Shown: positions 1-64,000 of the stretch, piece by piece
Position numbering within the stretch: the first letter of the stretch is position 1
How the letters are laid out: each line of letters starts with the position of its first letter
Translations under genes and position numbers: made by a program
The notes under the pieces: model-generated
The model's input: the letters and a program-made list of their open reading frames with translations, nothing else
Databases searched by the model: none
What the model was told of the DNA's origin: nothing
Assembly (NCBI RefSeq): GCF_017875275.1
Contig: NZ_JAGGML010000001.1
Span: forward strand, 2,501,001-2,565,000
Length of the DNA stretch: 64,000 bases
Direction of reading: 5' to 3'
Source: Xanthobacter flavus
Lineage (GTDB): Bacteria > Pseudomonadota > Alphaproteobacteria > Rhizobiales > Xanthobacteraceae

Positions 1-2
1 AG

Positions 3-950
3 ATCGATCCGCGGGTGATGGATGCGGACAAGGTGGCGGTGCTCGCCCGGGAGGGCTTCAACCGCGCCAGCCTCGGCGTGCAGGATTTCGACCCGAAGGT
101 GCAGGAGGCCATCGGCCGTCACCAGTCGCTGGAGGAGACGCAACAGGTCGCGGACGCGCTCCGGGCGGCCGGCATCGGCGCGCTGAACCTCGATCTCATG
201 TATGGACTGCCGCATCAGGATCAGGCCTCCGTGCGCCGCACGGTGGAGGCGGCGCTGGCGCTCGATCCCGACCGCATCGCCGTGTTCGGCTATGCGCATG
301 TGCCGTGGATGAAGAAGCATCAGGCCCTCATCCCCGAACAGGCCCTGCCCGGCGCGGCCGAGCGCCTCGCCCAGGCCGAGCTGGTCGCCGATATCCTGGC
401 GGGGCACGGCTACCGGGCGGTGGGGCTCGACCATTTCGCCAAGGCGGACGACCCCATGGCGCGGCGCGCGGCCGACGGCTCGCTCAAGCGCAATTTCCAG
501 GGCTACACCACGGATGACGCCCCGGTGCTGATCGGCTTCGGCGCCTCGGCCATCGGCGCACTGCCGCAGGGCTATGTACAGAATCTCGCCGCCACGCCCC
601 AGTGGCACAAGGCGGTGGAGGGCGGCGCGCTGCCCATCGCGCGGGGCATCGCGGTGAGCGACGAGGACCGGCTGCGCCGCCATGTCATCGAGCGGCTCAT
701 GTGCGACCTCGCCGTCGATCTCGATGCCGCCTGCGGGAGCCTCGGCTTCCCGCCGGACACGTTCGCGGACGAGATGGCGGCGCTGGAGCCCCTGGTCGCC
801 GACGGCCTGGCGGTGCGGCGTGGTGGCGTGGTGGAAGTGCCGGAGGCGGCGCGGCCGTTCACCCGGGTGGTGTGCGCCGTGTTCGATGCCCGCCTTTCCG
901 CCAGCCGGGCGGCAGCGCCGGAGAAGAAGCGGCACGCGGCCGCAGTCTAG
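3..950 (+). CDS. hemN: Oxygen-independent coproporphyrinogen III oxidase HemN, 3' part
   Basis: Radical-SAM enzyme that decarboxylates coproporphyrinogen III to protoporphyrinogen IX for heme synthesis under low oxygen. The reading frame is open at the left edge, so the N-terminus with the CxxxCxxC iron-sulfur motif lies outside the window; about 315 residues are visible. Family landmarks are present: LDLMYGLPHQ, VFGYAHVPWMKKHQ, GLDHFAKADD and a NFQGYTT segment followed by GFGASAIG. The stop codon TAG at 948-950 is also the first three bases of a dispersed repeat. Its place beside fixK and fixLJ fits the common rhizobial arrangement in which hemN is controlled by FixK/Fnr proteins, but its promoter is not visible here. 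Confidence 0.95.
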   Translation: MDPRVMDADKVAVLAREGFNRASLGVQDFDPKVQEAIGRHQSLEETQQVADALRAAGIGALNLDLMYGLPHQDQASVRRTVEAALALDPDRIAVFGYAHVPWMKKHQALIPEQALPGAAERLAQAELVADILAGHGYRAVGLDHFAKADDPMARRAADGSLKRNFQGYTTDDAPVLIGFGASAIGALPQGYVQNLAATPQWHKAVEGGALPIARGIAVSDEDRLRRHVIERLMCDLAVDLDAACGSLGFPPDTFADEMAALEPLVADGLAVRRGGVVEVPEAARPFTRVVCAVFDARLSASRAAAPEKKRHAAAV

Positions 951-1060
951 AGCACGCGCCGATCAGCGTGCAACGCGAGCTGATCGGATAACGCGTTCTC
1001 TATCCATAAGTGAGAGGGCGATTCACCGATCAAATTGATTCAATTTGATCGGATCGCGCT
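948..1060. repeat. Intergenic palindromic repeat block after hemN
   Basis: Starts with TAGAGC at the hemN stop codon. It holds one hairpin with 9-base arms at 959-967 (CCGATCAGC) and 979-987 (GCTGATCGG). Further on is a perfect 23-base inverted repeat at 1028-1050, with 11-base arms GATCAAATTGA and TCAATTTGATC around a single T. A related, shorter copy with the same GCGATTC lead-in lies after the gene ending at 46836. No U-run follows, so it is not a clear intrinsic terminator. It looks like a dispersed REP-like element of this lineage. Confidence 0.7.
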
Positions 1061-1135
1061 CGAGCTGCCGCATCCCCGGCTGCGATGTCAGCAGACCAGC
1101 GCTTCCGGAATCCGACCGACCTCACCTCTTGACGC

Positions 1136-1166
1136 AAAAGAAAAGGCCCGCCGGGGCCGGTGGGCC
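1136..1166 (-). terminator. Intrinsic terminator of fixK
   Basis: Read on the minus strand, GGCCC-A-CCGG pairs with CCGG-C-GGGCC (hairpin 1145-1166, one internal mismatch) and is followed by TTTTCTTTT. It lies about 60 bases past the fixK stop codon and also closes the hemN-fixK convergent gap. Confidence 0.75.
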
Positions 1167-1227
1167 GGGAGCGGGCCAAGGGGGAACGCTGCTGATCGGA
1201 GAGGATGCAGCGTGCCGGGGGAAGAAC

Positions 1228-1983
1228 TCAGGAGTTCAGGCGCTTCAGGGTCGCGCCATCGCGCAGCACCACCCGGCGCGAGGACGGCAGGGCGATGGCG
1301 GAAATCTCTTCCAGATGGGTCAGGGTCCGCGACACGGTCTCGATGGTGAGGCCGAGGAAATCGGCGATGTCCTGCCGCGACATGGGCAGCGTGACTTCGG
1401 TCCCGTTCGGACCCTGGCCGGCGCCGGCGCGCTCGGCCATGTCCAGGAGGAAGGTGGCGACCCGTTCCTGGGCGGTCTTGCGGCCCAGGACGAGAAGGTG
1501 ATTCTGCGCGCGGCCAAGCTCGGCCGCGGTCAGCGCCCACAAGGCGTGGGCGAGCTCGGTATCGTCGGAGGCGCGGGAAAAGAGGATCGAGCGCTTCACC
1601 CGGACGATCTTGCATTCGCTCACCGCCTCGGCGGAGAAGCGGTGACGGCCGGTCATTTCCCAGCCGAACACGTCGCCGGGCAGGCAGAAAGTCTCGATCT
1701 GGCGCCGGCCGTCGCCGAGCAGCTTGCAGATGCGCACCGCGCCGGACAGGACGATGTAGAGGTTTTCGGCCGGCTGATCCTCGCCGAAAATCTCCGCGTT
1801 GCGGGCGTAGCTCGCAACCACTCCGAGGCGCGCGACCACTTCGGTGGGGGTTCGCGTGTTAGCCTCCTCGGTCCAGCGATGGGCGGGCCGTGCGGAAGAC
1901 AGGGGCGCTGCGTAGGACTTGCTGTCATACGTCCGGGACTGGGCGTAGGGCTTGTGGGCGATCGCTGCTGCGGGGCTCGGCAT
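1228..1983 (-). CDS. fixK: FixK-type Crp/Fnr family regulator
   Basis: Transcription activator of microaerobic genes. From the chosen start it has 251 residues: a cyclic-nucleotide-binding-like beta-barrel in the middle (FGEDQPAENLYIVLSG, CLPGDVFGWE) and a C-terminal winged helix with IADFLGLTIETVSRTL as recognition region, including the E..SR residues that read TTGAT-type half-sites. There is no N-terminal cysteine cluster, so it is FixK rather than an oxygen-sensing FnrN. The ATG at 1983 is preferred over an in-frame start at 2055 because GAAGGG sits seven bases upstream. It is divergent from fixL, as expected for a target of phosphorylated FixJ. Confidence 0.92.
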   Translation of the reverse strand: MPSPAAAIAHKPYAQSRTYDSKSYAAPLSSARPAHRWTEEANTRTPTEVVARLGVVASYARNAEIFGEDQPAENLYIVLSGAVRICKLLGDGRRQIETFCLPGDVFGWEMTGRHRFSAEAVSECKIVRVKRSILFSRASDDTELAHALWALTAAELGRAQNHLLVLGRKTAQERVATFLLDMAERAGAGQGPNGTEVTLPMSRQDIADFLGLTIETVSRTLTHLEEISAIALPSSRRVVLRDGATLKRLNS

Positions 1984-2079
1984 CGGTTGACCCTTCCATC
2001 GGTGTTGGGAAAGGGATAACCGGCGGAACGCACGGGAAAAATTCGGATCGAACACTTAAGTCGGTCCCCTTAGGTACTA

Positions 2080-2087
2080 TTACGTAG
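2080..2087. promoter_or_regulatory. Candidate FixJ-binding site in the fixK-fixL gap
   Basis: TTACGTAG lies about 100 bases upstream of the fixK start in the divergent fixK-fixL intergenic region. It resembles the TACGTAG-like core reported for FixJ targets in rhizobia. The match is short and judged by eye; it could be chance. Confidence 0.35.
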
Positions 2088-2138
2088 CGGCCGGAGGTCG
2101 CATAAACTGGCCCAAAGAAATCAAGTGGTGGGGGGGAT

Positions 2139-3611
2139 GTGCCTTTGACGCGCGGGCGGAAGGAAATGCTTGGCGATGCCGCGCGCGGCGCCGGCGCCGG
2201 GCTCGTGGCGCTGCTGCTGTGCCGCGTCGCCGGGCTGCAACCGCTCGGCGGAAACGCGCTCCTGCTCCAGCTCGCGGTCATCATCCTCGTGTCCGGGCGT
2301 GGGCTCTTCGCCGGCGGCGCGGCGGTGGCCGTCGCCTTTGCCGGCGGCATCGCGTTGCGCGGTCTTTCCGGCATCGACGCCCGGGTGGACCTCGCGGCAC
2401 CGGCGCTGTTCCTGGCCGTGGGGCTCGGCATCGCGGTGCTCGGCGAGCGGCTGCGCCGCACCCGCCTCGCTGCCGTCGCGCGCGACCGCGACCTGCTGGC
2501 GCGCGAGGCGCACCTCTCTTCCATTCTCGACACCGTGCCGGACGCCATGGTGGTGATCGACGAGCGCGGCATCATGCGCTCCTTCTCCACGGCGGCGGAG
2601 CGCCTGTTCGGCTACACCGCGGCCGAGGCGGTGGGGCAGAATGTCTCGGTGCTCATGCCCTCGCCCCATCGCGAAGGGCACGACGGCTACATCACGCGCT
2701 ATCTGACCACGGGCGAGCGCCGGATCATCGGCATCGGGCGGGTGGTGGTGGGCGAGCGCAAGGACGGCACCACCTTTCCCATGGAGCTGGCGGTGGGCGA
2801 GATGCGCTCCACTTCGGAGCGATTCTTCACCGGCTTCATCCGCGACCTGACCGAGCGGCAGCAGACCGAGGCACGCCTGCAGGAGCTTCAGGCCGAGCTT
2901 GTGCACATCTCCCGCCTCACGGCCATGGGCGAGATGGCCTCGACGCTGGCCCACGAGCTGAACCAGCCGCTCTCGGCCATCGCCAACTACATCAAGGGCT
3001 CGCGTCGCCTTCTCGACAGCGGGACGGTGCAGGTGGAGGTGTTGCAGGGGGCGCTGGAGAAAGCCGGCGAGCAGGCCCTGCGCGCCGGCCAGATCATTCG
3101 CCGCCTCCGGGATTTCGTGTCCCGCGGGGAAAGCGAGCGGCGGGTGGAGAGCCTCGCCAAGCTGGTGGAGGAGGCGAGCGCCCTGGCCCTGGTCGGAGCC
3201 AAGGAGCATGGTATTCAGGTGCGTTTCCTCTATGATCCCAAGTGCGATCTCGTCCTGGCTGACAAGGTTCAAGTCCAGCAGGTGCTGCTGAACTTGATGC
3301 GCAACGCCCTGGAGGCAATGATGGAGACGCCGCGCCGCCAGCTTCTGGTCCGGACCGAGGCGGTAGAGGACGATATGGTGATGGTCAGCGTCTCGGACAC
3401 CGGGCACGGCATCTCCGCCGAAATGGGGGCGCAGCTGTTCACGCCGTTCGTCACCACCAAGCGGCACGGCATGGGCGTGGGGCTGTCGATTTCCCGCACC
3501 ATCATCGAGGCGCACGGCGGCCGCATCTGGGCCGAGCCCAATCCTGGCGGCGGCGCCGTATTCCGATTCACCCTCCGCGCCGTGGGCGATGCGGAGGCGG
3601 TGCATGATTGA
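2139..3611 (+). CDS. fixL: Oxygen-sensing histidine kinase FixL
   Basis: Heme-PAS sensor kinase that autophosphorylates when oxygen leaves the heme and passes phosphate to FixJ. The 490 residues contain hydrophobic N-terminal segments (about 20-105), a heme PAS domain (about 120-240), HisKA (about 255-320) and an ATPase domain (about 370-480). Visible key residues are proximal heme ligand H181 in [10 protein letters not shown], the oxygen-signalling arginine R201 in IIGIGR, phosphoacceptor H272 in [11 protein letters not shown]-box [10 protein letters not shown], and G-boxes DTGHG (420) and GMGVGLS (444). The start is uncertain: GTG at 2139 lies almost on the G-rich Shine-Dalgarno stretch, and TTG 2145 or ATG 2166 are alternatives. 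It overlaps fixJ by eight bases. Confidence 0.96.
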
Positions 3612-4242
3612 GCAGGAGACAGCGGTGATCCACGTCATCGACGACGACGATGCGGTGCGCGAATCCCTCGCCTTCCTGCTCTCGACCGCCGGCCACGTGG
3701 TTCACGAGCACGCATCCGCCCGGCTGTTCGTGGAGGCGGGGCTGCCCGGCGCGGACCCCTCCGCGAGCTGCATCATCACCGACGTGCGCATGCCGGACAT
3801 GACAGGCATCGATCTGCTTCAGCACCTGAAGGAGAAGGGCTCCAGCGTCCCGGTCATCGTCGTCACCGGCCATGGCGACGTGCCGCTGGCGGTGGAAGCG
3901 ATGAAGCTCGGCGCGGCCGATTTCCTGGAAAAGCCGTTCGACGACGTGGCCATCCTCGACACGGTGAAATCCGCGCTGGACCGCCGCCAGAAGACCAACC
4001 AGCACGACGCCATGCGCGGGCAGGTGGTGGACCGCATCTCCGGCCTTTCCCAGCGCGAGCGGCAGGTGCTGGAATGTCTGGTTGCCGGACAGGCCAACAA
4101 GACCATCGCCTACGAGCTTGGGATCAGCCCCCGAACGGTGGAGGTCTACCGCGCCAACGTGATGACCAAGATGAAGGCGCAGAGCCTGTCAGAGCTGGTG
4201 CGCATGGCGCTGCTCGCCGGCATCGCGCCGCGTCAGGCGTGA
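3604..4242 (+). CDS. fixJ: Response regulator FixJ
   Basis: Two-domain regulator (212 residues) activated by FixL. The receiver has acidic residues D13-D16, phosphoacceptor D60 in TDVRMPD, the conserved threonine near 88 and K110 in EKPF. A LuxR-type helix-turn-helix (about 150-205) contains [28 protein letters not shown]-type landmarks. The start at 3604 is chosen because GGAGG lies six bases upstream and the ATG overlaps the fixL stop, giving translational coupling. Its expected main target is the divergent fixK. Confidence 0.95.
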
Positions 4243-4288
4243 TCGGGCTACCGTTCCGCGCGCTCTGGCGAGCTTGGCCCGAATCGTC

Positions 4289-4302
4289 TTGATCTAGCGC
4301 AA
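4289..4302 (+). promoter_or_regulatory. FixK-type box upstream of the receiver gene
   Basis: TTGATCTAGCGCAA fits the TTG(A/C)-N6-(T/G)CAA pattern recognised by FixK2-like proteins. A TAGATT element at 4326-4331 is placed as expected for a -10 when the box is centred near -41.5, with a start around 4337 and the next gene at 4384. By a rough estimate at this GC content about one such match is expected by chance per 64 kb, so the position is the main support. Confidence 0.65.
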
Positions 4303-4383
4303 GGCCCCTCGACCCCCTCCCAAAGTAGATTGTAACCCGGCGACCACGCGGACCCGCGAGCGGGTCGTGGGAGATGTTTTGGG

Positions 4384-4773
4384 ATGATGGCGTTGGAAGA
4401 GCCGCCCGCGTTCGTCGTCCACATCGTCGACGATGACCCGGCGGTCTGCAATTCACTGAAATTCGCCCTGGAAGTGGACGGCTTCAACGTGCAGACCTAT
4501 GCGCGCTCGGAGGAAGTGCTCGCGGCCGACCTGTCCTGCGGTGGTTGCATGATTGTGGACTACAATCTTCCCGGCATCAACGGCCTCGACCTCCTGCGGG
4601 AGCTGGACCGGCGGCACGTTCATCTCCCGGCCTTCCTCATCACCAGCAATCCGGCGCTTCATGTGCGTCGGCGCGCCACCGACCAGGGGGTCGCCATCAT
4701 CGAGAAGCCGCTCCTTGGCAACCAACTAGCCGAGGCGGTGCGCGACAGCTTCGACCGCTCGCGCCCCTGCTGA
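4384..4773 (+). CDS. Single-domain receiver protein (FixJ-like, no output domain)
   Basis: A 129-residue stand-alone CheY-like receiver. The acidic pocket DDD at 16-18, phosphoacceptor D59 in MIVDYNLPG, T87 and K108 in EKPL are all present, so it should be phosphorylatable, but no DNA-binding or enzymatic domain follows. It sits just downstream of fixLJ, with a FixK-type box in front. Bradyrhizobium has a comparable receiver gene linked to fixLJ-fixK2. It could act as a phosphate sink or FixL inhibitor, similar in concept to FixT, but that is inference. ATG 4387 is an alternative start; GGGAGA lies upstream. Confidence 0.85.
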   Translation: MMALEEPPAFVVHIVDDDPAVCNSLKFALEVDGFNVQTYARSEEVLAADLSCGGCMIVDYNLPGINGLDLLRELDRRHVHLPAFLITSNPALHVRRRATDQGVAIIEKPLLGNQLAEAVRDSFDRSRPC

Positions 4774-4865
4774 CGATTTCACCTTTCCCGGACGCTTCGT
4801 ATTCCCTAGCGTTATCGACGGACAGCGGGCCGGCCTGACTCCGTGCCCGAAGCATCGAGGCCGCC

Positions 4866-7574
4866 ATGACCACGCGCAATCTCGACGCCCTCTTCCACCC
4901 CCGCGCCATCGCCCTCGTGGGCGCCAGCAACCGCACCGGCACCGTCGGCGCGCTGGCCGCGCGCAACCTGTTCGAGGCGGGGTTCGAGGGACCGATACTC
5001 TCCGTGAACCCGAAGGAGCGGGCGATCCGCTCTTCGCTCAATTACGCCTCGGTGGCGGACCTGCCGATCCCGGTGGACCTCGCCGTCGTCGCCGCGCCGC
5101 CGGACCAGGTGCCGGGGGTGATCTCCCAGCTCGGCGAGAAGGGTTGCCGTGCCGCCGTGGTGCTGCCCGCCGGCTACGGGCCGGGCGAGCAGTTCGAGGG
5201 GGCGGAGCAGCGCCAGGCGCTGCTGGATGCGGCGCGCCCGCATCTCTTGCGCATCATCGGGCCCAACGGCCTCGGCTTCATCTCCACCCGCGCCCACATC
5301 AACGCCAGCATCGCCCACCTGATGCCGGCCAAGGGCGATGTCGCCTTCGTCAGCCAGTCCGACACCATGACGGCGGCCGTTCTGGACTGGGCGCATGCCC
5401 GCGGTATCGGCTTCTCCCATGTGGCGGCGCTGGGCGAGAAGGCGGACGTGGATTTCGGCGACCTGCTCGACTATCTCGCCCTCGACAACACCACTCGCGC
5501 GATCCTGCTCTATGTCGAGAGCATCGCCGATGCCCGCAAATTCATGTCGGCCGGGCGCATCGCGGCGCGCGCCAAGCCGGTCATCGTCATCAAGGCCGGG
5601 CGCAGCGTGGCCGGGGCGCAGGCTGCCTTGTCCCACACCGGCGTGCTTGCCGGCAGCGACCTCGTGTTCGATGCCGCCCTGCGGCGCGCCGGCATGCTGC
5701 GCGTCCACGAGATGCGCGAACTGTTCGAGGCGGTGACGACGCTCTCCGCCGGCATCCGCCTGGCCGGCGAGCGGCTCGCCATCCTCACCAACGGCGGCGG
5801 TGCCGGCGTCGTGGCGGTGGATGCGCTGGAGGGCAGCGCCGGCCGGCTCGGCACCCTCCTGCCGGGGACGGTCGAGGCGCTGGACAAAGCCCTGCCGCGC
5901 ACCTGGTCCCGCTCCAATCCGGTGGATATCCAGGCCGATGCGGACGGGGCGCGCTACGGCGCCGCCCTCAAGGCGCTTCTGGCCGACAAGGGCTCCGACG
6001 CGGTGCTGGTGCTGCACGCGCCGAACGCGCTCTCCGACAGCAGTGCCGCCGCCGAGGGGGTAATGGCCGTGCTGGAAACGCGCCCCCGTGCCCCCGTGCT
6101 CACCTGCTGGCTCGGCGAGAGCGCGGCCGCCAATGCCCGCCGCCGCTTCGCCGGCCGCCGCATCCCGACCTACGACACGCCGGACGAAGCGGTGCGCGCG
6201 TTCGGCCATCTGGTGGCCTACCAGCGCAACCAGACCCTTCTCATGGAAACCCCGCCCGCGCGCTCCTTCGACGAGCCGGACCGTCCCGCCGCCCGCCGGC
6301 TGGTGGAGGGGGTTCTCGCCGCCGGACGGTCCGCCCTCACCGAGGTGGAGGCGAAGGCGGTGCTCGCCGCCTACGACATCCCGGTGGTGGACACCCGCAT
6401 CGCCACGACCCCGGAGGAAGCGGGCCGCCTCGCCGCGGAGATCGGCTTCCCGGTGGTGGTGAAGGTGCTGTCGCACGATCTCACGCACAAGTCCGACGTG
6501 GGTGGCGTGCGGCTCGACCTGCGCACCTGCGCCGCAGTCGAGGACGCGTGCAGGGCCATCATCGCCTCGGTGGCGGAGAAGCGCCCCGGCGCCCGCATCG
6601 AGGGCTTCACGGTGCAGGCGATGATCCGCCGGCCCAATGCCCAGGAGCTGATCGCCGGCATCGGCTATGACGAGACTTTCGGCCCGGTGGTTCTGTTCGG
6701 GCAAGGCGGCACGGCGGTGGAGGTCATCGGCGACCGGGCGGTGGCTCTGCCGCCGCTCAACGGCGTGCTGGCGCGCGAGATGATCGAGCGGACCCGCGTG
6801 GCCAAGCTGCTCGCCGGCTATCGCGACCATCCCCCGGCCGACATGAACGCGGTCGCCTGTACGCTGGTGAAGGTGGCCGAACTGCTGGCGGACCTGCCGC
6901 AGATCGCCGAGCTGGACATCAACCCGCTGCTTGCCGACGAGCACGGGGTCCTCGCCCTCGATGCCCGCATTGTCGTGCATCCGACGCGGGTGGAGGGCAC
7001 CCGCCGCTTCGCCATCAAGCCCTATCCCTCCGACATGTCCAAGAGGCTGGACCTGACGGACGGTTCGACGGTGGCCCTGCGGCCGATCCGGCCGGAGGAC
7101 GAGCCGGGCCTCGTGGATGTGGTGCATCGCTCCGATCCGCAGGACGTGCGGATGCGCTTCCTCGGCTCGGTGAAGGACTTCCCGCACCTGATGGCGGCGC
7201 GCCTCTCGCAGATCGACTACGACCGCGAGATGGCCTTCGTGGCGCAGGAGGACAATGGGGACATCTGCGGCGTGGTGCGCATCATCGCCGATCCGGACAA
7301 CGACGCCGCCGAATACGCGATCATGGTTCGGTCGGATTTCAAGGGCAAGGGTCTGGGCTTCCAGCTGATGAGCGAGATTCTCGCCCATGCGCGGAAGCGG
7401 GGACTGAGGCAGGTGTTCGGCGACGTGATGCGCGAGAACGGTCCGATGCTGCGCCTCGCCGAGGACCTCGGCTTCAAGGTGACGCCGGGCAGCGAGGATC
7501 CCTCCGTGATGCGGGTGGTGCTCAATCTCGACATGCCGTCGGCTGTTGGTGCCAATGTACCGTTGGAGGTTTGA
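4866..7574 (+). CDS. Pat-type protein lysine acetyltransferase with acyl-CoA synthetase-like domain
   Basis: A 902-residue protein with the architecture of Pat/PatZ (YfiQ). An NDP-forming acyl-CoA synthetase-like region comes first (CoA-binding IALVGASNRTGTVG near 15; CoA-ligase middle; ATP-grasp with HKSDVGGVRLDL near 540). A C-terminal GNAT domain follows from about 735, with the acetyl-CoA loop in VRSDFKGKGLGF. Known relatives acetylate and inactivate acetyl-CoA synthetase and other enzymes. Unlike E. coli PatZ, it keeps the SHTG motif with H257, the phospho-histidine position of active ADP-forming synthetases. Start ATG 4866 leads straight into the family N-terminus. Confidence 0.88.
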   Translation: MTTRNLDALFHPRAIALVGASNRTGTVGALAARNLFEAGFEGPILSVNPKERAIRSSLNYASVADLPIPVDLAVVAAPPDQVPGVISQLGEKGCRAAVVLPAGYGPGEQFEGAEQRQALLDAARPHLLRIIGPNGLGFISTRAHINASIAHLMPAKGDVAFVSQSDTMTAAVLDWAHARGIGFSHVAALGEKADVDFGDLLDYLALDNTTRAILLYVESIADARKFMSAGRIAARAKPVIVIKAGRSVAGAQAALSHTGVLAGSDLVFDAALRRAGMLRVHEMRELFEAVTTLSAGIRLAGERLAILTNGGGAGVVAVDALEGSAGRLGTLLPGTVEALDKALPRTWSRSNPVDIQADADGARYGAALKALLADKGSDAVLVLHAPNALSDSSAAAEGVMAVLETRPRAPVLTCWLGESAAANARRRFAGRRIPTYDTPDEAVRAFGHLVAYQRNQTLLMETPPARSFDEPDRPAARRLVEGVLAAGRSALTEVEAKAVLAAYDIPVVDTRIATTPEEAGRLAAEIGFPVVVKVLSHDLTHKSDVGGVRLDLRTCAAVEDACRAIIASVAEKRPGARIEGFTVQAMIRRPNAQELIAGIGYDETFGPVVLFGQGGTAVEVIGDRAVALPPLNGVLAREMIERTRVAKLLAGYRDHPPADMNAVACTLVKVAELLADLPQIAELDINPLLADEHGVLALDARIVVHPTRVEGTRRFAIKPYPSDMSKRLDLTDGSTVALRPIRPEDEPGLVDVVHRSDPQDVRMRFLGSVKDFPHLMAARLSQIDYDREMAFVAQEDNGDICGVVRIIADPDNDAAEYAIMVRSDFKGKGLGFQLMSEILAHARKRGLRQVFGDVMRENGPMLRLAEDLGFKVTPGSEDPSVMRVVLNLDMPSAVGANVPLEV

Positions 7575-7776
7575 CGGCTGTGACCGTTCCGGCGATATCC
7601 CTATTGCCACCCGTTCAGGCAAGGCCCACGATACCGTTGGTTTCCGAACTCGGACAACCGGCGACGTCGAGCGCCGGAAGGGTTCGGGGGAGGAGAAGAT
7701 GCGCCGGAGGCCGCCCGGCCACCAGTCTGGTGGCAAGGAACGGGAACGCCGTCGCCATGATCTGCATGAGTGAATC

Positions 7777-9108
7777 GTGAGCGATGCCAATGAAGTAGCG
7801 CGAGGGCCCTGGCAATCGGAGTATCTTGCGCTGCATGATCCCGTCACCAGCCTGCCGAACCGCCTTCTCATGATGGAGTTCCTGTCCGGCGCGCTCAGCT
7901 CGCCGCAGGAAGGCAGGCGGACGCTTGCCGTGTTCGCGCTCGACATCGACAATTTCCGCCAGCTGAACGACATGTACGGCCTGGCCTCCGGTGATCTGAT
8001 CCTCGCCGAGACCGCCCGCCGGTTGCGCCGCTGCGTGCGCGACAACGACCTCGTTGCCCGCGTGGGCGCCGACGAGTTCGTGCTGGTGGCCACGGGTCTC
8101 GCCGACACGAAGGCGGTGGACGGGCTTCAGCGCCGTCTGCAGGCCGCGCTGAGCGTTCCTGTTGCCCTGCCGTCCGGCGCCGTCGCCTATCCGCAGGCCG
8201 ACATGGGCATCGCCCTCGCGCCGCTGGATGCGCAGGAACCCGACCGTCTGGTGCACTGCGCCGAGCTTGCTCTCAACCGGGCGAAGGACGAGGGGCCGGG
8301 CGCCTGCTGCTATTTCGCCGCCGACATGAACGACGAGATGGCCGGGCGCCGCACGCTGGAAGGCGACCTCCGGCGCGCCATCGTGTCGGACGAGTTCGTG
8401 CTGCTGTTCCAGCCGCGCTGCGACGCGCGCACGCTGGAACTGCTGGGTGTCGAGGCCCTGATCCGCTGGGATCATCCCCAGCTCGGCCGGCTCGCGCCGG
8501 ACGAGTTCGTGCCGATCGCCGAGAAGAGCGGGCTGGTGATTCCGCTCGGCGAATGGGTGCTGCGCAAGGCCTGCGACACCATCTCCCGCCTGCCGGAGCT
8601 GAATGTCTCGGTGAACGTCTCGGTGGTGCAGTTCCGCAACGGCGAACTGGTCGGCACCGTGGAATCCGCGCTCCGGGCCACCAGCCTGCCGGCCCACCGG
8701 CTGGAGCTGGAGATCACCGAGAGCGTGCTCATCGAGAATACGGACAAGGCCCTCGACATCCTCGAGGGGCTCAAGAAGCTGGGCGTCCGCCTCTCCATGG
8801 ACGACTTCGGCACCGGCTATTCCTCGCTCGGCTATCTGCGCACCTTCCCCTTCGATGCCCTGAAGATCGATCGCCGTTTCGTCGGCGACCTCGACCAGAG
8901 CAAGGGTGCCCTCGCCATCGTGCAGGCCATCCTCGGCCTCGGCCGGGCGCTCGGCATGCAGGTGGTGGCGGAAGGGGTGGAGACGGAGACGCAGCTCGCC
9001 GTCCTCAAGGCCGATTCCTGCGACGAGGTGCAGGGCTTCTATCTCGGCCGCCCCATGACCGAGGAGGCGCTGCGCGCCTATATCGCCGAGCGGCGCCTCG
9101 CGAGCTGA
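7777..9108 (+). CDS. GGDEF-EAL protein, probable c-di-GMP phosphodiesterase
   Basis: A 443-residue cytoplasmic protein with no sensor or membrane segment. The GGDEF domain (about 20-180) has a changed active-site signature, GADEF at 97-101, but retains an inhibitory-site RxxD (R88-D91) exactly five residues upstream. The EAL domain (about 193-440) looks intact: EAL at 226-228, DDFGTGYSSL from 342, and a late VAEGVET. It most likely degrades c-di-GMP, with the GGDEF half possibly regulatory. The start is a GTG with only a weak Shine-Dalgarno match. The nearby MshEN-bearing glycosyltransferase (17039-19162) is a possible c-di-GMP target. Confidence 0.9.
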   Translation: MSDANEVARGPWQSEYLALHDPVTSLPNRLLMMEFLSGALSSPQEGRRTLAVFALDIDNFRQLNDMYGLASGDLILAETARRLRRCVRDNDLVARVGADEFVLVATGLADTKAVDGLQRRLQAALSVPVALPSGAVAYPQADMGIALAPLDAQEPDRLVHCAELALNRAKDEGPGACCYFAADMNDEMAGRRTLEGDLRRAIVSDEFVLLFQPRCDARTLELLGVEALIRWDHPQLGRLAPDEFVPIAEKSGLVIPLGEWVLRKACDTISRLPELNVSVNVSVVQFRNGELVGTVESALRATSLPAHRLELEITESVLIENTDKALDILEGLKKLGVRLSMDDFGTGYSSLGYLRTFPFDALKIDRRFVGDLDQSKGALAIVQAILGLGRALGMQVVAEGVETETQLAVLKADSCDEVQGFYLGRPMTEEALRAYIAERRLAS

Positions 9109-9180
9109 GGGCTCAAGCTCTTTCCCCGCCGTCGCCGTCCGGCCGTTGCGAACACGCGCAGAACGGCGGGCGAATTCCGG

Positions 9181-10449
9181 TCAGTCGAGCCATGGCGCCG
9201 GTCGATCCAGCGCGATCAGCGCGGCCGGATCGACGCGCGGGCGTACCACCGCCGCCTCATCCCCGCGCACCAGCACTTCGGGCACGAGCGCGCGGGTGTT
9301 GTAGGTGCCGGACTGGACGGCGCCATAGGCGCCCGCCGTCATCACCGCGAGGAGGTCGCCAGGCTGCACCTCCGGCAGCGGCCGGTCGAGGGCGAGGAAA
9401 TCGCCGGTCTCGCACACCGGCCCGACCACGTCGGCCACCACCATGGCGGCGTCGGCCGCGGGCTCGGCCACGGGCAGGATGTCGTGGTGGGCCTCGTAGA
9501 GGGTGGGGCGGATGAGGTCGTTCATGGCGGCGTCCACCACCACGAAGGTCTTGCCCTCGCCCTTCTTCACATAGATCACCCGGGTGACGAGGATGCCCGC
9601 GTTGGCCACCAGCATGCGGCCCATCTCGAACACCAGCGGCAGCTTGATGTCGCCGAGCGCCCGGCCCACCACCTCGGCATAGGCGGCGGGGGAGGGGGGG
9701 ATGGGGTCGGAAGCCGCGTAAGGCACGCCGAGGCCGCCGCCGAGGTCCATGTGGTGCAGCCTGTGGCCGGCGGCCATCAGGTCGCGCGCCAGCTCCGCCA
9801 GCAGCGTCACCGCATTCTCGAACGGCGCCATGTCGGTGATCTGGCTGCCGATGTGCATGTCCACGCCGGTGATGGCGAGGCCGGGCAGGCGGGCGGCGTA
9901 ATCATACACCTCCCGGGCGCGGGAGATGGGGATGCCGAACTTGGTGGCCGACTTGCCGGTGGAGATCTTCTTGTGGGTCTTCGCGTCCACGTCCGGATTG
10001 ACGCGGATGGAGACCGGCGCCTTCACGCCCTTCGAGACCGCGACCTGCGACAAGGCGTCAAGCTCCGGCTCGCTCTCCACGTTGAAGCACAGGATGCCGG
10101 CATCGAGCGCCTGCGTCATCTCCTCGCGCGTCTTGCCGACGCCGGAGAAGACGATGCGCTGTCCGGGCACGCCGGCGGCGCGCGCGCGCATCAGCTCACC
10201 GGCGGAAACGATGTCCGCCCCCGCGCCGAGCCGGCCGAGGGTGGAGATGACCGACTGGTTGGAATTGGCCTTCAGCGCGTAGCACAGCAGCACGTCGCGG
10301 CCGGCGAACGCCTCCATGAACACGCGGTAGTGCCGCTCCAGCGTGGCGGTGGCATAGCAATAGAAGGGCGTGCCCACCTCGGCGGCGAGCCGGGTCAGGT
10401 CCACGTCCTCGGCATGGAGGCGGCCGTTGCGATAATCGAAATGGTGCAT
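9181..10449 (-). CDS. lysA: Diaminopimelate decarboxylase
   Basis: PLP enzyme making L-lysine from meso-diaminopimelate, the last step of lysine synthesis. It has 422 residues, the usual length. K60 in CYALKANSNQ is the PLP lysine; GGGLGVPY provides the phosphate-binding glycines and GPVCETGDFLA carries the active-site cysteine-glutamate pair donated across the dimer. It is the last gene of argH-lptM-lysA on this strand, an order widespread in alphaproteobacteria. Confidence 0.96.
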   Translation of the reverse strand: MHHFDYRNGRLHAEDVDLTRLAAEVGTPFYCYATATLERHYRVFMEAFAGRDVLLCYALKANSNQSVISTLGRLGAGADIVSAGELMRARAAGVPGQRIVFSGVGKTREEMTQALDAGILCFNVESEPELDALSQVAVSKGVKAPVSIRVNPDVDAKTHKKISTGKSATKFGIPISRAREVYDYAARLPGLAITGVDMHIGSQITDMAPFENAVTLLAELARDLMAAGHRLHHMDLGGGLGVPYAASDPIPPSPAAYAEVVGRALGDIKLPLVFEMGRMLVANAGILVTRVIYVKKGEGKTFVVVDAAMNDLIRPTLYEAHHDILPVAEPAADAAMVVADVVGPVCETGDFLALDRPLPEVQPGDLLAVMTAGAYGAVQSGTYNTRALVPEVLVRGDEAAVVRPRVDPAALIALDRPAPWLD

Positions 10450-10574
10450 CGGGGCGGCTTGTCGAAGGCTCGTTCCGCGCGCCGGCCGGGGGCGGCGCCG
10501 TCAGGCGTGCGCGGGTGGGCGAGGAAGGGTTGCTGTGTGGAAGGGCCGTTCGGCCCGGCCTTCCGGCCTGCGGG

Positions 10575-10889
10575 TCAGAGCAGGCCGTCGATGAGGAGCG
10601 GCTGGTCGGGGCGATCGATGCCCTGCAGCAGCTTCTGGGAGCTGTTGGTGCCGGTGGTCTTCTTCTTCTCCCAGGAGGCGTGCGGAACGGCGCTCTCGTT
10701 GAATTCCGCTGCGGTCTTGGGGGCCGTGTAGGAGGTGCTCGCATCGCCGGAAGCCGCTGCCGTGGTGGCCGGCTTCGGCGGGGGGGCGGCGGCATGGGCG
10801 CCGGGCGGGGGCTCCAGCGGACCCTTCACCCCGCACGCCGCGAGGGCGAGGGTGCCGCAGAGGGCCATAAGGGTCGCAAGGGATCGCAT
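10575..10889 (-). CDS. lptM: Small lipoprotein LptM-like (YifL family)
   Basis: A 104-residue secreted lipoprotein. A short positively charged start and hydrophobic stretch end in the lipobox LALAAC with C19 as lipidation site, followed at once by the family hallmark GVKGPLEPP. LptM-like proteins assist LptD maturation in the lipopolysaccharide translocon; the C-terminal part here is longer, alanine/threonine-rich and low in complexity. ATG 10904 (five residues longer) is an equally possible start. It lies between argH and lysA, its usual place. Confidence 0.75.
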   Translation of the reverse strand: MRSLATLMALCGTLALAACGVKGPLEPPPGAHAAAPPPKPATTAAASGDASTSYTAPKTAAEFNESAVPHASWEKKKTTGTNSSQKLLQGIDRPDQPLLIDGLL

Positions 10890-10986
10890 CTTCGTCCGTG
10901 CCATTGGCATCAATGTTGGCGACACTATAGCCCGCGCTGCGGCAAAGGCGAGCCCCCGGCGCAGCGGGGGCTTCCTCCGGCCGGCA

Positions 10987-12384
10987 TCAGGCCGCGTCCG
11001 GGGCGGCCCCGAGGCGCTTCAGCCAGCGCCGCGCCTGAGCGCGCACCCGCTGCGGCGCGGTGCCGCCATAGCTGGTGCGGCTGCGCACCGAGCGCACCAC
11101 GGACAGTACGGAGAACACGTCGCCGGTGATGCGCTTGTCCACCGCCTGCATCTCTTCGAGCGACACCTTGTGCAGCGCAATGCCGCGGTCCGAGGCCAGA
11201 GCCACGATGCGTCCCGTGATGTGGTGCGCCTCGCGGAACGGGATGTTCAGCGCCCGCACCAGCCAGTCGGCGAGGTCGGTGGCGGTGGAATAGCCCTGGC
11301 CGGCGGCGGCGGCCATGCGCTTCTCGTCGGGCACCATGTCGCGGACCATGCCGGCGGAGGCGGCGATCACCAAGGAGAGGGCGGAGAAGGCATCGAACGC
11401 GCCTTCCTTGTCCTCCTGCATGTCCTTGGCATAGGCCAAAGGCAGGCCCTTCATCACCACGAGGATGCCGGTGAGCGCGCCGATAATGCGCCCGGCCTTG
11501 GCGCGCACCAGCTCGGCGGCATCGGGGTTGCGCTTCTGCGGCATGATGGACGAGCCGGTGGTGAAGGCATCCGACAGCTTCACCAGCGCGAAGGAGGGCG
11601 AGGTCCAGATCACCACCTCCTCGGCAAAACGCGAGAGGTGGATGGCGCAGATGGACGCCGCCGAGAGCGTCTCCATCACGAAGTCGCGGTCGGAGACGGC
11701 ATCGAGCGAATTGGCGGTGGGCCGGTCGAAGCCGAGCGCGGCGGCGGTCGCCTCGCGATCGATGGGGAAGGAGGTGCCGGCCAGCGCCGCCGAGCCCAGC
11801 GGGCATTCATTGAGGCGCTTCCTCGCATCGGCGAAGCGGCTGCGGTCGCGTGCCACCATTTCCACATAGGCCATCAGATGGTGGCCGAAGGTCACCGGCT
11901 GGGCGGTCTGCAGATGGGTGAACCCGGGCATGACGGTCGCGGCGTGTTCAAGCGCCTTCTCCGCCAGCGCGCGCTGGAGGTCGGCCAATTGCGCATCGAG
12001 GGCGTCCACCGTGTCGCGCACGTAGAGGCGGAAGTCGGTGGCCACCTGGTCGTTGCGCGAGCGGGCTGTGTGGAGGCGCCCGGCGGGGGCGCCGATGAGT
12101 TCGGCGAGGCGCGATTCCACGTTCATGTGGATGTCCTCCAGCTCGCGCCGGAAGGAGAACTTGCCCGCCTCGATCTCTGACAGGATCGTGTCTAGACCCT
12201 TGGTGATCTTCTGGGCATCTTTCGCCGCCACGATGCCCTGGGCGGCCAGCATGGCCGCGTGCGCCTTGGAACCGGCGATATCCTGCGCATAAAGACGCTG
12301 GTCGAAGCCGATGGAGGCGTTGATCTCCTCCATGATGGCGTCGGGGGCAGTGCTGAAGCGCCCGCCCCACATCTTGTTGCTCAT
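10987..12384 (-). CDS. argH: Argininosuccinate lyase
   Basis: Splits argininosuccinate into arginine and fumarate. The 465-residue protein begins [11 protein letters not shown], typical of the family, and contains the fumarase/aspartase-superfamily signature [12 protein letters not shown] and the HTARSRNDQ segment. It heads the argH-lptM-lysA group. Its start codon lies close to and divergent from tlpA, leaving less than 20 bases between the two preferred starts, so the promoters must overlap the opposite coding regions. Confidence 0.97.
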
Positions 12385-12400
12385 GACGGACCCTCCGGTG

Positions 12401-13201
12401 ATGACGAATGCCGACGACAGCCGCGCGACAGACCCTCAGAACACGGCAACCGGCCCCGCGCCGGGCGCGCCGGTGGCGAGGCGCTCTTCCGCGGTGAGGA
12501 CGATCGGCGTGGTCGCGCTGGCGACGCTCGCAGGCGCCGTGGCCGGCGCGCTCGCCCTATACGGGATGAACCGCCTTCCCGGCAATGCACCGCAGGGCCA
12601 GAGCGTCGCGAACGTGCCGGCGGCGGCCCCGCTGGCCGGCGCCGCAGACCCCGCCTGCGCCGGAACCGTGGAGCGGGTCCGGGCCTTCGCGCCCCTCGCG
12701 AAAGGCGAGCTGGCTGCGCTGGCGCTGGCCACCGAGCCGCGCCGCCTGCCGCCCCTCACCTTCGCCGATGCTTCCGGCAAGCCCGTGACGCTGGCCGACT
12801 TCAAGGGCCGGGTGGTGCTGCTCAATCTCTGGGCCACCTGGTGCGTGCCCTGCCGCAAGGAGATGCCGGCTCTCGACCATCTGGAGAAGAGGCTTGGCGG
12901 GCCCGACTTCGCCGTGGTGGCGGTCAATCTGGATACGCGCGACCCCGACAAGCCGAAGGCCTTCCTCTCAGAGATCGGCGTCAACAGCCTCGCTTTCTAT
13001 GCTGATCCCGCCACCAAGACATTCCAGGCCCTGCGCGGGGTGGGGCGCGGCTTCGGCCTGCCCACCACCCTCCTGATCGACCGCAACGGCTGCGAGATGG
13101 CCTATCTGGCCGGCCCGGCGGAATGGGGCGGTGCCGATGCCGAGGCGCTGGTGAAAGCCGCCATCGGGGCCGGCCGCGCCGATGCCGGTGCCGCCCGATA
13201 A
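12401..13201 (+). CDS. tlpA: Membrane-anchored thioredoxin-like protein TlpA
   Basis: A 266-residue periplasmic thiol reductase with an N-terminal membrane anchor (about residues 34-55) and a thioredoxin fold containing the active site WCVPC (C148, C151) and a later cis-proline loop GLPTTLLID. In Bradyrhizobium TlpA reduces the copper chaperone ScoI and subunit CoxB for cytochrome oxidase assembly. Divergence from argH is common in Hyphomicrobiales. The start is uncertain: ATG 12401 is preferred over ATG 12383, which would overlap the argH start codon; neither has a strong Shine-Dalgarno sequence. Confidence 0.9.
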
Positions 13202-13436
13202 GCTGGAGCGGGGCGGATTAGGATACCTATTTCCGGGCGCCCGGCCATTCCCAATCTGCTAAAATATCGACCCGCTTAAATCTCTCGCAACCTTCGGGCG
13301 GCACAGTAGCGCTGCAACCTGAGGGATGGGGAATCTCCGTGCGGGCGGCCCTCGGGTGCCGTGGTGCCGTTTACCTTCCTTTCACTCATGTTTCATTTGC
13401 GCGCCCGGAGCTGGTATATCTTGCTCTTGACAGCGT

Positions 13437-14681
13437 GTGCCTACACGCGAAGTCAAGATCGAATCATTGGTACAGCCTTTGAAAATATTATCGATTTTCG
13501 GCACACGGCCCGAAGCGATCAAGATGGCGCCCCTGGTTCAGGCTTTGAACCGGGAACCGGCCGTGCAGTCGCTCGTCTGTGTGACCGGACAGCACCGGGA
13601 GATGCTGGACCAGGTTTTGCGCCTTTTCGACCTCTCGCCCGACTTCGATCTTGGCCTTATGTCTCACAATCAGGGGTTGAATGATCTGGCCGGTGGAGCG
13701 CTGACCGCCATCGACCGCGTGCTCGATGAGGTCAGGCCCGACCGCGTGCTCGTCCACGGGGACACGACGACCGCCATGGCCGCCGCACTCGCCGCCTTCC
13801 ACCGGCGCATTCCGGTGGGACATGTGGAGGCGGGCCTGCGCACCTATCACCTCGGCCAGCCGTTCCCCGAGGAGATGAACCGCCGCATCGTCGATCTGTG
13901 CAGCGACCTCCTGTTCGCGCCCACCCCCGGCTCCCGCGACAACCTCCTGTCGGAGCAACTGGAGGGGCAGGTGTTCGTCACCGGAAACACGGTGATCGAC
14001 GCCCTGCAGGCGATTCAGCACCGCCTCGACGCCGATCCCGGCCTGCGTGCCGCCCTCGACGCCGATTTGCCGCAGCTCGATCCGCGCCATCGCATCCTGC
14101 TTGTGACGGGGCACCGGCGGGAGAATTTCGGCGAGGGCTTCCGCACCATCTGCGAGGCCCTGGACCAGATCGCCGACCGCGGCGACGTGGAAATCGTCTA
14201 TCCCGTCCACCTCAATCCCAACGTCAAGGGTCCGGTGACGGCGGCGCTTGCCGGCCGGCCCAATGTGCATCTCGTGCCGCCGCTCGACTATTTGCCGTTC
14301 CAGCGGCTGATGCAGCGCAGCCATCTCGTGCTCACCGATTCCGGTGGCGTGCAGGAGGAGGCGCCCGCGCTGGGCAAGCCCGTCCTCGTCATGCGCGAGG
14401 TGACGGAACGCCCGGAGGCGGTCCATGCCGGCACGGTCCAGCTCGTCGGCACGGGACGCGCCGACATCGTCAACGCGGTGACCCGCCTTCTCGACGACTC
14501 GGCGGCCTATGCGGCCTATGCCGGGCGCATCAATCCCTACGGCGACGGGCATGCCTGCCGCCGGATCGTGGACTGCATCTGCGGGCGGCCGGTGCAGGAA
14601 TTTTCCCCTCTGCCCTTCCCGCCTGCCGCGTCCGCCCCTCGGCGCCCCGCCGGCCTCGACGCCCTGCTCGTGAGAGACTGA
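13437..14681 (+). CDS. wecB: UDP-N-acetylglucosamine 2-epimerase (non-hydrolysing)
   Basis: Interconverts UDP-GlcNAc and UDP-ManNAc. The 414 residues show the family landmarks GTRPEAIKMAP near the start, GHVEAGLRT, PEEMNRRIVD, VTGHRRENFG and DSGGVQEEAP. It opens a tight gene group: only one base separates it from the BcsB-like gene, so UDP-ManNAc is probably used by the encoded glycosyltransferase. The start is unclear: GTG 13437 has no good Shine-Dalgarno sequence, and a TTG just before KILSIFG is an alternative. The proline-rich C-terminal tail after about 395 is not part of the fold. Confidence 0.93.
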   Translation: MPTREVKIESLVQPLKILSIFGTRPEAIKMAPLVQALNREPAVQSLVCVTGQHREMLDQVLRLFDLSPDFDLGLMSHNQGLNDLAGGALTAIDRVLDEVRPDRVLVHGDTTTAMAAALAAFHRRIPVGHVEAGLRTYHLGQPFPEEMNRRIVDLCSDLLFAPTPGSRDNLLSEQLEGQVFVTGNTVIDALQAIQHRLDADPGLRAALDADLPQLDPRHRILLVTGHRRENFGEGFRTICEALDQIADRGDVEIVYPVHLNPNVKGPVTAALAGRPNVHLVPPLDYLPFQRLMQRSHLVLTDSGGVQEEAPALGKPVLVMREVTERPEAVHAGTVQLVGTGRADIVNAVTRLLDDSAAYAAYAGRINPYGDGHACRRIVDCICGRPVQEFSPLPFPPAASAPRRPAGLDALLVRD

Positions 14682-14682
14682 C

Positions 14683-17019
14683 ATGCGACACGTTCCCTCC
14701 CTCATCGCCCGTGGCGGGGCCGCCCGGGGCCGCGCCGCGCGGCGGATTCCGACATTCGCCGCCGCGCTCGTCTTGCCGGTGACCCTGCTTGCGGCCTGGC
14801 CGGCCGCGGCCCAGTCGCGCACGCCGGCACCCGTCGTCGCGCAGGCGCCTGCCGCGCAGATGCCGATCGTGCCGCAGCCGGTCCCGGCCTATGTGCCGCC
14901 GGTGGATCCGATCCTCTCGGCGATCCAGGAGCGGGCGGCCGACAGCCGCGTGACACGGTCCGTCACCCTCGGAGACCTGGGCATCGAGGGACCCGTCGTG
15001 CTGCAGGGCATGGACGCCCGCCGCGACATCTATCTGCCCGTGCCCGCCGGCGTTGCGCTCGAAAATGCCTCGATCGCGGTCGACGGCGAGTATCTGCGCG
15101 GCGACGGCGGCCGCACCACCATGGTGCTCTCGGTGGACGGCACGCCCGTCTACTCGCGGCGCCTGGAAGGCGACACCGGCAGCGCCAGCGCCACGGTGGC
15201 GGTGGACAACCGGCCGCGCGACACCGGCTTCGTGCGGTTCGGCACCGCCTGGTCGTCGGTGATCGGCGAGGCGCTCTGCGCCGACGAGCGCGGCATCGGC
15301 AACGTGCTGAAGCTGCGTCCCTCCACCCGCTTCACCTACAGCTTTGACGCCGGGCAGGTGCGCACCCTCGCCACCGCCTGGAGTGGCATGCCCGGCTCGG
15401 GCGCGCTTCTGGTGGCCGGCGGCACCCTGTCCAAGGACACCTACGACACCGCCTGGCGCCTCGGCCTCGCGCTCGAAACCGCCGGCAAGCGCCTGGTGGT
15501 GAAGACGCTGCCTTCCATCGGCGACGAGGTGGACCTTTCCAATCTCGACGTGCCGGCGTCGCTGCGCGCCGTCGCCCCCTTCTCCAGCTTCGTGGGCGTC
15601 AGGAGCTACCGTATCCGCGATGCGTCCGAACTCGGCGCTCTGCTGGTTCTGCCCGGCTCGCCGCTCGGCGCGGACGTGGCGGTGGCGGACGTGGCTCTTC
15701 TCTCGGGCATCCGTGGTGCCCTCGACGCGCTCGGCGCGCGCCTGGGGACGGCCTCCGCCGCCTTCACCGAATGGCGCGGCAAGTCGGCGAGCCTCGGCTC
15801 CGCGACCATCGCTCCCGATGAGGTGAGCCTGCAGTTCCTCGCCGGACGCCCGATCATCGCGGTCGGCGGCGCCGCGGGCGGCAAGGCCACCCAGCTGTTC
15901 GACGGCTTCTGGCGGACCTCGCTGACCTCCGGCTCGGTCATGATCCGGGCTGTGGACGCGGGCGCCGACCGGCCCTCCTCCGTGCTGCTCAACACCCTCG
16001 GCCCGACCGAAGGCAATCTCGACGTTCTCGCCCGCGGCGACTGGGTGGTGACGTTCGATCTCGCCGCGGCCACCGGTGGCCGCAGCCTGCCGAGCCGCCT
16101 CAACCTCGATGTCGCGGCCGCGCCCGGCGCCTCCACCTCGGAACCCGTGGCGGCGGTCTTCCTCAACGACGTGCTTCTGGCGGCCAAGCGGCTCGATGCC
16201 AACGGCCACCCCGAGCACATCTCCGCCGCCGTCCCGCCCTACGCGCTGGCCGCCCGCAACGTCCTGCGCGTGACCTTCCAGCGCCAGCCGGTGAGCGACC
16301 GCTGCCGCGAGACGCCCCAGGCCTTCCCGGTCTCGGTGCTGCCCACCAGCCATTTCGAGCTGGGCGGCGCGGCTCCGAGCGGCGACTTCCTGGGCGTGAT
16401 CTCGGCCATGGCCGCGGGCGGCAAGCTGCTTGTGCCGGACTCCTATCTCGCCACCGCCAAGGCGAGCCTTCCGCGCGTGGTGCGCGCCGCCGCGGCGGCC
16501 GGCATGCCCGCAGGCACGAGCACCTTCGAGGTGGCCTCCCTCGGCACCCCGTTCCGCGCCACCGGCGGCTTCCTCGCCCTCGATGTGCCGGTCCAGGGCG
16601 TGACGGCGAAGGCGAAGGTGGACGGCGACCGTCTCATCGTCGGCACCGACGAGCGGGCCCGCCTGCTCGACATCACCGGCCTCAGGAACGTGGCCTTGGT
16701 GCAGGCGGTCCGCGGCGACGATGCCCGCGGCATCCTGTGGCAGAGCATCGGGCCGGTGGCGATGACGCCCGCCAAGCCGGTGCGCCTGTCGAAGGGTGAC
16801 GTGGCCCTTGTGGGTGTCGACGGCACGCTGACCGAACTCACCGCCTCGGGCGCCGCGCCCGGCACCGTCCGTGTCGCCGACACCGACGGCCCGGCCGGCA
16901 CCCTTCAGCGCCTGTGGCAGAACTCGTCGGACTGGGGCCTGCCGCTCGGCATCGGCGCCGCCGCCCTGTTCTTCCTGCTGCTGATCCGCGCCTCGCAGGT
17001 GCGGCGCCGCGGCAACTGA
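14683..17019 (+). CDS. BcsB-like periplasmic polysaccharide synthase subunit
   Basis: A 778-residue exported protein with a signal peptide (about 1-44, ending AAWPAAAQS), a proline/alanine linker, long beta-rich domains and one C-terminal transmembrane helix (about 752-771) followed by the basic tail RASQVRRRGN. This is the architecture of BcsB, the periplasmic cellulose-synthase partner that binds the nascent glycan and anchors to the synthase. Repeated carbohydrate-binding/flavodoxin-like layout is suggested but similarity to true BcsB is moderate by eye. No BcsA (PilZ) is nearby; the partner is the NfrB-like enzyme 19 bases downstream. Confidence 0.75.
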   Translation: MRHVPSLIARGGAARGRAARRIPTFAAALVLPVTLLAAWPAAAQSRTPAPVVAQAPAAQMPIVPQPVPAYVPPVDPILSAIQERAADSRVTRSVTLGDLGIEGPVVLQGMDARRDIYLPVPAGVALENASIAVDGEYLRGDGGRTTMVLSVDGTPVYSRRLEGDTGSASATVAVDNRPRDTGFVRFGTAWSSVIGEALCADERGIGNVLKLRPSTRFTYSFDAGQVRTLATAWSGMPGSGALLVAGGTLSKDTYDTAWRLGLALETAGKRLVVKTLPSIGDEVDLSNLDVPASLRAVAPFSSFVGVRSYRIRDASELGALLVLPGSPLGADVAVADVALLSGIRGALDALGARLGTASAAFTEWRGKSASLGSATIAPDEVSLQFLAGRPIIAVGGAAGGKATQLFDGFWRTSLTSGSVMIRAVDAGADRPSSVLLNTLGPTEGNLDVLARGDWVVTFDLAAATGGRSLPSRLNLDVAAAPGASTSEPVAAVFLNDVLLAAKRLDANGHPEHISAAVPPYALAARNVLRVTFQRQPVSDRCRETPQAFPVSVLPTSHFELGGAAPSGDFLGVISAMAAGGKLLVPDSYLATAKASLPRVVRAAAAAGMPAGTSTFEVASLGTPFRATGGFLALDVPVQGVTAKAKVDGDRLIVGTDERARLLDITGLRNVALVQAVRGDDARGILWQSIGPVAMTPAKPVRLSKGDVALVGVDGTLTELTASGAAPGTVRVADTDGPAGTLQRLWQNSSDWGLPLGIGAAALFFLLLIRASQVRRRGN

Positions 17020-17038
17020 CCGGATCGGGACCGCCCCC

Positions 17039-19162
17039 ATGGCACTCTATTGGCCCTTTCTCCTGGCCGATTACATCCGCTTCGTCGAATACGTGGCGGC
17101 CGTGGTGGCGGTCATCATCCTGATCTCGTCCATCGACGATCTGTTGGTCGATGCCTGGTACTGGGGGCGGCGGATCTACCGCCGCTTCGTCATCGAGCCG
17201 TTCATCCGCCCGCTCACGCCGGCCGCGCTCTACCAGAAGGACGAGCAGCCGCTGGCCATCATGATTCCCGCCTGGCTCGAATCCCCCGTGATCGCGGCCA
17301 TGATCGAGAACATGGTGAGCGTGCTGGACTACCGGCGTTACGTGATCTTCGTCGGCACCTATCCCAACGACCCGGAGACCATCGCCGAGGTCGAGCGCAT
17401 GCGCCGGCGCTACAAGCAGCTGGTGCGGGTGGAGACGCGCAATCCCGGCCCCACCAACAAGGCGGACTGCCTCAACACGGTCGTGCGCGCCATCTTCCAG
17501 CACGAGCAGATGACCGGCGTGGAGTTCGCCGGGCTGGTGCTGCACGACGCCGAGGACGTGCTGCATCCGCTCGAACTGCGCTATTTCAGCTATCTCCTGC
17601 CGCGCAAGGATCTCATCCAGGTGCCGGTGCTCTCGCTGGAGCGCCACTGGTCGGAGCTGGTGGCCGGCATCTACATGGACGAATTCGCCGAATGGCACGC
17701 CAAGGACCTCGTGGTCCGCGAGAGCGTCGCCGGCTCGGTCCCGTCCGCGGGCGTGGGCACCTGCTTCTCGCGCCGGGCGATGCTGCATCTCCTCTCCGAC
17801 GGCACGGGCGAGGTGTTCAACACCGCGAGCCTGACCGAGGACTACGACATCAGCGCCCGCCTCGCCGCGGCGCACATGCAGTCCATCATCGCCCGCCTGC
17901 CGGTGGAATATATCGTCAGGCGCGAGAGCCTGTTCGGCTTCGGCAAGGAGAAGGAAATCCTGCTCTCCATGCCATTGTGCGTGCGCGAGTTCTTTCCCGA
18001 CACCTTCCGCACCTCCTACCGCCAGAAGGCGCGCTGGGCGCTGGGCATCGCCTTCCAGGGCTGGCGCTCCATGGGCTGGCGCGGCAACTGGGCGACCAAA
18101 TACTTCCTGTTCCGTGACCGCAAGGGCATCGTCACCTCCCTCGTGGCGGTGCTGGCCTATGTGGTCGCGGCGCACTTCCTCATCTTCATGAGCGCGGAGA
18201 AGCTCGACCTGCTGCCCGCCCGCTATCCTTCGATTTTCGCCACCGAGACCTGGCTGCTGGCGGTGCTGACGGGCAACGCCATCGCCTTCGCGCTGCGGCT
18301 GGCGCAACGCTACTATTTCGTCGCCAAGGTCTATGGCTGGGAACAGGGCCTGATGTCCGTCCCCCGCGTGGTGATGGCGAACTTCGTCAATTTCGCCGCC
18401 ACCATCCGCGCCTGGAAGCTGTTCCTGGGCCATACCTTCTTCGGCCGCCGGATCGTCTGGGACAAGACCGCCCACGACTTCCCCGATGCGCGGGAGCTGG
18501 GCCAGCAGCGCCAGCGGCTTGGCGAGCTTCTGCTCACCTGGCAGGCGGTGCTGCCGGAGCATGTGGAGGAGGCGCTGGCCCTGCAGGCCGAGCGGCAGCA
18601 GCCGCTGGGGCGCATCCTCGTGTCGCGCGGGTGGCTCGACGAGGAGACGCTGGCGGAGGCCATGGCCTTCCAGTCCAACCTGCCGCGCACCGTGGTGACC
18701 GAGCAGATGGTGCGGCAGTTCAACGATCTGCTGCCCATCGACCTGATGGTGCGGCGCCGCGTGCTGCCCATCGGCCGCGATCCGGGCGGGCGTCTCATCG
18801 TGGCGGTGCCCTCGCCGCTGGGCGACAAGGCGCTGGAGGAGCTGCGCCGCGCCATCGGCGACGAGCCGCTCCAGCGCATCGCCCGCGAGAGCGAGATCAA
18901 CGACGGCCTGCGCCTGCTGCGCGGGGCCGGCACCGGCAACGTGGACGGCCAGAAGTCGCCGCCGCTGCTGGGCGACCTGCTGCTGGAAAAGGGGCTGATG
19001 CGGCGCGAGGCGTTCGAGGCGGCCATGGAGAACTACCGCCCGGACGAGGATGGCCGTATCGGCGAGTATCTCGTTCGCTGTGGCGTTGTGACGGAAGACG
19101 CCCTGCGCGCCACGATCCGCGAGCAGGAGCGCCGCGTCGCCGCGTCGCTGGCGCCGGTATGA
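17039..19162 (+). CDS. NfrB-like GT2 glycosyltransferase with C-terminal MshEN (c-di-GMP) domains
   Basis: A 707-residue membrane glycosyltransferase. It has an N-terminal membrane segment (about 15-32) and a GT2 catalytic core with DAED at 170-173, TEDYD at 266-270 and QKARW at 329-333. Two or more membrane helices follow (about 364-384, 402-420). After them comes an MshEN/T2SSE_N domain (about 490-625): two 24-residue motifs, 493-516 and 522-545, spaced by five residues, as in c-di-GMP-binding MshE. A second, degenerate pair occupies 643-666 and 673-696. E. coli NfrB has the same plan and makes a ManNAc glycan when c-di-GMP is bound, which matches the upstream epimerase. Confidence 0.85.
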   Translation: MALYWPFLLADYIRFVEYVAAVVAVIILISSIDDLLVDAWYWGRRIYRRFVIEPFIRPLTPAALYQKDEQPLAIMIPAWLESPVIAAMIENMVSVLDYRRYVIFVGTYPNDPETIAEVERMRRRYKQLVRVETRNPGPTNKADCLNTVVRAIFQHEQMTGVEFAGLVLHDAEDVLHPLELRYFSYLLPRKDLIQVPVLSLERHWSELVAGIYMDEFAEWHAKDLVVRESVAGSVPSAGVGTCFSRRAMLHLLSDGTGEVFNTASLTEDYDISARLAAAHMQSIIARLPVEYIVRRESLFGFGKEKEILLSMPLCVREFFPDTFRTSYRQKARWALGIAFQGWRSMGWRGNWATKYFLFRDRKGIVTSLVAVLAYVVAAHFLIFMSAEKLDLLPARYPSIFATETWLLAVLTGNAIAFALRLAQRYYFVAKVYGWEQGLMSVPRVVMANFVNFAATIRAWKLFLGHTFFGRRIVWDKTAHDFPDARELGQQRQRLGELLLTWQAVLPEHVEEALALQAERQQPLGRILVSRGWLDEETLAEAMAFQSNLPRTVVTEQMVRQFNDLLPIDLMVRRRVLPIGRDPGGRLIVAVPSPLGDKALEELRRAIGDEPLQRIARESEINDGLRLLRGAGTGNVDGQKSPPLLGDLLLEKGLMRREAFEAAMENYRPDEDGRIGEYLVRCGVVTEDALRATIREQERRVAASLAPV

Positions 19163-19250
19163 TCCATCCGGCCCGCTGCCGGGCGGCCTCTGGCCGGGCG
19201 ACTTTTGCTTCCGCGCAACGCGGATGGCGGGCTGCACCGGGTTGCCTGCC

Positions 19251-20117
19251 ATGGCGCGTCTGAGCCGGCGCGCGGCCCTCGGCCTCGGCGCCGCCGCGGC
19301 GGGTGCGGGCCTGGTCGGCGTCGACCTTGCCCTCGTTGCACGCGACCATCGTCCCGAAGGCCTCATCGACGGGGTGGTCTGGCAGCTTCACGGGGGCGCG
19401 CTCGATCCCCGCGGCGACTGGGACTTCATCGGCGCCCGGAGCCTGCTTCTGCAATGGCTGGTGGCCGATGGCACCTCATTCGTGCCGCTGCCGGAGCTCG
19501 GCCTGAAGCTCATCCCCGACGCGCCCAACTGGAAGCGGATCGCCCGCGAGCCCTGGGCAAGCCGAATCATCGCTGGCCTCGCCGGTGATTTCTCCGAGCC
19601 CAAGGCGCGGGCCAATGTGGTGGAGCTCGGAGCCCTCTCGGCCAAGGTGGCGCGGCAGAAGCTGCCGTTCCGGCCGGCCGGCTTCTATTTCCCGGTGGAG
19701 GCTGACCCCACCTGGAAAGACGTTTCGCGCATGCGCGAGGCCCTCGCCCCCATTCCGCGCCCGCTCTGGGTCAGCTGCTACGACAATTCCAACGTTGGCC
19801 CCGAGGCACTGGCGGACTGGATCGATCTGTGGCTGCCGCGCGACGTGGGCCTGTTCTTTCAGGACGGGTGCGGCGTCTACACCCGCACGCCGGAAGCGGC
19901 CCGCAGCTATGCGGAGGTTCTTTCCCGCCGCCTTGGGCCGCGGCGCTTCAAGCTGATCGCCGAAGCCTTCCGTCCCGCCGGCACCGGCACATTCCGGGCC
20001 GCCACGGCGGCGGAGCTGCTGCCGCAGCTGAAGGCCTATGCGGGTTTCGACGTGTTCGTCTTCGACGGTCCCCATTACGTGGACCGCCTCATCGTTCAGC
20101 AGCTGATGGCGGGCTGA
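19251..20117 (+). CDS. Tat-type secreted protein, possible TIM-barrel (DUF4434-like) hydrolase
   Basis: A 288-residue protein starting MARLSRRAALGLG, a twin-arginine signal, so it should be exported folded. The mature part has an early GDWDFIGARSLLLQW segment, then alternating strand/helix blocks with AGFYFPVEADPTW, LWVSCYDN and VFVFDGPHYV, which look like a TIM barrel of the DUF4434 glycoside-hydrolase-like kind. The family name is from memory and uncertain. It lies 88 bases after the NfrB-like gene on the same strand and may trim or release the polymer. ATG 19224 would add nine residues before the twin arginine. Confidence 0.6.
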   Translation: MARLSRRAALGLGAAAAGAGLVGVDLALVARDHRPEGLIDGVVWQLHGGALDPRGDWDFIGARSLLLQWLVADGTSFVPLPELGLKLIPDAPNWKRIAREPWASRIIAGLAGDFSEPKARANVVELGALSAKVARQKLPFRPAGFYFPVEADPTWKDVSRMREALAPIPRPLWVSCYDNSNVGPEALADWIDLWLPRDVGLFFQDGCGVYTRTPEAARSYAEVLSRRLGPRRFKLIAEAFRPAGTGTFRAATAAELLPQLKAYAGFDVFVFDGPHYVDRLIVQQLMAG

Positions 20118-20130
20118 CGGCGGGGCGCGA

Positions 20131-20228
20131 CCCGCGCGGCGCCTGAGCAGAGCCCCCCAGAGCCCGCGCGGCGCTTGAGCGAAGCCCCGCAAAAGCCCGC
20201 GTGGCGCTTGAGCGGAGCCGCTAAAAAC
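20131..20228. repeat. Three tandem 32-33 base repeats
   Basis: Copies begin at 20131, 20163 and 20196, each with the core CCCGCG(C/T)GGCGC(C/T)TGAGC followed by (A/G)(G/A)AGCC. They fill the gap between the convergent secreted-protein gene and purH. No array-like spacers are present. Confidence 0.8.
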
Positions 20229-20234
20229 CTCGGC

Positions 20235-21824
20235 TCAGTGCCGGAAGTGGCGCACGCCGGTGAAGACCATGGCGAGGCCGGCTTCGTCGGCGGCGGCGAT
20301 CACCTCGGCATCGCGCATGGACCCGCCCGGCTGGATCACCGCCGTGGCGCCCGCCTCCACTGCCGCCAGCAGGCCGTCGGCGAAGGGGAAGAAGGCGTCG
20401 GAGGCGACCACCGAGCCCTTGGTGAGCGGCACCGAAAGGCCCGCCGCCTCGGCCGCGTCCAGCGCCTTGCGGGCGGCGATGCGGGCACTGTCCACCCGGC
20501 TCATCTGGCCGGCGCCGATGCCCACGGTGGCGAGGTCCTTGGCATAGATGATGGTGTTGGACTTCACGTGCTTCGCCACGCGGAAGGCGAAGCGCATGTC
20601 GGTCAGCTCCTGCTCCGTCGGCGCGCGCTTGGTGACGACCTTGAGGTCGAGGTCATCGGCGCTGGCATTGTCGCGGCCCTGCACGAGGAGGCCGCCGGCC
20701 ACCGTCTTCACCGTGAGGCCGGGCGCGCGCGGGTCGGGCAGGCCGCCGGTGAGGAGGAGGCGCAAATTCTTCTTGGCCGCCACCACGGCGATGGCCTCCT
20801 CAGTGGCGTCGGGGGCGACGATCACCTCGGTGAAGATCTCCACCATGGCCCGGGCGGCGTCGGCATCCAGCGTCCGGTTGACGGCGATGATGCCGCCGAA
20901 GGCCGACACCGGATCGCAGGCGAGCGCCTTGGCATAGGCGGCGGCGAGGTCCGCGCCCTCGGCCACGCCGCAGGGATTGGCGTGCTTCACGATCACCACC
21001 GCCGCCGTGCGGGCGGGGTGGAACTCGGCCACCGCCTCGAAGGCGGCGTCGGTGTCGTTGATGTTGTTGTAGGAGAGCTGTTTGCCCTGCACCTGACGGG
21101 CGGTGGCGACGCCGGGACGGATCTCGTCGGAGGCATAGAAGGCGGCCGACTGGTGCGGGTTCTCGCCGTAGCGCAGCGCCTCGATGAGCTTGCCGCCGAA
21201 GGCGCGGAAGGTGGGGGCCTCCTCCTTCAGCTCGCGAGCGAACCAGTTGGAGATGGCCGCGTCATAGGCGGCGGTGCGGGCATAGGCCTTCTGCGCCAGC
21301 TTGCGGCGCAAGGCGAGGGTGGTGCCGCCATGCTCGGCGATCTCGTTGAGCACCGCCTCATAGTCCACGGCCTCCACCACGACGGCCACGTCATTGTGGT
21401 TCTTGGCGGCGCCGCGGATCATGGAGGGGCCGCCGATGTCGATGTTCTCGATGGTCTCCTCGAAATCCGCCTTGCGGGCGACGGTCGCCTCGAAGGGATA
21501 GAGGTTCACCACCACAAGATCGATGGGAGCGATGGCGTGCTCGGCGAGGGACGCCTGATGGCCCGCATCGGCGCGGATGGCGAGGATGCCGCCGTGGACC
21601 TTGGGGTGCAGGGTCTTCACCCGCCCGTCCATCATCTCCGGGAAGCCGGTGAGTTCGCTCACGTCCTTCACCGGCAGGCCGGCGTCGGCGATGGCCTTGG
21701 CGGTGCCGCCGGTGGAGACCAGCTCCACGCCGTGGGCGACGAGCCTGGTCGCGAACGGCACCAACCCCGTCTTGTCGGACACCGAGAGGAGGGCGCGGGT
21801 CACGGGACGGATGTCGGCGGTCAT
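20235..21824 (-). CDS. purH: Bifunctional AICAR transformylase / IMP cyclohydrolase
   Basis: Catalyses the last two steps of purine synthesis: formylation of AICAR and closure to IMP. The 529 residues are full length. The N-terminal cyclohydrolase half includes [20 protein letters not shown] and [14 protein letters not shown]; the C-terminal transformylase half has [14 protein letters not shown] and KHANPCGVA, whose K-H pair is catalytic. The protein ends FTGVRHFRH, the conserved terminus. Convergent with the secreted-protein gene across the tandem repeats and divergent from mutS. Confidence 0.97.
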
Positions 21825-22021
21825 CGATTGGCTCCGGGAATAGATTGCCGCTCGCCTAGCACCAATGACCGCACATCACCAGCCGCGCGGGCCGTCGTGC
21901 GCGCATGGCCGGTATCGGCGGGCGGCATGCGCGGCCGGAAGGGGTGCGGCCGTGCGCATTTCCTGTCGATGCGCGGCTCCGGCGCGCTGACAGGCGCGGC
22001 CCCGCCCGATACCGTGCGGCC

Positions 22022-24799
22022 ATGCGCCCGACCGCCACCAAGACCGCTGCAAAGCCCGCCTCCGACGAGACGCCCCCGGACGAGGCCCCCGCGCCCGCCA
22101 AGGCTCCGGCCCCGAAGGCGGACGAGACGCGCGTGACGCCCATGATGGCGCAGTACATGGAGATCAAGGCGGCGAACCCGGACAGCCTGCTGTTCTACCG
22201 CATGGGGGATTTCTACGAGCTGTTCTTCGGAGATGCGGAGCAGGCCTCGCAGGCGCTGGGCATCGTGCTCACCAAGCGCGGCAAGCATCTTGGCGAGGAC
22301 ATCCCCATGTGCGGGGTGCCCATCGACCGGGCCGAGGAATATCTGCACAAGCTCATCGCCCTCGGCTTCCGCGTCGCCGTGTGCGAGCAGCTGGAAGACC
22401 CAGCCGAGGCGAAGAAGCGCGGTGGCAAATCGGTGGTGCGGCGCGACGTCACCCGCCTCGTCACCCCCGGCACGATCACCGAGGACTCGCTGCTCGACGC
22501 CCGCCGCGAGAACGTGCTGGCCGCGCTGGCGCGGGTGCGGGCCGGCTCGGCGGCGGAGGACTTCGCCTATGCGATCGCCTTCACCGACATGTCCACCGGT
22601 GCCTTCCGGGTTGCGGGGACAACGCGCGCCGCGCTTTCGGGCGATCTCGCGCGGGTGGACCCGGCGGAACTGCTGGTCTCCGACGCGCTCATGGACGACG
22701 CCGAGCTGCGCGCCATGCTGCGGGACCTGCCAGCGGTGACGCCGCTGCCCCGCCAGTCCTTCGACGGGGCCGGGGCGGAGAAAAGGCTCGCGGACTTCTA
22801 TGGGGTGGCGGCGCTCGACGCCTTCGGCGCCTTCTCCCGCGCGGAGCTGATCGCGGCGGCGGCGGTGGTCGCCTATGTGGACCGTACCCAACTCGGCGCC
22901 AAGCCCCTCCTCGCCCGCCCGGTGCGGGAGGCGGAGGGCGGCATCATGGCCATCGATGCCGGCACCCGCGCCAATCTGGAACTGGTGCGCACCACGTCCG
23001 GCGACCGGCGCGGCTCGCTGCTTGCCGCCGTGGACCGCACGGTGACGGCGGCCGGCGCGCGGCTTCTCGCCCGCCGCATCGCCGAGCCATTGACCGACCT
23101 CGACGCCATCCGCGCCCGGCACGACGGAGTAGGGCATCTGTGCGAGGACGGCACCTTGCGCCGCGCGCTTCGGGAGGCGCTCGCCCGCGCCCCGGACATG
23201 GCCCGCGCCGTCACCCGCCTTGCCTTGCAGCGTGGTGGCCCGCGCGATCTCGCGGCGGTGCGCGACGGCCTCGACGGCGCGCTCTCCATCGCCCGCCTCA
23301 TCGGTGCCGATGCGCCGGACGATCTTGCCCGCGCTGCCCGCGCCCTCTCCCATGCGCCCCATGCGGTGGCGCTGGACCTCGCTTCGGCCTTGGCGGACAA
23401 CCTGCCCGTCCACCGCCGCGACGGCGGCTTCGTGCGTGAGGGCTGCGACGGCGAGCTCGACGCCACCCGCGCCCTGCGGGACGAGAGCCGCCGCGTCGTG
23501 GCCGCGCTGGAGCGCCGCTATGTGGAGGAGACGGGCGTCCGCGCCCTCAAGATCCGGCACAATGCGGTGCTTGGCTATTATGTCGAGGTATCCCAGCAGA
23601 ATGCGGACCGCCTGCGCGAGCCGCCGCACGATGGTGTCTTCGTCCATCGCCAGACCATGGCGGGGGCCATGCGCTTCTCGTCCGTGGAGCTGGGCGATCT
23701 GGAAAGCCGCATCTCCAGCGCCGGGGAACGGGCGCTGGCGCTAGAGCAGGCCATCTTCGAGCGCCTGTCCGCCGCCGTGGTGGCCGAGACGGAGGCCATC
23801 CGTGCCGCCGCCAATGCGCTGGCCGAACTGGATGTGGCCTCGGGCCTTGCGGAACTCGCGGCCACCGAGGCCCACGTGCGCCCGCAGATGGAGGAGGGCG
23901 TCGCCTTCGCCATCGTCGGCGGACGCCACCCGGTGGTGGAGCAGGCGTTGGCCAAGGATGGCGGCCCCTTCGTGCCCAACGATTGCGACCTCTCCCCGCC
24001 GGAGGGGGACAGGGACGGCCGCATCGTCCTCGTCACCGGGCCGAACATGGCGGGTAAATCTACCTTCCTCAGGCAGAACGCGCTGATCGCGGTGCTGGCG
24101 CAGGCCGGGGCCTTCGTGCCGGCCCGCTCCGCCCGCATCGGCGTGGTGGACCGGCTGTTCTCCCGCGTCGGCGCGGCGGACGATCTGGCGCGCGGGCGCT
24201 CCACCTTCATGGTGGAGATGGTGGAGACCGCCGCCATCCTCAATCAGGCGACGCCGCGCTCCCTCGTCATTCTCGACGAGATCGGCCGCGGCACGGCCAC
24301 CTTCGACGGTATGTCCATCGCCTGGGCGAGCCTTGAGCACCTGCACGAGGTGAACCGCTGCCGGGCGCTGTTCGCCACCCATTTCCACGAGCTGACCGCG
24401 CTCTCCCAGCGCTGCCGTCGCCTCTCCAACGCCACCGTGAAGGTGACGGAATGGCACGGCGACGTGATCTTCCTGCACGAGGTGGTGCCGGGGGCGGCGG
24501 ATCGCTCCTACGGCATCCAGGTGGCGAAGCTCGCGGGCCTGCCGGAAGCCGTCATCACGCGGGCCAAGGCGGTGCTGGCGGAACTGGAGGCGGCGGAGCG
24601 CGCCTCGCCGGCGCAGAAGCTGATCGACGACCTGCCGCTGTTCGCGGCGCGCCCGAAGCCGGCCGAAAAAGCGGCGCAGGCCGATCCCGCCGCCGAGGCC
24701 GTGCTCGGCGCGCTCGATGATCTCGATCCCGACGCGCTAAGCCCGCGCGAGGCGCTGGACGCGCTCTATCGGCTGAAGGGTCTGCGGCGCGACCACTAG
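22022..24799 (+). CDS. mutS: DNA mismatch repair protein MutS
   Basis: Recognises mismatches and small loops and starts repair with MutL. From ATG 22022 it has 925 residues with an alanine/proline-rich N-terminal extension of about 40 residues. Mismatch-binding Phe and Glu lie in [10 protein letters not shown]; the ATPase has Walker [10 protein letters not shown], Walker [11 protein letters not shown] and ATHFHEL. The C-terminal region ends in the LYRLKGL tetramerisation-like segment. An upstream in-frame ATG (21905) gives an arginine-rich, unrelated leader and is not used. It is divergent from purH. Confidence 0.97.
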
Positions 24800-24833
24800 G
24801 GTCGCAGGGTCGCACCCCTGCCTGCCGTCACCC

Positions 24834-26201
24834 TCAGTTGCTGCTGCCGTCTGACTGGCCTGGGGCGGCCTGCGGACGCTGGAGCAATTCGCCCCAGGCG
24901 GAGAAGGCGTCGTTGAATGCCTGCTCGCCGGCCACACCCTTCTCGAAGGCGAGCGCGGCCTTCTTGTTGTTGGTGTAGGTGACGACCACGTCGAGCCAGG
25001 GATAAGCCTGAAGCAAGGCGACGTTGCGCTGCCGGTCGGCCGCCTTTTCCGAAAGGCCCACGAGGAACAGGGTCGGGTTGACCCGCACCGCGAGGCCGGC
25101 CAGCGGCGTGCCGAGCGACTGCTGGTTCGGTTTGGAGCGCACCTGATCCACATTGGCGATGCCGCCGAAGGGGAAGTCGTCCGGCAGCTTGAAGCCGATC
25201 TCGATGGTGTGGGAGGCGGGCAGTGTCTGGTCGGTGTTGCGCCGGAGCACGAAGGTCATGGCGATCTTGCGCTCGGGAATCGTGAGGTCGCCGCGCAGGC
25301 CGATATCGGGCGGCAGGCCCGGCCCGGCGTTCACGGTTTCCGTGCGCCAGGTGATGGTGCCCTCGAAGGTCTGCGGCTGGGCGCTGCCGGGGGATTCCTC
25401 GATCAGCACGGCGCGGGCGCTGCCCGAGGCGGTGCCGGGGCGCGGGGTCGGCGCGCGGCGCGCGGCGTCGCTGGAGGTCCGGGTCATCCGGTCGGCGGAC
25501 TTCGCCTGATCGGACGGCGCGGTGCTGGACGCGGCGGGCGCCGCCGCTTGCGGCTCTCCTTCGCTGCCGCCCAAGAAGCGGTCGCGATTGACGACGGCGA
25601 AAGCGATGCCGCCCAGCACCACCAGCGCGAGGATCGCAATCAGAACGAACTTCTTCCAGGAGGCGCCGCCTTCCGAGTTCCCGCGACGGCCGCCGTTGGC
25701 GGCGGCGCCGCGGCTGCGGACCTCGCCGCGGCGGAGCGGTGGACGGCGATCGCCTTCGGTCTCGTCTTCGCTGCGCTGGCGGGGCGGCAGGCGGCGGTCG
25801 GGCCGGGCCGGCGGCTCGGCGGGTGCGCGGCCGTCCGGATCTGCGGCGGATGGGGCAACCGGGCGCGCGGGCTCCTCGATGGGGGCGGCCGGGGGCTTGG
25901 GTGGCTCGAACCGGGCTGGGGGCGGCGGGGGAGCAGCCTCCTCGTCCTCGAACACCTCGTCATCGTCTTCGGGCTCGGGCGTATTGTCCTGCTGGGCGAA
26001 TTCCGCCTCTACCCGTCGGATTGCCTCCTCGAGGCCCATGCGCTCGCGGGTGATCTCGCCTTCGGGCAGCGGCGGGTCCACCCCGCGCAGCTGGCGCATC
26101 AAGGCAGTGCGGGCACGATCATAGACGGCGCGCCGGCTCTCCCCAGTCTTCTGGGGCAGGCTGGAGATCGCGCGGACCAGGAGGGGATAGTAGTCAGCCA
26201 T
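24834..26201 (-). CDS. Conserved single-pass membrane protein of unknown function
   Basis: A 455-residue protein. It opens MADYYPLLVRAISSLPQ with a helical N-terminal module (about 1-70) found in many Hyphomicrobiales proteins of unknown role. This is followed by an acidic and proline-rich linker (70-180), one membrane helix (about 184-206, KKFVLIAILALVVLGG) and a C-terminal beta-rich domain (about 265-435) that is presumably periplasmic, with TFEGTITWRTE and TIPERKIAMTFVLRRN. It lies between convergent mutS and purA. I do not recognise a function; links to transcript or cell-envelope processes are not supported by anything visible. Confidence 0.8.
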   Translation of the reverse strand: MADYYPLLVRAISSLPQKTGESRRAVYDRARTALMRQLRGVDPPLPEGEITRERMGLEEAIRRVEAEFAQQDNTPEPEDDDEVFEDEEAAPPPPPARFEPPKPPAAPIEEPARPVAPSAADPDGRAPAEPPARPDRRLPPRQRSEDETEGDRRPPLRRGEVRSRGAAANGGRRGNSEGGASWKKFVLIAILALVVLGGIAFAVVNRDRFLGGSEGEPQAAAPAASSTAPSDQAKSADRMTRTSSDAARRAPTPRPGTASGSARAVLIEESPGSAQPQTFEGTITWRTETVNAGPGLPPDIGLRGDLTIPERKIAMTFVLRRNTDQTLPASHTIEIGFKLPDDFPFGGIANVDQVRSKPNQQSLGTPLAGLAVRVNPTLFLVGLSEKAADRQRNVALLQAYPWLDVVVTYTNNKKAALAFEKGVAGEQAFNDAFSAWGELLQRPQAAPGQSDGSSN

Positions 26202-26239
26202 CGGAGCGGTGATGTTCCCCTTGAGCCGTCAGATCGGCA

Positions 26240-27535
<1,296 letters not shown>

Positions 27536-27588
27536 GCGGTGGTGCCTCCTAACCCGGCGCCGGCGGTTCGGACCACGCCCGCGCGCAC

Positions 27589-27617
27589 AAAGGAAAGCCC
27601 CGGCTCAAGTCCGGGGC
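27589..27617 (-). promoter_or_regulatory. Hairpin with U-rich tail in the purA leader
   Basis: Arms GCCCCGG and CCGGGGC (27597-27617, seven-base loop), read on the minus strand and followed by TTTCCTTT. It lies about 60 bases upstream of the purA start codon on the same strand. It could act as an attenuator in the purA leader or as a terminator of an upstream transcript. Confidence 0.4.
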
Positions 27618-27777
27618 GTTACGCAAGCGTCTTACGGGATCGGGGCTTGCGAGGCAAGGTTTGCGGGGCGGACCGCGTTCGCGAGACGGTAGCAATGGGC
27701 GGCATCGTGGCAAGCCGCCCCGGGGATACCCTTTGGAGCGTTGGCGGGTGGCCCCGGTTCGTGCTCTACCTTCCCCG

Positions 27778-29136
27778 ATGAAGACTCCCCGCAGCGCTCC
27801 CGCTCCGTCCCGCCGCCCTGGCGGCAGCCCCAAGCCCGTTGCCGCCACCCCCGGCCTGTCCGCCCGCGTCGTCGCCGTCGATGCGCTGGAAGCCGTGCTG
27901 CGGCAGGGCGCCGCGCTCGAAGAGGCGCTGGATGGCCCGGCACTGGAGCCGCGCGACCGGGCACTCGCCTACCGCATCGTCGCCACTGCCCTGCGGCGCC
28001 TCGGCACGCTGCGCACGGTGCTCGGCAAGCTGATGGAGCGCGGCTTCCCCAAGTCGGCGCCGCGGCTGGAATCCATCCTGCTGGCGGGGGCGACGCAGAT
28101 CCTGTTCATGGACGTGCCGAGCCATGCGGCGGTCGGCCTCAGCGTGGACCTTGCCCGCGCCGATCGCTCCACCGTGGGCTTCGCCGGCCTCGTCAACGCC
28201 GTGCTGCGCCGTGTGGCGCGGGAGGGCGAGGCGTTGATGGCCGGGGTGGATCCCGATTTCGCCGACACGCCCGACTGGCTGCGCCAACGCTGGATCAAGG
28301 CCTATGGGGCCGAGACCGCGCGCGACATGGCCGCCATGCATCGGGTGGAGCCGCCCCTCGACATCACCGTGAAGGCCGATCCGGCCGACTGGGCGCAGAA
28401 GCTCTCCGGCGAGGTGCTGCCCACCGGCACGGTGCGCATTCTCCAGGCCGGACCGGTGCGCGCGCTTCCCGGATTCGCGGAAGGCGCGTGGTGGGTGCAG
28501 GATGCCGCCGCCGCGCTCCCCGCCCGGCTCCTCGGCAAAGTCCAGGGGCTGAAGGTGGCGGACCTGTGCGCCGCCCCTGGCGGCAAGACGGCGCAGCTCG
28601 TCGCCGCGGGCGCTGAGGTGACGGCGGTGGACCGCTCCGGCGCGCGCCTCACCCGGCTCAGGGACAATCTGGCGCGGCTCGGCCTCTCCGCGACCGTGGT
28701 GGAGGGCGATGCCGCGACCTTCGCCGGAGGGCCGTTCGATGCGGTGCTGCTCGATGCACCCTGCTCGGCCACCGGCACCCTGCGCCGGCATCCGGACATC
28801 GCGGTGTCCAAGCGCCCGGCCGATATCCCAACCCTCGCCACCCTGCAGGCGCGGCTGCTCGACCACGCCATCGACCTCGTGAAGCCCGGCGGCCTCGTCG
28901 TCTATTCCACCTGCTCGCTGGAGCCGGAGGAGGGCGAGGCGCAGGTCGAACGCCTCCTGGCCGCCCGCAGCGACGTCGAGCGGGCACCGCTTGGCGCCGA
29001 AGAGGTGGATGGCCTCGATTTGTTCATAACTCCTCAAGGGGATGTGCGCACTCTTCCAAGTCAGTGGATGCGGGGGGAGGCGGAGCGGTCGGGTCTCGAC
29101 GGCTTCTTTGCCGCCCGTCTGCGGCGCAAGGGATGA
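27778..29136 (+). CDS. RsmB-family RNA (cytosine-C5) methyltransferase
   Basis: A 452-residue SAM-dependent methyltransferase resembling 16S rRNA C967 methyltransferase RsmB. An N-terminal NusB-like helical domain (about 25-155) precedes the Rossmann domain with SAM motif DLCAAPGGKTAQL, the DAPCSATGTLRRHPD cysteine and the catalytic-cysteine motif YSTCSLEPEEGE. The ATG at 27778-27780 is preferred; an upstream in-frame ATG (27661) gives a basic leader with no family likeness. Divergent from purA and followed after 53 bases by the heparinase-like gene. Confidence 0.93.
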   Translation: MKTPRSAPAPSRRPGGSPKPVAATPGLSARVVAVDALEAVLRQGAALEEALDGPALEPRDRALAYRIVATALRRLGTLRTVLGKLMERGFPKSAPRLESILLAGATQILFMDVPSHAAVGLSVDLARADRSTVGFAGLVNAVLRRVAREGEALMAGVDPDFADTPDWLRQRWIKAYGAETARDMAAMHRVEPPLDITVKADPADWAQKLSGEVLPTGTVRILQAGPVRALPGFAEGAWWVQDAAAALPARLLGKVQGLKVADLCAAPGGKTAQLVAAGAEVTAVDRSGARLTRLRDNLARLGLSATVVEGDAATFAGGPFDAVLLDAPCSATGTLRRHPDIAVSKRPADIPTLATLQARLLDHAIDLVKPGGLVVYSTCSLEPEEGEAQVERLLAARSDVERAPLGAEEVDGLDLFITPQGDVRTLPSQWMRGEAERSGLDGFFAARLRRKG

Positions 29137-29189
29137 CCTGAGGCGCCGTCAGCCGCCCTCTAGGTCACGAGGCTGGTGAAGACAGGCGC

Positions 29190-31028
29190 ATGGGTATCTG
29201 GAATGGATCGGCGGGCCCCCTTCAGGCCGTGGCCAGAAATCTGTTCGGCACGCTGGCCGGGAAGAGCCCTGCGCCGCCGACGGGAGGCGCCGTGAGCCGA
29301 GGCGGGCTTAAAGAGCGCACCCAACTGGCGACCCTCCTGGTGGAGCTGTGGTCGCAGACGGTGCTCGCGCGCATCGGCGGCCGCGCGGTGCCGCTCGGCT
29401 ACGTGCCGGTGCCGGTGCCCGAACGCCTCCTGATCGCCCCGCAGGACCTGAGGACCGGCGACGCCACCGTCGCCAGCGAGATCTATTCCGGCCGCTTCGC
29501 TTTCGCCGGCAAGGTGATGGCGCTGGATGGCCGCACCGCGTTCGAGCTGGTGCCGCCCTCGGTGGAATGGGCCGAAGCGCTGCACGGGTTCGGGTGGCTG
29601 CGGCACCTGAAAGCCGCCAACACCACCATCGCCCGGGCAAATGCCCGCGCCCTTGTCGGTGACTTCATCCGCGATCCCGGCAAGGCCAAGGCGGTGGCGG
29701 CGCGTCCGGACGTGGCGGCGCGGCGCATCATCTCCTGGCTCACCCAGGCGACCTTCCTGCTGCAGGACGCCGACCACGATTTCTACCGCCGCTTCATGCG
29801 CTCGCTGGCCAAGCAGGTGCGCCAGCTGCGCCGGATGGCCAGCGATGCGCCGGACGGCTATCCCCGCCTCATCTCCATCGTCGCGCTGGTGTTCGCCGGG
29901 CTGTGCATGTCCGACCAGCCGCGCCTCCTCAAGGCGGCGCAGAAGCGCCTCGGCGAGGAGCTGGACCGGCAGATCCTGCCCGATGGCGGGCCGCTTACCC
30001 GCAATCCCGGCATGCTCATCGAGCTGCTGCTGGATCTTCTCCCATTGCGCCAGGCCTTCACCGCCCGCAACCAGCAGGCTCCGGCCGCGCTGATGAATGC
30101 GGTGGACCGCATGATGCCCATGCTGCGCTTCTTCCGGCATGGCGACGGCGCCTTCGCGCATTTCCACGGCATGGGCCACACGGCGGCGGACCAGCTCGCC
30201 ACCATCCTCGCCTTCGACGACGCGCGCGGTGCGCCGGTGGCGAACGCGCCCTATTCCGGCTACCAGCGGCTCGATGCCCGCTCGCTGATGCTGATCGCCG
30301 ACACCGGCCCGCCGCCGCCCGCCGTGGCGAGCTGGGAGGCGCACGCGAGCTGCCTCGCCTTCGAATTCTCCTCAGCCCGCCAGCGCATCGTCATCAATTG
30401 CGGCGTGCCGGAGGTGCATCGGGAGATGTGGCGGCAGGTGGCGCGCTCCACCGCGGCGCATTCCACCGCGGTGATCGCCGACACGTCGTCCTGCCGCTTC
30501 CTGCAGGGCGGCTCCATGACGCGCATCTTCGGCGCGCCCATCGTGGCCGGCCCGAAGCATGTGGAGGTGCAGCGCGGCACGCGGAACAACGCGCTTTTGC
30601 TGCGCGCCAGCCATGACGGCTATGCCGAGGCCTTCAACCTTCTGCACCAGCGCTCATGGCGGCTGGCGCTGGAGGGCAACCGGCTCGACGGCGAGGACAT
30701 CTTCAAGCCGGTAGAGGAGGGCGGCGCGCTGCCGGCGGAGACCTTCGCCATCCGATTCCATTTGCACCCGTCCGTGACCGTGGAGCGGCTGGACGATCCC
30801 CATACCGCCTTGCTCAGCCTGCCCAACGGCGAGGCCTGGGCCTTTGCCGCGCCGCATCTGCCCCTCGTGGTGGAGGAAAGCGTGGACCTCGCCGCCAGCG
30901 GCGGGCCGCGTCGCACATCCCAGCTCGTGCTCACCGGAGAGGTAGCGCGCACGCCGCGCGTCATCTGGACCTTCGTGCGCACCCGGGAAGCCCAGAGCGT
31001 GCCTTCCGCACGGCCGGGCCGGGGCTGA
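29190..31028 (+). CDS. Heparinase II/III-like protein
   Basis: A 612-residue protein with an alpha-helical N-terminal half (about 130-330, including GWLRHLKAANT and GGPLTRNPGMLIELLLDLLP) and a beta-rich heparinase II/III-like C-terminal half (about 350-600, FHGMGHTAADQLA and HDGYAEAFNLLHQRSW). Polysaccharide-lyase-like proteins of this kind commonly follow the RsmB gene in alphaproteobacteria, but their substrate is unknown. No signal peptide is obvious, so it may act in the cytoplasm. It is convergent with htpX, with only 23 bases between. Confidence 0.85.
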   Translation: MGIWNGSAGPLQAVARNLFGTLAGKSPAPPTGGAVSRGGLKERTQLATLLVELWSQTVLARIGGRAVPLGYVPVPVPERLLIAPQDLRTGDATVASEIYSGRFAFAGKVMALDGRTAFELVPPSVEWAEALHGFGWLRHLKAANTTIARANARALVGDFIRDPGKAKAVAARPDVAARRIISWLTQATFLLQDADHDFYRRFMRSLAKQVRQLRRMASDAPDGYPRLISIVALVFAGLCMSDQPRLLKAAQKRLGEELDRQILPDGGPLTRNPGMLIELLLDLLPLRQAFTARNQQAPAALMNAVDRMMPMLRFFRHGDGAFAHFHGMGHTAADQLATILAFDDARGAPVANAPYSGYQRLDARSLMLIADTGPPPPAVASWEAHASCLAFEFSSARQRIVINCGVPEVHREMWRQVARSTAAHSTAVIADTSSCRFLQGGSMTRIFGAPIVAGPKHVEVQRGTRNNALLLRASHDGYAEAFNLLHQRSWRLALEGNRLDGEDIFKPVEEGGALPAETFAIRFHLHPSVTVERLDDPHTALLSLPNGEAWAFAAPHLPLVVEESVDLAASGGPRRTSQLVLTGEVARTPRVIWTFVRTREAQSVPSARPGRG

Positions 31029-31051
31029 CGCTCCGGACGCGCGCCTTCAGC

Positions 31052-31963
31052 TTAGCCCCACGGTCCCCGACGCGGCTGCGCCGGGGCCGAACGGGGCGCT
31101 GTGAAGCCGCCGCCGCCCATCCGCTGCGACAGGTCGCGCAAAGCGGCGATGCGGTTCTCCACTGCCGGATGCGTGGAGAAGAGATTGTCCATCCGCGCCC
31201 CGGACAGCGGGTTGATGATGAACATGTGGGCAGTTGCGGGGTTCGCTTCTGCCTCATAGTTCGGCACCTGATGGCTCGCTCCGGAGATCTTGGCCAGGGC
31301 CGAGGCGAGGGCCATAGGCCGCCCCAGTATCTCCGCACCGCCCCGGTCGGCCTCGTATTCGCGGGAGCGGGAGATGGCCATCTGCACCAGCATGGCGGCC
31401 ATCGGGGCCAGGATGACCATCAGGATTGTGCCGATGAAGCCGAACGGGTTGTTGTTCTCCCGGTTTCCGCCGCCGAACAGCAGGCCGAAGTTCGCGAGCA
31501 TGGAGATGGCGCCGGCAATGGTTGCCGTGATGGTCATGGTGAGGGTGTCGTAATGCTTGATGTGCGCCAGTTCATGCGCCATCACGCCCGCCACCTCTTC
31601 GGGGGTCAGCGTTTCCAGCAGGCCGGTGGTGGCGGCGACCGCAGCGTTCTGCGGATTGCGGCCGGTGGCGAAGGCATTGGGCTGGGGGTTGTCCATGATG
31701 AACACCCGCGGCATGGGCAGGTCCGCCCGCTGCGCCAGCTCGCGCACCATGCCGACGAACTCGGGCGCGGTGCGCTCATCCACCTCCCGCGCGCCGTACA
31801 TGCGCAGGACCATCTTGTCGGCGTTCCAGTAGCTGAACAGGTTCATGCCTGCCGCCACGACGAACGCGATCATCATGCCGCCGCGCCCGCCTATTGCGAA
31901 GCCGACGGCCATGAACAGGGCGGTCATGCCTGCGAGCAGGATCGCCGTCTTCAGGTGATTCAT
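31052..31963 (-). CDS. htpX: Membrane zinc metalloprotease HtpX
   Basis: A 303-residue M48-family protease that degrades damaged membrane proteins. It starts [18 protein letters not shown] with two early helices, followed by the cytoplasmic catalytic region. The zinc motif HELAH lies in [16 protein letters not shown], with two more helices after it and the third zinc ligand region in [13 protein letters not shown]. The C-terminal tail is glycine/proline-rich. All family landmarks and the normal length are present. Confidence 0.97.
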
Positions 31964-32107
31964 CCATCCCTCCCGGTGCCGCGCACAGGACGCGGACCTT
32001 GATCTAGAGGATGGGAAGCCACCTCGCCCCGTTCAAGGGCCGATATGCCGTTGCGTCATCCGGGGCCGTCGTGTCGTGGGCTGCGTGTCGGAGGGCTGCC
32101 GTGTGGG

Positions 32108-32314
32108 TCAGATGTCCCGCATGAGGCGGTCGGCGGCCACGCACTTCCATCGGCCGATCTGCCACTGGGGGTGACTCTCGCTCCACTGCGCAATGGCCTG
32201 CTGGGAGGACATCATGCATGTCATGGGCGCGCTCGCTTCCAGGGAGAAGCTCAGCTTCTCTTCCCGGCACGTCGCCGGAGCGCTGATGAGGCAGGCGTAA
32301 AGAACAATGAACAT
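32108..32314 (-). CDS. Small cysteine-containing exported or membrane-tethered protein
   Basis: A 68-residue protein beginning MFIVLYACLISAP, a short hydrophobic start resembling a signal or lipoprotein leader, followed by CREEKLSFSL, an APMTCMMSSQQ segment and WQIGRWKC. Similar short proteins with CREE, CMM and W.C landmarks occur in other Hyphomicrobiales as far as I recall, which supports it being real. GGGA lies upstream of the ATG at 32314; an upstream ATG (32350) is less likely. The function is unknown. It lies upstream of htpX on the same strand. Confidence 0.6.
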   Translation of the reverse strand: MFIVLYACLISAPATCREEKLSFSLEASAPMTCMMSSQQAIAQWSESHPQWQIGRWKCVAADRLMRDI

Positions 32315-32849
32315 GACCAGGGTTCCCGAGTTCGGCGCTGCGCGTGCCACCCCCTGCTTCCGTCCCGCTGCGACAAACCTTCGCTTGCCTTCGACGCTCT
32401 ACTGCCCGGCAGGCTGCCTTCTCGTGGGCCATCTGTGCAAAAAATAAGAAGCAAGCAGAGTGCCAACAGGAATGTTCGGCAAGCATTGGCGAGAAGATTG
32501 GTATTGAACAACCGCAATACTTCCCGCCGCCTTATGCCAATACATCCCTCCCCTCCGGGCCTCCTGTTGAGGCCGCTGGGGCAGGTCGCTTGCCGGTCCC
32601 TCGGGCCGCCGACAGGCCGATCCGCAAGCCCTTTGCCGGCGCATTTTTCACGCTGCGGCGCGGCATGGATTCGCGATCGCGGCGGCTTGCGGGCGAGCCT
32701 CCGCGCGGCTAGGCTCCGCGCGCTATCTGGTGAACCGGTTCGGCCTTCCGCGCCGAGCGCTGACAACAAGGGTAGGCGGCATAGGACCGCCGTCCGGAAA
32801 TGTCTTCGGGGGCGGTCATCCCTAGTCGATCTACGAGGGAGGACAGAAG
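32315..32849. other. Intergenic region upstream of fae
   Basis: A 535-base gap without a convincing gene. It is locally AT-richer at 32435-32540. TTGAACAACCGCAA at 32504-32517 fits the loose FixK-type pattern TTGA-N6-GCAA, but it is more than 330 bases from fae and may be chance. The fae promoter should lie here; I could not fix it. The last bases before fae hold GAGGGAGGA, a strong ribosome-binding site. Confidence 0.5.
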
Positions 32850-33356
32850 GTGGCTAAGATTAGCAAGGTTCTGGTTGGTGAGGCGCTCGTCGGGGACGGC
32901 AACGAGGTGGCCCACATCGACCTCATCATCGGTCCGCGCGGCAGCGCGGCCGAGACGGCGTTCGTCACCAGCCTGACGAACAACAAGGATGGCTTCACGT
33001 CCCTCCTCGCGGTGCTCGCGCCGAACCTGCCCTGCAAGCCCAACACCGTGATGTTCAACAAGGTGACCATCAAGGACGCCCGCCAGGCCGTCCAGATGTT
33101 CGGCCCCGCCCAGTACGGCGTCGCCAAGGCGGTGCAGGACTCGGTGGCGGAAGGCGTCATCCCGGTCGAGGAAGCCGACGACCTCTTCATCTGCGTCGGC
33201 GTGTTCATCCACTGGGAGGCGGCGGACGACGCCAAGATCCAGCAGTACAACTACGAGGCGACCAAGCTCTCCATCGCGCGCGCCGTGGCCGGTACCCCCA
33301 CCGCCCAGGAAGCGACCGACAAGCGCAACGAAGCCAAGCACCCCTTCGCGGCCTAG
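32850..33356 (+). CDS. fae: Formaldehyde-activating enzyme
   Basis: Condenses formaldehyde with tetrahydromethanopterin, the entry to the H4MPT-linked oxidation pathway that detoxifies formaldehyde from methanol or other C1 substrates. The 168 residues closely follow methylotroph Fae: [16 protein letters not shown], catalytic H22 in [35 protein letters not shown] and [13 protein letters not shown]. The start is a GTG preceded by GGGAGGACAGAAG. It stands alone between its own promoter region and a strong terminator; the other H4MPT genes are not in this window. Its stop TAG begins a TAGAGC sequence. Confidence 0.97.
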
Positions 33357-33457
33357 AGCGGAAACCACCCTGGACAGAGCGGCGACCCTCCGCCCATGCC
33401 GAAGGGTCTGCTCCAGCGGTTGGCCGCCATCTTTCTGCGATAGAGGCCAAAAGAGCG

Positions 33458-33488
33458 ACGACCGGCGGTGCTCCCGCCGGTCGTTTTC
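33458..33488 (+). terminator. Intrinsic terminator of fae
   Basis: ACGACCGGCGG (33458-33468) pairs with CCGCCGGTCGT (33474-33484) around a five-base loop, and the paired T is followed by TTT. It lies about 100 bases past the fae stop and separates fae from the convergent beta-propeller gene. Confidence 0.85.
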
Positions 33489-33517
33489 GTTTGAGGTCGC
33501 TCTTGTGAAAGCCGTCG

Positions 33518-34498
33518 TCAGGGCGACTGGCGCAGGAAGAGGCCGAAGGCGCGGGGGCCGTCGCCCACTTCGAGGGTGGAGACCACCTTCAGCGTCTGCG
33601 TGTCGATGACGCTCATGGTGTTGTCGAACCAGTTCACCACATAGACCGCGCGCCCGTCCTGCGCGGCGGCGATGCCCTCCGGATATTCGCCCACGGAGAT
33701 TGTGGCGCGCGGCGCGCGCGTCGCGGTGTCGAACACGCTCACCGTTCCCGCATACTGGTTGGTGACGAAGGCGAGGGGGCCGGCCAGCGCCAGCGCATAG
33801 GGCCTGTTGCCCACCTTCACCGTGCCGATCACCCGGCGCGCGGCGACATCGATGATGCTCACGTCGTCCGAGCCCACATTGGCCGTGTAGGCCGTGCGGC
33901 CGTCCTCGGACAGCGTGATGCCGAAGGGGCGGGTGCCGACCTTCACCACGGCGACGCGCTCCAGCGTCGCGGCATCGATGATGGAGACCTGATCGTCGTC
34001 GCGGTCGGCGCTGAGCACGAGGGCGCCGTCGGGCGTTACCGCCACGCCGGAGGGAGAGGCGCCGGTCCGGGCGACACGCAGGTCGTCAGGCTTGTCCGGA
34101 TCGACCACCACGAGGCGCGCCGCATACCAGTCCGCCACGTAGACCGGCTTGCCGGAGGGCGCGACCGCGACGCCCAGCGGGCCGCCGCCGACAGGGATGC
34201 GCTTCTCGACCTTGCGGGTCGCGGCATCGATCACCGAAAGGGCCTTGCCCTCGGGGCTGGTGACGAAGGCACGGCGTCCGTCCCGCGACACGGCGATTCC
34301 GGCCGGCTCGCCGGGGACCGGAATGCGCGCGACGAGTTTGGGCGGGGCGGCGGCACCATCCAGCGCCACCACCGCAACCTCATTGCCGGGCTGATTGGTG
34401 ATGAAGGCCTCCGCCGCGATCGAAGGCCGGGGCGAGACGAGCAGCGCGGCCGCCGCGGCGAGGATCGCCGCAGCCGCCGCGCGCCGGTTGAAGGCCAT
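33518..34498 (-). CDS. Periplasmic YVTN-type beta-propeller protein
   Basis: A 326-residue exported protein with a signal peptide (about 1-28, ending PSIAA) and seven or so beta-propeller repeats marked by RRAFVTSPEG, KPVYVADWYA, YTANVGSDDVSIID and VYVVNWFDNTMSVID. Such propellers accompany PQQ-dependent alcohol oxidation, but the exact role is unknown. It is a paralogue in fold of the propeller at 37129-38115. It overlaps the upstream MxaD-like gene by one base (TGATG), so the two are translated together. Last gene of a three-gene minus-strand group. Confidence 0.88.
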   Translation of the reverse strand: MAFNRRAAAAAILAAAAALLVSPRPSIAAEAFITNQPGNEVAVVALDGAAAPPKLVARIPVPGEPAGIAVSRDGRRAFVTSPEGKALSVIDAATRKVEKRIPVGGGPLGVAVAPSGKPVYVADWYAARLVVVDPDKPDDLRVARTGASPSGVAVTPDGALVLSADRDDDQVSIIDAATLERVAVVKVGTRPFGITLSEDGRTAYTANVGSDDVSIIDVAARRVIGTVKVGNRPYALALAGPLAFVTNQYAGTVSVFDTATRAPRATISVGEYPEGIAAAQDGRAVYVVNWFDNTMSVIDTQTLKVVSTLEVGDGPRAFGLFLRQSP

Positions 34499-35034
34499 CA
34501 GGAGCCCTTTTCGACCTTGGCCTTGAGGGCGTCCAGCCCGCCGCGATAGACGGCGGTCACGGCGGCGATGGCGGCTTCGTCGCTCAGTTCCGGGGGCGGG
34601 TCGTTATTGGGGTAGCCGCGATAGAAGGCGCCGCGCCATTCCACCTTGGTGTGGGTGGCATCGACCGGGATGACGGCGATGGTGGACGAATAGTTGGTCA
34701 CCGGCAGCACTTTCACGTCCACTGCGTTGATGCGGTAGGCGTAGCTCTTCTGCTCCGGCTCATACTTCACCAGCACCTCGTCGATGGTGCCGCCGCCCTT
34801 GAGGGTGAGCAGGCGCGTGGCATCCACGGCGTTGCCGCCCTTGCCCTCGTTCTTCTCGACGGCCGGGTGCCAGCTCATGTCCTGGAAGTTGCCGATGACG
34901 GCCCACACCTTGTCCGCCGGCGCGTTGATCTCGACGCTCTCGGTGATCTTCTTGCGGGTGGGGCCGTGGGCATCGGCGGCGAGCGGAACCATCGCCATCG
35001 CAAGGGCCGCGGCGGCGGCAATCATCTGCCTCAT
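34498..35034 (-). CDS. Periplasmic SRPBCC (MxaD-like) protein
   Basis: A 178-residue protein with a signal peptide (MRQMIAAAAALAMAMVPLAADA) followed by a START/SRPBCC fold: ITESVEINAPADKVWAVIGNF at the beginning and a final long helix AAIAAVTAVYRGGLDALK. MxaD, in methanol-oxidation clusters, belongs to this family and affects electron transfer from methanol dehydrogenase to cytochrome cL. Here the assignment to MxaD is by fold and context. GGAGGAAA upstream fixes the ATG at 35034. It is located between the DUF3280-like gene and the beta-propeller. Confidence 0.8.
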   Translation of the reverse strand: MRQMIAAAAALAMAMVPLAADAHGPTRKKITESVEINAPADKVWAVIGNFQDMSWHPAVEKNEGKGGNAVDATRLLTLKGGGTIDEVLVKYEPEQKSYAYRINAVDVKVLPVTNYSSTIAVIPVDATHTKVEWRGAFYRGYPNNDPPPELSDEAAIAAVTAVYRGGLDALKAKVEKGS

Positions 35035-35086
35035 GAACAATTTCCTCCAACAGTGTCTTGTCGTTCCGTCGGGCCTTGGGGCCGCG

Positions 35087-35638
35087 TCATTGGGACAGGT
35101 CCGGCAGGCCGGGGGCGAAGATGCGGTTCTTCACCAGATAGCGCACGCCGCGGGTCCAGGATTCGTCCGTGTTGCCACGAATGTCCACCACGCCGACGCG
35201 CACTGCCTTCGCGCTGCCGTCCACGCCCTTGAGGTCCACCTCCTTCACCTGCAGCTCGATGGACAGGATGAGGTTGGACACCTTGCGCACCACGCCCATC
35301 ACCTCGAACCGCGCGCCGGCGGCGGCGGCGATCTCGTTCTCGCAGGCATTGCACTTGAAGAAGGGGGATGCCTCCTCGATGCGCGCGGCGAAGGGCGCGA
35401 GATCGACGGGCGTGAGCTGCCCGGTTTCCACGACGAGGCGCTCCAGCTCGGCATTGATGAGCTTGAGCCGGGCGGCCTGTTCGGCGCGGATGCTGTCGCG
35501 CTGGTCCGCCGTATCATCAAATAATTCAAAGCCGAAGATCGCAACGGGAGCAGGCGCAGCAATACTGCGGCCGGTCACGCCGAAAAATGTTGCGCTTGCG
35601 AGAAGCAGGACAAAGACGAAACGGGCGCCGGACATCAT
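35087..35638 (-). CDS. Secreted DUF3280/DUF2380-like protein
   Basis: A 183-residue exported protein with a signal peptide (about 1-28) and the opening strand VAIFGFELFDDTAD followed by a helix-rich region, a CNAC cysteine pair (about 95-98) in SPFFKCNACENEI, and a C-terminal SWTRGVRYLVKNRI. Proteins of this type (DUF3280 or DUF2380, name from memory) are found beside PQQ-dependent methanol or ethanol dehydrogenase genes. AAAGG lies six bases before ATG 35638. It is first in a minus-strand group with the MxaD-like and propeller genes and divergent from the substrate-binding protein. Confidence 0.75.
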   Translation of the reverse strand: MMSGARFVFVLLLASATFFGVTGRSIAAPAPVAIFGFELFDDTADQRDSIRAEQAARLKLINAELERLVVETGQLTPVDLAPFAARIEEASPFFKCNACENEIAAAAGARFEVMGVVRKVSNLILSIELQVKEVDLKGVDGSAKAVRVGVVDIRGNTDESWTRGVRYLVKNRIFAPGLPDLSQ

Positions 35639-35798
35639 CGGGAACCTTTGGTAGGTCGAAGGGTGTCACAGCCTCCCCGCGGCTGGCAAGGAGAGATCAT
35701 CTTATTGTTTTCTTATGTCTATTCGGTTGCCGTTTTTGGCTGATGATGGCTACATCTTCCCCTTGTGACGACTCGGATCGACTGAGCCCCGATTGCCC

Positions 35799-37079
35799 AT
35801 GCGCCTTCCCATGAGCCTTCCCCGGCGCCGCGACTGGATGCGTCCGGGTGGGTCCCGCCGTCTCCTCGCCGCCGCCTGCGCCGTGATGCTGTGCGCGGGA
35901 GCTCTCGGCATGGGCGGTCCGGTGTCGGCGCAGCCGGCCGTGGCGCCCCCTCCGGATGCCACGCCGGCTCCGATGGAGCTGCGGCTCGGCCTTCTCACCC
36001 GCGAGGTGCCCCCGCCGCCGCTCTACGATCTTCTGGCGGTGCCGGCAGACGATGCGGTGTCGGGCGCGGAGCTGGCCATCAAGGACAACAACACGACCGG
36101 CCAGTTCACCGGCCAGAGCTATGCGCTGGAGCCGGTTACGCTGGCCGAGGACGAGGATGCGGGCGCCGCCGCGCGCAAGCTCGCGGACGGCGGCATCAAG
36201 CTTCTCATCGTCAACCTGCCGGCGGCGGACCTCCTCAAGGTGGACGACGCGGTGAAGGGCAGGGGCGTCACCTTGTTCAACATCGCAGCCACCGACGATG
36301 CGCTGCGCGCCGAACAGTGCCGGGCCGACATCTTCCACGTCGCGCCGAGCCGGGCGATGCTGGCGGACGCGCTGATGCAGTTCCTGGCCATGAAGCGCTG
36401 GAGCAAGCTGTTCCTCATCGTCGGGCCGAACCCCGGCGACCAGCTCTATGCCGATGCGCTGCGCAAATCGGCGAAGAAGTTCGGTCTCAAGATCGTCGCC
36501 GACAAGCCGTGGACCTTCGGTCCCCTCGGCCGCGACCGCTCCGACAGCATCACCCGCTCCGACGCCCTCGTGTTCAGCCGGGGCGTGGACGCGGACGTGC
36601 TCGTCGTGGCGGACGAGGCCAACGATTTCGGCAATTACATTCCCTACCGCACCTTCGAGCCCCGCCTGGTGGCGGGTACGCAGGGCCTCACTGCCGGCAC
36701 CTGGCATCCGGCGCAGGATGCGTGGGGTTCCGCCCAGTTGCAGAACCGCTTCCTGCGCGCCACCAACCGCCCCATGCGGGCGAGCGATTATCAGGCATGG
36801 CTCGCCGTGCGCATGGTGGGCGAGGCCGCGACCCGCGCCAAGACCACGGACCCGGTGGCGCTCGCGAAGTTCATGCGCTCGCCTGACTTCAATCTCGCCG
36901 CCTTCAAGGGCGTGCCGGTGAGCGTGCGGCCATGGGACCAGCAGGTGCGCCAGCCGCTCCTCATCGCCCAGCCCCTCGGCATCGTCTCGGTGGCCCCGGA
37001 GGAGGGCTTCCTGCACCAGCGCACCCCCCTCGACACCCTCGGGGTGGACGAGCGGGAATCCAAATGCCGGCTGAAGTGA
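35799..37079 (+). CDS. Substrate-binding protein of PQQ-associated ABC system
   Basis: About 426 residues with a long, arginine-rich signal peptide (cleavage near GGPVSAQ) and a periplasmic type-1 binding-protein fold: LRLGLLTREVPPPPLYDLL, AELAIKDNNTTGQF, a middle LFLIVGPNPGDQLYADALRKSA and the terminal DERESKCRLK. This matches the TIGR03863-type binding proteins linked to PQQ-dependent alcohol dehydrogenases. ATG 35811 is an alternative start. It leads the plus-strand group propeller-ATPase-permease. The ligand is unknown. Confidence 0.85.
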   Translation: MRLPMSLPRRRDWMRPGGSRRLLAAACAVMLCAGALGMGGPVSAQPAVAPPPDATPAPMELRLGLLTREVPPPPLYDLLAVPADDAVSGAELAIKDNNTTGQFTGQSYALEPVTLAEDEDAGAAARKLADGGIKLLIVNLPAADLLKVDDAVKGRGVTLFNIAATDDALRAEQCRADIFHVAPSRAMLADALMQFLAMKRWSKLFLIVGPNPGDQLYADALRKSAKKFGLKIVADKPWTFGPLGRDRSDSITRSDALVFSRGVDADVLVVADEANDFGNYIPYRTFEPRLVAGTQGLTAGTWHPAQDAWGSAQLQNRFLRATNRPMRASDYQAWLAVRMVGEAATRAKTTDPVALAKFMRSPDFNLAAFKGVPVSVRPWDQQVRQPLLIAQPLGIVSVAPEEGFLHQRTPLDTLGVDERESKCRLK

Positions 37080-37128
37080 GAGCCCGGCCCAAAAGCGCGG
37101 CAGGCGCGCCAATTCTGGAGGAAGCCCG

Positions 37129-38115
37129 ATGATCCCGACCGTCCCGCGCCGCCTCGTTGCCCTTCTCGCCGGCGCCGCCGCGCTGACGGCGGCGGATGTG
37201 GCCTCGGCCTATACGGTCTACGTCTCCAACGAGCGCGGCAATTCCATCACCGTCATCGATTCCACCACGCTGGAAGCCAAGCAGACGGTGAAGATCGGCC
37301 GCCGGCCGCGCGGCATCACCATGAGCCCGGACGGGAAGGTGCTCTTCCTGTGCGCCAGCGACGACCACGCGGTGCTGGCCATCGATCCCGCGACGCTCAA
37401 GGTCACGCGCAAGCTGAAGTCCGGTCCCGATCCGGAACTCTTCGCCCTGCATCCCTCGGGCAATCCGCTCTACATCGCCAATGAGGACGACAACCAGGTC
37501 ACGGTCCTCGATGTGGAGCAGAACAAGGTGGTGGCGCAGGTGCCGGTGGGCACCGAGCCGGAAGGCATGGCCGTGAGCCCGGACGGGGCGACGCTGGTCG
37601 CCACGTCCGAAACCACCAGCATGGCGCATTTCATCGACACCAAAACCAACAAGATCATCGCCAACGTACTGGTGGACGCGCGGCCGCGCTTCGCCGAATT
37701 CTCCAAGAATGGCAAGCGCCTGTGGGTCTCGGCCGAGATCGGCGGCACGGTATCCGTGATCGATCCCGAAACGCGCAAGATCATCCACAAGGTCACGTTC
37801 CAGATCCCCGGCGTGTCCAAGGAGGCGATCCAGCCCGTGGGCGTGCGCCTGACCAAGGACGGCAAGACCGCCTTCGTCGCGCTGGGCCCGGCGAACCGCG
37901 TGGCGGTGGTGAATGCCGAGACCTTCGAGGTGCAGAAATATCTCCTCGTCGGGCAGCGCGTGTGGCAGCTCGCCTTCACCCCGGACGAGAAGCTGCTCTT
38001 CACCACCAACGGCAATTCCAACGACGTTTCGGTGATCGACGTTCAGGACCTCAAGGTGCTGAAGTCCATCAAGGTCGGCGGCGCGCCGTGGGGCGTGGTG
38101 GTCTCGCCGCAATGA
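37129..38115 (+). CDS. PQQ-associated periplasmic beta-propeller protein
   Basis: A 328-residue exported protein with a signal peptide ending near VASAYTV and YVTN-type repeats (YTVYVSNERGNSITVID, LFLCASDDHAVLAID, LYIANEDDNQVTVLD, LFTTNGNSNDVSVID). It fits the TIGR03866 family of PQQ-catabolism-linked propellers. It overlaps the next ATPase gene by four bases (ATGA), so it is translationally coupled to the transporter. Role in substrate capture or as a sensor is unknown. Confidence 0.9.
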   Translation: MIPTVPRRLVALLAGAAALTAADVASAYTVYVSNERGNSITVIDSTTLEAKQTVKIGRRPRGITMSPDGKVLFLCASDDHAVLAIDPATLKVTRKLKSGPDPELFALHPSGNPLYIANEDDNQVTVLDVEQNKVVAQVPVGTEPEGMAVSPDGATLVATSETTSMAHFIDTKTNKIIANVLVDARPRFAEFSKNGKRLWVSAEIGGTVSVIDPETRKIIHKVTFQIPGVSKEAIQPVGVRLTKDGKTAFVALGPANRVAVVNAETFEVQKYLLVGQRVWQLAFTPDEKLLFTTNGNSNDVSVIDVQDLKVLKSIKVGGAPWGVVVSPQ

Positions 38116-38915
38116 ACGATGGCGCGCAGGTTGCGGCACAGGCTGCGGCTCTGGAGATCGAGGCGGTGAGCCACGCCTTCGGCGCCCGCCGCGCGCTGGA
38201 TGGCGTCTCGCTCACCGTTCCAGCCGGCTGCTTCGTCGCGCTGCTGGGGCCGAACGGCGCCGGCAAGACCACTCTGTTCTCACTGGCGACGCGGCTCTAT
38301 GCGACGCGCGAGGGCCGGGTGCGCATCTTCGGCCATGACCTTTCCCGCGCGCCCTCCGCCGCACTGGCGGAGCTGGGCGTGGTGTTCCAGAGCCGCACCC
38401 TCGACCTCGATCTGTCGGTGCGGCAGAACCTTGCCTATCACGGCGCCCTGCACGGCATGGCGGGACGGGAGGTGAAGGCCCGCATCGCCGAACTGCTGGC
38501 GCTGGTGGGCCTCGCCGACCGCATCGACGACAAGGTGCGAACCCTCTCGGGCGGCCAGTCGCGGCGGGTGGAGATCGCCCGCGCGCTCATCCACCGCCCC
38601 CGCCTGCTGCTGCTGGACGAGGCGACGGTGGGGCTCGATCTGCCGTCGCGCACGGCCATCGTCGAGATCGTGCGGCGGCTGGTGGAGGAGGAGCATCTCG
38701 CGGTGCTGTGGGCGACCCACATCTTCGACGAGGTGCGGGGCGACGATCTCATCTATGTGCTCGACAAGGGCCGCATCATCGCCCACGGCACCGCGCGCGA
38801 GGTGACCGGCGCGCATCTGCGGCCGACGGAGGCGCGCGCGCCCGAAGGCCCGACGGCGGCTTTGGAGGCCGCCTTCCGGGCCATGACGGCGGCACGGGCG
38901 GAGGACGCGGCATGA
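38112..38915 (+). CDS. ABC transporter ATP-binding protein (PQQ-associated)
   Basis: A 267-residue ATPase with Walker A GPNGAGKTT, signature LSGGQSRRVEIARAL, Walker B LLLLDEATVGLD and the switch histidine in ATHIFDE. It belongs to the group close to TIGR03864, found with PQQ alcohol dehydrogenase clusters and related to PedA-C of Pseudomonas. The start overlaps the propeller stop codon by four bases and its own stop overlaps the permease start, so three genes form one coupled unit. The exported or imported compound is unknown; protection from alcohols or aldehydes is a reasonable guess. Confidence 0.9.
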   Translation: MNDGAQVAAQAAALEIEAVSHAFGARRALDGVSLTVPAGCFVALLGPNGAGKTTLFSLATRLYATREGRVRIFGHDLSRAPSAALAELGVVFQSRTLDLDLSVRQNLAYHGALHGMAGREVKARIAELLALVGLADRIDDKVRTLSGGQSRRVEIARALIHRPRLLLLDEATVGLDLPSRTAIVEIVRRLVEEEHLAVLWATHIFDEVRGDDLIYVLDKGRIIAHGTAREVTGAHLRPTEARAPEGPTAALEAAFRAMTAARAEDAA

Positions 38916-39778
38916 GCGAGGCCAGCGTCGGAAAAAGACCCGCCGCGCCGGGCCGCCACCTTGGCCCGGCCGGCTATATCGTGTGCCTCACCGGCATCGT
39001 CGGCCGCGAGCTGACGCGCTTCGTGCAGCAGAAGGAGCGCTTCCTCTCGGCGCTGGTGCGGCCGCTGGTGTGGCTCTTCATCTTCGCCGCCGGCTTCCGC
39101 TCGACGCTCGGCGTCTCGATCATCCCGCCCTACGAGACCTACGTGCTCTACGAGGTCTATGTGACGCCCGGCCTCGCGGTGATGATCCAGCTCTTCAACG
39201 GCATGCAGTCGTCCCTCTCCATGGTCTACGACCGGGAGGTGGGCTCCATGCGGGTGCTGCTGACGAGCCCGTTCCCGCGCTGGTATCTCCTGCTTTGCAA
39301 GCTGGTGGCCGGGGTCAGCGTGTCGCTGGCGCAGGTCTATGTCTTCCTCGCCATCGCCCGGCTGTGGGAGGTGGACATCCCGCCCATGGGCTATCTCACC
39401 GCGCTGCCCGCCTTCATCCTCACCGGGCTGATGCTGGGATCCATCGGCCTCGTCATCTCCTCGCTGATCCGGCAGCTGGAAAACTTCGCGAGCGTGATGA
39501 ACTTCGTGATCTTCCCGATGTTCTTCGCCTCGTCCGCGCTCTACCCGCTGTGGCGCATCCGCGATGCCAGCGAGACGCTCTACATCGTCTGCCTCATCAA
39601 CCCCTTCACCCATGCCGTGGAGCTGGTGCGCAACGCGCTCTACGGCGTGTTCGAGCCGCAGGCCTTCGCGGTCGTCGCCGGCACCACCATCGTCTTCTTC
39701 GCCCTCGCCGTCGTCGCCTACGATCCGGGCCGCGGCATCATGGGGCGGCGGGGCGGACCAAAAGGAGAAGCCGCGTGA
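38912..39778 (+). CDS. ABC-2 type transporter permease (PQQ-associated)
   Basis: A 288-residue membrane protein with about six helices, including LVRPLVWLFIFAAGF, ISLIRQLENF-flanked helices and a central VYDREVGSMRVLLTSPFPRWYLLLCKL coupling segment typical of ABC-2 exporters. It fits the TIGR03861 family (PedC-like). It starts inside the stop of the ATPase gene, and its own stop is overlapped by the following GTG start. ABC-2 systems normally export, so this complex more likely expels something than imports alcohols. Confidence 0.88.
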   Translation: MSEASVGKRPAAPGRHLGPAGYIVCLTGIVGRELTRFVQQKERFLSALVRPLVWLFIFAAGFRSTLGVSIIPPYETYVLYEVYVTPGLAVMIQLFNGMQSSLSMVYDREVGSMRVLLTSPFPRWYLLLCKLVAGVSVSLAQVYVFLAIARLWEVDIPPMGYLTALPAFILTGLMLGSIGLVISSLIRQLENFASVMNFVIFPMFFASSALYPLWRIRDASETLYIVCLINPFTHAVELVRNALYGVFEPQAFAVVAGTTIVFFALAVVAYDPGRGIMGRRGGPKGEAA

Positions 39779-40416
39779 TCCGTTCGCTTGCCGCCGCATC
39801 GGCCACGGCTCTGCTTTTTTCGACCGTGGCCTTGTTCTGCGCCGCGCCGCTCGCCGCCCAGCCGAAGGCCGACCCCGACTGGCCCTGCCCGCAGCGCAAG
39901 ACGCCGGAGATCGACCTCGCGCAGGTGTGGAACGGGCCGGATCCCGCCTCCGCCGGCAAATGGACGGACGATCAGGACGCCGCCGCCCTCGCGGTCAAGC
40001 TCTCCTCCCGCCGCACGCCGGCCAAGGAGTTCGCGCCTTTGCTGGACGGCTTCGTGAAGGAGGCCGGCGCCGAGGCCGACAAGGGGCTGCTCCGGGTGAT
40101 GGCGGGGGTCTACGAGATCATCAACGACCAGCGCGGCAAGCTCATGCACGGCATCGAGCGCTATGCGCGCGGGCAGCAGCGTCTCGCTGACCGCATCCGC
40201 GACGAGGCGGACGAGCTGAGCAAGGTGCGCAGCTCCATCACCGCGCCGGAGACACCCGAGAGCCGCAAGCTCGACGAGCAGCTCCACTGGGACACCCGCA
40301 TCTTCGACGAGCGCGCCAAGTCGCTCACCTATGTCTGCGAAACGCCCGTCCTGCTGGAGCAGCGGGCCTTCGACATCGGCCAGCAGATCCAGGCGCGGCT
40401 GAAGGTGAAGGGCTGA
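39775..40416 (+). CDS. Secreted protein at the end of the PQQ-associated ABC operon
   Basis: A 213-residue protein with a signal peptide (about 1-29, ending AAPLAAQ). The mature part begins PDWPCPQRKTPEIDLAQVWNGP, is helical and charged with a likely coiled coil (GIERYARGQQRLADRIRDEA), and ends with a second cysteine in YVCETPVLLEQR. I do not recognise a family beyond its repeated association with these ABC genes. The GTG start has AAAGGAGAAG upstream and overlaps the permease stop by three bases or so. Confidence 0.8.
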   Translation: MIRSLAAASATALLFSTVALFCAAPLAAQPKADPDWPCPQRKTPEIDLAQVWNGPDPASAGKWTDDQDAAALAVKLSSRRTPAKEFAPLLDGFVKEAGAEADKGLLRVMAGVYEIINDQRGKLMHGIERYARGQQRLADRIRDEADELSKVRSSITAPETPESRKLDEQLHWDTRIFDERAKSLTYVCETPVLLEQRAFDIGQQIQARLKVKG

Positions 40417-40449
40417 GAGGTAAGCGCGGCGGGCGCGACGGCGCGCCGG

Positions 40450-40986
40450 CTACTCCAGCCCCTCCACATGCCCGATGAAGGGCAGTTGCCGGAAGGCGTG
40501 GGCGACATCCATGCCGTAGCCCACCACGAACAGGTCCGGGCAGGTGAAGCCGACGAAATCGGCCTCGATCTGCACCGCCCTTTTGCCCGGCTTCTCCAGA
40601 AGCACGCACACCAGCACCCGCCGGGCACCCCGCGCCATGAGCAGGTCCTTGGCGAAGGCGAGGGTGCGGCCGGATTCCAGAATGTCGTCGATGAGCAGCA
40701 CGTCGCGGTCGCGCACGTCGCTCTCCACGTCCTTCAGGATCTCCACCTGGCCGGAGGAGATGGTCGCCTCGCGATAGGACGAGAGGTGCATGAACTCCAC
40801 CTCCGGCGCGAGGCCGGACGTGTGCATGGCGCGCAGCAGGTCGGCGGCGAAGATGAAGGAGCCTTTCAGGACCGCCACCGCGAGCAGCCGCTCCGGCGCA
40901 AACGCGGCGATCTCAACCGCCAGCGCATGGTTGCGCGCGGCGATGCGGTTCTCGTCATAAAGGACGCTGACGTTCGGCAGGTTCAT
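40450..40986 (-). CDS. hpt: Hypoxanthine phosphoribosyltransferase
   Basis: A 178-residue purine-salvage enzyme that converts hypoxanthine (and guanine) to nucleotides with PRPP. Landmarks: VLKGSFIFAADLLRA (early PRPP-binding loop), the flexible-loop SSYREATISSGQV and the PRPP motif VLLIDDILESGRT, then FTCPDLFVVGYGMD for base binding. The ATG at 40986 is set by AGAGGGATC upstream; a long open frame continues upstream but is antisense to ftsE and is not coding. Divergent from ftsE. Confidence 0.95.
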   Translation of the reverse strand: MNLPNVSVLYDENRIAARNHALAVEIAAFAPERLLAVAVLKGSFIFAADLLRAMHTSGLAPEVEFMHLSSYREATISSGQVEILKDVESDVRDRDVLLIDDILESGRTLAFAKDLLMARGARRVLVCVLLEKPGKRAVQIEADFVGFTCPDLFVVGYGMDVAHAFRQLPFIGHVEGLE

Positions 40987-41187
40987 GATCCCTCTTCGCC
41001 AGAGCGCGAACATGGCCGTCGCGGCCGCGGGCGCCCTCCCGAGATAGCCCCCGTGCCCGGCGCGCGCAATGCGGGACAGCCCTTCCGTCCGCGCGGGGCG
41101 CCCGTGCCGCGCCCCCGTGGCGACGCCTGCCGCTTCGTTTATGGTGTGGCGGGGCGCCACGGCGCGATTCGGGTGAAGGGTTGGGGC

Positions 41188-41847
41188 GTGGTCCGGTTCG
41201 AGAACGTCGGCCTCAGGTACGGCATGGGTCCGGAAGTGCTGAAGGATGTGTCCTTCGGCATCGAGCCCAATTCGTTCCAGTTCCTGACCGGCCCGTCGGG
41301 AGCCGGCAAGACGACGCTCATGCGCCTCCTGTTCCTCCAGCTGAAGCCGACGCGCGGGCTCATCACCCTGTTCGGGCGGGATGTGTCGTCGCTCGATCCC
41401 GACGAGGTGGCGGTGCTGCGCCGGCGCATCGGCATCGTCTTCCAGGATTTCCGCCTGCTCGACCACCTCACCACCTACGAGAACGTCTCGCTGCCGCTGC
41501 GGGTGCTCGGCAAGGAGGAGGCGAGCTATCGCGGCGAGGTGACGGAGCTTCTGAGCTGGGTCGGCCTCGGCGACCGGATGCACGTTCTGCCGCCTGTGCT
41601 CTCGGGCGGCGAGAAGCAGCGCGCCGCCATCGCCCGCGCCCTCATCGGGCGGCCGGAATTCCTGCTCGCGGACGAGCCCACCGGCAATGTGGACCCCACC
41701 CTCGCGCGCCGCCTGCTCCGCCTGTTCATCGAACTCAACAAGTCCGGCACGTCGGTGCTTCTGGCGACCCATGACATCGCGCTCATGGACCAGTACGACG
41801 CCCGCCGCCTCGTGATCGCCGACGGCCGCCTCTATGTCTACGACTGA
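41188..41847 (+). CDS. ftsE: Cell-division ABC ATPase FtsE
   Basis: A 219-residue ATPase that, with FtsX, controls septal peptidoglycan hydrolases. It begins [17 protein letters not shown], with Walker [10 protein letters not shown], signature [15 protein letters not shown], Walker [14 protein letters not shown] and ATHDIALM. The GTG start at 41188 follows GAAGGGTTGGGGC and gives exactly the usual family length; longer open-frame extension upstream is antisense to hpt. It overlaps ftsX by 14 bases. Confidence 0.96.
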
Positions 41848-42814
41848 CGCCGGCGCCCAGCCGCAGAACCCGCAGCCCAAGAAGCCGCCGGCCGAGGGGG
41901 GCGAGGCGCCGCGTGCCAAGGCACGGGCGCTGGCCTCCATCGTGCCGTCCTCGACCATCGCCGGGCGGGCGCTGGTGGCGGTGGTGGCCATCATGACCTT
42001 CCTTGCCGGCCTCACCATCGGCACGGCGGTGGCGGTGCGGGCGACTGCCAGCCAGTGGCGCTCCGACGTGACGCAGGAAGTCACCATCCAGATCCGGGCC
42101 GGCGAGAAGCAGGCGACCGACGCCCAGGTGCAGGCCGCCGCCGACATCGCCCGCAAGACCCCGGGCATCGCCGACGTGCACATCCTCACCCCGGAGGAGA
42201 CCTCCCGGCTGCTGGAGCCGTGGCTCGGCTCCGGTCTCGACCTCGGCGACCTGCCGGTGCCGCGGGTGATGGTGGTGCGCCTCGATGGCGCGAGCCCGCC
42301 CGATCTCGCCCGGCTCAAGCGCACGCTGACCGACCGCATCCCCACCGCCACGCTCGACGATCACCGCGGCTGGTCGCGCCGGCTCGTGGCGGTCACGGAC
42401 GGGGTGATGCTGGTGGCGGTGGTGCTTCTCGTGCTGGTGGGGCTCGCGACCGTTCTTTCGGTCGTCTTCGCCACCCGCGCGGCGGTGGCCACCAACCGTT
42501 CGGTGGTGGAGGTGCTGCATTTCGTCGGCGCGCGCGACGGTTTCATTGCCGCGCAGTTCCAGCGCCACTTTCTGAAGATCGGTGCGGAAGGCGGGCTCAT
42601 CGGAGGCCTTTCGGCGGCGGCAGTGTTCGGGGCGCTGGCCGCGCTCCCGCGCCTCGGCCTTGGTGGCGATCCGGAACTGCCGACCGTGCTGGGCTGGCTC
42701 AATCCGGGCTATCTGGGATTCTTCGGCATCGCCGTGTCGGTGGCGATCGTGGCGCTGGCGACGGCGCTCACCTCGCGCGTCACCGTTTACCGCACGTTGA
42801 GGACGATCACATGA
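41834..42814 (+). CDS. ftsX: Cell-division permease-like protein FtsX
   Basis: A 326-residue membrane protein with a cytoplasmic N-terminal proline/alanine-rich tail (1-40), a first helix (about 40-65), a periplasmic domain (about 70-185) and three C-terminal helices (about 190-320), including VMLVAVVLLVLVGLATVLSVVFATRA. This is FtsX topology. It works with FtsE at the division septum and is followed by the YdcF-like and plsC genes, a frequent order in alphaproteobacteria. Confidence 0.94.
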   Translation: MSTTDAGAQPQNPQPKKPPAEGGEAPRAKARALASIVPSSTIAGRALVAVVAIMTFLAGLTIGTAVAVRATASQWRSDVTQEVTIQIRAGEKQATDAQVQAAADIARKTPGIADVHILTPEETSRLLEPWLGSGLDLGDLPVPRVMVVRLDGASPPDLARLKRTLTDRIPTATLDDHRGWSRRLVAVTDGVMLVAVVLLVLVGLATVLSVVFATRAAVATNRSVVEVLHFVGARDGFIAAQFQRHFLKIGAEGGLIGGLSAAAVFGALAALPRLGLGGDPELPTVLGWLNPGYLGFFGIAVSVAIVALATALTSRVTVYRTLRTIT

Positions 42815-42896
42815 TCGGCCGTGCGGCGATCGATGTGGCGGTGGCCGGGGGTGCGTCACCTCGCCTCTGCCGCATTCCGGCGCCATCCTCGGCTGC

Positions 42897-43667
42897 ATGA
42901 CCATGTCGAGCACCGAGCGCAGGACGCAGGCGCGGATCGGTCCCGGGCAATCCGATACCGGCGCTGCCAGAAGCGGAGCCAGCAAAGGCGCGACCGGCAC
43001 CCCGGTGCCGCGCCGCGGCCCCATGCGCCGGCTCTTTATTGGCATGCTGGCGCTGGGCGGGCTCGGGGCAGTCGTCGGCGGCATCGGCTTCATCGCCTTC
43101 ACCACCCAGATCGCGGGGCACGAGCCTGCGGGGGTCAAGCCGGCCGATGCCATCGTCGTGCTCACCGGCGGCCCCTCGCGCATCGTCGATGCCGTCTCCC
43201 TTTTGAACGAGGGGCTGGGTCAGCGCCTGCTCATCACCGGCGTCAACAAGTCCATCTCATCGGAGGAGATGCGCCGCGCCCTGCCCGATGGCGAGCGGCT
43301 GATGGATTGCTGCATCGATCTCGGCCACAAGGCGCTGAACACGCGGGGCAATGCCTTGGAGGCGGCCGAATGGACCCGCGAACGGCGGTTCCGGTCGCTG
43401 GTGGTGGTGACCTCCTCCTGGCACATGCCGCGCGCCATGATGGAATTGTCGCGCGCCCTTCCCGATGTGGAACTGGTGGCCTATCCCGTCGTCACCAGCC
43501 GCACGGAGCCGGAGAACTGGTGGAGCGATACCGGAACGCTGAAGCTGCTGGTGAAGGAGTATTTGAAGTACATCATGGCCACGGTGAAGATCCGCCCCGC
43601 CAAGGCCGTGGCCGGCCCTCAGGCCGAAACCGCGCCGTCGGCCGGCGGGTCTTCCGCGCCGCACTGA
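42897..43667 (+). CDS. YdcF-like (DUF218) membrane protein
   Basis: A 256-residue protein with a cytoplasmic, charged N-terminus, a membrane helix (about 44-68) and a DUF218 fold: ADAIVVLTGGPSRIVDAVSLL, QRLLITGVNKSIS, KALNTRGNALEAAEWTRE and VVVTSSWHMPRAMMEL. The family includes SanA, ElyC and YdcF, envelope-related proteins of mostly unknown biochemistry. It sits between ftsX and plsC on the same strand, which suggests a role in envelope synthesis. Confidence 0.88.
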   Translation: MTMSSTERRTQARIGPGQSDTGAARSGASKGATGTPVPRRGPMRRLFIGMLALGGLGAVVGGIGFIAFTTQIAGHEPAGVKPADAIVVLTGGPSRIVDAVSLLNEGLGQRLLITGVNKSISSEEMRRALPDGERLMDCCIDLGHKALNTRGNALEAAEWTRERRFRSLVVVTSSWHMPRAMMELSRALPDVELVAYPVVTSRTEPENWWSDTGTLKLLVKEYLKYIMATVKIRPAKAVAGPQAETAPSAGGSSAPH

Positions 43668-43710
43668 TCATGCGCTCCCGGCCGCCCGGCCGCGGGGCAG
43701 GGAGACCACC

Positions 43711-44517
43711 TTGACCTTCCTGCGTTCGCTCGTCTTCCAGATCGCCTTCTATCTGGTGACGATCCTCTACATGCTGGCCTTCCTGCCCGCGCTGCCGTTC
43801 CTGTCGCGCAAGGGCCTGTGGCGCACCGGCGTGATGTGGTGGGTCGCCACCATCATGTTCCTGCTGCGGGTCATCGTGGGCACGCGGGCTGAGATCAGGG
43901 GCGTCGAGAACATTCCGGACGGCCCGCTCCTCCTCGCGTCCAAGCATCAATCGGCGTGGGAGACGCTGGCGCTGCTGCCGCTGTTCTCGGACCCGGCCTT
44001 CATCCTGAAGCGCGAGCTGATGTCGATCCCCGTCTTCGGCTGGTTCGCGGCGCGGGCGCGGATGATCCCGGTGGACCGCAAGGGCGGCTCGTCCGCCATG
44101 AAGGCGATGACGCGACGAGCGCAGGCCGACATGGCCGAGGGCCGGCAGATCCTCATCTTCCCGGAAGGCACGCGACGCCCAGCCGGGGCACCGCCGGACT
44201 ACAAGTTCGGCGTGGCGCATCTTTATTCCAGCCTCGGTGTGCCTTGCCTGCCCATCGCACTCAATTCTGGCCTCTACTGGCCGAGGCGATCCATCCTCAA
44301 GCGGCCCGGCACCATCCTCGTGGAGATCCTGCCGGCGCTTCCGCCGGGCCTGCCACGGCGGCAGTTCATGGGGCGGCTTCAGGCCGACATCGAGGGCGCC
44401 AGCGACCGCCTGCTCGCCGAGGGACTGGCCGAACTCGGACCCCGCGCGCCGGCCCATCTGAGGGGTCGCGAGACGGTCCAATCTTCCCCGTTGTCCACCC
44501 CTGTGGAAAACTCTTGA
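43711..44517 (+). CDS. plsC: 1-acyl-sn-glycerol-3-phosphate acyltransferase
   Basis: A 268-residue membrane-bound enzyme that makes phosphatidic acid from lysophosphatidic acid. An N-terminal helix (about 8-30) precedes the acyltransferase motifs KHQSAWE (the HX4D box with E replacing D, as usual in this order as I recall), FILKRELMSIP, FPEGTRRPAG and GVPCLPIALNSG. A TTG start with AGGGAG seven bases upstream is used. It belongs to the ftsE-ftsX-ydcF-like-plsC series. Confidence 0.93.
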   Translation: MTFLRSLVFQIAFYLVTILYMLAFLPALPFLSRKGLWRTGVMWWVATIMFLLRVIVGTRAEIRGVENIPDGPLLLASKHQSAWETLALLPLFSDPAFILKRELMSIPVFGWFAARARMIPVDRKGGSSAMKAMTRRAQADMAEGRQILIFPEGTRRPAGAPPDYKFGVAHLYSSLGVPCLPIALNSGLYWPRRSILKRPGTILVEILPALPPGLPRRQFMGRLQADIEGASDRLLAEGLAELGPRAPAHLRGRETVQSSPLSTPVENS

Positions 44518-44533
44518 TCGAGTGCCGGAGATC

Positions 44534-44548
44534 GTTCTAGTTTCGTTC
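44534..44548 (+). promoter_or_regulatory. Alphaproteobacterial LexA box (GTTC-N7-GTTC)
   Basis: GTTCTAGTTTCGTTC matches exactly the GTTC-N7-GTTC SOS operator of alphaproteobacteria and ends two bases before the ATG at 44551. A TTGATC (44514-44519) and TAGTTT (44538-44543) at 18-base spacing would place a transcription start at about the ATG, so the box would block the promoter. Random matches are expected about once per 64 kb at this composition. Confidence 0.6.
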
Positions 44549-44550
44549 TC

Positions 44551-44955
44551 ATGAACGCAACTGATTCGCTCCTTGTCCCCCTTGTGGACGCCGGTGGCCT
44601 GAACGGCCTCAAGCACGACGCCCTCGGCGCGCGCTACCGTTTCTGGCGCGACGAAGACGGCGTGCGCCATGTGTTTTCGGTCTATCGGCCGGACGCCGCC
44701 CCCGACTATCCGGACGCCCTCGCGGTGGTTTCGCGGCGCACGCCCGCGGGCTCCATCGCCATGTGGGCCGGTCCCGCCAGCAGCGCCCGCACAGCGGCGC
44801 TGCGCATGCGCGGCGATGAAATTCACATCCATGTGTTCGGCGAGGAGAACGCTCCGGCGCTGCGCCGTCTCATGCAGCGCACCGAGGCGTCGTCCGCGCT
44901 GCCCCGCCCGGTGGCACAGGTGCTCTGCCTGCCCGCGCGCCGCCACGCGGCCTGA
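44551..44955 (+). CDS. Conserved hypothetical protein, possibly SOS-controlled
   Basis: A 134-residue soluble protein starting MNATDSLLVPLVDAGGL, with YRFWRDEDGVRHVFSVY and a GDEIHIHVFGEENAP segment; no cysteine-rich or catalytic motif is recognised, and the fold looks like mixed beta/alpha. There is no Shine-Dalgarno sequence, and a LexA box ends just before the start codon, so a leaderless SOS-induced mRNA is plausible. Function unknown. Confidence 0.75.
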   Translation: MNATDSLLVPLVDAGGLNGLKHDALGARYRFWRDEDGVRHVFSVYRPDAAPDYPDALAVVSRRTPAGSIAMWAGPASSARTAALRMRGDEIHIHVFGEENAPALRRLMQRTEASSALPRPVAQVLCLPARRHAA

Positions 44956-44964
44956 GGCGGAGGC

Positions 44965-45633
44965 TCAGGGTGAGCCTTCTCCCTCGGCATCGTCCGGCAA
45001 CACCGGTGGCAGGGCATGGCTCGCCGTCAGGTGCTGCGTGAGATAGCTGAGGCCGGGATCGCGGATGCCGAGGCTTTCCAGCGCCTTCACCGTCGCCACC
45101 ACATAGTCCGTGTTCGGCCCCGACTTGCCGTGGGAGCGGCGCACCAGAGCGAGCTGGTCGTCCAGGGTCAGGCCGCGCGCATATTGGGGATGGGCGCGGT
45201 TGACCAGATAGGCCACGGCCGCCGCGTCGCGTCCCGATCCGTCCAGCAGCCGCACGCGCCGCATCACCTCGCGATAGACGCCGGAAATCTGCTCGCGCTC
45301 GGTGAGATAGGCGTGGGTCTGCGGCCAGTCCGCGGCCGCTACCCGATAAGCGATGCCCCTGCACGAGCCGCCGAGGTCGAGGCCGAGCACGAGCCCCGGC
45401 TTCTCCGGCGTGCCACGATGATGGAAGGAATAGACGCACAGGGTGCGGTGCGCGCCAACGAGCCGCGCCTCGCAGCGCTCGACGAAGGCGAAGCCCGGAT
45501 TCCACATCAGCGAGCCATAGGCGAACACCCACACATCGCCCTTGATGCTCGCGGGCGATGCCCCGGGCGTGACCGATTGCCCCGCCCCCGCCGGCGCCCC
45601 GCCATCTCCGTTCGCCGACCGCTCGTCCGCCAT
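44965..45633 (-). CDS. Gamma-glutamylcyclotransferase ChaC-like
   Basis: A 222-residue enzyme of the ChaC family, which splits glutathione into 5-oxoproline and Cys-Gly. The core starts at about residue 35 with VWVFAYGSLMWNPGF; the catalytic glutamate lies in RGTPEKPGLVLGLD, followed by CRGIAYRV and SGPNTDYVVATV. The first 34 residues are low in complexity, and the ATG at 45633 is the first methionine compatible with the fold. It is convergent with the SOS-like gene, ending nine bases from it. Confidence 0.88.
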   Translation of the reverse strand: MADERSANGDGGAPAGAGQSVTPGASPASIKGDVWVFAYGSLMWNPGFAFVERCEARLVGAHRTLCVYSFHHRGTPEKPGLVLGLDLGGSCRGIAYRVAAADWPQTHAYLTEREQISGVYREVMRRVRLLDGSGRDAAAVAYLVNRAHPQYARGLTLDDQLALVRRSHGKSGPNTDYVVATVKALESLGIRDPGLSYLTQHLTASHALPPVLPDDAEGEGSP

Positions 45634-45741
45634 GGGCCTGCCACACCTTCCCGGCGTTGACAGAAACGCCGGACCGTCGCCTAACAGCCGGCAAGGACCA
45701 TCGCAAGCCGCGGGCGACCGTGGCCAGCCGCAAGGATGTCC

Positions 45742-46836
45742 ATGACCGCGCCCACTCCGTCCGCCCCCGTAGCACCGTCTCCCGAAACGCCCGCCAGCCG
45801 GCCGAAGCCGTGGCTGGTCATCGTGCCCCTCCTGCTGGTGGTGGTCGCCGCCATCGTCTGGAGCGGCCTGTGGTTCTATGCGGCGGGCCGCGCCGAGCGG
45901 GAGATCGACGCCTGGATCGGGCGCGAGGCGAAGCTCGGGCGCATCTGGTCCTGCACCGACCGCCATCTCGCCGGCTTCCCCTTCCGCTTCGAGCTGCGCT
46001 GCCTGTCGCCGAAGCTTGAGACGCGCGGCGGCGACGCCATGCGCTTCACCGCCGCCTCGGCCGAGGCGGTCGCGCAGGTGTGGGCGCCCAATCACATCGT
46101 CGCCGAGTTCGCCGGCCCGGCGCGGGTGGAGGATCTCAATACCGGACAATCCTATGTCGCCGTGTGGTCCCTGCTGCAGATGAGCGGCGTGGGCGATCTT
46201 TCCGGCCGGCCGGAGCGCTTCTCGCTGCAGGCGCATGACCTGAAGCTGGAGCAGCCGGGGGCGACCGGGACGCAGCCGGTGGCGCTGCTGTCCGCCCATC
46301 TGTTCGAGTTCCATGCCCGCCGCGCGGCGGGCAAGGACGGCAAGCCGGATGGCGTCGACTATGCTTCCGGCCTCACCGGCGGCGAGAGCGCGCTGCTCAA
46401 TGGGCTTGGCATGCAGGGGCCCGTGGAGATGGCACTCCAGGGCACGGTGACGGCGTCGGCCGACCTGCGCCCCATGCCGGTGGCGCAGCGGCTGCGGGCG
46501 TGGGCGGATGCCGGCGGCGTCGCCCGGCTCGACCGCTTCCACATTACCTCGCCGAAGGTGGCCATGTCGGCCACCGGGATCGTGGCGCTCGACCCCCAGG
46601 GCCGGCTCAACGGCAAGCTGGACCTCGGCTTCGCCGGGCTCAACGACGTGGTGCAGGGCCTCGACCGGGCCGGCGCGATCCCGCGCGAGGTCGCGCCCAT
46701 CGTGGGCGCGCTCGCCATGGTGGGCAAGCCGGGACAGGTGGAGGGCCGCAAGGGCGCGCTGTTCGCGCTGTCCTTCGATGCCGGCACGCTCAAGCTCGCC
46801 GGCTTCCCGGTGGGGATCGTGCCGCCGCTGTTCTAG
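45742..46836 (+). CDS. DUF2125 membrane-anchored protein
   Basis: A 364-residue protein with an N-terminal helix (about 24-48, LVIVPLLLVVVAAIVWSGLWF) and a beta-rich DUF2125 domain. The domain includes the early GRIWSCTDRHLAGFPFRFELRC with conserved cysteine pair, FTAASAEAVAQVWAPNHIVAEFAGP and a final AGTLKLAGFPVGIVPPLF. The family is common in Hyphomicrobiales and of unknown function, presumably facing the periplasm. ATG 45742 is preferred because AAGG sits six bases away. The stop codon begins a TAGAGAG repeat. Confidence 0.85.
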   Translation: MTAPTPSAPVAPSPETPASRPKPWLVIVPLLLVVVAAIVWSGLWFYAAGRAEREIDAWIGREAKLGRIWSCTDRHLAGFPFRFELRCLSPKLETRGGDAMRFTAASAEAVAQVWAPNHIVAEFAGPARVEDLNTGQSYVAVWSLLQMSGVGDLSGRPERFSLQAHDLKLEQPGATGTQPVALLSAHLFEFHARRAAGKDGKPDGVDYASGLTGGESALLNGLGMQGPVEMALQGTVTASADLRPMPVAQRLRAWADAGGVARLDRFHITSPKVAMSATGIVALDPQGRLNGKLDLGFAGLNDVVQGLDRAGAIPREVAPIVGALAMVGKPGQVEGRKGALFALSFDAGTLKLAGFPVGIVPPLF

Positions 46837-46870
46837 AGAGCGATTCGATCAAGTTGAAACAACTTGACCG
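46834..46870. repeat. Palindromic repeat after the DUF2125 gene
   Basis: Begins with TAGAG at the stop codon, then GCGATTC and the perfect arms TCAAGTTG (46849-46856) and CAACTTGA (46860-46867) around AAA. It is a shortened relative of the block at 948-1060. Confidence 0.7.
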
Positions 46871-46905
46871 GTGGATGGCCCTCACACTCAAGAAAGAGCG
46901 GCGCG

Positions 46906-48039
46906 TCAGAAGACGCGCTCGCCTTCCACCAGCACCTGCCGCACCACCGGCGTGCCCTCGAAGATGCGGAAGCGCACCACGTCTGCCCGCAGACCGGCGT
47001 CGAGCCGGCCGCGATCTTCGAGGCCCGCCATCCGCGCGGGGTTGCGGGTCACGAGGGCCATGGCCTCCGGCAGCGGCATGCCGTCCACCGTGTGAAGGCG
47101 CGTTGCCGCCTGCAGCAGGCTCGCGGGCACGTAATCCGAGGCGAGGGCGTCGATCAGCCCCTCCTGCGCCAGAGCGCCCATGGCGACCCCACCGGAATGG
47201 GAGCCGCCGCGCACCACGTTCGGCGCCCCGCCGATGGTGGCGAGATCAGCCGCGCGGGCCGCCGCAGCCGCCCCGCGAGTGGTGGGAAACTCGCTCACCG
47301 TGCAGCCGGCAGCCCGCGCCTCGGCCACATGGTCTTCGGTGGTGTCGTCGTGGCTCGCCAAAACGAGGCCAGTCGCCGCCAGCATCTCCACCAGCGGGGG
47401 CAGGTTGCGCGCCACATTGGCCCGGCCGCGGGCGGTGCGCTCGCCGATCTCGCGGTCGGCCTCGACGGCATCCTTGCCGATGCCCAGCAGGAAGTTGCGC
47501 AGCACGTCCACGTTGCGCCACTGCCGGGCGCCGGGGGTGTGGTCCATCAGCGAGGCGAAGGCGAGGCCCGGGCGCGCGAGCGTCGGCTCGACGAGATCCA
47601 GCAGATCCGGGTCGGTCATCTCGCAGCGCAGGTGGACCTTGTGGTCCGCCCGGAACAGGGGCGCGCCCTGCTCCACCGCATCGAGCATGACGCCGAACAG
47701 GTCGCGCCGCTCCGCCTTCGCCTGGTCGAAGCCGCCCGCGCAGATGGCATCGAACACGGTGGTGATGCCGCTCGCCACGGTCTGCCCGTCATGAGCCAAA
47801 GCCGCCGCCCGTGCGTCCGGCCAGAACACCCTGGGCCGCGGGACGAAATGGCCCTCCAGCGCATCCGTGTGCAGGTCGATGAGGCCGGGGGCGATGAAAT
47901 CGCCGTCGCAATCGACGGCGCCCGGCGCGGTGGCGCGCCCTTCGTCGATGGCGAGGATGCGCCCATCCCGCAGCGTGATGGTTCCCGCGACGACGGCATC
48001 GTCGAGGACGAGGCGGGCGTTGGTGAGAACGGTATCCAT
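46906..48039 (-). CDS. phnM: Alpha-D-ribose 1-methylphosphonate 5-triphosphate diphosphatase
   Basis: A 377-residue amidohydrolase of the C-P lyase pathway that removes pyrophosphate from the ribose triphosphate intermediate. Landmarks include the metal-binding LIDLHTDALEGHFVPRP, ASHDDTTEDHVAEA, TTRGAAAAAR and GGSHSGGVAM with SDYVPASLL. Usually phnM belongs to a phnGHIJKLMN operon, but no other phn gene is within 15 kb here. A terminator precedes it upstream on the same strand, so it is transcribed on its own. Confidence 0.92.
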   Translation of the reverse strand: MDTVLTNARLVLDDAVVAGTITLRDGRILAIDEGRATAPGAVDCDGDFIAPGLIDLHTDALEGHFVPRPRVFWPDARAAALAHDGQTVASGITTVFDAICAGGFDQAKAERRDLFGVMLDAVEQGAPLFRADHKVHLRCEMTDPDLLDLVEPTLARPGLAFASLMDHTPGARQWRNVDVLRNFLLGIGKDAVEADREIGERTARGRANVARNLPPLVEMLAATGLVLASHDDTTEDHVAEARAAGCTVSEFPTTRGAAAAARAADLATIGGAPNVVRGGSHSGGVAMGALAQEGLIDALASDYVPASLLQAATRLHTVDGMPLPEAMALVTRNPARMAGLEDRGRLDAGLRADVVRFRIFEGTPVVRQVLVEGERVF

Positions 48040-48062
48040 CGGGGCTCCGGAGCAGGGTCGTC

Positions 48063-48102
48063 AAAAAAAGACGCGCGGGCCAGCCTTCCGGCCGGGCCCG
48101 CG
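48063..48102 (-). terminator. Intrinsic terminator after the large membrane-protein gene
   Basis: Read on the minus strand, CGCGGGCC (48102-48095) pairs with GGCCCGCG (48081-48074), followed shortly by TTTTTTT (48069-48063). It separates the gene at 48166-49788 from phnM. Confidence 0.85.
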
Positions 48103-48165
48103 GATGTTCTGCGTTGCACCCTATCGTGACACCCGGGTGACGTCGCCCGGGTTGAGCGAAACCGT

Positions 48166-49788
48166 TCAGGAGCGCGGGGCGGGCGGTGCCGGCGGGCGCG
48201 GCACCACCTCGTAGAGCTGGAAGCGTTCGCCCTCGGCGACCAGCTTGAGGTGGTCGCTGTCGGGGTTGCGCGCGCCGCGCTCGGTGAACAGCAGATACAC
48301 ATAGTCGAACTTCGACGGCCACAGGTCCCAGTAGCGCGGGCCATCGGGCGTCGGGTCTTCCTCGGTGATCAGCAGCTGCTCGATCTGGGGCGGGGTCCCG
48401 TCCTCGGTGTCCACCTGCGCGTTGAACGGCTTGCGGGCACGCAGGATCTGCTTGCCCTCCACCGTGAAGGCGGTGGTGACGAGGGACGACTTCTCGATCA
48501 TGGCGAGGCAGGCGGCGTGCATCAGGCCGAGATCGGTCGGATCGTTGCCGCCCTGGATGTCGGCGTAGGCGACGAGTACCCGGGAGCCCGGACGGATCTG
48601 AACGACCGATTCGCGGAACGCCACCGTCCATTGCGAGAGGCGGTCCCAGACCACCTGGACCTCGCCCACACGCACCGCCAGCATCAGGACCAGAACCACC
48701 GCGAAACCGCGACGGGCGAGGCGGTGGCGCAGGTCGACCCGCATGGCGGCGAGCACCATGAAGGCGATGGCCACGGGCAGGCGCTGGTCCGCCATGTAGG
48801 TGGCGAACACCACGCGCGGCATGGCGAGATAGACGAGCCCCGCCACCAGCAGCAGCGGCAGCATGAGCGAGTGGACGTGGAGCAGGCGATGCCGCGCCGC
48901 CCAGACGCCGGCCAGGATGAAGATCGCCGCCACGGCGACCGCCACATGGTCGACGTAGACGTTGAAGATCATCTCGATGCCGTCGATCTTCCCCTGCGGC
49001 TCCCAGTAATTCTGTCCGCTGAGGCCCCAGGTGGGGCTCGCCACCAGCAGCGGGAGTATGGGCAGGAAGGGCAGGCCTCCGCTGACGAACACGCCGATCC
49101 GCGGCCAGATCGGCCCGCGGCCGAGGCGCAGGCGGTCGAGTTCGTAGGCGAGGATGCCGATGCCGTAGATGCCCGCCGTGAACAGGTGGCAGAAGAAGAG
49201 CGCCACCACGAACGCCGCCGACACGAGGTAGCGCCACGGCCACCATCTGTCCCTGAGCGCGACCCAGGCCGTGAGCGCGAACAGCGCCAGACCGATGCCG
49301 AAATAATAGTTCATCACCCCGATGAGGAAGATGCCGTTGTAGAGCAGCGGGAACGCCAGGAGCGGCAGCGCCGACCACACCCCGAACAGCGCGCGGTTCA
49401 GCGTCATGACGCCCCCGGCGATCAGCGCGAAGCAGATCAGGGTGTAGATCTCGCCGGCGGTGTAGATGTCGACCACCCTGTCGATGACCGGGACCAGGAG
49501 GTCCATCATCAGGTTGGGCAGGATCGACCATTTCAGCGTGTAGAAGCGCGCCAGGTCCTGATCCTGCGGGATCGAGGCGATCACGTGCATCCGCGCCAGA
49601 TGGTTCACATAGTCCGACAGCGGCGGGAGCGGATGGGTCAGGATGGGGATGGACACGAGCCCGAGACAGGCCACGAACAGGAGCAGGATCTGCGTGGCGC
49701 GCAAATCGTGCGGCCGGCGCTCCGGCGGGTGATGGGCGTGCGCGGCGGCGCTCGTGGAATGCGTGGCAGGCAGAATCGGGGGCGTCAT
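48166..49788 (-). CDS. Large polytopic membrane protein (GT-C-like), unknown function
   Basis: A 540-residue protein starting MTPPILPATHST. It has about ten transmembrane helices (for example ATQILLLFVACLGLVSIP and GVMNYYFGIGLALFALTAW) and a C-terminal soluble domain (about 395-540) with VLVAYADIQGGN and FDYVYLLFTERGARNPDSD. An acidic loop after the first helix (PPLSDYVNHLARMHV) and the topology resemble GT-C glycosyltransferases, but no donor motif is certain. It is divergent from argB. The function is unknown; export or modification of an envelope glycan is one possibility. Confidence 0.8.
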   Translation of the reverse strand: MTPPILPATHSTSAAAHAHHPPERRPHDLRATQILLLFVACLGLVSIPILTHPLPPLSDYVNHLARMHVIASIPQDQDLARFYTLKWSILPNLMMDLLVPVIDRVVDIYTAGEIYTLICFALIAGGVMTLNRALFGVWSALPLLAFPLLYNGIFLIGVMNYYFGIGLALFALTAWVALRDRWWPWRYLVSAAFVVALFFCHLFTAGIYGIGILAYELDRLRLGRGPIWPRIGVFVSGGLPFLPILPLLVASPTWGLSGQNYWEPQGKIDGIEMIFNVYVDHVAVAVAAIFILAGVWAARHRLLHVHSLMLPLLLVAGLVYLAMPRVVFATYMADQRLPVAIAFMVLAAMRVDLRHRLARRGFAVVLVLMLAVRVGEVQVVWDRLSQWTVAFRESVVQIRPGSRVLVAYADIQGGNDPTDLGLMHAACLAMIEKSSLVTTAFTVEGKQILRARKPFNAQVDTEDGTPPQIEQLLITEEDPTPDGPRYWDLWPSKFDYVYLLFTERGARNPDSDHLKLVAEGERFQLYEVVPRPPAPPAPRS

Positions 49789-50060
49789 GAAGGCCGGGTC
49801 TCTCTGGCGACGGCTGGAGCAGCGGCGGGTGAGGGCTGTGGCGGGCGAACGGGTGACCGGCGTTGACGCCGCCATTGTGTCGGCCGGGTCCGCTTATCAT
49901 CACCTTTTCGCGAGCGAAGAAAGGCTGCCCGGAAGATTTCCGCCGCGCCGGCCGTGGCCCTCGGACGGGCGGGCCTTTCACCGCTCGACCGAAACCGCTA
50001 GAAGGGCGCCGCCCGGTGGCCCCGCCGCCGGCCCCCGCGAGCACCACCTGCGAGCCCCCC

Positions 50061-50963
50061 ATGACCGAGCCCCGTTCCCAGTCCGTGTCGGAAGCCCAGC
50101 ACGAGGCCGAAGTGCTGGCGCGGGCGCTGCCGCACATGCAGCGCTACGACGATGCGATCGTGGTGGTGAAATACGGCGGCCACGCCATGGGCAGCGAGGA
50201 CGTGGCGCGCACGTTCGCCTCCGACATCGTGCTCATGGAGCAGTCGGGCATCAATCCGGTGGTGGTGCATGGCGGCGGCCCGCAGATCGGCGCCATGCTC
50301 GCCAAGCTCGGCATCAAGTCGGAATTCGCGGCCGGCCTGCGCATCACCGACAAGGCGACCGTCGAGATCGTCGAGATGGTGCTGGCCGGTTCGATCAACA
50401 AGCAGATCGTCGGCTTCATCAACGAGGCGGGCGGCAAGGCCATCGGCCTGTGCGGCAAGGACGGCAACATGGTGCGCGCCCGCAAGGCGAGCCGTGTCGT
50501 GGTCTCTTCCGGTGACGATGCCCAGGAGGTGGACCTCGGCTTCGTCGGCGAGCCCGACACCGTGGACACCACCGTGCTCGACCAGATCCTCGGCCGGGAG
50601 CTTATTCCCGTGCTCGCCCCGGTGGCGGCGGCGGTGGACGGCGGCACCTACAACGTCAATGCCGACACCTTCGCCGGTGCCATCGCCGGTGCGCTGGGCG
50701 CCAAGCGCTTCCTGCTGCTCACCGACGTTCCGGGCGTGCTCGACAAGAACAAGCAGCTGATCCCCCGGCTCACCATCGCCGAGGCTCATGCGCTGATCGC
50801 GGACGGCACCATCTCGGGCGGCATGATCCCCAAGGTGGAGACCTGCATCTACGCGCTGGAGAAGGGCGTGGAGGGCGTCGTGATTCTCGACGGCAAGGTG
50901 CCCCACGCCGTGCTGCTGGAACTGCTCACCGACCACGGCGCCGGCACGCTCATCACTCGCTGA
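50061..50963 (+). CDS. argB: N-acetylglutamate kinase
   Basis: Second enzyme of arginine synthesis, phosphorylating N-acetylglutamate. From ATG 50061 it has 300 residues: [10 protein letters not shown] (catalytic lysine), [37 protein letters not shown] and the C-terminal [18 protein letters not shown]. The upstream open extension (from 49863) is basic and not family-like. It is convergent with the GNAT gene, two bases apart. Confidence 0.97.
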
Positions 50964-50965
50964 CG

Positions 50966-51505
50966 TCACCCCTTGAGGAGGTCGGCGTCCGCGGGAATGG
51001 TGCTCGCGCCCTCGCCGAGGGCGCGCTGCATCAGGACCGTATCGATCCACCGGCCGAACTTGAGGCCGGTGGCCGGCAGGGTGCCGATGGAGCCGAAGCC
51101 GCAGGCGCGGTGCAGCGCGATGGAGCCGGCATTGCCGCTGTCGCCGATCACCGCCACCATCTGGCGGAAGCCCAGCGCCTCACATTCGGCGATCAGCGCT
51201 TCGAGCAACCGCCGGCCGACCTTCTTTCCTCGGGCCGCCTCGTCCACGTAGATGGAATTCTCCACCGTGTAGCGATAGGCGACGCGCGGACGGAAGGCGC
51301 TGGCATAGGCATAGCCCAGTACCTTCCCGTTTTCTTCCAGCACCAGATAGGGATAGCCGCCCTCGATCAGGGCGGCCTGCCGGCGCGCCATCTCCTCGGG
51401 ACCCGGCGGTTCCAGCTCGAAGGAGGCGGTGCCATTGCGGACCGCCTCGTCATAGATGGCGGTGATGGCGGGAATGTCGGCGGGGGTGGTAGGACGGATC
51501 GGCAT
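50966..51505 (-). CDS. GNAT N-acetyltransferase, Pat/bar-type
   Basis: A 179-residue acetyltransferase resembling phosphinothricin/methionine sulfoximine acetyltransferases. It begins IRPTTPADIPAITAIYDEAV, contains the acetyl-CoA signature VDEAARGKKVGRRLLEALI and ends with RWIDTVLMQRAL. The likely substrates are amino-acid analogues or free amino acids such as methionine derivatives, but this is inference from family. Start ATG 51505. It lies between argB and recF. Confidence 0.87.
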   Translation of the reverse strand: MPIRPTTPADIPAITAIYDEAVRNGTASFELEPPGPEEMARRQAALIEGGYPYLVLEENGKVLGYAYASAFRPRVAYRYTVENSIYVDEAARGKKVGRRLLEALIAECEALGFRQMVAVIGDSGNAGSIALHRACGFGSIGTLPATGLKFGRWIDTVLMQRALGEGASTIPADADLLKG

Positions 51506-51552
51506 ACCCTCTTTTAGGACGCCGCCGCGCTTCCGCCAAGCTTGCCGAAAGG

Positions 51553-52701
51553 TCAGGCCCGCGTGATCGCGCCCGGTGCGACGGTGAAGCGCGCCGCCGT
51601 CTCCAGCGCGGCGAAGGCGGAGGGGTCGGCCCCGGTCATCCAGACCTGCGCCCCGAGGCGGGCCAGCGCCTCGAACAGGCCGGTGCGGCGCGCGGCATCG
51701 AGATAGGCCACCACGTCGTCGAGCAGCAGCACGGGGGAGAAGCCCTGCATGCTGCCCACCAGCCGGGCGTGGGACAAGGTGAGGCCGATCAGCAGGGATT
51801 TCTGTTCGCCGGTGGAGCAGCGCGCGGCGGGCAGGCGCTTCTCGCCGTGACTTACCGAGAGATCGGTGAGGTGCGGACCTTCAAGGGTGCGGCCGGCCGC
51901 ACGGTCGCGCGGGCGGTTGTCGCGCAGCAGCGCGCGATAGCGGTCCTCCACCTCCAGCGCCGGATGCTGCGCGATGAGCCGCTCCACGGCGCCGTCGAGG
52001 ACGATCTCAGCGAAGGGGAAGGGCGAGGCCTCGTCGCGATGGGCGGCGATCTCGGCCGAGAGGCGGGCCACCGTCTCCAGCCGCGCGGCGGCCACCGCCA
52101 CCGCCAGCTCGGCCACCTCGTGCTCCATCGCGTCGAGGAAGCGGGCGGAGCCGTTCTCCTCCAGCAAGCGGTTGCGGGAGCGCAGAGCGCGTTCCAGCCC
52201 GTTGACCCGTGTGCCGTGGGAGGCATCCACCGCCAGCACCAGCCGGTCGAGATAGCGGCGGCGGTCGCCGGGCGGGCCGAGGAACAGGCCGTCCATCTCC
52301 GGGGTCAGCCAGAGCACCTTGAGATGATCGAGGAAGGCGTTGGCCGAGGGCACGGCCTCGCCGTCGATGCGGCAGCGCCGTTGCCCGCCTTCCTGCGCCG
52401 GATCATAGCCAGTGCCGAGGCGCACCTCGCCCAGCGCACCCTCAATGAAGGCCGAGACTGCCCAGGGCGCGCCGTCCGCGTCCGGCGCGTGGGCACCAAG
52501 CGGGCGGTGGCCCACGTCGGCGAGCTGCGCCCGGCGCAGGCCGCGGCCGGGGGAGAGGAAGGAGAGGGCTTCGAGGATGTTGGTCTTGCCGGCGCCGTTC
52601 GGCCCGGTGAGCACGATGGCGCGCGCCTCCACCGCGACCTGAGCCGCCGGATAGGAGCGGAAACCGGTGAGCGACAGCTTCAGGATGCCGGCGTGGAGCA
52701 T
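51553..52701 (-). CDS. recF: DNA replication and repair protein RecF
   Basis: SMC-like ATPase that helps load RecA at gaps and restart forks. The 382 residues include the N-terminal Walker A GPNGAGKTNILEALSFLSPGRGLR, the signature region STGEQKSLLIGLTLSHA and Walker B LLLDDVVAYLD. It comes after dnaN on the same strand, giving the classic dnaA-dnaN-recF order, although with sizeable gaps. Confidence 0.96.
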   Translation of the reverse strand: MLHAGILKLSLTGFRSYPAAQVAVEARAIVLTGPNGAGKTNILEALSFLSPGRGLRRAQLADVGHRPLGAHAPDADGAPWAVSAFIEGALGEVRLGTGYDPAQEGGQRRCRIDGEAVPSANAFLDHLKVLWLTPEMDGLFLGPPGDRRRYLDRLVLAVDASHGTRVNGLERALRSRNRLLEENGSARFLDAMEHEVAELAVAVAAARLETVARLSAEIAAHRDEASPFPFAEIVLDGAVERLIAQHPALEVEDRYRALLRDNRPRDRAAGRTLEGPHLTDLSVSHGEKRLPAARCSTGEQKSLLIGLTLSHARLVGSMQGFSPVLLLDDVVAYLDAARRTGLFEALARLGAQVWMTGADPSAFAALETAARFTVAPGAITRA

Positions 52702-52778
52702 GGTGTCACGATCGCCGCGGCGTCAGGCACGCCCGGCCGGCTGCCGGACAGGCCCTTGTGCGCCTCACACCCGCAGTC

Positions 52779-53897
52779 TCAAACGCGCATGGGCATGAGG
52801 ACGTAGAGCGCATCCGTCTTGGTGGAATCGCGCACCAGCGTGGGCGAGCCGGGATCGGCGAGCTTCAGCTCGGCCGTGTCGCCTTCGAGCTGGGAGGTGA
52901 TGTCCAGCAAATAGCGGGAGTTGAAGCCGATATCGAGAGGCTCGGCGGTGTAGTCCACCTCCAGCTCCTCGGTGGCGCTGCCCGAATCGGGGTTGGTGAC
53001 GGACAGCACCATCTTGCCGTCGCCCAGCGACAGCTTCACCGCGCGGCCGCGCTCGCTGGACACGGTGGACACGCGGTCCACGGCGGCGGCGAACTCGTCC
53101 TTGTCGACGATGAGGGTCTTGTCGTTGCCCTGGGGAATCACCCGGCCATAGTCCGGGAAGGTGCCGTCGATCAGCTTGGAGGTGAGCACGATGGCACCCA
53201 CCTGCACGCGGATCTTGGTGGCGGAGAGGGAGATGGTGACCTCCGCTTCCTTGTCCTCCAAGAGCTTCTGGATCTCGGCGACGGTCTTGCGCGGCACGAT
53301 CACGCCCGGCAGGCCCTGCGAGCCGGCGGGGGCTTCCAGCTCCGCCTGGGCGAGGCGGTGGCCGTCGGTGGCGACAGCGCGCAGCATCGCTTTGCCGTTC
53401 GCCTCGGTCACATGCAGGTAGATGCCGTTGAGATAATAGCGCGTCTCCTCGGTGGAGATGGCGAACTGGGTCTTGTCCACCAGGCGGCGAAATTCCGCGC
53501 CCTTCACCTTGAAGGTGTGGGAGAATTCGCCCGCGGCGAGATCCGGGAAATCGGCTTCCGGCAGGGTCTGGAGCGAGAAGCGGGCGCGGGAGGCGCGCAC
53601 CGTGAGGGTGCCGCGCTCGCCGCCGGCCTCAAGCTGCACCTGCGCGCCGTCGGGCAGCTTGCGCACGATGTCGTAGAGCACGTGGGCGGGGACGGTGGTG
53701 GCGCCCGCCTGGCCGGTCTCGGCCGGCACGCTCTCGACCACTTCGAGGTCGAGATCGGTGGCCTTCAGCTCCAGCGTGCCCTTGGCCGCCTTGATGAGCA
53801 CGTTGGCGAGGATCGGGATGGTGTTGCGCCGCTCGACGACGCGGTGGACGTGGCTGAGCGATTTCAGAAGCTCGGCGCGCTCGACGGTGACCTTCAT
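52779..53897 (-). CDS. dnaN: DNA polymerase III beta sliding clamp
   Basis: Ring-shaped processivity clamp. From ATG 53897 ([26 protein letters not shown]) it is 372 residues, the normal length. Conserved landmarks include [19 protein letters not shown], the middle [24 protein letters not shown] and the C-terminal YVLMPMRV. The in-frame upstream ATG at 53957 would add a basic, unrelated leader. The gap to dnaA is 349 bases. Confidence 0.97.
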
Positions 53898-54246
53898 CGT
53901 CCTGGCCCGTTCACTCTTCGCTTCCGAGCCGGCCTGCCGCGGGATCGCATGTCCCACCGGTGGGTCCGTCTCGACATTCTAAGGATGACGCCCGCGGAAC
54001 CCCTCATCCGCCGGTGCGGGCGAGGGGCGCGTGCGCCGGTGTGGCGTGGCGCGACGGCGCAGGGCGCGCCGTCAGGCGTCCGAGGGTACGGGCGCCGGGC
54101 CGCCGACATTGCCGCCCCAAGGGGCGCAAGGCAAGGGCTCGCGGGGAGATTTTGGTTGGCGGGGATGAAGGGCCGGCTTTTCGCGCAGGAAAGGCCGGCG
54201 GCACCAGTACGGCGCCGCCCTTCCACCTCACCAACAGGCGCGTGGC
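53898..54246. other. Intergenic region between dnaA and dnaN
   Basis: A 349-base gap without a gene. It has a perfect eight-base hairpin, GACGGCGC and GCGCCGTC near 54055-54075, lacking a U-run, and a GC-rich stretch with CGCCGTCAGGCGTCCG that resembles a sequence between lptM and lysA (about 10495-10515). No DnaA boxes were seen. Confidence 0.5.
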
Positions 54247-55707
54247 TCAGCTTTCGAGGGCGAGCCGCTTCAGCACCTCGATCTCGTCGGCGAGCGCGCG
54301 GTCCGTGGCGACGAGGCCGTCGATCTTGCGGACCGCGTGGAGCACGGTGGTGTGGTCGCGCCCACCGAACCGGCGGCCGATTTCCGGCAGGGAGCGCAGT
54401 GTCAGCGTCTTGGCGAGATACATGGCGATCTGGCGCGGCTTCACCACCGTCGCGGTGCGGCGCTGGGACAGGAGGTCGGCGCGCGAGACGTTGTAGTGCT
54501 TGGCCACCACGCGCAGGATGTCGTCCACCCGCACGCGCTTGGGATCGGTCGGGCGGATGAGGTCCTTGACCGCATTTTCCGCCATGTCGAGCGTCACCGG
54601 CTCGCCGGTGAGCTGGTTGAAGGCGAGCAGCTTGTTGAGCGCGCCGTCGAGGTCGCGGCCGGACTGGCCGACGCTGCGGGCGAGGAATTCCAGCACCGGC
54701 GCCGGCACGGCGAAACCCTGGTGCTGCTCGGCGAGGGTCTGGTAGCGCGATTTCAGGATCTGGAGGCGCAGGTCTTCCTCCAGCGGCGCAAGGTCCACCA
54801 CGAGACCGCCGGCGAGGCGCGAGCGCACGCGCTCGTCGAGGTGCTCGAGCTCGCCGGGCAGGCAGTCCGCCGCCAGCACCACCTGCCGCCCGCCATCCAG
54901 CAAAGCATTGAGGGTGTGGCAGAATTCCTGCTGGAGATTATTGCCCTTCAGGAACTGCAGGTCGTCGATCACCAGCGTGTCGATGGTGCGCAGTGTGTCC
55001 TTGAAGGCGATGGCCGAATGGGACTTCAACGCCGACACGAAGCCGTACATGAAGCGCTCGGCGGTGAGATAGGTGGTGCGCCGGCCATGGGCGGCGCCGG
55101 CGCGCGCCACCGCCTGGAGGAGGTGCGTCTTGCCGAGGCCGACGGCCGCGTGGAGATAGAGCGGATTATAGACGGGCGCGGCACCGGCAGGGGTTTCCGC
55201 CACCTTGCGCGCGGCGGCGAACGCCAGCGAATTGGACTTGCCCACCACGAACGATTCGAAAGTGAGGCGCGGGTCGAGCGGCGAGCCGGAGGCGACGTCA
55301 CCGCCGGTGGCGACCATCTCGCGCACCTCGCCACGCGGCTCGGCGGCGCGCGGCGCCGGCTTCGTCTCGACGGGACGCTCGGTGCGCTCGCTCACCACTT
55401 CGCGTGGGGTCGACGCCTTCAGCGCCACCGGGCGTGCGAAGGCGCTGCGCACGGCGAGATCCACGCGGCGGCGGGCGCCGGTCTCCTCCGCCCAGATGTC
55501 GGCGATGCGCGGCAGATAATTCTCCTGGATCCAGGACTTGAGGAATCGCGTGGGCACCGACAGGCGCACCACGTCCGCGGTCAGCGCGTCGAGGTCCATG
55601 CGCGCGAACCAGCTCGTGAACTTCTCCTCGCCGATCTCCTCGCGCAGGCGCTGCAGCACCCGGTCCCACGGGGCAGAGGGCGCGCTGGACGTCGGTGCGC
55701 AATCCAT
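54247..55707 (-). CDS. dnaA: Chromosomal replication initiator DnaA
   Basis: AAA+ initiator that melts oriC. With ATG 55707 it has 486 residues. GGAGG eight bases upstream supports this start over ATG 55779 or the distal 55869. Domain I begins [25 protein letters not shown]; the AAA+ core has Walker [13 protein letters not shown], Walker [10 protein letters not shown] and sensor [16 protein letters not shown]. Domain IV ends with the DNA-binding [11 protein letters not shown]. The linker (about 115-180) is proline- and charge-rich. It is the first gene after rpsT on the minus strand. Confidence 0.96.
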
Positions 55708-56829
55708 CTCGGCGGCCTCCGCAAGGGTCGACTGAAAAGGAACGGTGCGCGCGGCAACCGGCGCATGAGGCTTGAGCATAAAGATCGCGACCGCGTGGAA
55801 CGCGGTTCCCTGGTTGGAGACGCAAAAGCCTTCCGCGCCCTGGGGCGGGCAGCGCGGCCGCAGTCTCATGGGGAGTTTCAGAAACGGGTGCTACGGCACC
55901 CACGGCACAAGCGCAACGGGGGTCAGTCCACCGTCATGCGCTCTCCTGGCCGTTACAGGGCGGCGGGGCGCAACTGGAGCGGAACACGGTGCTCCGGAAG
56001 GCTCGAACGCAACGCGGAACCGTATTGCCCAAAGGACCAGATCCTGTGTCCGCTGCCGCGCATGTGCCCGAAGTCATAGCCGCCCCATCTCCGACGATGC
56101 GAACCATCGACGGGTGTTGGAATAAACCAGTTTTTTGTTTGGTCTTGTAGATGCTGCAGGGTGGAGCAGATGTCCGCCCTTAGCATGGCTCCAACGAATG
56201 AAGGTAACGCAGAGTACGGGTACGGCCCGAGACGAGGAGTACGTGAACGAAATCAGACACGATACATCCCCTCCTCATCCACGAAGAGCCGTGAAAACTT
56301 CATTCTATCGGTGAACCCCGAGGTCGCTCCCGGAGTGAGATTGAACATACACAGCCGGTTTGGGGGGTGCAACGCCTTTGACCCTGGCCGCGGAATAGCG
56401 GGCAAAAGCCGGTGCGCCCGCGCCACACCCCCGAATTCCCATCAGCCGGCAAACCTCTGTCGCGACAATGAGAATCGGCACGTCGGCAAAGCAAATGCGA
56501 CGCCCCGTCCCGCGCGGTGAGAAGGTTTCCGGATACTCCAGAAAACGGGCCGGTTTGGTGCCTTCCGGGCTTTGGCCTCTAAGCCGTTCTCTTGGATCGG
56601 GTTTTTCTGATCGGTCGGGACGGCTCTGGCGGCAGCCTTCAAAGTCCCGCCATACAGAGAGAAATCCCCGCATTCCGCCGTCTCCCACGTCGCTGCGCCC
56701 TTGACGCGGGAAGAGAATCGGGACTCGCGCGCCACAAGCGCGTCGAGAGACTTTCACGGCCAAGCCAAAGCAAAAAGGCCCGGCAGAGCCGGGCCTTCAA
56801 GATCAGTCAGTCTACTTGATTGATCTAGA
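55708..56829. other. Long intergenic region between rpsT and dnaA
   Basis: About 1.1 kb with no convincing gene and a lower GC content around 56100-56420. It has the T-rich run CCAGTTTTTTGTTTGG near 56130, several repeats of GAGTACG near 56210-56240, and many small, poor open frames. I see no exact TTATCCACA-type DnaA boxes (the nearest is TCATCCACG at about 56274), so an origin role is unproven. It must contain the dnaA promoter. Confidence 0.6.
56772..56797 (-). terminator. Intrinsic terminator of rpsT
   Basis: GGCCCGGC and GCCGGGCC (56777-56784 and 56788-56795) with an AGA loop, extended by AA/TT pairs, followed on the minus strand by TTTTTG. About 35 bases past the rpsT stop. Confidence 0.9.
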
Positions 56830-57096
56830 TCAAGCGCTGAGCTTCTTCACGCGGGCGGCAAGGCGGGAGACCTTGCGCGACGCGGTGTTCTTGTGAATGA
56901 CGCCCTTGGTGACGGCGCGCATGATCTCCGGCTCGGCCGCCTTGAACGCGGCGGAAGCGGCGGTGGCGTCGCCGGTGGCGAGCGCGTCCTCAAGCTTGCG
57001 CAGGTAGGTGCGCACGCGGGAACGGCGCGAGCGGTTAACTTCGGTGCGGCGCTCGATCTTGCGCACCGCCTTTTTGGCGGAAGGCGTATTGGCCAT
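56830..57096 (-). CDS. rpsT: Ribosomal protein S20
   Basis: An 88-residue basic protein of the small subunit that binds 16S rRNA. It starts [21 protein letters not shown] and has the usual all-helical, arginine/lysine-rich composition with [20 protein letters not shown] near the end. AAGGA lies six bases upstream of ATG 57096; upstream codons in frame are not used. The stop codon lies within the palindrome TTGATCTAGATCAA. Confidence 0.97.
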
Positions 57097-57398
57097 CGGC
57101 CGTCCTTGCTGGTTCGCGCCCGGCGGCACGGCCATCTGGCCACTTCGCGTCGCGCATGAATGAGTGAACAAGCCGGCAGCCCATGCCGCCAGCTAGGTGG
57201 CGGGCTTATACGGTCGCGCGGCGTCCGCGTCAACACGTTGTGCGGAAAAGTCCTGCAAGCGTGGCGCCGTGGCGGCTTTACGGAACCCGCCGGCATCGCG
57301 TATGTGCTGCGCGCACTCTATATATGGCATGCCGGCAGGATGGCATGTCGGCAGCGCGAGGCTGAGGCCGGCGCGGCGCATCAAGGCGGGGGTTCGGC
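57097..57398. other. Divergent intergenic region between rpsT and the NDUFA9-like gene
   Basis: A 302-base region. It holds the rpsT promoter at 57205-57233 and about 100 bases of rpsT 5' leader. It also holds the upstream region of the epimerase-like gene, with a GCGGGGG ribosome-binding stretch before ATG 57399. No gene is seen. Confidence 0.6.
57205..57233 (-). promoter_or_regulatory. Sigma-70-type promoter of rpsT
   Basis: Read on the minus strand, TTGACG (57233-57228) and TATAAG (57210-57205) are 17 bases apart, close to consensus. Transcription would begin near 57198, about 100 bases before the rpsT start codon. Confidence 0.8.
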
Positions 57399-58385
57399 AT
57401 GAGCGATGTGACGGTGACCGATCGTCCGGTGAACGACAGCCTGGTGACGGTCTTCGGCGGCTCCGGCTTTCTCGGCCGGCATGTGGTGCGGGCGCTGGCC
57501 ATGCGCGGCTATCGCGTGCGCGTGGCGGTGCGTCGGCCGGAGCTGGCCGGCTTCCTCCAGCCGTTGGGCTTCGTTGGCCAGATCCAGATCTCCCAGGCCA
57601 ATGTGCGCTATCCCGAGAGCGTCGCCCGCGCGGTCGATGGCGCCGAGGCGGTGGTGAACCTCGTGGGCGTGCTGGCCGAGGGCGGCCGGCAGTCCTTCGA
57701 CGCGGTGCATGCCTTCGGCGCTCGCGCCGTGGCGGCGGCGACCGCGGCCCAGGGTGTGCCGCTGGTGCATCTCTCGGCCATCGGCGCCGATGCCAATTCC
57801 CCCTCCGGCTACGGCCGCAGCAAGGCCGCCGGCGAGGCTGCGGTGCGCGCCGCGGTCCCCGATGCGGTGATCTTCCGCCCCTCCGTGGTGTTCGGGCAGG
57901 AGGACGAGTTCTTCAACCGCTTCGCCGCCATGGCGCGCCTGTCCCCGGCGCTGCCGCTGATCGGCGGTGGGGTGACGAAGTTCCAGCCGGTGTTTGCCGG
58001 CGATGTGGCGGCGGCCGTGCTCGCCGCAGTCGATGGCAAGGCCAAGGCCGGCACTACCTATGAGCTGGGCGGCCCCGAGGTGCGCACTTTCCGGGAGCTG
58101 ATGGAGCTGATGCTCGCTGAGATCTGCGCCAAGCGGGTTCTGGTGGACCTGCCGTTCGGCCTCGCGACGCTGATGGCCAAGCTGACCCAGTGGGCCCCCG
58201 GCGCGCCGCTCACCGTCGATCAGGTCGAGATGCTGCGCTCCGACAATGTGGTGTCGCAGGCTGCGATCGCCGAAGGCCGGACCCTCGCCGGCCTCGGCCT
58301 GACCCCCACCTCCCTCGCCGTGGTGCTGCCGACCTATCTCTGGCGGTTCCGCAAGGCGGGCCAGTTCACCCGCGTCGAGACCTGA
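57399..58385 (+). CDS. NDUFA9-like NAD(P)-binding epimerase/dehydratase
   Basis: A 328-residue protein with a Rossmann domain: FGGSGFLGRHVVRALAMRGYRVRV is the dinucleotide-binding opening, followed by VVNLVGVLAEGG and YGRSKAAGE with the Y..K pair; HFS-type extension to WRFRKAGQF at the end. It belongs to the complex I subunit NDUFA9-like family, also called NAD-dependent epimerase. In alphaproteobacteria it is associated with respiratory complex I or ubiquinone metabolism. Stand-alone, with a 107-base gap to trpF. Confidence 0.87.
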   Translation: MSDVTVTDRPVNDSLVTVFGGSGFLGRHVVRALAMRGYRVRVAVRRPELAGFLQPLGFVGQIQISQANVRYPESVARAVDGAEAVVNLVGVLAEGGRQSFDAVHAFGARAVAAATAAQGVPLVHLSAIGADANSPSGYGRSKAAGEAAVRAAVPDAVIFRPSVVFGQEDEFFNRFAAMARLSPALPLIGGGVTKFQPVFAGDVAAAVLAAVDGKAKAGTTYELGGPEVRTFRELMELMLAEICAKRVLVDLPFGLATLMAKLTQWAPGAPLTVDQVEMLRSDNVVSQAAIAEGRTLAGLGLTPTSLAVVLPTYLWRFRKAGQFTRVET

Positions 58386-58492
58386 CCGGCGCGCCGGTCG
58401 CTCCCGACGCATCGCGCGGGGCCATCGCAATGGCGGCCCTCACCTCCACGGTGTGAAGGTTCACGACCGGCAGGCTTACCGCAGGTTCATCC

Positions 58493-59197
58493 ATGGCTGG
58501 CGACGACAGGCGCTTCGAGATCAAGATCTGCGGCATCCGCACGGCGGAGGCCCTCGATGCCGCCCTTGAGGCGGGCGCCGATCTTGTCGGCTTCGTGCAT
58601 TTTCCCAAGAGCCCGCGTCACCTCGCGCTGGCCGATGCACCGGCCCTCGTCGCCCGCGCCGCCGGTCGGGCGGGCAAGGTGGCGCTGCTGGTGGACCCGG
58701 ACGACGCGCTGCTTCAGGCGGTGATCGCCGCCGTCTCGCCCGACATTCTCCAGCTGCACGGCCATGAGACGCCCGAGCGCGTCGCCGACATCCGCGCCCG
58801 CTTCGGCCTGCCGGTGATGAAAGCGCTGCCCGTGGCCCGCCGCGAGGACCTTGCCGTCCTGCCCGCCTACGCGGCGGTGGCGGACCGCATTCTGTTCGAC
58901 GCCAAGCCCGATCCTGGCGCGCTTTTGCCCGGCGGCAACGGCCGGCCGTTCGACTGGGCGCTGGTCGCTGGCCTTGACGTCAACCGGCCTCTCATGCTTT
59001 CCGGTGGCCTTACCGCCGACAACGTGCCGCAGGCCCTCGGATTGGTCCGGATGGACGGCGTGGACGTATCGTCCGGCGTGGAGGACGCGCCCGGCGTGAA
59101 AAGTCCCGACAAGATCCGTGCCTTCGTCGCTGCGGCGCGGCGCGCCGCATCCACCTCATCCTTGCAAGACCCCTTATCGAAGGCCCGCGCGTCGTGA
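58493..59197 (+). CDS. trpF: Phosphoribosylanthranilate isomerase
   Basis: Third enzyme of tryptophan synthesis from anthranilate. A 234-residue TIM barrel: [16 protein letters not shown] (catalytic cysteine), [32 protein letters not shown] and the phosphate-binding [11 protein letters not shown]. Its stop overlaps the trpB GTG start by four bases. It is first in trpF-trpB-X-trpA-accD-folC, an order common in alphaproteobacteria. Confidence 0.97.
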
Positions 59198-60411
59198 CCG
59201 TTCTCAATTCCTATCGCACCGGCCCCGATCACCGCGGCCATTTCGGCATCCATGGCGGCCGCTTCGTCGCGGAGACGCTGATGCCGCTCATCCTGGAGCT
59301 GGAGCAGGCCTATGAGGCCGCCAGGGTCGATCCCGCCTATCACGCGGAGATGGCCGGCTACCTCACCCATTACGTGGGCCGCCCCTCGCCGCTCTATTTC
59401 GCCGAGCGCCTCACCAACCATCTCGGCGGCGCCAAGATCTACCTGAAGCGCGAGGAGCTGAACCACACCGGCTCCCACAAGGTGAACAACGTGCTCGGCC
59501 AGATCCTGCTCGCCCGCCGCATGGGCAAGGAGCGGGTGATCGCCGAGACCGGCGCCGGCCAGCACGGCGTCGCCACCGCCACCATGTGCGCCCGCTTCGG
59601 CCTGAAGTGCGTCGTCTATATGGGCGCGGTGGACGTGGAGCGGCAGGCCCCCAACGTGTTCCGCATGAAGATGCTGGGTGCGGAGGTGGTGCCCGTGCAG
59701 TCCGGTTCGCGCACCCTCAAGGACGCCATGAATGAGGCGCTCCGCGACTGGGTGACCAACGTCCACGACACCTTCTACTGCATCGGCACGGTGGCCGGCC
59801 CGCACCCATACCCGGCCATGGTGCGCGACTTCCAGTCCATCATCGGCCGCGAGACCCGCGAGCAGATGCTGGAGATGGAAGGGCGCCTGCCCGACAGCCT
59901 CTTCGCCTGCGTCGGCGGCGGGTCGAACGCGATGGGCCTGTTCCACCCCTTCCTCGATGATCCGGGCGTCGCGATCTACGGCGTCGAGGCGGCGGGTCGT
60001 GGCATCGACACGCACGAGCATGCGGCCTCCATCGCCGGCGGGCGCCCGGGCGTGCTGCACGGCAACCGCACCTACCTGCTCATGGACGGCGACGGCCAGA
60101 TCACTGAAGCCCATTCCATCTCGGCCGGCCTCGACTATCCCGGCATCGGGCCGGAGCATTCCTGGCTGAACGACGTGGGCCGCGTCACCTACCTCAACTG
60201 CACCGACCAGGAGGCGCTCGACGCCTTCCAGGTGCTGACCCGGCTCGAGGGCATCATTCCCGCGCTGGAAACGGCCCATGCCATCGCCAAGGTGATCGAG
60301 CACGCGCCCAAGCTGCCGGCGGACCACCTGATGGTCGTCAACCTTTCCGGCCGTGGGGACAAGGATGTCCCCCAGGTGGCGGAAATTCTTGGAACGCGTC
60401 TGGGGGCATGA
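59194..60411 (+). CDS. trpB: Tryptophan synthase beta chain
   Basis: PLP enzyme joining indole and serine to tryptophan. It has 405 residues: [21 protein letters not shown] lysine in [21 protein letters not shown], the serine-phosphate loop [10 protein letters not shown], and LSGRGDKD near the end. Start GTG 59194 is coupled to trpF; the stop overlaps the ATG of the small secreted protein. Confidence 0.98.
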
Positions 60412-60755
60412 CCATGAAGGGCATCTGGGGGAAAGTCGGGTCGTTCGCGATCGTCGGCGCGGCGGTCGCCGCCAGCCTCGGCGCTGCGCAGGCGGCCGGC
60501 CTCGAGCTGACGCCGGGCAAGATCTACACGGACGCGGCCGGCGCCTATGTGTCTGTGGCGGTGAAGAACACCGGCACCGACACGGTGGGCGAGGTGCAGG
60601 TCTCGTGCGAGTTCTTCGCCGGCAAGCGCTCCCTCGGCAAGGCATCCACCAAGCTCTTCTCCATTGTCGGCGGCGTCACCGGTACCGATCAGGTGCGCTT
60701 CCTCGGCGGCACCAACGCCACCCGCGCCACCTGCACGCTGGCCGGGCAGAAATAG
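60408..60755 (+). CDS. Small secreted protein between trpB and trpA
   Basis: A 115-residue protein with a signal peptide (about 1-30, ending AAQAAG) and a beta-sandwich-like mature part resembling FxLYD-type domains: [19 protein letters not shown] and a disulfide-capable cysteine pair (VSCEFF and ATCTLAG). It overlaps the trpB stop by four bases and its TAG stop again begins TAGAGCG. There is no obvious link to tryptophan synthesis; the position implies joint transcription. ATG 60414 is an alternative start. Confidence 0.8.
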
Positions 60756-60787
60756 AGCGCCGCATCTCCTCTCATCCAGGCAGGCCC

Positions 60788-61615
60788 ATGACCACCCGCA
60801 TCTCCGACCGCTTCGCCGCCCTCAAGGAAGAGGGCCGGCCGGGCCTCGTCACCTTCGTCACCGCCGGCGATCCGGACGGGGAGACCTCGCTCGCCATCCT
60901 CAAGGCGCTGCCGGGCGCGGGGGCGGACGTGATCGAGCTGGGCGTGCCCTTCACCGATCCCATGGCCGATGGCCCGGCCATCCAGGCGGCGGGGCTGCGC
61001 GCGCTCAAGGGCGGCCAGACGCTGGCCAAGACGCTGGAGATGGTCCGCGTCTTCCGCGAGGAGGACCAGAAGACGCCGGTGGTGCTGATGGGCTACTTCA
61101 ACCCCATCTACGTCTATGGCGTGGATCGCTTCCTGGTGGACGCCAAGGTTGCGGGCGTCGATGGCCTGATCGTCGTCGACCTGCCGCCGGAAGAGGACGA
61201 CGAGCTCTGCATCCCGGCGCTGAATGCGGGACTGGACTTCATCCGCCTCGCCACCCCGACCACCGACGACAAGCGCCTGCCCACCGTGCTCGCGAATACC
61301 GCGGGCTTCGTCTACTACGTCTCCATCACCGGCATCACCGGCGCGGCGACGCCGGACGCGAATGCGGTGGCGACCGCGGTGGCGCGCATCAAGAGCCACA
61401 CCGCGCTTCCGGTGGCCGTTGGCTTCGGCGTGAAGACCCCCGAGCAGGCGGCTGCCATCGCTGCCGGCGCCGACGCCGTGGTGGTGGGCTCGGCGCTGGT
61501 CGAGGTGGTGCGCCGCACCCTCGACGAGGAGGGCAAGGCCACGTCCAACACCGTGATCGGCGTGGAAGCCCTCGTCAGCGAGCTGGCCGAGGCGGTGCGC
61601 GGCGTGCGGCGCTGA
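60788..61615 (+). CDS. trpA: Tryptophan synthase alpha chain
   Basis: Splits indole-3-glycerol phosphate to indole. A 275-residue TIM barrel: [11 protein letters not shown], catalytic glutamate in [27 protein letters not shown] (catalytic aspartate), [13 protein letters not shown] and [10 protein letters not shown]. It forms the alpha-beta complex with TrpB, despite the inserted secreted-protein gene between the two coding regions. Start ATG 60788 with AGG upstream. Confidence 0.97.
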
Positions 61616-61768
61616 GCCGGCTTCGACCCAGCGTCAGCAAGGTGGTATGATCGCCGGGAATAGCGGCGGCTGCCGTACTTTCGCCGTGTCGGACTTGCCA
61701 TTAGGGCGGAGGGGGGACTATGTGCGCCGCAGCGTGGCGCTGCGCCCCTCCGTACCGGAGATGATCCC

Positions 61769-62665
61769 GTGAACTGGATTTCCAACGTCGTCCGCCCGAA
61801 GATCCGCGACTTCCTGGCGCGGCGCGAGGTGCCCGAGAACCTCTGGGTGAAATGCCCCGAGACCGGGCAGATGGTGTTTCACAAGGATCTGGAAGCGAAC
61901 CTCTACGTCATCCCGGCGTCCGGCTACCACATGCGCATGGATGCGGTGACGCGGCTGAAGAACACCTTCGACGACGGCGCCTACGAGGAGGTCACCCTTC
62001 CCGAGGTGGCGACAGACCCGCTCAAGTTCCGCGACGAGCGCCGCTACGTGGACCGCCTGAAGGACGCCCGCACCAAGACCGGCTACCAGGACGCGGTGAA
62101 GGTCGCGACCGGTATGCTCACCGAACTGCCCGTCACCATCGCCGTGCAGGATTTCGGCTTCATGGGCGGCTCGCTCGGCATGGCCGCCGGCGAGGCGGTC
62201 GTGAAGGGGTTGGAGACGGCCGCCGAGCGCGGCACCCCCTTCATCATGTTCGCGGCCTCCGGCGGCGCGCGCATGCAGGAGGGTATCCTCTCCCTGATGC
62301 AGATGCCGCGCACGACCGCGGCCATCCAGGAACTGCGCGAGACGAAGAAGCCCTACATCGTCGTGCTCACCAACCCGACCACCGGCGGCGTCACAGCCTC
62401 CTATGCCATGCTGGGCGACATCCAGATCTCCGAGCCCGGCGCGCTGATCGGCTTCGCCGGCCCGCGCGTGATCGAGCAGACCATCCGCGAGAAGCTGCCG
62501 GACGGTTTCCAGCGCGCCGAATATCTGCGCGACCACGGCATGCTCGACATGGTGGTGCATCGCCACGAGATGCGCGACACGCTGGGCCGCCTGTGCCGGA
62601 TGCTGACCAAGGCGCCGGCTTTGCCGCCCAAGGGCCGGCTACCGGCTCCCCAGGCGGCGGCGTGA
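61769..62665 (+). CDS. accD: Acetyl-CoA carboxylase carboxyltransferase beta subunit
   Basis: Transfers carboxyl from biotin to acetyl-CoA in the first step of fatty-acid synthesis. The 298 residues begin [20 protein letters not shown] and have a reduced zinc-finger region with only one cysteine (VKCPETGQ), then [16 protein letters not shown] and the oxyanion-hole [19 protein letters not shown] start with GGAG eight bases upstream. Follows trpA after 153 bases and precedes folC. Confidence 0.96.
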
Positions 62666-62709
62666 GGGAGGCCTGATCGCGGGCCTCAGTGGCCCCGGCT
62701 CGATGCACC

Positions 62710-64000
62710 ATGGCACTGCCCCTGCCCGCCCGCGCCACGGACGAGATTCTCTCCCGCCTCGCCGCGCTTCACCCGAAGAAGATCGATCTGTCCCTCGCGC
62801 GGATGGAGCGTCTGCTGGAGGCGCTCGGCCATCCCGAGCGGCGCCTGCCGAAGGTGATCCACGTCGCCGGCACCAACGGCAAGGGCTCCACCATCGCCTT
62901 CATGCGGGGCATGCTGGAGGCGGCCGGGCAGAGCGTGCATGTCTACACCTCGCCCCATCTGGTGCGGTTCAACGAGCGCATCCGCCTCGGCGCCCGGGAC
63001 GGCGGGCGGCTCGTCTCGGACGCGGCGCTGGCAGAGGCCCTCGACCGGGCGGAAGCCGCCAATGACGGCGCCCCCATCACCCTGTTCGAGATCACCACGG
63101 CGGCGGGATTCCTGCTGTTCGCCGAGCATCCGGCGGACGTGCTGCTGCTGGAGGTGGGCCTCGGCGGCCGGCTCGACGCCACCAACGTGGTCGATCACCC
63201 GCTGGCCAGCGTCATCACCCCGGTCTCGATCGACCATGTGGACTTCCTCGGCACCTCGGTCGAGGCCATCGCGGGGGAGAAGGCCGGCATCATCAAGCCG
63301 CGCTGCCCGGTCGTGGTGGGCGCCCAGACGGCGGAGGCGCTCGCCGTGATCGAGCGGGCGGCGGCACGGAAACTCGCGCCCTTGTTCGTGCGCGGCCAGC
63401 AGTGGAATGTGCAGGAGGAGGGCGGCCGGCTCGTCTATGCGGACGAGGACGGCCTTCTCGACCTGCCGCGCCCGCGCCTCGTCGGGCCGCACCAGATCGA
63501 CAATGCCGGGCTCGCGGTCGCGGCGCTGCGCGCGGTGAAGCTGCCCGCCGCCCCCGAGGCCGGAATCCTGAGGGCCGACTGGCCGGCGCGCCTCCAGCGC
63601 CTCGCGCCCGGCCCGCTGACCGCGCGTGCGCCGGCGGGCGTGGAGCTCTGGCTCGACGGCGGGCACAATGCTGCCGGCGGCGCCGCCCTCGCTCATGCCC
63701 TGTGCGAGCTGGAGGAGCGTTATTCGCGGCCCCTCGTGCTGATCCTCGGCATGCTCGGCACCAAGGATGTCACCGGCTTTCTCCAGCCCTTCGCCGGCCT
63801 CGTGCGCGAAGCCATCGCCGTGCCTGTTCCCGGCGAGCATGCGGGCCTGAAGCCGGAGGACGTGGCGGCCGCCGCCGTGGGCCTCGGCATGAAGGCGAGC
63901 GTGGCGCGGGATGTCGCCGGCGCGCTGGATGGCATCGCGCGGGAAGCCGTGGTGCCGCCGCCGCGCGTGCTTATCGCCGGTTCGCTGTATCTGGCCGGCG
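62710..64000 (+). CDS. folC: Folylpolyglutamate synthase / dihydrofolate synthase, 5' part
   Basis: ATP-dependent Mur-ligase-type enzyme adding glutamate to dihydropteroate or folates. The frame is open at the right window edge; 430 residues are visible. Landmarks: P-loop VAGTNGKGST, the omega-loop YTSPHLVRFNERIR, VLLLEVGLGGRLDATN and the second domain start near 290 with WLDGGHNAAGG. Start ATG 62710. It is last in the trpFBA-accD-folC series and continues beyond 64000. Confidence 0.96.
   Translation, partial: MALPLPARATDEILSRLAALHPKKIDLSLARMERLLEALGHPERRLPKVIHVAGTNGKGSTIAFMRGMLEAAGQSVHVYTSPHLVRFNERIRLGARDGGRLVSDAALAEALDRAEAANDGAPITLFEITTAAGFLLFAEHPADVLLLEVGLGGRLDATNVVDHPLASVITPVSIDHVDFLGTSVEAIAGEKAGIIKPRCPVVVGAQTAEALAVIERAAARKLAPLFVRGQQWNVQEEGGRLVYADEDGLLDLPRPRLVGPHQIDNAGLAVAALRAVKLPAAPEAGILRADWPARLQRLAPGPLTARAPAGVELWLDGGHNAAGGAALAHALCELEERYSRPLVLILGMLGTKDVTGFLQPFAGLVREAIAVPVPGEHAGLKPEDVAAAAVGLGMKASVARDVAGALDGIAREAVVPPPRVLIAGSLYLAG

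Follow-up and report, generated by a model that had tools for sequence, protein, structure and literature searches.

The DNA analyzed here is a stretch of 64,000 nucleotides from Xanthobacter flavus, referred to below as the window. A group of four genes and its presumed promoter are located on the plus strand as follows.

13202–13436, plus strand: 235-base stretch from tlpA to wecB, presumed to carry the group's promoter
13437–14681, plus strand: wecB-type non-hydrolysing UDP-GlcNAc 2-epimerase, predicted to supply UDP-ManNAc (TIGR00236, PF02350)
14683–17019, plus strand: BcsB-like periplasmic subunit with a hydrophobic N-terminal segment (signal or transmembrane) and a C-terminal transmembrane anchor (PF03170, structural model, Foldseek)
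17039–19162, plus strand: NfrB-like GT2 synthase with a C-terminal MshEN domain and a second MshEN-like motif pair (NF012033, PF05157, alignment)
19224–20117 (possible start at 19251), plus strand: YbcH/DUF4434-like protein, which may hydrolyse or bind a glycan in the periplasm (weak match to NF007404, hhalign, structural model)

The four same-strand genes are those described in the original prediction, and their identities were established using profile matches, Foldseek, and sequence alignment. The intergenic gaps are 1, 19, and 61 bases. The first two values had been given correctly; the third had been given as 88 bases, which is obtained only if the ybcH-like gene starts at the methionine codon at 19251. 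A GGDEF-EAL gene, considered as a possible source of control over the group, is found at positions 7777–9108 of the window. It is separated from wecB by genes on the opposite strand (9181–10449, 10575–10925, and 10987–12384) and therefore belongs to a separate transcription unit.

Products of the four genes

The WecB protein scores 466.6 bits against TIGR00236 (cut-off 210.15) in a profile search and 387.5 bits against PF02350 in Pfam. It is the single match to WecB in its own genome, which holds one wecB-type gene. This fits the rule described in PMC8669469, by which a wecB gene is retained next to nfrB when a species has no other. The epimerase is the one gene that points to ManNAc as the sugar.

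The BcsB-like protein was identified with PF03170 (24.5 bits, cut-off 21), which places it in the BcsB family. A search against NCBIfam gave no match at E up to 1, and a PDB search with the sequence gave no BcsB match and nothing useful. The AlphaFold model has a mean pLDDT of 80.0, and the top 22 Foldseek matches in the PDB are BcsB or chain B of the cellulose synthase complex (E from 9.3e-22 to 1.3e-14). Hydrophobic segments appear at residues 25–43 and 752–770.

The synthase belongs to the PRK15489 branch, with 1098.1 bits against NF012033 (PRK15489.1; cut-off 537). The score against the E. coli-type NfrB equivalog NF008411 is 647.7 bits, below its cut-off of 1170, and the protein falls outside the E. 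coli-type clade in the trees. It shares 41% identity with E. coli NfrB across 619 aa, and scores of 81.7 bits for NF053729 and 41.9 bits for MshEN (PF05157, cut-off 23.1) were also obtained. In the alignment with E. coli NfrB the catalytic residues are intact: D170, TED at 266–268, and QKARW at 329–333, which include D268, Q329, R332, and W333. The residues of E. coli NfrB that were mutated in the work described in PMC8669469 and PMC8669472 are D169, D267, W330, L490, G491, and G519; their counterparts in the window synthase are D170, D268, W333, L494, G495, and G524, respectively. E. coli L537 is replaced by M542.

MshEN domains have an arrangement of 24+5+24 residues (PMC5013675). This arrangement is found at residues 493–545 of the synthase (motifs at 493–516 and 522–545), and a second MshEN-like motif pair is located at 643–666 and 673–696. 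Most of the c-di-GMP-motif residues are intact. Motif I is without its turn glycine, and glutamine occupies this position in 51 of the 58 BcsB-linked tree rows; E. coli NfrB also has glutamine there, yet binds c-di-GMP. The first residue of motif II is proline. From its sequence, the protein is an NfrB-like synthase that is probably c-di-GMP-responsive, with a co-encoded epimerase and a BcsB-like partner, in agreement with the original prediction. Such control is not universal in the BcsB-linked clade, since in four members (L036, L037, L099, and L203) little or none of the C-terminal MshEN region is present.

The fourth protein gave a weak match to NF007404 (27.4 bits, E 2e-6, below the cut-off of 344) and did not reach the cut-off for DUF4434 (13.9 versus 30). 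In hhalign it pairs with E. coli YbcH at a probability of 98.6%. The structural model is TIM-barrel-like with a mean pLDDT of 92.3. Its Foldseek matches include BT_0435 and, at rank 4, the glycoside hydrolase domain of PgaB (BpsB) with E 1.2e-3; the PDB sequence search gave nothing useful. Residues E159, D214, and E247 are invariant in 30 aligned sequences, and the N-terminus is twin-arginine-like.

NfrA and the O-acetylation genes

Searches for NfrA were negative in the window and in the available flanks of the nine named Xanthobacter loci, seven of which have full flanks. The earlier statement that NfrA is missing is true inside the window only. The same genome encodes NfrA (1179 aa) on the same strand; the gene ends 515 bases short of the window and precedes wecB by 14 kb. 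Its NfrA_C domain (PF13283, about 245–250 bits; 249.9 bits for the match just upstream of the window) lies at G000:C1:2499955–2500470, and the window starts at 2501001. NfrA is present in all 12 Xanthobacter genomes that hold the synthase (this genome and 11 others).

An O-acetylation module of AlgF, MBOAT, and AlgX precedes nfrA in this genome, and the same module adjoins nfrA in 10 of the 10 Xanthobacter NfrA regions fetched. In Xanthobacter, nfrA and the O-acetylation genes sit outside the wecB operon, and the distance from nfrA to the four-gene group, measured in seven genomes with both on one contig, is 14 to 62 kb. Because of this separation, the link between the two loci in Xanthobacter is drawn from relatives. 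In the relative G423 the parts are contiguous in the order wecB-bcsB-nfrB-algF-MBOAT-algX-algX-nfrA, where algF, MBOAT, and the first algX were assigned using Pfam, nfrA using NfrA_C, and the remaining parts and the order using HMMs and gene maps.

Linkage in relatives and alternative readings

Of 101 genomes (this genome and relatives), 19 have a full match to NfrB, and those same 19 have a full match to NfrA. The named loci in which linkage was counted comprise the best 80 out of 322, a set weighted toward close relatives. In 80 of these 80 a BcsB-like gene immediately precedes nfrB in the same orientation, an order conserved far beyond chance, and the neighborhood check proposed with the original prediction revealed a very strong link. 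NfrA is found in 68 of the 80 (its barrel end was identified in 66 of them, and contig ends truncate the remaining two), wecB in 68, and the YbcH-like gene in 69; where a flank is truncated, these three counts are minimum values. Among the counted epimerases, that of L141 is a fragment and that of L180 is in pieces. In a gammaproteobacterial sample the system is sporadic, with NfrA in 7 of 369 genomes and a match to the synthase model of at least 268 bits in 8 of 369.

The original prediction had the BcsB-like subunit replace NfrA as the outer-membrane partner. Such an NfrA-less system agrees with the searches of the window and of the nine Xanthobacter flanks, but it is extremely unlikely, since this genome carries nfrA 14 kb ahead of wecB in the same orientation, and nfrA is found elsewhere in all 11 of the other synthase-holding Xanthobacter genomes. 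NfrA lies within 10 kb, together with a BcsB-like gene, in 56 of the 57 full-flank loci from outside Xanthobacter, and the model of the BcsB-like protein resembles BcsB, which is a periplasmic protein and not an outer-membrane barrel. Replacement was rejected on the presence of nfrA in the genome and of both genes together in relatives; the BcsB-like protein is an extra subunit. The variable gap shows that the arrangement is not fixed, and the four genes could be intact in a system that is silent or decaying since nfrA was separated from them. This is very unlikely, given that all four are open frames here and in 11 other Xanthobacter loci (except wecB of G403, cut by a contig end), that NfrA is retained in every synthase-holding Xanthobacter genome, and that the synthase keeps its catalytic residues.

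A cellulose-like or PNAG-like synthase, with UDP-Glc or UDP-GlcNAc as the donor for the glycosyltransferase and an epimerase that belongs to a different pathway, would account for the BcsB-like partner, for a weak match to PgaC (25.3 bits, cut-off 422.3), and for the 6 of 64 full-flank loci with no epimerase gene within 10 kb. The Bcs cellulose secretion system likewise places a periplasmic subunit of the BcsB type next to a GT2 synthase that is presumably under c-di-GMP control. The Bcs cellulose architecture consists of BcsA with PilZ, and BcsC. The window synthase differs in being NfrB-type with MshEN, with no BcsA model among its profile matches, and is accompanied by an epimerase and an NfrA barrel; a cellulose operon was rejected on the family of the synthase. 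In addition, wecB is present in 58 of the 64 full-flank loci and is fused to the BcsB-like gene in the relative G449. In E. coli and Acinetobacter, wecB is required for phages to infect through the glycan, as described in PMC8669469, PMC8669472, and PMC12507263. A cellulose-like or PNAG-like product is thus improbable.

In the trees, the BcsB-like gene marks one synthase clade of 58 rows, as opposed to the E. coli type; the label was assigned using an HMM built from the BcsB-like family of the window. In a later tree, seven long-branch rows (L046–L052) were dropped, near relatives were thinned by a hand-made list, and three rows were added. At L216, which is a divergent NfrB-like locus, a PF03170 gene (140 bits) lies beside the epimerase; this HMM did not detect that gene. 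Linkage to BcsB therefore spans more than one clade and need not have a single origin; divergent BcsB genes may be hidden in other rows that carry the BcsB-free label and lie outside the E. coli type. A whole-genome search with PF03170 missed the BcsB-like gene of the window itself and is too insensitive to prove absence, so the BcsB-free label rests on loci and not on whole genomes. It is a tentative proposal, somewhat less than an even bet, that Nfr synthases form two classes: a BcsB-dependent class (the window and its alpha-, beta-, and gammaproteobacterial relatives), in which a BcsB-like crown would be obligatory for the ManNAc synthase, and a BcsB-free class (E. coli) of reduced form. 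If true, BcsB-like subunits would serve several polymers as general guides in the periplasm and would not be specific to cellulose.

Proposed pathway and related systems

In the preferred reading, to which a probability of about 0.85 is assigned, Xanthobacter has a synthase-dependent exopolysaccharide system of the Nfr/NGR type (PGR-like), and the four-gene group encodes its synthase half. The likeliest product is a glycan that contains ManNAc, is probably O-acetylated, and is made in a synthase-dependent way under activation by c-di-GMP. We infer the sugar, the activation, the acetylation, and every protein–protein contact in the following scheme. In the cytoplasm, WecB would convert UDP-GlcNAc to UDP-ManNAc, which the NfrB-like synthase in the membrane would polymerize, moving the chain across the inner membrane once MshEN binds c-di-GMP. 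A C-terminal helix would anchor the BcsB-like protein, which would be positioned at the synthase on its periplasmic side and guide the chain. The YbcH-like TIM-barrel protein may trim or bind the chain in the periplasm. O-acetylation would fall to the AlgF/MBOAT/AlgX-type proteins, whose genes lie 14 kb upstream, and NfrA (TPR and outer-membrane barrel), encoded beside them, would export the chain.

This kind of system is already known. The E. coli NfrB-NfrA-YbcH (NGR) system, as described in PMC8669469 and PMC8669472, likewise has NfrB with MshEN, NfrA, and a WecB-dependent supply of ManNAc, the last of these predicted in Xanthobacter; its YbcH is a putative counterpart of the fourth protein. 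Neither a BcsB-like gene nor an O-acetylation gene adjoins E. coli nfrBA-ybcH, and E. coli wecB lies in the ECA cluster, whereas Xanthobacter wecB adjoins bcsB-nfrB with nfrA 14 kb away. Achromobacter xylosoxidans is described as having nfrA, nfrB, wecB, a BcsB homologue, and periplasmic O-acetyltransferases clustered (Sellner et al. 2021, PMC8669472). By described gene content this is the same set of parts as in the Xanthobacter genome, where they are in two loci. The Acinetobacter PGR locus, described in 2025 (PMC12507263), comprises PgrF (WecB), PgrC (NfrB-like), PgrD (BcsB homologue), PgrE (like the C-terminus of PgaB), and PgrG (predicted outer-membrane porin), and by this description it shares WecB, NfrB-like, and BcsB-like parts and an outer-membrane component with Xanthobacter, where the fourth protein is a putative counterpart of PgrE. 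It differs in holding a degenerate GGDEF protein, PgrA, and the main text of that paper mentions neither MshEN nor NfrA. The claim that no system of exactly this composition had been described finds no support, given the Achromobacter and Acinetobacter systems; what is new here, to a modest degree, is the split locus and the BcsB-linked synthase clade.

These results would place a c-di-GMP-controlled, probably ManNAc-based glycan in Xanthobacter, with a bcsB-nfrB core, mostly with wecB, conserved across the 80 best named relatives. A role of BcsB-like proteins outside cellulose synthesis becomes testable in an environmental genus. The glycans of E. coli and Acinetobacter serve as phage receptors, and by analogy the Xanthobacter glycan is a candidate phage receptor.

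Gene content of a probably divided locus

The window (G000:C1:2501001-2565000) belongs to a 5.35 Mb genome on a single contig. The closest named relatives are Xanthobacter, and the NfrB-like protein of X. aminoxidans is 96% identical to that of the window. The four genes of the original prediction were located at their predicted positions, all on the plus strand, with the family matches listed below. The 88-base gap predicted before the fourth gene is reproduced if that gene starts at 19251, an alternative start that, as read from the sequence, may also provide a twin-arginine-like N-terminus.

Genes of the synthase group (window coordinates) and of the O-acetylation module ahead of nfrA
13437-14681, +, wecB (epimerase); TIGR00236, 466.6 bits
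14683-17019, +, BcsB-like gene; PF03170, 24.5 bits (cut-off 21)
17039-19162, +, NfrB-like synthase gene, product P0003; NF012033, 1098 bits; MshEN, 41.9 bits
19224-20117, +, YbcH/DUF4434-like gene; weak match to NF007404, 27.4 bits, E 2e-6
Directly before nfrA, own genome, AlgF-like gene; PF11182, 48.5 bits
Directly before nfrA, own genome, MBOAT gene; PF03062, 101.1 bits
Directly before nfrA, own genome, two AlgX-type genes; PF16822, 237.3 and 249.1 bits

A tlpA gene (plus strand, NCBIfam match) is found upstream of the group. The group is also flanked on the minus strand by genes that we take, from their sequences rather than from a database, to be of the argH type (upstream) and the purH type (downstream). 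A gene for a GGDEF-EAL protein (7777-9108, plus strand; PF00563, 241 bits; PF00990, 116.9 bits) lies about 4.3 kb upstream of wecB in a separate transcription unit, and its product is a possible local source or sink of c-di-GMP.

NfrA, the outer-membrane partner of the synthase, was originally predicted to be absent. This is contradicted by a search covering the own genome plus 100 relatives, in which NfrA_C (PF13283) was detected at G000:C1:2499955-2500470 on the plus strand with 249.9 bits. The frame, counted from the first start codon, encodes 1179 amino acids (L194:11947-15486, genome positions 2496946-2500485) with TPRs and NfrA_C (245 bits) as its Pfam content. It ends 13,951 bases before wecB and 515 bases before the window starts, and for this reason could not be seen in the window.

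With HMMs built for the analysis, the AlgF-like, MBOAT and AlgX-type genes were found ahead of nfrA in each of the 10 Xanthobacter NfrA regions retrieved, a set covering 10 of the 12 NfrA-bearing Xanthobacter genomes, the own genome among them (all but G403 and G405). In a genome of the same family (G423) the genes form a single contiguous run in the order wecB, bcsB, nfrB, algF, MBOAT, algX, algX, nfrA; algF, MBOAT and the first algX were assigned by Pfam, nfrA by NfrA_C, and the remainder and the order by our own HMMs and gene maps. The distance between nfrA and the four-gene group is 14.0, 14.1, 14.3, 14.3, 23.8, 61.3 and 61.5 kb in the seven genomes of the genus measured with both on one contig. 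The simplest reading of the Xanthobacter layout is a split form of one gene cluster.

The locus is best read as an Nfr/NGR-type (PGR-like) system for synthase-dependent secretion, with predicted c-di-GMP activation and O-acetylation. The NfrB-like synthase would be activated by c-di-GMP, the BcsB-like protein would serve as a periplasmic guide, and the O-acetylation module and NfrA pore would act with the synthase group from two loci in Xanthobacter. The composition was originally thought to be undescribed. The same set of parts had already been published for Achromobacter xylosoxidans, where the cluster of nfrA, nfrB and wecB also includes a BcsB homologue and periplasmic O-acetyltransferases (PMC8669472). 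The Acinetobacter PGR locus encodes WecB, NfrB-like, BcsB, PgaB-C-like and porin proteins, and mutants in pgrD (the BcsB gene) and pgrF (the wecB gene) are phage resistant and complementable (PMC12507263). Linkage of nfrB with wecB, the occasional occurrence of NfrB in alphaproteobacteria and an acetyltransferase cluster of the alginate type in Simplicispira suum have been reported (PMC8669469). These three articles aside, no account of the system in Xanthobacter or of an NfrB-BcsB class was found in the open-licence literature.

Conservation of the gene link

A full-length or catalytic-domain match to the NfrB-like protein was obtained in 19 of 101 genomes (own plus 100 relatives; raw counts, uncorrected for relatedness), and NfrA was matched in the identical 19. 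A twentieth NfrB-like match, in G427, covers the MshEN part only (E 5.7e-5). The BcsB-like protein was matched in 18 of the 19, and the nineteenth genome (G441) carries a PF03170 gene (40.3 bits) between wecB and nfrB. BcsB-like matches without NfrA occur in G420, G427 and G470. Of the 13 other Xanthobacter genomes, 11 carry the system. No match to it was found in G402 and G407; these assemblies, of 470 and 350 contigs, are 88% and 93% complete, and the system may have been missed there.

Neighbourhoods were compared in the best 80 of 322 relatives from one scan of genome contigs, including Xanthobacter, Microvirga, Aquabacter, Martelella, Paraburkholderia, Caballeronia, Ralstonia, Herbaspirillum, Herminiimonas, Massilia, Stenotrophomonas and others. 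Genes were called using HMMs built in the analysis; the seeds include the window, and its own scores are by construction. The BcsB-like gene is directly upstream of nfrB on the same strand in all 80 of these best loci (gap of -4 to 311 bases), being in pieces in L138 and L180 and cut by contig ends in L150 and L170. Among the same best 80, 68 loci have the epimerase, 68 have NfrA, 69 have the YbcH-like gene and 19 have the O-acetylation genes. A separate HMM for the NfrA barrel end confirmed 66 of the 68 NfrA loci; in the remaining two a contig end truncates the gene. For the 64 loci with full flanks, the epimerase is present in 58, NfrA in 56, the YbcH-like gene in 57 and the O-acetylation genes in 12. 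These counts show a conserved gene link, with NfrA normally part of it. The BcsB-like subunit had been proposed to replace NfrA; instead, both occur together in 56 of 57 full-flank loci outside Xanthobacter (exception, L160). NfrA was not found in the flanks covered for the nine named Xanthobacter loci (9/9), in agreement with a split locus.

Synthase clades and MshEN motifs

The first synthase tree comprised 76 rows: the window, every second one of the 80 named loci (40) and 35 others. A single branch (SH-aLRT 97) separates the 58 rows with a BcsB-like gene from the 18 without one, E. coli among the latter. In a second tree of 48 rows, from which seven long rows were dropped, near relatives were thinned by hand and three rows were added, the 34 retained BcsB-linked rows were again grouped (ultrafast bootstrap 95, SH-aLRT 90). 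Seven E. coli-type loci (L038-L040, L043-L045, L101) have nfrB, nfrA and the YbcH-like gene directly consecutive, joined by the epimerase in the four where it is linked; no BcsB-like match was found in these seven. A BcsB gene (PF03170, 140 bits) adjoins the epimerase in L216, a deep separate lineage. Since L216 carries this gene, the BcsB linkage may date from early on and have disappeared from the E. coli line, or it may have arisen more than once.

P0003 shares 41% identity with E. coli NfrB across 619 amino acids. The E. coli residues mutated in published work, D169, D267, W330, L490, G491 and G519 (PMC8669469, PMC8669472), align with D170, D268, W333, L494, G495 and G524. Across the 58 BcsB-linked rows the three catalytic residues are invariant (58/58), the MshEN glycines are kept in 56 and the leucine in 54. 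E. coli L537 is replaced by M542. The two MshEN motifs of P0003 match the 24+5+24 spacing (PMC5013675), and the motif I turn glycine is Q. The same Q occurs in E. coli NfrB, for which c-di-GMP binding by the C-terminal part has been measured (Kd 1.0 uM; PMC8669469). A putative second MshEN-like motif pair (residues 643-666 and 673-696) follows the recognized domain, with both RLG-type glycines present in 54 of the 58 rows.

Several other loci were observed. The C-terminal MshEN region is largely or wholly missing from L036, L037, L099 and L203 of the BcsB-linked clade, where control by c-di-GMP has apparently disappeared or shifted elsewhere. L216:8962-15968 (minus strand, genome G631) has an MshEN synthase, a TPR protein, the epimerase and the BcsB gene in a row, and represents a second, divergent BcsB-linked Nfr-like locus. 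In L097:8924-16251 and L100:8865-16130 a BcsB-like gene lies beside a different protein with a short, weak NfrB-model match, followed in L097 by a response-regulator-GGDEF gene; NfrA was not found in either genome, and these loci are perhaps another c-di-GMP glycan system. In L047:9231-15149, from the alphaproteobacterium G315, a short synthase without MshEN is followed by a large protein, and a YbcH-like gene is also present; this locus may be a further Nfr-like branch.

The BcsB-like and YbcH-like proteins

In G449, of the same family, wecB and the BcsB-like gene share one frame of 1035 amino acids (L099:9005-12112, minus strand). A hydrophobic helix separates the two parts, as expected where a cytoplasmic enzyme joins a periplasmic protein. 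No other single observation hints as strongly at a direct functional link of WecB with the BcsB-like protein.

The BcsB-like protein was modeled from 32 sequences (mean pLDDT 80.0). The top 22 PDB matches all correspond to BcsB chains or to the B chain of a cellulose synthase complex (E 9.3e-22 to 1.3e-14); these B chains, and 9b8v_G, are BcsB. The next match is unrelated (E 1.7e-6). TM-scores of 0.34-0.48 on the query are moderate, indicating closer agreement in the domains than in the way they are arranged.

The YbcH-like protein was modeled from 30 sequences (mean pLDDT 92.3) and displays a strand/helix alternation of TIM-barrel type. The best match, BT_0435 (E 2.9e-5), carries the annotation putative alpha-L-fucosidase. 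Fourth in rank comes the PgaB (BpsB) glycoside hydrolase domain (E 1.2e-3), followed by many other TIM barrels. A resemblance to the PgaB C-terminus has also been reported for the Acinetobacter counterpart, PgrE (PMC12507263). All 30 aligned sequences share residues E159, D214 and E247, which the model places at strand ends or immediately after them; this fits a putative glycan hydrolase or binder.
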